Shown: one piece after another, positions 1 to 22,238 of the stretch
How the letters are laid out: the number at the start of each line of letters is the position of its first letter
Numbering within the stretch: position 1 is the stretch's first letter
Virus record (IMG/VR): IMGVR_UViG_3300030108_005755
Span: 1 to 22,238 of that record
Strand: one strand, 5' to 3'
Source: a virus
DNA: 22,238 nt
Program-made: the position numbers and the translations under genes
The notes under the pieces: generated by a model
Seen by the model: the letters and a program-made list of their open reading frames with translations, nothing else
Database searches by the model: none
Told to the model about the DNA's origin: nothing

Positions 1-153
1 TATATCATTGTTAAAGGAGAGTTTTCTATGTTGACAGGTGAACTATCAGCTATAACAAATTTAGGTGCTAGTTTAGCATATCCTAATAACTCAGTATTAA
101 CTAAAACAGAAGCACAAACATTAGCAAACTCATCAACATTTACAGGAGAATAA
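1..153 (+). CDS. 3' end of an upstream gene, or a 41-residue hypothetical protein
   Basis: The frame is open from base 1 to the TAA at 151-153. This can be read in two ways. It may be the C-terminal 50 residues of a gene that starts before the window. Alternatively it may be a small gene starting at the ATG at 28, which has an AAAGGAGA ribosome site 7 bases upstream. The product is rich in Ser, Thr, Ala and Asn, with no motif I recognise and no membrane segment. It lies directly before the neck genes, so a virion role is possible, but that rests on position only. Confidence 0.5.
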   Translation, partial: YIIVKGEFSMLTGELSAITNLGASLAYPNNSVLTKTEAQTLANSSTFTGE

Positions 154-159
154 ACGGAT

Positions 160-252
160 ATGATAGAATATAAAATATTAATAGATTATCCTGGTTATTA
201 TACAAGCACAAATATATTAATATATAAGGTATGGCATGGCATTAGTTACTAA
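160..252 (+). CDS. 30-residue hypothetical protein
   Basis: A short frame begins at ATG 160, just after the previous stop, and runs to TAA at 250-252. It overlaps the start of the following neck gene by 17 bases. An AGGAGA motif lies about 12 bases upstream, at the end of the previous frame, which is rather far. The product is rich in Tyr and Ile (7 Ile, 6 Tyr) and has no recognisable domain. It fills the gap between two genes, which is the main reason to list it. It could equally be leader sequence for the next gene. Confidence 0.3.
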   Translation: MIEYKILIDYPGYYTSTNILIYKVWHGISY

Positions 253-1648
253 TTTTTTAGATAGAATAAAAGATTTATCAGGAGACTGTAGTGATGATAA
301 TGCTATTGAAACATTTATTACCGATGGATGCTATGATGTTATTAATCGTGTAAAAGCTGTAAATCCTCAAAAATTAGATTTATTTACAACTTCTCATTCA
401 CTTACTACTGCATCTGTATCTGTTACATCAGAAAGAAATATAGTAAGTGTATACAGACAAAAAGAAGCTATAACTAATAGCTCTAATTTATTAAGCGCAG
501 TTAATTCAGGATTTGAAAGTAGTGTAACAGAACAAACAAACTTAACATCTGTATCATCTGGAGAGTGGTTGGATAGTTCATCAGATATAGGAACTCCAGG
601 CTCTATATCTATTAATTCAAGTGCAGCTAAAACAGGCTCTAATGGATTATTATTAACTTGTACAGGTGCAACAAATTATGCTTATTATGCTCATACTACA
701 GAAATAGGTAAAAAATATAAATATACAATAAATTTAAAGGGTCCAGCTAGTAATAGCGTAGCAGCTATAGTATTGCAAGCAAGAACTAATTTATTAACTA
801 TATTAGCTCAATCAGATACTGCAATAGTAACTACATCATTTCAATCTTTATCTGTAGAGTTTACTGCAACAACAACATTAAGTATATTTTCAATAGTATT
901 TGTTGGGACAACATCAGATACAGCATATGTAGATGATGCAGAGTTAGTATCTATAGAAAATACAGGAAATTATTATCCTTGCAGGTATGTATCATCAGAA
1001 GAAGGTAAATATACTATATTAAATGAAAATAGTATATATTATGCTAATAATGCTTATGACCCTGTATATTATATAGATTCAGGAACTTTATTTGTAATAC
1101 CAGCTCCTAATTCAAGTAATCCTGTATCATATAAAAAAATACCTGAATATACAATTACAAATATTGATAGCAGCACTTCAGATATAGCAAATTTTCCTAC
1201 AGAATATTATGAGCATGTACTTACTTATGCTGGCATACATAATTTGCAAAGACAAATAAATAATTTATCAGGTACATTAACAAGCGGATATACTTCTCCT
1301 CAAGTTGATGGAACTACTAATAGTTTAACAGCTATGGAAAATATTGCTGCAGAAGAAACACCATTAGGAATTGATGCTAATTTTGATGATTATAGTAGAT
1401 GGTTTCAAGTTTTAGCTGAATATATAGAAGACGAAGAAGATTCAGAACTAGCTCAAATGCAGATAAGTAAAATACAGACATATTTATCTTCATATCAAAC
1501 AAGTCAATCAGACCAACAGCAAACTTATAAGTCTAATATAGAGAGACATGCATTTTTAATACAAATACTGCAAATACAACAAAAAATATTAACTGATAAA
1601 TACACAGCTATGTTTATATCAGAAGGTGTAAAGCTAGGAGATAGTTAA
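236..1648 (+). CDS. Neck/head-completion-type virion protein with an inserted carbohydrate-binding-like domain
   Basis: This 470-residue protein has no signal peptide. Residues 1-74 and about 243-470 resemble virion structural proteins of short-tailed phages: an N-terminal alpha region, a beta region, then a helical C-terminus around 320-460 with a pattern like NFPTEYYEHVLTYA. Between them, residues about 84-240 look like a carbohydrate-binding module of the CBM4/9 jelly-roll type. That segment opens with NLL...NSGFE and closes with AYVDDAELVSI, the usual ends of such modules. The host domain seems to continue across the insertion (SVYRQ to NYYPCRYVS). ATG 236 is chosen because AAGG lies 6 bases upstream. 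The stop overlaps the next start (TAATG). The structural role is inferred from family resemblance and context, and the exact neck function is not certain. Confidence 0.6.
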   Translation: MALVTNFLDRIKDLSGDCSDDNAIETFITDGCYDVINRVKAVNPQKLDLFTTSHSLTTASVSVTSERNIVSVYRQKEAITNSSNLLSAVNSGFESSVTEQTNLTSVSSGEWLDSSSDIGTPGSISINSSAAKTGSNGLLLTCTGATNYAYYAHTTEIGKKYKYTINLKGPASNSVAAIVLQARTNLLTILAQSDTAIVTTSFQSLSVEFTATTTLSIFSIVFVGTTSDTAYVDDAELVSIENTGNYYPCRYVSSEEGKYTILNENSIYYANNAYDPVYYIDSGTLFVIPAPNSSNPVSYKKIPEYTITNIDSSTSDIANFPTEYYEHVLTYAGIHNLQRQINNLSGTLTSGYTSPQVDGTTNSLTAMENIAAEETPLGIDANFDDYSRWFQVLAEYIEDEEDSELAQMQISKIQTYLSSYQTSQSDQQQTYKSNIERHAFLIQILQIQQKILTDKYTAMFISEGVKLGDS

Positions 1649-1926
1649 TGAAATTACAAGAACTTATAGAATTAGTACAACAACATCATCCTGAGCTTGG
1701 TCATAATCAAATAGTATTAGAAGCTAATAGAGCATTAAATGATTTTAGCATGCAAACAAAATTAGTTAGAGGAACATTTGATATAAGCACAGTAATAGAT
1801 AAAAGATTTTATGATTTAGATGAAAATATAATAGAGATAGAAGAAGTTATCTATGACCATGGAACAGGTAAAGGAACTGCAATACCTAGATTAATTAATA
1901 AACCAAGAGTTAAGGATACAACATAA
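1648..1926 (+). CDS. Small head-tail connector-like protein
   Basis: The product has 92 residues. Residues 1-45 are helical (ELIELVQQHHPELG, then a second helix ending in NDFSMQTKL). A short beta segment with a YDLDENIIEIEEVIYD pattern follows. This arrangement, helices and then Tyr-x-Leu-Asp followed by an Ile/Glu strand, is common in small proteins encoded in the neck region of short-tailed phages. An AGGAGA ribosome site precedes the ATG, which overlaps the previous stop by one base. It probably helps join the head to the tail, which is an inference from its position between two other neck-type genes. No catalytic motif is visible. Confidence 0.5.
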   Translation: MKLQELIELVQQHHPELGHNQIVLEANRALNDFSMQTKLVRGTFDISTVIDKRFYDLDENIIEIEEVIYDHGTGKGTAIPRLINKPRVKDTT

Positions 1927-2417
1927 TGGCACAACCAACATATCCACATAATATAGAAAAAGAATATGTATATTGGGTTGAAAGAAATCAAATAGCAATA
2001 GCATATAGAAAAGATACTCTTACAACTGGCATAGATGTTGTACCTGCAATAGAGCCTGAAGGTGAATTTTTATCGCCTCATAAGGCTGTAACTATAAGAA
2101 TTTATGCAACAAAAAAAGCTGAAGTATTAAATGATAGAGAAGAAGCTGCAGGTACTGCTCCATCAGGTAAATTTATATTAGGTGAGTTAGATGATAAGCC
2201 TGAGTTTGATGAGCAGCATCATGAAGCAATATTAATGTATGTATTATGGAAAGGCTATGAAAAAAAATCAGCAGTAGATATTAGTAATCTAAGGATGGCT
2301 CAATACTTTAGAAAAAGATATCAAGAGTGTGTTCAAATGGCTATGAGAACAGCATCTAGCAATAGAATTAGAGGACCAAGACAAGTAAAATATAATAAAA
2401 CATTAGGGATACTATGA
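1926..2417 (+). CDS. Neck/tail-completion-type virion protein
   Basis: The 163-residue product has a beta-rich N-terminal half and a helical C-terminal half from about residue 90. The second half carries a PEFDEQHHEAILMYVLWKGYE pattern. This sequence of acidic residues, a histidine pair and an aromatic helix recurs in head-tail joining proteins of podoviruses, where the helices pack in a ring. The ATG overlaps the previous stop by one base, and the stop overlaps the next ATG (ATGA), so it is translationally coupled on both sides. No enzyme motif is seen. The assignment rests on family resemblance and gene order. An alternative is a small tail adaptor. Confidence 0.5.
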   Translation: MAQPTYPHNIEKEYVYWVERNQIAIAYRKDTLTTGIDVVPAIEPEGEFLSPHKAVTIRIYATKKAEVLNDREEAAGTAPSGKFILGELDDKPEFDEQHHEAILMYVLWKGYEKKSAVDISNLRMAQYFRKRYQECVQMAMRTASSNRIRGPRQVKYNKTLGIL

Positions 2418-2860
2418 AAAAAGAAATAAAAGATATTATAGAGTGGACATTATATAAAATGGGTATGTATTCAGAAGATGCTGCTGCTATGATTTATAGA
2501 ACAGGAATGGCTGAAACAGGCTATAAGCATTTAAAACAAATGGGTGGTGGACCTGCTATAGGTTTTTTTCAAATAGAACCTGCAACTATGTATGATGTTT
2601 TAGATAATTATGTGGCATATAGACCACAGATAAAATCAGATTTATATGCTCTTGGGTATGATGATAGTGATGCAGAAACAAGAGTTATGGGAAATATAGC
2701 ATTGCAAGTAGCTTTTTGTAGATTGTGTTATAGAAGAGATAAAAATCCAATACCAAAATTAGAAGATATGGAAGCACAAGCAAAGTATTGGAAAAAAGTA
2801 TACAATACTGAGCTAGGTAAAGGTACTGTTAAACATTTTATGGAAATGAATAATGGATAA
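2414..2860 (+). CDS. Lysozyme/lytic transglycosylase-like muralytic protein
   Basis: The 148-residue protein has the signature of a compact lysozyme-like fold. Glu36 in the MAETGYKHL segment (residues about 34-42) is the likely catalytic acid. It is followed by the glycine-rich GGGPAIGFFQIEPAT segment (about 45-59), the counterpart of the active-site strand in transglycosylases, and by a C-terminal WKKVYNT...GKGT segment. The expected substrate is peptidoglycan. It has no signal peptide, so if it is the endolysin it needs a holin. The next gene encodes a membrane protein of XhlA type, which fits a lysis pair. Because the genes sit among neck genes, a virion-borne muralytic enzyme is also possible. 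It overlaps both neighbours by 4-8 bases. Confidence 0.65.
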   Translation: MKKEIKDIIEWTLYKMGMYSEDAAAMIYRTGMAETGYKHLKQMGGGPAIGFFQIEPATMYDVLDNYVAYRPQIKSDLYALGYDDSDAETRVMGNIALQVAFCRLCYRRDKNPIPKLEDMEAQAKYWKKVYNTELGKGTVKHFMEMNNG

Positions 2861-3086
2861 TGATTTAGCAAATAAAATTAATGACATTAAAACTGCTGTA
2901 GAATATGAATCTAAATTTTCCAAAGAACATAGAGATTGGATGGTTGATACTGTAACAGAGATAAAAGATGATGTTAAAAAAATAAATAGCAGAGTTAGAA
3001 ATAATGAAATACAGTTAGGTTGGATGAAAGGTATAGTAGCTATGATTACAGCTGGATTAGGATGGTTGATAGGTAAAGAAATTTGA
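2853..3086 (+). CDS. XhlA-like membrane protein, probable lysis accessory
   Basis: The protein has 77 residues. Residues 1-50 form a charged amphipathic helix (TVTEIKDDVKKINSRVRNNEI), and residues about 56-74 form one hydrophobic segment (MKGIVAMITAGLGWLIG) ending in a short charged tail. This layout, a coiled-coil cytoplasmic part followed by a C-terminal membrane anchor, is that of XhlA/haemolysin-type proteins that act with a holin and endolysin at lysis. It starts 8 bases inside the lysozyme-like gene, which supports a shared lysis role. A second membrane protein at 5195 could be the pore-forming partner. The function is inferred from architecture and context. Confidence 0.55.
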   Translation: MDNDLANKINDIKTAVEYESKFSKEHRDWMVDTVTEIKDDVKKINSRVRNNEIQLGWMKGIVAMITAGLGWLIGKEI

Positions 3087-3856
3087 AAACAGCTAAAAGA
3101 GCAATAGTAACTCCTGATAAACATTTTCCTTTACATGATAGACCATCTATAAGCGTTCTTTGTCAAGCAATAGAAATGGTAAAACCTAATATTTATATTG
3201 ATTTAGGTGATATTGGAGAGTGGAATAGTTTTAGTGCATGGAAATGGAAAAGAAGAAAGAAACCTCCATTAGAACATATTATACCTGGATTAGATAAAGA
3301 AGTGCAGGATGTCAATGAATGTATGGATATAATAGATGAATCTTTAGATAAAGTTGATTGTAAAGAAAGATATATAACAGAAGGTAATCATGATAATTGG
3401 TTAAATATGTTTGTAGAAGAATATCCATATCTTCCGCATTATAAGTTTGCAGAAGCAGTAAAGCTAAAAAAAAGAGGATATCATTATTATCCTTTTGGTA
3501 AATATTTAAAAGTAGGAAAGTTACATTTTTATCATGGTCATCAGTTTGGTGGTCAGTATCATGCAGCTAATCATTTAAGAAAAAAAGGTTGCAATGTAAT
3601 GTATGGACATTGGCATGACTTGCAACAACATAGTGTAACTCATCATGATGGACCTAAGTCTGCATGGAGTGTAGGTTGCTTAAAAGATATGAGTCATGAA
3701 GCTAATCAATGGTTACAACACAGAGATACTAATTGGGCTCATGCATTTGCAATAATAGATTTTTATGATAGTGGACTATTTTCAGTCCATATAGTACAAA
3801 TAATTAATGGCAAAACTTCTTTATGGGGAGAAGTTTTAAATGGAAATAGGAGTTAA
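3083..3856 (+). CDS. Calcineurin-like metallophosphoesterase
   Basis: The 257-residue protein shows all the metal-binding blocks of the calcineurin-like phosphoesterase superfamily. These are Asp12-x-His14 near the N-terminus, Gly42-Asp43 in DLGDIGEW, Gly-Asn102-His103-Asp in EGNHDNW, His151-Gly-His153, and Gly175-His176-x-His178. Such enzymes use two metals to cut phosphomonoesters or phosphodiesters, and the substrate here cannot be told. The start is TTG 3083, which overlaps the TGA of the previous gene; the Asp-x-His motif sits only 11 residues in, so no later start would keep it. The gene lies between lysis and structural genes, and a role in virion assembly or DNA handling is only a guess. 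The ribosome site is weak. Confidence 0.8.
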   Translation: MKTAKRAIVTPDKHFPLHDRPSISVLCQAIEMVKPNIYIDLGDIGEWNSFSAWKWKRRKKPPLEHIIPGLDKEVQDVNECMDIIDESLDKVDCKERYITEGNHDNWLNMFVEEYPYLPHYKFAEAVKLKKRGYHYYPFGKYLKVGKLHFYHGHQFGGQYHAANHLRKKGCNVMYGHWHDLQQHSVTHHDGPKSAWSVGCLKDMSHEANQWLQHRDTNWAHAFAIIDFYDSGLFSVHIVQIINGKTSLWGEVLNGNRS

Positions 3857-3857
3857 T

Positions 3858-5186
3858 ATGGCTAAACTAAGTATAGCAGGAAAAGTATCTGCAACTATAG
3901 GAGGAAAAACAAAATTATTTACTCCTAATACCTCTAAAACAGATGTAACCGAAGCATTAGATATGGAAGTTCAAGTATCTCATAATGAACCACCATCAAC
4001 AATTTTTGAACTTACACCTGATGCAAGAGGTGCAGGTAATGCAATGAATAACTATAAATTTTTAGGAATACAAAATACGGGAAAAGTTCCTGCTGAAATT
4101 ATGGTAGAGGCTACACAATATTATGATAATAGTAATGTAGATGAAGCACCGACAAGTGGTTCTAATTTTAAAAGAGAAGCTTTTGTAAGTACGATTATTT
4201 TTCCTGGTGACCAAATAGTATTGCCTACACCAAGAGTAGTTATTTATAATGAAGATGCTACAGATTCTCCTGAAAGTGCTGCAAATGCAGTAGCAGTAGC
4301 AGCTGTATCATCAATAACTAAATCTATAACAAGTGGAGCTAATGATGGACCAACTGATGGTAATGGTGAAGCATCTTCTACTGACCATTTTGGTGAAACC
4401 GATACAGCAGGAGTAGTTCCAGGTTCTTATGTAATTAACTTTTATGCAGCAGGATATCAAGAATTAGGAATAACAAATTCTACAAATAAAGGAGCGGCTG
4501 TAACTTCATCTACAGATTCTGATTTAGTTGCGAATACAGCATATGCTTTTAATATTCAAGTAGATGGTGCATCTGCAGAAACTATATCATTTACAACACA
4601 TACATCAGATGTTACTTTAGGAATACCTACAGATAGTGCTAGTACAGGAGTTTTAAGAAAAATACAAGAAGCTTTAGATGCAAATTCAGTAACTAGAGGG
4701 GTAACAGTATCTATTGTGGATGGAGATGTTAGATTTACATCAAAAACTAGATTAAATTCTTCAGCTATTGCATTAGCAGCTCCAAGTTCAGGAACTACAG
4801 TTTTTGGTGTTGGAATTGTACCTGCAATAGGTAATATAGATGGAGCAGTTGCTGCAGCATTAGAGGCGACTTCAACATCAGGAAATACATTGCAAAGCAC
4901 AAAAGTAAAAGGAAATAATACTGACCATTTAATGCTAGACCAAGGTGATGGTACAATGTCAAGAGTAAATGGAGGAACAGCTACCATTGATTATGATGAA
5001 GGTGGTACTGTTACATTAACAGGATGTCCACCTCATGCAACATTTCAAGTTCATTATATTTATAATTCTGCACATAGTGGAGAGCTTACAGTAGCAGCAG
5101 GGACAGCTAATGCTTTGAAAAAAATATATGCTAGAAGTGTTAATAGAGCAGAAAATGCACAACTACAAGTTGCAGCATTTAATTAG
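3858..5186 (+). CDS. Beta-rich virion structural protein with a flagellin-hook-like segment
   Basis: The product has 442 residues when started at ATG 3858, which has AGGAG 5 bases upstream. An in-frame ATG at 3840 would add six residues but lacks such a site and would overlap the phosphoesterase gene. The protein is low in Cys and His and rich in Ala, Thr, Ser, Gly and Val, typical of a virion surface or fibre protein. Residues about 230-305 (FNIQVDG...ISFTT, then a helix LRKIQEALDAN, then VTVSIVDGDVRFTS) resemble the repeat found in flagellin hook-like domains and in phage tail or decoration proteins. Ala- and Ser-rich linkers near 135-155 and 320-350 separate domains. It may be a decoration, fibre or neck-appendage protein, but which is not clear. 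Confidence 0.5.
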   Translation: MAKLSIAGKVSATIGGKTKLFTPNTSKTDVTEALDMEVQVSHNEPPSTIFELTPDARGAGNAMNNYKFLGIQNTGKVPAEIMVEATQYYDNSNVDEAPTSGSNFKREAFVSTIIFPGDQIVLPTPRVVIYNEDATDSPESAANAVAVAAVSSITKSITSGANDGPTDGNGEASSTDHFGETDTAGVVPGSYVINFYAAGYQELGITNSTNKGAAVTSSTDSDLVANTAYAFNIQVDGASAETISFTTHTSDVTLGIPTDSASTGVLRKIQEALDANSVTRGVTVSIVDGDVRFTSKTRLNSSAIALAAPSSGTTVFGVGIVPAIGNIDGAVAAALEATSTSGNTLQSTKVKGNNTDHLMLDQGDGTMSRVNGGTATIDYDEGGTVTLTGCPPHATFQVHYIYNSAHSGELTVAAGTANALKKIYARSVNRAENAQLQVAAFN

Positions 5187-5194
5187 GAGATAAA

Positions 5195-5638
5195 ATGTCA
5201 CTTAGTAAAGAAGAAATATTAAAAAAGAAAAAAGAACGAGCAGCAGCTAAAAGGCTTATGATAGATAAGCTTAGATTTTGGGTAGGTGTATTTAGTGTGC
5301 CTACTATACTTATAATGGCTTGTATGCTTATAGCTGCAGCTTATTATTTAGGTGAATCACAGTTAGCTGTTGTAACTGGACTTATTTCTACTATTACAAT
5401 AGGTTTAATTAATGTTCTTAATGGAATGGTAGTGCCGCCTGCACCTGAAGACCCACTAGCTGTTGTAGCTAAAGATTTAGTTCATCATTTACAAGACCAA
5501 GCTAATAAAGATATGGAAGTATCTATGGATAGAAATAAAATTAAAATTGGTGGGAATGGTGTTAAGATGGAATCAAAGACGCCACAAGACCCATTATGGG
5601 GAGATGATAAGCCTTTAAAAAAGAAAGGTAAAAAGTAA
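5195..5638 (+). CDS. Two-segment membrane protein, possible holin
   Basis: The protein has 147 residues. A Lys/Arg-rich N-terminus (1-27) precedes two hydrophobic segments, about 28-52 (WVGVFSVPTILIMACMLIAA) and 57-79 (LAVVTGLISTITIGLINVL). A hydrophilic, Lys-rich tail of about 65 residues follows. The positive-inside pattern suggests both ends lie in the cytoplasm. The layout would suit a class II holin, and the muralytic and XhlA-like genes are about 2.3 kb upstream. The long tail is unusual for a holin, so an unrelated membrane protein is possible. AGGAGA stands 5 bases before the ATG. The stop overlaps the next ATG by one base. Confidence 0.5.
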   Translation: MSLSKEEILKKKKERAAAKRLMIDKLRFWVGVFSVPTILIMACMLIAAAYYLGESQLAVVTGLISTITIGLINVLNGMVVPPAPEDPLAVVAKDLVHHLQDQANKDMEVSMDRNKIKIGGNGVKMESKTPQDPLWGDDKPLKKKGKK

Positions 5639-5868
5639 TGTTATTTTTAGGATGGCTTACATTAGTTAGTTTTACAGTTGGAGTTGGCGAATATTATAAC
5701 TGTAAATATCCAAGAGTAGATGAATATTATAGTAGTGAAGGATTTTTTTGTAATTGGGAAGATAGAGATTTTTATAAAGAGAATGGTAAGTGGGTACTTA
5801 CTCCCATAGATTCTACAGATAATTGTTTTGAAGAAAAATGGAGAGAAAAATATTGGGAGAACAGATAA
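5638..5868 (+). CDS. Small cysteine- and aromatic-rich protein with N-terminal hydrophobic segment
   Basis: The product has 76 residues. Residues 1-18 are hydrophobic (MLFLGWLTLVSFTVGVG) and could be a signal-anchor or an uncleaved signal peptide. The remainder is hydrophilic, very rich in Tyr, Trp, Glu and Asp, and has three Cys (22, 38, 63). I do not recognise a family. If exported, the cysteines could form a disulphide. It is translationally coupled to both neighbours (TAATG at each end), in a string of small membrane-associated proteins between a structural gene and the tail hub gene. Such clusters often hold lysis accessories, but no spanin hallmark such as a lipobox is seen. Confidence 0.5.
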   Translation: MLFLGWLTLVSFTVGVGEYYNCKYPRVDEYYSSEGFFCNWEDRDFYKENGKWVLTPIDSTDNCFEEKWREKYWENR

Positions 5869-5975
5869 TGGATTTTATTGTAGCATTTATAAAATCTATT
5901 TTTATATCTATACCTATAATGTTTGTATGGGTAGCTATTAAAATTAAATGGAACGAGTGGAGAGAAAGTAGATGA
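5868..5975 (+). CDS. 35-residue single-span membrane protein
   Basis: A short frame starts at ATG 5868, overlapping the previous stop by one base, and ends at TGA 5973-5975. About 22 residues form a hydrophobic stretch (IVAFIKSIFISIPIMFVWVA), followed by a short basic and aromatic tail (KIKWNEWRESR). A single membrane span with a cytoplasmic positive tail is the likely form. No family is recognised. The tight coupling to the upstream gene and the clean hydrophobic/basic layout make it more likely real than chance, despite its length. Confidence 0.5.
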   Translation: MDFIVAFIKSIFISIPIMFVWVAIKIKWNEWRESR

Positions 5976-5979
5976 GAGA

Positions 5980-6141
5980 TTGCGAGACGAGATTATTATT
6001 GCTATATGTGCAATATTAATACATTATGCTTTAGAATTTGGTAAAAAACTAGGGGACTATAGTTGTCCTCCGTATTGCGAAGTAAACCATCAACACATAA
6101 AAAAGGAGCAAATAAATGGACATGAAGGAAATGATAGCTAA
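5980..6141 (+). CDS. 53-residue hypothetical membrane-anchored protein (TTG start)
   Basis: The frame runs from TTG 5980 to TAA 6139-6141. Residues 4-20 are hydrophobic (EIIIAICAILIHYALEF), followed by a hydrophilic part with a Cys-Pro-Pro-Tyr-Cys motif at 29-33. The ribosome site is poor, and an ATG at 5972 in another frame gives only 14 residues. It would fit in the row of small membrane proteins here and overlaps the next gene by 26 bases. No family is recognised. The lack of a clear start keeps the confidence modest. Confidence 0.4.
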   Translation: MRDEIIIAICAILIHYALEFGKKLGDYSCPPYCEVNHQHIKKEQINGHEGNDS

Positions 6142-6295
6142 TTACATTTTTAACGATGAGATGAAAGAAAAAATTGTTAAAGAGTTAAATGAAAATGTAA
6201 ACATTCCAATCATTAATGAAGAAACAGAAGGTAAAATTATTGAAGCAATTTACGAATCTGTAGAATCTGTAGTAAAGGCTGTAATATTAAAGTAA
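6116..6295 (+). CDS. Small conserved-looking phage protein, 59 residues
   Basis: ATG 6116 has a very good AAAGGAG ribosome site 7 bases upstream. The frame ends with a TAA directly abutting the ATG of the tail hub gene at 6296. The product is acidic and helical (DEMKEKIVKELNENVNIP, then EETEGKIIEAIYESVESVV), with a central Asn-Val-Asn-Ile-Pro turn. I recall similar short proteins next to structural genes of marine-type phages, but cannot verify the match. It has no membrane segment or known motif. Its exact fit between neighbours and strong ribosome site support a real gene. Confidence 0.7.
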   Translation: MDMKEMIANYIFNDEMKEKIVKELNENVNIPIINEETEGKIIEAIYESVESVVKAVILK

Positions 6296-9085
6296 ATGGC
6301 TAAAAGAACCGTTAATTTAATCAACTTTGAAGGTGGGGTTAATAGAGATGCAGACCCACGAGATATTAGAGATAATGAATCTGCTATATTGTGGGGATGG
6401 AATGTTTCTGATAAAGGGGTTCTGCGTCTTGGCGGTGGACAGGCTGTACCAACTGAAGGTCCTACAAATAATGTAATAACCACAAATATAGATGAAGATA
6501 TGGCTGGTCATGGATTAGGTTATTTTACAGCAGATTATAGGTTATTAAATTTTGAACAAGAAAAAACAAATTTTATTTTCATGGCAGATAGCAATTCTAA
6601 AATACATGTACATCCATATGATGCAACAGGTGAAAATAGTTTTAATGAAAATTTAATAGAAGAATTTAGCTTAGGAACTGATACTAATCCAAAAGTTAAA
6701 TACTATACAGGTGATGATGGTATTAGAATATATGATGCAAAGTTTGAAAATAACAATAATACTAATAAAGTATTTTTACCTATACAATATGAATATTTAA
6801 GAAAAGCAAGGCAAATATCTACTGAAGGCAATGATTTATTAGAAGATTTTGAAGGAGATGAGGATATTCCTTCTGCAAGTGATTATGAAACTAATAGATG
6901 GATTTTACAAAATTCATTTATAGATACTAGCAATAATCTAGGGCATGCAGAATTAGACCCTGGAGAATCTATAATAGGAGATGGAACTTTTGATAGTGTA
7001 ACAAAAGAAAGTTATTTAGCAATATCTAGCGATGTAAATGCTCAACCTCCGACAGAAAATGATATGTTAAGTAAATTTAATTTTATGGCAAATTTTTTTC
7101 ATGTTCAACATTCTTTAATTAATGGAGGCACGGGTCTTGGAAATAAAGTATGGATTGGACATAGGGAAGTATTAGAAGATGGAAGTACTGTACCTATTGA
7201 TTCAGCATTACATAAAAACTGGAATGGATTTATTACTTATATCTATGATGAAAAACAAGAAACATCTCCTATTCCTCTTAGAAAGCATGGCGGACAAAAT
7301 GCTAATACATTAAAAGCTATAGATTTAACAGATGGAAATGCTGATAGGTTTATGATAGGATTTGCAATGATAGGAAAAGATTCATCTAAAGGAACTCAAG
7401 ATAGTTTTATTAATTCTTATACATATGCAGATTTGAAAACATGGAATCCTAGAATTACAGGAATATGTTTTTATATATCAGAAGTTACAGAAGGTAACAT
7501 TGTATCATCTGACAGAGAGTTGTTTTTAGTACATGAAATTAATTTATTAACAGGCAAAGTTAGAACTCCAGGTAGACCTGTTGAAGAGCAAATGAGTAAT
7601 TTATTATGGTCTAGTGAAAACTCTACATTTGCAACAGGATGGGATAACTATATAACACTATTACCTGGAGAAACATATCAATCTAGAATAGGCTATAATC
7701 CTTTTGGTAATTTTTATAAAAAATACAAAACTGCTACAGTATTAAATGGAAGAACATATATTGGAAATGTAGCAACATTAAAAGAAGATGGTAGTATTAA
7801 AAGAATATATAATGATAGAATTATACAAAGTCCTGTGGGTTCTTATGATGTATTTCCTGAAGAAAACTTAATTGATGTTGTTTATGATGGAGATGAAATA
7901 ATACACTTAGAAGGATTTTCAGATAGAATACTGCAATACAAAAGAAATAGTTTATATATTATAAATGTATCTCAAGACTTTGCTTTTATAGAGGGAACAT
8001 ATAAAGGATTAGGAGTTAGACATCATACACAGGTTTGCAAAACTCCAAATGGAATAGCTTGGATTAATGATGAAGGATGTCATTTTTATGATGGCAGACA
8101 AGTTGTAAATCTTATAAACACTAAAATAAAAAGAGGAAAACCTTTAGGAGCAGAATCTACAAATGCACAAAGACATAGTGCTCCATTTGATGCTTTATTT
8201 GATGATGAAGGTGATTATCAAGAATTTAATAAATGGCATGAATATTTAGGTTGGGCAGCATTTATGAACTCAGAGTTTGAAGATATGGTTGATGAAGCTG
8301 GTAATTTTCAAAAAAATTCTATGCCAAGCATAGGGTATGATGCAGCATCTAATAAGTTAATAATAATAAAAAGTTTAAATGATAGAGGTGTAGATAGATG
8401 TTCAGGTTGGGTATATGTTTATGATTTTGTAAATGCAGCTTGGACATTACATCCTGGAGCTTATGAACCTACTAGAGAAGATTTTGGCAAATCAAATTTT
8501 ATTACTAATTCTAAAAATGAATTAATATTATATAGTCGTGCTGTAAATGAAGATGCAAAGTTAAGCAAATGGACAGATTTTTACAATAATAGAGATTTTG
8601 TGCAAAATGACTCAGGAGAACATGAAATACTTTACAAAAGCAAAGATTATGATTTTGGAGAACCATCAACAAAGAAAAATGTTTATAAATTATATATAAC
8701 ATATAAAGCATTTAATGATACAAGAATTAAACCAATATTTTTAATAAATGGATATAAAGGTCAAAGAATGGCTTTATCTGGTGGGTTTTCATATAGAATA
8801 TTGAGTGGTAATGGACAGTTTGAATCTAATGATTATTTAAATGATAATGGATTTAAAAGTACAAGTGGTGAATGGAAAAGAGTTGAGCTTAAATTTACAC
8901 AACCATCAAAATTAAAAAATATATTTTCTTTTCAATTTGTTATGTATAATTCTAATCACTCACTTCCTATAACAATTTCAAATACTTCAAATAATGAATC
9001 TAGAAATATTACTGATGATAATTTTTCAGGAGACTTTAAAGTAAATGATATATCTATTGTATATAGATTTAAAGGTGGTAGATAA
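6296..9085 (+). CDS. Large beta-propeller-like tail hub/nozzle protein
   Basis: The protein has 929 residues. The N-terminus (residues 8-48: NFEGGVNRDADPRDIRDNES, then LRLGGG) carries the pattern seen at the start of podovirus tail tubular B, nozzle and stabilisation proteins: an Asn-Phe-x-Gly-Gly-x-Asn strand, a DNE(A/S) segment, then a turn with R-x-G-G. The rest is a long series of beta strands with many aromatic residues and glycine turns, consistent with a beta-propeller core plus additional jelly-roll-like parts at the C-terminus (about 790-929). It probably forms the distal tail tube through which DNA leaves, and it is followed by a fibre-like gene, as expected. No enzymatic motif is visible. 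The start abuts the previous stop, and ribosome access probably depends on coupling. Confidence 0.65.
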   Translation: MAKRTVNLINFEGGVNRDADPRDIRDNESAILWGWNVSDKGVLRLGGGQAVPTEGPTNNVITTNIDEDMAGHGLGYFTADYRLLNFEQEKTNFIFMADSNSKIHVHPYDATGENSFNENLIEEFSLGTDTNPKVKYYTGDDGIRIYDAKFENNNNTNKVFLPIQYEYLRKARQISTEGNDLLEDFEGDEDIPSASDYETNRWILQNSFIDTSNNLGHAELDPGESIIGDGTFDSVTKESYLAISSDVNAQPPTENDMLSKFNFMANFFHVQHSLINGGTGLGNKVWIGHREVLEDGSTVPIDSALHKNWNGFITYIYDEKQETSPIPLRKHGGQNANTLKAIDLTDGNADRFMIGFAMIGKDSSKGTQDSFINSYTYADLKTWNPRITGICFYISEVTEGNIVSSDRELFLVHEINLLTGKVRTPGRPVEEQMSNLLWSSENSTFATGWDNYITLLPGETYQSRIGYNPFGNFYKKYKTATVLNGRTYIGNVATLKEDGSIKRIYNDRIIQSPVGSYDVFPEENLIDVVYDGDEIIHLEGFSDRILQYKRNSLYIINVSQDFAFIEGTYKGLGVRHHTQVCKTPNGIAWINDEGCHFYDGRQVVNLINTKIKRGKPLGAESTNAQRHSAPFDALFDDEGDYQEFNKWHEYLGWAAFMNSEFEDMVDEAGNFQKNSMPSIGYDAASNKLIIIKSLNDRGVDRCSGWVYVYDFVNAAWTLHPGAYEPTREDFGKSNFITNSKNELILYSRAVNEDAKLSKWTDFYNNRDFVQNDSGEHEILYKSKDYDFGEPSTKKNVYKLYITYKAFNDTRIKPIFLINGYKGQRMALSGGFSYRILSGNGQFESNDYLNDNGFKSTSGEWKRVELKFTQPSKLKNIFSFQFVMYNSNHSLPITISNTSNNESRNITDDNFSGDFKVNDISIVYRFKGGR

Positions 9086-9534
9086 TGGATTCACGTTTTG
9101 AAAGAATATTAAATAAAACTAAAGGTTTTAGAGTTAATTTTTCACAAAAATCAAACTTAGATAATAGTGAGGGCGAAGAAGGTGAGTATCGTATAAATAA
9201 AGTAAATGGAGTTAGTAAATTATTTATTAAATTAAATAAAAAATGGGAGCCAATAACACCTGAAGGTAGTTTACAAAAAAACGGTTATGTAAAGTTCGGT
9301 AATGGGTTTCAAATTACATGGGGAGAAAATAGCACAGATAATGATAGTGAATATACAGTTAACTTTAGTAAATCATTTAATACTATGTGTGTAGGAGTTA
9401 TGATAAATAATCAAAAAGCAGATGCTCAGTACCCAATGTATGCTAAATCATTTGATACAAAAGGATTTAAAATAGATAGAAATAATAGTATAAATGGCTC
9501 TCAAACAATAAACTTTATAGCAATAGGATTTTAA
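9085..9534 (+). CDS. Tail fibre-tip-like protein (gp53-like C-terminal domain)
   Basis: The 149-residue protein has two parts. Residues 25-60 show a short pattern common in phage fibre and surface proteins (GEEGEYRI, then LFIKLNKKWEPI). Residues 65-149 match the layout of the gp53-like tail fibre C-terminal domain: NGYVKFGNGFQITWG, then a strand with TVNFSKSF, then a final GSQTINFIAIGF. These domains usually form trimeric tips that meet the host surface. It directly follows the tail hub gene (one-base overlap), which supports a role in host contact. At 149 residues it is short for a whole fibre, so it may cap or attach to another fibre protein. Confidence 0.65.
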   Translation: MDSRFERILNKTKGFRVNFSQKSNLDNSEGEEGEYRINKVNGVSKLFIKLNKKWEPITPEGSLQKNGYVKFGNGFQITWGENSTDNDSEYTVNFSKSFNTMCVGVMINNQKADAQYPMYAKSFDTKGFKIDRNNSINGSQTINFIAIGF

Positions 9535-9543
9535 GGAGTAAAT

Positions 9544-10983
9544 ATGGCAATAACAGGACCAAAATCAGACCAATCAATAGGATATGTATCTAATCAATTT
9601 AATGACAGATTAAGGCTATTATTAGCAGAATTGCAAAATACTATAGCAGAGGAGCAAAAAAAGAAAGAAGATATTACAGGTAGTATATTATTTACTTTGG
9701 GTGGATTAAAACAAATAAAAGACTATAGAGATGAGTTTTTAAAAGATAAATATGATGAAACTATATTTGCAGGTCAAGAAGGTGAAAAATTAATTAAAAA
9801 ATATGTTACTGCACCTCCAAAAGAACGAGAATTGTTTAAAGGAAAGTATTTACAAAGAGCTAAAGACTTTATATATGAACCTGATTTAGTTTTGAATCCT
9901 CAATTAAAAGATGCACCTTTGCCTTTAATAGAAGACAAAGAAGGAAATAAAGTAAAAAGAAATGAATTTCAAAGATTTGAATATTTAAAAAGTCAAGGTT
10001 TTAGCGATGATGAAGCAAGCAAAGCATTAGATGTAAATTTTGAACAAGATTTAAATAAAGCAAAAGAAATGAGAAAAAAAGCAAGAAATGATGCAGCAAT
10101 GATGCAATTAAAAGATATGAGTGATGTTTTTGATTCTGCGCAAGCAGAGTATGATGTTATAAAATATCAAGGCGATATTCCTAAAAAATCTAAAGGTGGT
10201 AAGCTAGTTGGTCCTTCGCATGCAGAGGGTGGTATATTAACACAAGTTGGTGACCAACCTATAGAAATGGAAGGTGGAGAATACGTTATAAGAAAATCAT
10301 CAGTAAAAAAATTAGAAAAATCAAATCCTGGATTATTAGCTAAATTAAACAAGACAGGTAAAATGCCTAAAAAAGCAAGTAATGGTGGACCTTTGGATGA
10401 TTATTTAGAGCAAGGAATAGGAGCATTTGGAGATATACAATCTTTAAGAGGTTCAACAGATACTTTGGGTACAGCAAGTTCGGGCTTATCATTAGGTAGT
10501 AGAGCATTTGATGTTGCTGGTAAAGGTAGTGCATCTCAAGCATTAGGTGGTGCATCACAAATATTAGGCGGTATAAGAGGATTAGATTCAACAGATGAGA
10601 CAGGAATAACACAAGCACAATCTGCTTTAGGAATTGCTCAAGGTGTAGAAAGTGTTGCAAGTACAGTTGCGCCAAAAGCAGTAGGAACAGCAACAGGAAC
10701 AGTATTGGGCAAAGCAGCACCTGTTTTAGGTATAGCATCAGGAGTTAAAGATGTATTAAATCCTGACACAACAGCAACACAAAAAATAGCAGGTGGTGCA
10801 GGAGCTGTAGCAGGCACAGCAACATTGGCAAGTGCAGCAGGAACAACAGCAGCAGCTAATTTTTATAATCCTATTGGATGGGTAGCAGGAGCTGTAGCTG
10901 CAGGTGCTACATTAGCAGGTATGATGGGTGTAGGTAGTAATCCTCAAAATATAAATGTAAAACCAACAAAGATTAATTTATGA
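9544..10983 (+). CDS. Internal/ejection-type virion protein with a conserved EGGE motif region
   Basis: The protein has 479 residues. The N-terminal 200 residues are helical and charged. Residues about 217-282 contain a motif region known from phage tail and internal proteins: KGGKLVGPSHAEGGI, then IEMEGGEYVIRKSS, then Lys/Gly-rich NKTGKMPKKASNGG. Residues about 290-479 are dominated by Gly, Ala, Ser and Thr with long apolar stretches, which could insert into or line a membrane channel. It starts the ejection block, with TAAGGAGT before the ATG. It probably travels in the virion and helps DNA entry. This is inferred from composition and neighbours, and the function of the EGGE region is not known to me. 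Confidence 0.55.
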   Translation: MAITGPKSDQSIGYVSNQFNDRLRLLLAELQNTIAEEQKKKEDITGSILFTLGGLKQIKDYRDEFLKDKYDETIFAGQEGEKLIKKYVTAPPKERELFKGKYLQRAKDFIYEPDLVLNPQLKDAPLPLIEDKEGNKVKRNEFQRFEYLKSQGFSDDEASKALDVNFEQDLNKAKEMRKKARNDAAMMQLKDMSDVFDSAQAEYDVIKYQGDIPKKSKGGKLVGPSHAEGGILTQVGDQPIEMEGGEYVIRKSSVKKLEKSNPGLLAKLNKTGKMPKKASNGGPLDDYLEQGIGAFGDIQSLRGSTDTLGTASSGLSLGSRAFDVAGKGSASQALGGASQILGGIRGLDSTDETGITQAQSALGIAQGVESVASTVAPKAVGTATGTVLGKAAPVLGIASGVKDVLNPDTTATQKIAGGAGAVAGTATLASAAGTTAAANFYNPIGWVAGAVAAGATLAGMMGVGSNPQNINVKPTKINL

Positions 10984-11426
10984 TAAGATATATACAAGAA
11001 AAAGATGTAGATGCTGTATTAAATTTAGGCAAAGAATTGCATGAAGAAAGTCCTATTTTTAATACATATAAGTGGGATGAAGAAAGAACAAGACAATTTA
11101 TATACAGTATTATATTTGATGAAAATCAATGTGGAGTTCTTGCATTTAATAAAAAATTAGATATAGTTGGAATGATTTTTGGATACGTAGACCAACATTA
11201 TTTTTCTAAAGACATATCGCTACAAGAACATTTTATATATGTTAAAAAAGAAAGCAGGGGTGGAAAAACTGTATTTAAAATGATAAATGAATGGGTTAAA
11301 TGGGGAATAGAAAAAGGTGCTAAAGATGTATGGGTATATTGTAATACAGGAATTGATTATGACAAAGCTAATAATTTTTTTAGAGGAATAGGATTTAAAG
11401 AGGTAGGAACACAGTTTAGGAGATAA
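10980..11426 (+). CDS. GNAT-family N-acetyltransferase
   Basis: The 148-residue protein has the full GNAT layout. It begins with an N-terminal strand and helix (IRYIQEKDVDAVLNLGKEL). The acetyl-CoA pyrophosphate loop lies at 91-105 (ESRGGKTVFKMINEW), after the strand HFIYVKK. The last motif is at 127-143 (YDKANNFFRGIGFKEVG), the usual N-A-x-x-F...G-F pattern. It should move an acetyl group from acetyl-CoA to an amine, but the substrate is unknown. It overlaps the previous gene by 4 bases (ATGA) and lies inside the ejection-protein block, so it is expressed late with them. It could modify a virion protein or a small molecule; neither can be shown here. Confidence 0.85.
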   Translation: MIRYIQEKDVDAVLNLGKELHEESPIFNTYKWDEERTRQFIYSIIFDENQCGVLAFNKKLDIVGMIFGYVDQHYFSKDISLQEHFIYVKKESRGGKTVFKMINEWVKWGIEKGAKDVWVYCNTGIDYDKANNFFRGIGFKEVGTQFRR

Positions 11427-11427
11427 T

Positions 11428-11949
11428 ATGGGAAAAGGTCAAACAAGAAATTTATTTTCACCAAGTAAGTGGAAAGCTGGAAAATATAAAGGTAGCGATG
11501 CTGAGCAAAGTGCTAAAGCTAATACAGCAGCATTAGCAAAAGAACAAGCTAATGAAGCATTGAAGCTTTTAAAAGAACAATATGATAGATTAGCTGCTCC
11601 TGATAGTATTGCAATGAAAGGATTAAATCTTCAACAGCAGAGCGATAGAATGGCATTTGAAGACCAAAGCAGAAAAATGTCTGCAGCCTTTGGTAGAACA
11701 GGTCTAGCAGGCTCAGGAACTCAAGATAGGGCTAGAAGAGATTTAGCAAATCAATTTAGGTCTAGACAAGCATTTACAAGAGAAAAAGCTATTGATGATA
11801 AACAATCACAATTAGATAGATTATCAGCAGAAATGCAAAATATTATATTTTCTACAAGAAGCACACTTGCAGGTCTTACAGGTGACCTTGGTGGCGAGTC
11901 TAGAGATTTTAATCCTGCTGGATTAACACAGTATGGAATAGAGGATTAG
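11428..11949 (+). CDS. Small internal virion protein, ejection block
   Basis: The 173-residue product is mostly helical, polar and rich in Ala, Gln, Arg and Ser, with no membrane segment. Residues about 83-100 (KMSAAFGRTGLAGSGTQDRA) form a Gly-rich hinge of the kind seen in small podovirus internal virion proteins, flanked by long amphipathic helices. In other phages such proteins line the ejection channel or act as scaffolds for the larger ones. It has AGGAGA before the ATG and is followed by two larger ejection-type genes, matching the usual order of small, medium and large. Sequence identity to a named protein cannot be claimed. Confidence 0.5.
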   Translation: MGKGQTRNLFSPSKWKAGKYKGSDAEQSAKANTAALAKEQANEALKLLKEQYDRLAAPDSIAMKGLNLQQQSDRMAFEDQSRKMSAAFGRTGLAGSGTQDRARRDLANQFRSRQAFTREKAIDDKQSQLDRLSAEMQNIIFSTRSTLAGLTGDLGGESRDFNPAGLTQYGIED

Positions 11950-11957
11950 GAGGAAAA

Positions 11958-13409
11958 ATGGATTGGAAAGGAGCAGCATTAGTATTACAACAATTAGGTG
12001 AGCTAAGAAAGCCATCTCAATTAGAAGTTGCCGAAAAACAATATGAACTAGAAGCTAAAGAAACAGAAGCTAAAAGAAGACATGAATTAGCATTAGCATC
12101 TTTAGAAGGAATACAAAGTAATATAGAAAATTTAGATAAATTATTAGTAGAAAAAGTTAAAGCTGGTAATGATATTGCAATAGGACTGTCATCTATTGGC
12201 AAAAAAGAAAACATATCAGGTAATGCAGCATCTTTAAATGAACAGCTATATAGTCAAGAGTTTGCAGATTATGAAGGAGCAAGAAAAAAATTAAACACCC
12301 AATATAATGATAAATATGACCAACTTAATGAGCAAATTCAAATAAATAATGCAGCAGGATTAGGTAAGCAATTTGTCGAAACAAATTATGAGCTTGGAGG
12401 TGAAAACTATTTTGATAGAGCGCAAATTAAAATAGATGATTATGGCAATATATCTTATGACTCTAATTTTAATGTAATTCCTGCAACAACTTTACGTAAT
12501 AATTTAAGTTATGAAGAAGCTAAATATGCAATACAATTAGCTGCTAATGAAAACTTTCAAGATGATATACAAAAACAAAGTTTTATAACAGGTGCTATGG
12601 CTTCTTTAAAACAACCTCAAATGAAAAAAGCAACTGATGCATTAGAAAAAGAATTTAAAAAAGATATTGATAGTGCATCTATATCTAAATTTCCAAAAGA
12701 TAGTCCTGAATTTAAACAAAAAGCTGCTGACGAAGTTGAAGAATTTCAAAATAAAAATATAGGTCTTCAAAAAGATATATATACATTATCATTTGAAGGT
12801 TCTGAAATTAATAATATTATTCAAGGAATAGGACTAACAACTAAGTATGAACCCTTAGGTAAGAAAAGGTTAGCTTTAACTGCAGATATAAAGAAAACAA
12901 ATATAAGACCTGATGCTATTAAATATAATTTAAGTCATAATTATTTTGTTTTACAGCCTGAGTTTAAAAATGATGGCACAGGTATAGAAAGCAAAAAATA
13001 CAATTTGACTCAAGATACATACAATAAATTAATTTATCTTTCACAAAGTGATGACACAGACACATATCAAAATGCACAAAGTGCTTTACAGTTATTTCAT
13101 ATAGCTATGTTTAAATATAGAGATTTTCTACAAAGAACTCCCGATGGATATCCAGTATTTTATATAGACAAAAAAGATGGTACTAAAAAAGACTCAGTAG
13201 AAGAATTTAGAAAATCAGGCACAGACTTTTATAGTCCTGAAGGTCTTGAATTGATATCTTATCAAATAAATCAAATGTTAAACTATTATAAAGATGATAT
13301 AGAAGAAAATTTTTCAAAAAAAATAAAAAACTATAAAGATAGTAGCCCCTATCCAATAAATAGAGCAGCACAAAAATTTATAGGTATGTTTTCTAATGAA
13401 GGAGATTAA
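11958..13409 (+). CDS. Medium-sized internal virion (ejection) protein
   Basis: The 483-residue protein begins with a long charged coiled-coil (about residues 16-70: EVAEKQYELEAKETEAKRRH and on). A helical body with many Lys, Asp and Gln follows. No signal peptide, membrane segment or catalytic motif is seen. It lies between the small and the giant ejection-type genes, and the ribosome site AGGAGG is strong. This order is the one found for internal core proteins of T7-like and other podoviruses. The role is therefore inferred from position and helical character. The stop abuts the next ATG. Confidence 0.5.
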   Translation: MDWKGAALVLQQLGELRKPSQLEVAEKQYELEAKETEAKRRHELALASLEGIQSNIENLDKLLVEKVKAGNDIAIGLSSIGKKENISGNAASLNEQLYSQEFADYEGARKKLNTQYNDKYDQLNEQIQINNAAGLGKQFVETNYELGGENYFDRAQIKIDDYGNISYDSNFNVIPATTLRNNLSYEEAKYAIQLAANENFQDDIQKQSFITGAMASLKQPQMKKATDALEKEFKKDIDSASISKFPKDSPEFKQKAADEVEEFQNKNIGLQKDIYTLSFEGSEINNIIQGIGLTTKYEPLGKKRLALTADIKKTNIRPDAIKYNLSHNYFVLQPEFKNDGTGIESKKYNLTQDTYNKLIYLSQSDDTDTYQNAQSALQLFHIAMFKYRDFLQRTPDGYPVFYIDKKDGTKKDSVEEFRKSGTDFYSPEGLELISYQINQMLNYYKDDIEENFSKKIKNYKDSSPYPINRAAQKFIGMFSNEGD

Positions 13410-16400
13410 ATGTCAAATTTGATGGAATTTAGTCCAAATGCATTAAAAAAAGAAGAATCTTTAAATAATGCTAAAAAACAAAAAGTTATAAAACAATCTA
13501 ATTTTTCAGCTGGTCCTTTAGCAATGTTTAGTCCAGGTGTTGAAAAAGAAAATGTTGAAGAAAATGTAATTAATCCTTCTAAAAAATCAAATGACAGATT
13601 TCCAATAACAGTTGCAGAATTTGCTAGAATATATGCTCCTAAAGATGATAAGAATGACCCCGAAAAATATGCATCTGATTTAGTATCTTTAATAAATAAA
13701 AATTACAATCTTAATATAGATACAACTAGCAATATATTTGATATAGATACAGACAAATTAGTTCAAACTATTCCTACTTTAGAAGGATTTAATCAAAGCG
13801 AGGAATACAATTTAGAAAAATTTAACAAACCTCAAAACTTATCTCAAGAATTTAACAATCCTGGAATGTTAAAATTTAGAAATCAAGACAACTCATCCCC
13901 TGCAAGAGAAGTTAGAACTTTAGATACTAATAAACTTTTATATGAACAAGGTGAATTTGCTAAATTTGATACAATAGAAGATGGATATAGAGCTCTTGAA
14001 AAAGACATAATGTTAAAGCAAAAAAGGGCAAAAATACAGAAACTACATGATGAGGCTGTTAAGTTAGGTTTAGAAGATACAGTACAAGCTAATATTATGT
14101 CATTAGTATCTCAAGAAGATTCAATAAGACAAGAGCCTGTGTCTGCATCAGTAGCACCACAAGGATTTTTAGCAATGACTGCAAGAGAAGGAGAAAGTTT
14201 TGTTCGTATACAGCTAAGAAATGCTTTAGGTAGTGTTTATGAAGCAGCAGGAACAACTAATCCAAGAGATGCATTTTATAAAGATGTAAGAGATAAAGAT
14301 GGTAATAAAATATATTCTGAATCTGCTATAAGAGATGATATAGCACCAACTTCATTTAAAAGACAAGACAGAACTACAATAGAAGAGTTTGTTCCTGAAA
14401 TAACTGTAGAAGAAGCTAGAAGAAGAACAAGAGAAAATGAAACATTTAAATATGGATTAGCTATGCGACAAAAAGCACAGCAAATATACAAAGATACTCC
14501 TCGATTGCAAATGCCTGAAAATATGGTAGAATTAGAAGGTATTGGAATGATTTTAGAGCCACAATTTTGGGCATCTCTTATTGGTCAACAAATACCTCAA
14601 ATGATTTTAACAACAGGTGTAGGTTTTGCTACAAGTCTTGCATCAGGTGGTAATATAGTTGCAGGTACAGCAGCAGCTATGGCAACAACAGGTATATTAG
14701 AAGGTGGTTTAGCATATGATGAAGCGAGAAAATATGGATTAGAGCCTGATGAAGCAGATGATGTTCTTATGACTGTTGGAATGTTTAATGCATTAATTGA
14801 AAGTGCGCCTTCAGGAATGTTATTAAAAAAATTAGGTATAGGAAAAGGTTTAGAAAAAGAATTTGTTAGAAAATTAATTGAAAAAGGAGTAACAAAAGAA
14901 ACATTAAAAGAAGGATTTGCACAAGGTGTAACAGAGGCTGCAACAGAAACTTTACAAGAATTTGTAAATATACAAGCAGAATTAAAATATTTGGATGAAA
15001 ATGATTTACCTTTACCAAAAGATATATCAAATAGATTATTGCAAAGTGGATTAAGTGGATTTTTTGTAGGTGATTTGTTAGGAACATATGCCTCTTTTAG
15101 GAATATTAAAAAAGAAATACAAAATATACAAACATTTGATTTGGTTGTTAATGCATTAGAGAACAATACTTTAAATGAACTAGATAGCAAAACAGCACTT
15201 GCAGGATATATTCAATTAACAGATGAACAAAAGAAACAATATAAAATAACAGATGAACAATTTTTAAAAACTATAGGCAAAGAAAATATTGAAAAAGCAA
15301 ATACTGAAATTAAAAATGATTTAAGAGAAAAAAGAGGAATAGATAAAGATTCACCTGTAGGACCTATGGTTCAAATAGAAGATGGTAGTTATATAAATGT
15401 AGAAGACGTTATAGATGCAAAAAAAGATAAAATTATAAATAGTGACATTCAAGACAAAGATGTTGAAGATTTTGATAAAAATACAGATACTGAAGCTAAA
15501 AGATTATTTTCATCATCTGACTTAGATTTAATTGATAATTATAATGGAACAATAATAGAAGGCAATAATATAACCAGCCAAGTTCTTGAGGCAGAAATAG
15601 GCAAAGAGTTTACTATAAATAACAAAAAATACGAGCTAATTAAAACAGAAAATGATTACGTTGTAAAACCTGTTCAAGAGAAGAAAGATAAAAGAACAAA
15701 TCAGGAACAACTTGAATCTTCTAGAAGAGAGGTTCTAATAACTAGAGAGGAAAATGCAAAATATAACATAAAACTTTTTGAAGCAAATACTCCTAGTGTT
15801 AGGAATAAACAGATTGATAGTAAAATAGTATCTGAGCTTAAAGATATATCAAAAGAATTAAATTTGCCAATAGTTAAAAAAGGCAAAAGACTTAACAAGA
15901 ATGAGCTAAGAAATCAAATCAAAGAATTTTATGATAAAAAAGAACAAGATGTTGCTCAAAAAGAAACTGTAGAGGAAGCTCCAAAAGTTAAAAAAGATTT
16001 TGAAAAAACAACTAAAGTAGAGTCTAAGCCTAAAGAAGCTCCTGCAATAAATGACCCTGAAAAATTAAAATCTTTGCTAAAAGATGAATCAGTTGCTGAA
16101 TCTTTGTTAAGCAACGTAGAAGCAATAGATTATAAAACATTAGTGCAAGCAGCAAAAGGATTAAATCCTGTTTCAAGAAGTAAATTTGATTTATTTCAAG
16201 CTATTAGAAGAAATGTTCAGAAAAAAGATGTTCCTGAACAAAAAGGTCCTGAAGAACAAATTCGTAAAAATAAAAAAACAAGCAAGGAAAAAGTAGACCC
16301 TGTGCGAGAATTAGAAACAACACTATCTAATGAAGATAGTGTGCAAAAATTAATGGAAAATCCTGCAGAAAGAAGAAATATTCCTGCAAAAGTAGTAAAA

Positions 16401-19400
16401 GATTTAGCTAAAAAAAGAAATATAAATATTAAAGGAATAGATAATAAGATAAAGTTGTTAGATGTAGTGTATAATGACATTAAAAAAGAAAAACAAGCTG
16501 AAGCTAAAAAAGGAAAAAAAGCTGCAAAAGAAAAAGATATAAAAGAATTTAAAGAATCACTACCAAATGTATCAGAAATAGATAAGCTTACAAATTCAAA
16601 TTGGAATGTTGAATTAAACAAAGCTCTTGAAGCTGTGATATTTGCAAGAGAACAGTTTAAAAAAGGAAAAATAACAGAAAAAAATCTTATAGCAGCAGAA
16701 AATAACTTTACTATTTCAAAAAAATTAAGTAAAAAATTTGCAACTCCAAAACAAATTAATGATTTAATTAAAAAGTATAAAGCTGAAATTAAAAAGTCTA
16801 AAGACAAACCTAAAACTAAAAAGAAAATTGTAAAGAAGAAGGATGATTTTATAGTTGAACAACCTAAAGCATATAATGAAATTAGATTTAAATCTACATA
16901 TAAAGGCAAGTCTGAAGACCGAATACATCGTAAGAAAGATGATGGTAGTTGGGAGTTTGAAGTCCTTAATGAAGAAGGTAATTTAGAATTTGTCCCAATA
17001 AAAAGCAAGGCTATCATAGCAAAAGCTAATAAAAAATTAACTACTAAAGACAAAGATATAGAAGATGCTCAAAGAAAACTAGATGAGCAAAAAGACGAAG
17101 AAGCAAAAAAAGATATGTTTGATTTTCTTGTAAAAGAATATAAGGAAACAGGAGGTGGTGAATTTGCATTTATGGGGATTACGCCACAAGGATTGAAGAT
17201 GTTAAAAAATCTTGCAATAGTTATAGGAAAGAAAACATATGGCTCTGTTTTTAAAAGGGGAGACAATTCATTTACTATTGATTCAAAGATAAATCTTATG
17301 TCTATAGCAGGAATAGACATAATAAGAAAAGGAGCTAAAAATTTAAAACAATTTAAAAATGAAATGGTAAATAAGTTTGATAACTCTGTAATAAGATATA
17401 TTAAAAAAATATACAAAGGTTCTAAAGATTATTTGCAAAGAATTTTTAAAGGGAATCAAAGACTTGAAAGAGACCCACAAGAATCTATATTAAATGCTAA
17501 AAAAGAAGATTTATATTTTTACCCTAAAGATGATAGAGGCTTTAGAAAAAAAGCTTATGATATTCTTAGTCCATATGGAGCTCCAATAAGTGAAAGGCTA
17601 GACAGAATTAATCCAATGTTTAAAAAAGCTTTAATAGACTATCAAAGAAATATAGATTTTTTTGTAAGAGATATGAATAAGCTTATAGCTCCTTTTTTAA
17701 AAAAATATAAAAATCTAACAATGAAAGAACAACGTGTTTTAGATTCTGCATTATATACGGGCGAATTAGAAAGAATTAATAAAACTTTAGATAGATATGA
17801 TTTAAGAGAAGAATACAAAGGTGTAAAAGAAGCTATGGATACTATATTCAAACAAGCTAATGATGCAGGTATGGATTTATCTTTTGTAGAAAATTATTTT
17901 CCTAGACAAGTAATAGACCCTGGACAATATTATGAATATCTGTATGAAAAAGAAATGCAAGATAAGCCTGAAGTTATAGCGAGTCTAGACAGGCAATACA
18001 AAAGAAAGGAAAGGGAATTTGATAGAGAGTTAACTCTTGAAGAAAAAATCACTATAATAAACAAAACAATGGAATCATTTAGAAAAATGCCTGGTATAAA
18101 AAATAAAAATCACAGAACTGTAGGCATAATAGATGTAGAAAATATTGGATATTATAAAATGGGAAATGTATCAATAGTATCTTATATAGAAAACATGGCA
18201 AGACAAATAGAAAAACAAAAGTTTTTTGGAAAAAATGCAAACATAAATAAAGATTTAACAAATTCAATAGGTGCAGTAGTTAATAAACTTGTTCAACAAA
18301 ATAAATTAAACGAAAAACAAAAGGAAGAAGCAAAAGCAATATTTCAAAGTTATTTTAACAAACAAAATAGCAATTATTGGGTGAGTAGTTTGAGAAAAAT
18401 TACATATATGTCAACCTTGGGTCAATTTACAAGTTTATTAGGTACTACAAGTGAAATTGGTGCAAATATAAGCGAATTTGGAGTATTTAATTTTGCAGGT
18501 GTAGTAATTGACAAGATGAGAGGCAAGAAACTAACAACTATAGAAGATATAGGAATAGAAAAAATATCTCAAGATTTATCAGACGCAGGAGACTTTAAAA
18601 GTGATGCATTAAAAAAGATATTTGCATGGAATGGATTTGCCAAAGCAGACAGATTGTTAAAAGAAACTTATATTAATAGTGCAATTAGATATTATCAAAA
18701 ACAAGCCAAAAAAATTGGAAAAACTAATGAAATAACAGGATATGATAATTTCTCTAAAAAACAATACAAAATGCAACTTGAAGAAATATTTGGTGTAGAT
18801 GAACAAGGCAATTTAAAATCTAATGTAATTCAACACTTAAAAGATGGTGTGATTTCAAACGACGTATTAACATTAGCATATTCTAAACTTTTAGAGATTC
18901 AACCTGTAGCTGACTCTGAATTAACAACAAAATATATGGATGGTGGTGGATTTTACAGATTGTGGAGTCAATTAAAAACTTGGCAAATTAAAATGTTTAG
19001 CTTTCAAAGAGAAAAATTAAGAAAAAATCTATCGATTGCAACAACAAAACGACAAAAAGCTTTGGCTTGGAAAGAATCTTTACAATCAGTTGCATGTTTG
19101 GCAGTTGCGGGAGCTGCAGGAGACGAGATAAGAGATTGGTTCAAAGGAGAAGATAATCCATTTAAAGAACATGTTTGGGACAATGCTCTTTCTATATTTA
19201 TGTTAAGTAGCTATAAATTTGAAAGATTTTCTCGTTCGGAATTCTTTGAAAATCCTACTGTAGACTTTGCAGCTTCAGGACCAATCGTTAGTTTATTAAA
19301 TGATGCATTATTACTAGCTAGATGGAAAACACCTATTCCATTATTATCTTTAACTAAAAAAATGGAACCTCTAAGTATGAATGAGAATGAACATACTTTA

Positions 19401-19757
19401 TACTATGGTCTTAAAAGTATAAGACACATTCCATTTGTAGGAGGATTTGCATATTATGGTCATCCTGGAATACCATATTTATTAGATAAACATAAGGGGA
19501 TGGGTGGATACAAGTCATATGTTAATCGAAAATTAAAAGATTTTGAAGCAGAGTTAGGTCAATTTGAAGACTATTATGATTTTATTACAACTCCTATTGA
19601 TGAAGTTAATAAAAAATTAGATTATGAGTTGACAGAACAACAACATGCTTTTTTACAAAAACTCATATTAGAAAAAACAGAAATAGATGAATATGAAGGC
19701 AAAGAAGTAGATGAAAGATTTGATAAAATAAAAGAATATTATCACGGTCCTGAGTAA
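13410..19757 (+). CDS. Giant internal virion protein with lysozyme-like N-terminal part
   Basis: The protein has 2115 residues. Residues about 65-200 look like a peptidoglycan-active segment: EFARIYAPKDDKNDPEKYA, then Glu125 in TLEGF, NNPG at 149-152, and EFAKFDTIEDGYRAL at about 182-195. Residues about 383-470 contain an apolar stretch (FWASLIGQQIPQMILTTGVG onward) that could span a membrane. Residues about 805-1028 hold three short helix-turn-helix repeats resembling SAP domains within a Lys-rich linker. From about 1367 to 2050 there is a long helical region with patterns shared by giant ejection proteins (ISERLDRINP, NYFPRQV, KADRLLKETYINSA). It probably forms the trans-envelope channel at infection. 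It ends in tandem TAA TAA stops, and GGAG precedes the ATG. Confidence 0.65.
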   Translation: MSNLMEFSPNALKKEESLNNAKKQKVIKQSNFSAGPLAMFSPGVEKENVEENVINPSKKSNDRFPITVAEFARIYAPKDDKNDPEKYASDLVSLINKNYNLNIDTTSNIFDIDTDKLVQTIPTLEGFNQSEEYNLEKFNKPQNLSQEFNNPGMLKFRNQDNSSPAREVRTLDTNKLLYEQGEFAKFDTIEDGYRALEKDIMLKQKRAKIQKLHDEAVKLGLEDTVQANIMSLVSQEDSIRQEPVSASVAPQGFLAMTAREGESFVRIQLRNALGSVYEAAGTTNPRDAFYKDVRDKDGNKIYSESAIRDDIAPTSFKRQDRTTIEEFVPEITVEEARRRTRENETFKYGLAMRQKAQQIYKDTPRLQMPENMVELEGIGMILEPQFWASLIGQQIPQMILTTGVGFATSLASGGNIVAGTAAAMATTGILEGGLAYDEARKYGLEPDEADDVLMTVGMFNALIESAPSGMLLKKLGIGKGLEKEFVRKLIEKGVTKETLKEGFAQGVTEAATETLQEFVNIQAELKYLDENDLPLPKDISNRLLQSGLSGFFVGDLLGTYASFRNIKKEIQNIQTFDLVVNALENNTLNELDSKTALAGYIQLTDEQKKQYKITDEQFLKTIGKENIEKANTEIKNDLREKRGIDKDSPVGPMVQIEDGSYINVEDVIDAKKDKIINSDIQDKDVEDFDKNTDTEAKRLFSSSDLDLIDNYNGTIIEGNNITSQVLEAEIGKEFTINNKKYELIKTENDYVVKPVQEKKDKRTNQEQLESSRREVLITREENAKYNIKLFEANTPSVRNKQIDSKIVSELKDISKELNLPIVKKGKRLNKNELRNQIKEFYDKKEQDVAQKETVEEAPKVKKDFEKTTKVESKPKEAPAINDPEKLKSLLKDESVAESLLSNVEAIDYKTLVQAAKGLNPVSRSKFDLFQAIRRNVQKKDVPEQKGPEEQIRKNKKTSKEKVDPVRELETTLSNEDSVQKLMENPAERRNIPAKVVKDLAKKRNINIKGIDNKIKLLDVVYNDIKKEKQAEAKKGKKAAKEKDIKEFKESLPNVSEIDKLTNSNWNVELNKALEAVIFAREQFKKGKITEKNLIAAENNFTISKKLSKKFATPKQINDLIKKYKAEIKKSKDKPKTKKKIVKKKDDFIVEQPKAYNEIRFKSTYKGKSEDRIHRKKDDGSWEFEVLNEEGNLEFVPIKSKAIIAKANKKLTTKDKDIEDAQRKLDEQKDEEAKKDMFDFLVKEYKETGGGEFAFMGITPQGLKMLKNLAIVIGKKTYGSVFKRGDNSFTIDSKINLMSIAGIDIIRKGAKNLKQFKNEMVNKFDNSVIRYIKKIYKGSKDYLQRIFKGNQRLERDPQESILNAKKEDLYFYPKDDRGFRKKAYDILSPYGAPISERLDRINPMFKKALIDYQRNIDFFVRDMNKLIAPFLKKYKNLTMKEQRVLDSALYTGELERINKTLDRYDLREEYKGVKEAMDTIFKQANDAGMDLSFVENYFPRQVIDPGQYYEYLYEKEMQDKPEVIASLDRQYKRKEREFDRELTLEEKITIINKTMESFRKMPGIKNKNHRTVGIIDVENIGYYKMGNVSIVSYIENMARQIEKQKFFGKNANINKDLTNSIGAVVNKLVQQNKLNEKQKEEAKAIFQSYFNKQNSNYWVSSLRKITYMSTLGQFTSLLGTTSEIGANISEFGVFNFAGVVIDKMRGKKLTTIEDIGIEKISQDLSDAGDFKSDALKKIFAWNGFAKADRLLKETYINSAIRYYQKQAKKIGKTNEITGYDNFSKKQYKMQLEEIFGVDEQGNLKSNVIQHLKDGVISNDVLTLAYSKLLEIQPVADSELTTKYMDGGGFYRLWSQLKTWQIKMFSFQREKLRKNLSIATTKRQKALAWKESLQSVACLAVAGAAGDEIRDWFKGEDNPFKEHVWDNALSIFMLSSYKFERFSRSEFFENPTVDFAASGPIVSLLNDALLLARWKTPIPLLSLTKKMEPLSMNENEHTLYYGLKSIRHIPFVGGFAYYGHPGIPYLLDKHKGMGGYKSYVNRKLKDFEAELGQFEDYYDFITTPIDEVNKKLDYELTEQQHAFLQKLILEKTEIDEYEGKEVDERFDKIKEYYHGPE

Positions 19758-19762
19758 TAATA

Positions 19763-20137
19763 TTAAATAGATTCGTTAGGTTCAGGTATCATTATTTGAT
19801 GATACTCTGCACACCACCTAGTAATACTTTCAAGGTATTCAGTAAAGTCTTCAACAGATAGCTTAGTAGTAGATTGCACATTAAATCGTTGTTTAAAGTC
19901 TGAATGTATTTCATCTTTAGTCCAGCCTCCATATGTTTCATCTTGCATAACAGTTCTTATAACAACACCCCAATAGTATTTATTTTGCCAATGAGTTCTT
20001 GATGAAACTTCTGTAACTGTAATATCAACTTCGCCAGGGATTGTCTTAATAAAATCAATAAAAGATTGTTTGTTATGAAAGCTGAGTATCTGATTTTCTT
20101 TATCTACTCTAGCTCTAAATGATTTAGTCTTTAACAA
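19763..20137 (-). CDS. ninB: NinB-like recombination protein
   Basis: The 124-residue product matches the NinB (Orf) family of phage recombination mediators. It has an N-terminal strand region, then SFIDFIKTIPGEVDITV, then Asn/Tyr-rich THWQNKYYWGVVI (residues about 49-61), a GWTKDEIHSDFKQRF helix, and the typical ending TTKLSVEDFTEYLESITRW followed by IPEPNE. NinB binds single-stranded DNA and assists phage recombination. The length is near that of the family. The start is TTG at 20135-20137 with AAGGAGGT just upstream; that ribosome site lies inside the overlapping HNH gene, so the two are coupled. It is the last gene of the - strand operon. The symbol is given by family resemblance. Confidence 0.75.
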   Translation of the reverse strand: MLKTKSFRARVDKENQILSFHNKQSFIDFIKTIPGEVDITVTEVSSRTHWQNKYYWGVVIRTVMQDETYGGWTKDEIHSDFKQRFNVQSTTKLSVEDFTEYLESITRWCAEYHQIMIPEPNESI

Positions 20138-20402
20138 AATACCTCCTTAATATTGTGTGTGCTTCCTTCCATAAGTTTATACGATATTTATCTTCAAACT
20201 TTCTGAAACCATAGGCATGTCTTTCTGTGTGATGAACCCTGCAGAGGGGGACACAAGAATAATCGAGGATAGTATTAGTTATTGTATCCCCTCTCCCTGC
20301 CAAGCCTCTATGAGATAAATGGTCAGGGTCAACAGGAGTCTGTCCACACACAAGACAGGGTAATGATTTTACTTTTTGGATGTAGTCTTTCGTGTCCCTG
20401 AT
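20124..20402 (-). CDS. HNH-type zinc protein with unclear start
   Basis: The frame after TAA 20406-20408 encodes a compact HNH-like protein. Its features are Lys/Tyr-rich KDYIQKVKSLPC, a Cys-x2-Cys pair (C16, C19 in the 92-residue form), PVDPDHLSHRG with Asp27-His28, then CVPLCRVHHTERH with C54, H57 and H58, and a C-terminal helix. This is the layout of phage HNH/DUF968-type proteins, which bind zinc and may nick DNA. The only standard start codon is GTG at 20349-20351, which would remove the first Cys and has no ribosome site. An ATC at 20400-20402 has AAAGAGG 7 bases upstream and keeps the whole domain, so I give that span. A -1 frameshift from the upstream gene is the alternative. It overlaps that gene by 34 bases. 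Confidence 0.6.
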   Translation of the reverse strand: MRDTKDYIQKVKSLPCLVCGQTPVDPDHLSHRGLAGRGDTITNTILDYSCVPLCRVHHTERHAYGFRKFEDKYRINLWKEAHTILRRYFVKD

Positions 20403-20593
20403 ATCTTAGCCTCTTTATTTTTCTTTTCTATATGTTTAGACAAACCATCAAGGTCTCCTTTGTATTCAACATAATCATTTACAAGTTGAAATAGTTTACC
20501 TTGATAATCTTGGAGCTTGTGCAACTCCATCAAAAGATAATTTAATCTTTGTGTTATTTCTTTGTTGGTTATTTTAGTAGGTTTTGTTTTCAT
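20369..20593 (-). CDS. Small coiled-coil hypothetical protein
   Basis: The protein has 74 residues. Residues 10-60 are strongly helical with a heptad-like pattern (TQRLNYLLMELHKLQDYQGK, then LFQLVNDYVEY), followed by a Lys/Thr/Ser-rich tail. It is probably a small coiled-coil protein, and no family is recognised. It overlaps the previous gene by four bases (ATGA). Its 3' end, with codons TCC AAA AAG TAA, overlaps the start region of the HNH gene. This end is the site where a -1 slip would enter the HNH frame. Confidence 0.5.
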   Translation of the reverse strand: MKTKPTKITNKEITQRLNYLLMELHKLQDYQGKLFQLVNDYVEYKGDLDGLSKHIEKKNKEAKISGTRKTTSKK

Positions 20594-20808
20594 TTTTTAT
20601 TTTTTCCTCTTTGATAAGCATAGAATATATCTCTAGAAAACATCTCGTAATACCACCATCCGTTATAAGCAGGTGGCAAAGCTTTAAACTTATTTAGTTC
20701 TTCTTGTCTTCTATTGTAAACCTTTTTAGTTTTATCATCGTTAGATTTTTTTCTACCACTATTTTCTCTCGATGGGAATTGAGCTAATTTAAGTTTCTTC
20801 TCTTCCAT
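20590..20808 (-). CDS. Small basic hypothetical protein
   Basis: The product has 72 residues when started at the ATG at 20806-20808, which has GAGGAGG just upstream and overlaps the stop of the zinc-ribbon gene (TAATG). A TTG nine codons earlier would extend it but lacks a ribosome site. The N-terminal half is basic (PSRENSGRKKSNDDKTKKVY), and the C-terminal half has aromatics (AYNGWWYYEMFSRDIFYAYQ). No known domain is seen. The basic part could bind nucleic acid, but that is only a composition-based guess. Confidence 0.55.
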   Translation of the reverse strand: MEEKKLKLAQFPSRENSGRKKSNDDKTKKVYNRRQEELNKFKALPPAYNGWWYYEMFSRDIFYAYQRGKNKK

Positions 20809-21008
20809 TACCCTCCTCTTTTTATCGTATTCCAATGTTTCTTACCAACCTCTCGCATAGCACATTTTTCACATACAATGTGTGTTGTCTTATAACCATC
20901 AGGATATAAGTGTTTAAATAGCATTTCCCATTCATAAGAGTGTCTAGGGATATGAGCACTACAGGTTTCACATGTAACATTTGTTTGACCTAAATACCTT
21001 ACAACCAC
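20808..21008 (-). CDS. Zinc-ribbon-like small protein
   Basis: The 66-residue protein has two Cys-x2-Cys pairs (C13/C16 and C46/C49) about 30 residues apart, with His and aromatic residues between them (HIPRHSYEWEMLF). This suggests one zinc site of ribbon type. The predicted start is GTG at 21006-21008, overlapping the end of the AT-hook gene. The ribosome site there is weak, but any later start would lose the first Cys pair. Small phage zinc proteins of this form often bind DNA or a host protein. The partner is unknown. Confidence 0.5.
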   Translation of the reverse strand: MVVRYLGQTNVTCETCSAHIPRHSYEWEMLFKHLYPDGYKTTHIVCEKCAMREVGKKHWNTIKRGG

Positions 21009-21262
21009 TTGTTTCTTTTACTCGTAGCTTTCTTAACTTTATTCTTAGAACCTTTAGGTCTTCCCCTTTTTCTTTTAGGCTTTGGTTTGTCTTTATATGT
21101 GTCTTGATATTGTTTTCTATATTTTAGTGCGAGATTATTCCACTCTAAAAACTCTTTAGCTTTTTTAACCATCATTGCCTCAGCATCATTTGCAGGTCTA
21201 CCAAATATAATTGTATTTATATCTGCCACTATTTCTTGAAACTTTTCTAAATCAGTTTTCAT
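20999..21262 (-). CDS. AT-hook DNA-binding protein
   Basis: The 87-residue protein has a helical N-terminal part (about 1-55) and a strongly basic tail. Residues 64-75 (RKRGRPKGSKNK) are a textbook AT-hook, the Gly-Arg-Pro core flanked by basic residues that lies in the minor groove of AT-rich DNA. Given the AT-rich genome, it may bind phage DNA, for packing, replication or gene control. The start is ATG 21262, with GGAGG five bases upstream. An in-frame start four codons earlier would place the site inside the gene. It overlaps the previous stop by four bases. Confidence 0.6.
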   Translation of the reverse strand: MKTDLEKFQEIVADINTIIFGRPANDAEAMMVKKAKEFLEWNNLALKYRKQYQDTYKDKPKPKRKRGRPKGSKNKVKKATSKRNKWL

Positions 21263-21549
21263 TTTACCCTCCAAACTCTTTGAGTTTTTTTATCTATTGA
21301 TTTAATTAAAAACAACTTTGTATAATGTAAATATTTATGATTTATATTTTCTTTTCTATCATTTTTAATTAATTCACCGATTGCATCACTCACCCAAACC
21401 TCAGCCGTTGAAAAAGTTCTGTTTTTAATTTTAATAGATTCTCCTTTTTTTAATATTGTCATTGCATTTACATGTGCTTTTTTATATTCCTTTATATTTT
21501 CCCATTCTGTTTTAGGTATAGGAATATCTTTTTCTATTTTAATTTCCAT
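21259..21549 (-). CDS. Small hypothetical protein (phage/plasmid family type)
   Basis: The 96-residue product begins with a KIEKDIPIPK segment. It continues with a central TILKKGESIKI pattern, a helical stretch with many Lys and Glu, and ends in TQRVWRVK. This combination of an N-terminal Ile-Pro-Pro-like strand, a (V/K)GESI turn and a final R-V-W-R-x-K resembles a family of short phage and plasmid proteins of unknown function. The ATG has AGGAG 7 bases upstream. It is the first gene after the structured 307-bp gap, so that gap would be its leader. Confidence 0.55.
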   Translation of the reverse strand: MEIKIEKDIPIPKTEWENIKEYKKAHVNAMTILKKGESIKIKNRTFSTAEVWVSDAIGELIKNDRKENINHKYLHYTKLFLIKSIDKKTQRVWRVK

Positions 21550-21558
21550 TTTATTCTC

Positions 21559-21566
21559 CTATTTAA
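21559..21566 (-). promoter_or_regulatory. Ribosome site of the gene after the structured gap
   Basis: The - strand reads TAGGAGAA a few bases before ATG 21549. It lies just 3' of module C of the structured region (ending at 21573), so folding of that module could influence access to it. Confidence 0.5.
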
Positions 21567-21572
21567 AAGTGT

Positions 21573-21855
21573 GAGCAGGTAGTTGTGAGGAGTATAATAT
21601 TGCTATACATTATTGGCGTTCATCGAAACGTACCTGCTCTAAGTTATATCCCTGCTATAGTCTTTGTGTCAGAAAGATAATATCTAGAGGTTACAATAAT
21701 CCTTTTTATCCAAAAAGCTATTGTGATTCTATCTACCATAACAGGGAATTTTATGTCGAGTATCAAAACAGGTCGAAAGGATGAGAGTGTTAAAAGTAAA
21801 AAAAATCTCTCAAAAGACCTAGGCTGCTCTCACGATAACAGCTCTCTACTCGACA
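21573..21855 (-). ncRNA. Candidate structured RNA or leader: three tandem helix-closed modules
   Basis: This occupies most of the 307-bp gap (21550-21856) without a supported gene. Module A is closed by 21754-21762 pairing with 21847-21855 (9 bp, TGTCGAGTA/TACTCGACA) and contains 21770-21774/21816-21820 (AGGTC/GACCT), 21782-21787/21807-21812 (TGAGAG/CTCTCA) and 21822-21826/21839-21843 (GGCTG/CAGCT). Module B is closed by 21649-21661 with 21735-21747: 13 bp in the - strand RNA, two of them G-U wobbles that would be mismatches in the + strand RNA. Inside is a hairpin at 21693-21724. Module C is closed by 21573-21581 with 21631-21639 (9 bp, GAGCAGGTA/TACCTGCTC) and contains a 5-bp/7-nt-loop hairpin at 21592-21608 and CGTT/AACG at 21617-21630. 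The modules are separated by only 6 and 9 bases. Strand: module B favours -, while small helices in A and C gain a G-U pair on +. Function is unknown. Confidence 0.4.
21643..21672 (-). promoter_or_regulatory. Possible sigma70-type promoter
   Basis: On the - strand, CTGACA (21667-21672) and TATAAC (21643-21648) are 18 bases apart, each one base from consensus. Transcription would begin near 21636, at the first bases of module C. The mRNA of the downstream operon would then carry a 5' hairpin. In AT-rich DNA such matches arise by chance, so this is moderate evidence only. Confidence 0.35.
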
Positions 21856-21856
21856 A

Positions 21857-22060
21857 TTATAAATTTAATCTTCCATCATTTGACATTAGTTTATATTCTG
21901 CAAATTTTTCTTTCCCTATATCTGTAATATCGTGCCCTTCTCCTCGAAGAGTGTGTATAATTGCACTCAATCTCATACCCATACCATTATTCAATGCTTC
22001 CAATGGTGTAAGTGTTCTACCTCTTTTTAGCCAATTTAGGACTCTTTGTTTTTGTGTCAT
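21857..22060 (-). CDS. Winged helix-turn-helix protein
   Basis: The 67-residue protein has the pattern of the small winged-helix family HTH_39: TQKQRVLNWLKRGRTLTPLEAL at the start, a helix with MRLSAIIHTLRGEG, and a short wing strand (HDITD). Members occur in phage early regions and probably bind DNA. It has AGGAGA 7 bases before the ATG and overlaps the end of the RusA gene by 44 bases. It ends directly before module A of the structured gap. It could act as a regulator of the operon or of late transcription, but this is not shown by the sequence. Confidence 0.7.
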   Translation of the reverse strand: MTQKQRVLNWLKRGRTLTPLEALNNGMGMRLSAIIHTLRGEGHDITDIGKEKFAEYKLMSNDGRLNL

Positions 22061-22238
22061 CTTTATCTCCTTTTATTTTCCAATATTCTATCTCGGTTCT
22101 TGGTTTACTCGAGTATATCTTCTTTGCCTCTAATACACTTACAAAACAATCATCATTCCACAATATGCCTTGTAATGAATCCATAACAAACTTTGCCAGA
22201 TTATCTATGTCTGGTTTTACAATATGTATGCTTGGAGA
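22017..22238 (-). CDS. rusA: RusA-like Holliday junction resolvase, C-terminal part
   Basis: The frame is open from the window edge to TAG 22017-22019 and gives the last 73 residues. It carries the RusA core: KPDIDNLAKFVMDSL, with the two Asp of the Asp-x-Asp-Asn motif; GILWNDDCFVSVLEAKKIY, with the further catalytic Asp; and SSKPRTEIEYW. RusA cuts Holliday junctions symmetrically as a dimer and needs these acidic residues for metal. The N-terminal part lies beyond the window. A Lys/Thr-rich tail follows the core. It is the most upstream gene seen in the - strand operon, and the winged-helix gene starts within its 3' end. The gene is short of its start only because of the window edge. Confidence 0.85.
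   Translation of the reverse strand, partial: SPSIHIVKPDIDNLAKFVMDSLQGILWNDDCFVSVLEAKKIYSSKPRTEIEYWKIKGDKDDTKTKSPKLAKKR

Follow-up and report, generated by a model that had tools for sequence, protein, structure and literature searches.

Three structured RNA modules in an intergenic gap of a phage genome point to new RNA families organized in arrays

Introduction

What does a phage encode in the sole long gene-free stretch of its DNA? We analyzed positions 1 to 22,238 of the IMG/VR virus record IMGVR_UViG_3300030108_005755 (22,238 nt, referred to as the window), which contains such a stretch between a winged-HTH (wHTH) gene and a gene for a protein of 96 residues; the next candidate, at positions 5869-6295, contains short ORFs. 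The original prediction, made from the sequence alone, placed three helix-closed modules in this gap and offered three readings of them: a novel phage non-coding RNA, an elaborate mRNA leader, or cruciform-forming DNA with the resolvase RusA encoded next to it.

Results

The gap holds three closed modules on the minus strand

Read on the minus strand, the gap consists of modules C, B and A, which are separated by spacers of 6 nt (C-B) and 9 nt (B-A) (Table 1; module letters A-M are labels coined for this analysis). The module lengths, closures and spacers that had been predicted proved exact for this strand, and the longest closing helix, that of module B, is complete only as minus-strand RNA. 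Module B also features a conserved joining stretch, GAAUC, and in module A the sequence CGUUUC is conserved and the hairpin loop is kept in most members. Upstream of the gap, the C-terminal part of a RusA-like protein is encoded, as is the wHTH protein, which agrees with the neighborhood initially described.

Table 1. Features of the gap and its flanking genes, in window coordinates.
Feature	Position	Strand	Description
67-aa winged-HTH gene	21857..22060	-	PF14090 HTH_39; stop codon 1 nt upstream of module C
RusA-like Holliday junction resolvase, C-terminal part	22017..22238	-	PHROG 140, E = 1e-19; cut by window end
Module C	21754..21855	-	102 nt, three-way-junction RNA; closing helix 9 bp
Module C P1	21855-21847 with 21762-21754	-	9 bp
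Module C P2 GCUG/CAGC	21842-21839 with 21826-21823	-	closes conserved loop UUAUCGUGAGAG
Module C P3 AGGUC/GACCU	21820-21816 with 21774-21770	-	variable arm
Module B	21649..21747	-	99 nt
Module B P1	21747-21735 with 21661-21649	-	13 bp including two G-U
Module B arm ACAAUA/UAUUGU	21724-21719 with 21698-21693	-	variable
Module B hairpin CUUU-CUGACAC-AAAG	21676-21662	-	conserved
Module A	21573..21639	-	67 nt
Module A P1	21639-21631 with 21581-21573	-	9 bp, then bulged C
Module A P2 GUU/AAC	21629-21627 with 21584-21582	-	
Module A hairpin P3	21613-21607 with 21600-21594	-	loop AUAGCA
96-aa gene, function unassigned	21259..21549	-	start 23 nt after module A

Folding of the whole gap as minus-strand RNA yielded -79.6 kcal/mol (z = -4.83), a value equaled by none of 100 shuffles, and the plus strand gave z = -3.10. 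Taken singly, modules A, B and C showed z values of -3.6, -4.5 and -3.3, respectively. A chain of three closing helices at the observed strength appeared in 0 of 1500 dinucleotide shuffles of the minus strand, and the plus strand retains only two of the three helices. By comparison, the control stretch at 5869-6295 folded no better than shuffled sequence (z = -0.09). The expected excess of folding stability was therefore found, and the three nested closures go beyond what random AT-rich DNA provides.

Each module is found independently in related phages

The wHTH gene and the 96-aa gene served as queries in protein searches, which located the first homologous gaps. Contigs L002 and L003 are 96% identical to the window over the gap, L004 contains all three modules with many compensatory changes, and L001 has A as its only module. 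Scanning IMG/VR contigs with patterns drawn from the conserved loops then located each module independently: module A in 11 stretches, of which L018 is a chance match, module B in 16, module C in 8 and a further module, D, in 11, of which L039 looks like chance. Covariance models of A, B and C were also searched over whole records, which revealed divergent copies with a rewritten P1, namely of A in G009, G010 and G013 (in G013, GGGGGAC/GUCCCCC, E = 0.004, a borderline score), of C in G006 and of B in G001 and G006. Relatives of module C comprise those in L002/L003, L004, L021, L034, L035, L036/L037 and G006. We relied on family models and patterns because scanning whole phage records for nothing but closing helices was too noisy for counting arrays. 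In total, the relatives amount to about 30 IMG/VR contigs, many of them closely related to each other. They show three independent RNA families that can occur singly, and the initial treatment of the three modules as one object was not sustained.

Among 50,697 phage records, neither the gap nor the array of G020 (described below) had a BLAST match, the 96-aa gene had no relative, and the two largest window proteins, or parts of them, had no tblastn match; therefore, no cultured phage could be used for comparison. One window protein, of 2115 aa (13410-19757), has no match in PHROGs or Pfam, and tblastn with its first 830 aa found nothing in the same records. Sequence patterns for modules H and C had no match in GTDB genomes. 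In the array-bearing phages G001 and G006, we recognized a terminase, an SU10-type capsid protein, an Erf-type annealing protein and a DnaB helicase. The phages with arrays are tailed, no close cultured relative of theirs emerged from the searches made here, and the contig sets suggest a marine source. When two of these phages were scanned against Pfam and PHROG, the matches listed included no RNA-binding protein family.

The helices covary while the loops are conserved

In the relatives, the loops are conserved and the helices are rewritten. Compensatory changes were found in 7 of 16 pairs of module A (12 sequences), 9 of 20 pairs of module B (17 sequences) and 11 of 17 pairs of module C (8 sequences), with 97.8%, 95.2% and 97.8% of cells paired, respectively; because the alignments (A5, A6 and A8) had been fitted to the structure under test, these figures are biased in its favor, but the first sequences had been located through loops and neighboring genes rather than through stems. 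Plain MAFFT alignments made the same stems visible. Shuffled and slid structures served as controls; the slid structures left only 24-63% of cells paired versus 95-98% for the true structures, and the compensatory changes exceeded both controls in all three modules, as expected of structured RNA. The base-pair covariation and helix conservation that had been proposed as checks were thus both observed in homologous gaps. Covariation was also found in modules D and H, and module D contains a pseudoknot, formed where its 5' part pairs with the loop of its last hairpin; within this helix, a compensatory G-C/C-G exchange distinguishes the near-identical phages L033 and L031/L022. Based on these results, it is virtually certain that the gap encodes conserved structured RNA on the minus strand.

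Relatives assemble the modules into arrays that can include a tRNA

Modules A, B and C, together with further families (D, E, H, I, M and others), occur singly or in arrays of up to six units, each about 55-180 nt long, closed by its own terminal helix and mostly 4-14 nt from its neighbor. The array of G006 (12.19-12.77 kb) reads B-H-I-I-C-J, and that of G020 (17.1-17.6 kb) consists of a G hairpin, H, I, D, E and B; G009 and G010 contain B, M and D, with I in addition in G009, and G001 contains B, H and more. In L023, the array reads G hairpin, tRNA-Met (7723-7795), H, M, D and B, and this tRNA-Met (CAU), which scores 58.4 bits with RF00005 and is also called by ARAGORN, ends about 4 nt before H. 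The sister L038/G020 has the same flanks and lacks the tRNA-Met. In L036/L037, module C lies 90-170 nt upstream of a tRNA-Met-like gene (31.5 bits). No tRNA is adjacent to the modules in the window.

Whole units are gained and lost cleanly, as illustrated by unit E between D and B (present in L038, absent in L029) and unit D before A (present in L011, absent in L010). Some units sit inside the loops of other modules: unit K is found within the terminal loop of B in L032, and E, a separate unit in G020, lies inside module I in G009. The organization of the relatives is very probably akin to that of tRNA arrays.

Several other RNA elements were observed in these contigs. In gene-poor, RNA-rich stretches of about 1.7-2.5 kb (L036 500-3100 and L035 2900-4620, minus strand), module C and tRNA-like genes are surrounded by numerous closed helices, and the majority of the units are unclassified. 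L015, the closest relative of the window, contains a tRNA-Tyr gene (11532-11615, minus strand) that lies in a short-gene region of its own and is preceded by another tRNA-like element. The tRNA-like elements at about 11865-11785 of L015 and about 3291-3204 of L035 (both minus strand) have closed acceptor-like stems, carry the T loop GGUGCAAAUCC instead of GGUUCRAAUCC and are not called by ARAGORN; they are possibly divergent tRNAs or tRNA-like RNAs. A 23-nt motif, AAGGGCAAGUCCCYUGGACGAAC, is common to L030 (3526-3548, plus strand) and L082 (15692-15714, minus strand): one of the two phages has it in an insert within the loop of B, the other in an array element. It is another nested RNA sub-module.

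The modules match no Rfam family

Rfam 15 gave no match for the window at gathering score and none for the gap at E <= 5, and 15 relative loci likewise had no match at gathering score. Permissive Rfam scans of four arrays yielded only tRNA above its cut-off, and no Rfam ribozyme family matched. Modules A, B and C are not tRNAs as judged by ARAGORN, RF00005 and the tRNA fold with its anticodon arm and T loop. Relative to Rfam 15, the modules almost surely represent new RNA families. The proposal of a novel phage non-coding RNA is therefore strongly supported, in that the modules are conserved, covary, lack an Rfam match and form arrays in relatives. A presumed likeness between the module C loop and a 23S rRNA segment was dropped.

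The T4 tRNA cluster is a phage tRNA array with extra stable RNAs, 'species 1 and 2'. Like phage tRNA arrays, the arrays described here consist of compact, closely spaced RNAs with whole-unit gain and loss, and tRNA-Met is one unit in L023; unlike them, nearly all units are non-tRNA and of many families, and the arrays are often without any tRNA, as in the window. The closest kind is GOLLD and ROOL, structured non-coding RNAs of unassigned function that are found in phages and prophages, often near tRNA islands, with marine GOLLD first found downstream of a Met-tRNA (PMC12286853). The modules share with them the lack of an assigned function and, in L023 and L036/L037 though not in the window, proximity to phage tRNA genes, but they differ in sequence, size and architecture: GOLLD and ROOL are single RNAs of several hundred nucleotides with a fixed architecture, in contrast to many small independent units that are mixed, and neither matched, be it at gathering or at permissive thresholds. 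Gut phages also have HDV-like theta ribozymes, small structured RNAs that adjoin phage tRNA genes (PMC10879173), from which the modules are set apart by their lack of an Rfam ribozyme match. Other phage-encoded small RNAs include the Racr RNA anti-CRISPRs, which mimic CRISPR repeats (PMC10651486), and a tandem arrangement is shared with TIGR arrays, which are guide arrays built on a repeated unit (PMC12045711); in contrast to both, the modules are unlike each other in both sequence and fold and do not form direct repeats.

Alternative explanations

Weak hairpins are plentiful in AT-rich intergenic DNA and single closing helices are common in these phage genomes, which would fit with secondary structure arising by chance. 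However, the failure of every shuffle to give such a three-helix chain, the unremarkable folding of the other short-ORF stretch and the strong covariation in modules A, B and C reduce this possibility to a negligible one, and the covariation had already refuted it. The modules could also act as DNA, with cruciforms or single-strand hairpins serving as sites of recombination or replication that RusA possibly resolves, a scenario in line with the palindromic closing helices and with RusA and recombination genes nearby. In the minus-strand reading, however, G-U pairs number 45 and A-C mismatches 3, and therefore the conserved molecule is minus-strand RNA and not a DNA cruciform. The conservation of unpaired loops while stems drift, the covarying pseudoknot in module D and the consistent co-orientation of modules with genes further argue against a function in DNA, which we consider highly improbable; the cruciform reading of the original prediction is rejected on account of the G-U/A-C ratio.

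An RNA could also function in cis: modules in the untranslated sequence preceding a start codon would control how stable the next cistron is and how it is processed or translated, whether as riboswitch-like sensors, as autoregulatory sites that bind a protein or as protectors of the 5' end. Most copies of A and B end some 10-25 nt before a start codon that has an A/G-rich ribosome site, for most single copies the distance to the start codon is 9-26 nt, and the modules are on the coding strand of their upstream neighbors. Yet the genes downstream of A form 8 clusters without similarity, or at least eight unrelated families, and those of B about 9, as counted in about 30 contigs with many close relatives, and there is no constant association with one downstream gene or pathway of the kind expected of a riboswitch or autoregulatory leader. 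In L002/L003/L021, a GIY-YIG-like/NUMOD3 gene stands in place of the 96-aa gene of the window, and in L004/L017 a different gene, of 131 aa, does; in L003, the homing-type endonuclease gene (3509-4447) lies directly behind A, and the gap is still 96% identical. In G006, module A is at the 3' end of a plus-strand operon with only minus-strand genes beyond, and L005 has the wHTH gene without any array behind it. Because of these unrelated downstream genes, the operon-end copy and the missing array, a gene-specific leader is unlikely as a general rule. Further points against it are arrays of six, the free variation of array length and order, and the presence of C within kilobase-scale gene-poor, RNA-rich stretches in L035-L037. 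We therefore consider a cis function unlikely overall, and on gene context we reject a riboswitch-type leader as the general explanation; of the proposed mRNA leader, what stands is that a single copy lying immediately upstream of a start codon may affect the stability or translation of its mRNA in cis. Finally, the modules might be selfish, hairpin-ended cassettes that insert between genes and into loops and maintain their structure for spreading rather than for the benefit of the phage, which would account for the clean whole-unit insertions of E, F, D and K, the nesting of E and K in different modules, the different module sets of close relatives and the homing-type endonuclease gene directly behind A in L003/L021. 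Against such mobility, there is usually one copy of each family per genome, most cases show no clear target-site duplication, internal loops have been conserved over long times, and the B-H order is conserved in the distant phages G001 and G006. Recombination of functional units among phages accounts for the insertions and deletions equally well, and mobile cassettes seem an improbable explanation.

Discussion

Our preferred reading, to which we assign a probability of roughly 60%, is that the gap codes for three small structured non-coding RNAs, each belonging to a different new family, which would be released in the manner of tRNAs from an array and act in trans. Promoter-like sites in the gap are no more frequent than in shuffles, and positions 21400-22100 contain no intrinsic terminator (GC-rich stem followed by a T run). 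With no promoter or terminator of their own recognized, the modules therefore depend on the operon transcript, and those of the window are probably part of the early transcript. In the proposed mechanism, the modules would be transcribed together with the early genes on the minus strand, and host or phage RNases would cut the AU-rich spacers of the polycistronic transcript. By analogy with tRNA arrays, this cutting may free compact, stable RNAs, whose conserved loops (ACGYUUC and AUAGCA in A, UUCUGAC in B and AUCGYGAGAG in C) could bind a protein or RNA target in trans. The sole role of the terminal helices would be to fold and protect the RNAs.

Because the relatives show mix-and-match arrays, once beside a tRNA gene, it appears that a whole repertoire of previously undescribed non-coding RNAs is encoded by these phages. 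A broader and more tentative proposal, to which we give slightly less than even odds, is a modular RNA toolkit of at least eight undescribed families that are exchanged as cassettes, stacked and nested, with each RNA released for a different host or phage target.

Structured RNAs of unassigned function in phages are known mainly as single giants, such as GOLLD and ROOL. In these uncultured phages, many small families are assembled and exchanged in the way of tRNA genes. With the family models, the conserved loops and the compensatory pairs, metatranscriptome searches, Northern blots and pull-downs can be aimed directly at the modules. If the modules are released as stable RNAs, they would constitute a layer of phage biology that gene-based annotation has overlooked.
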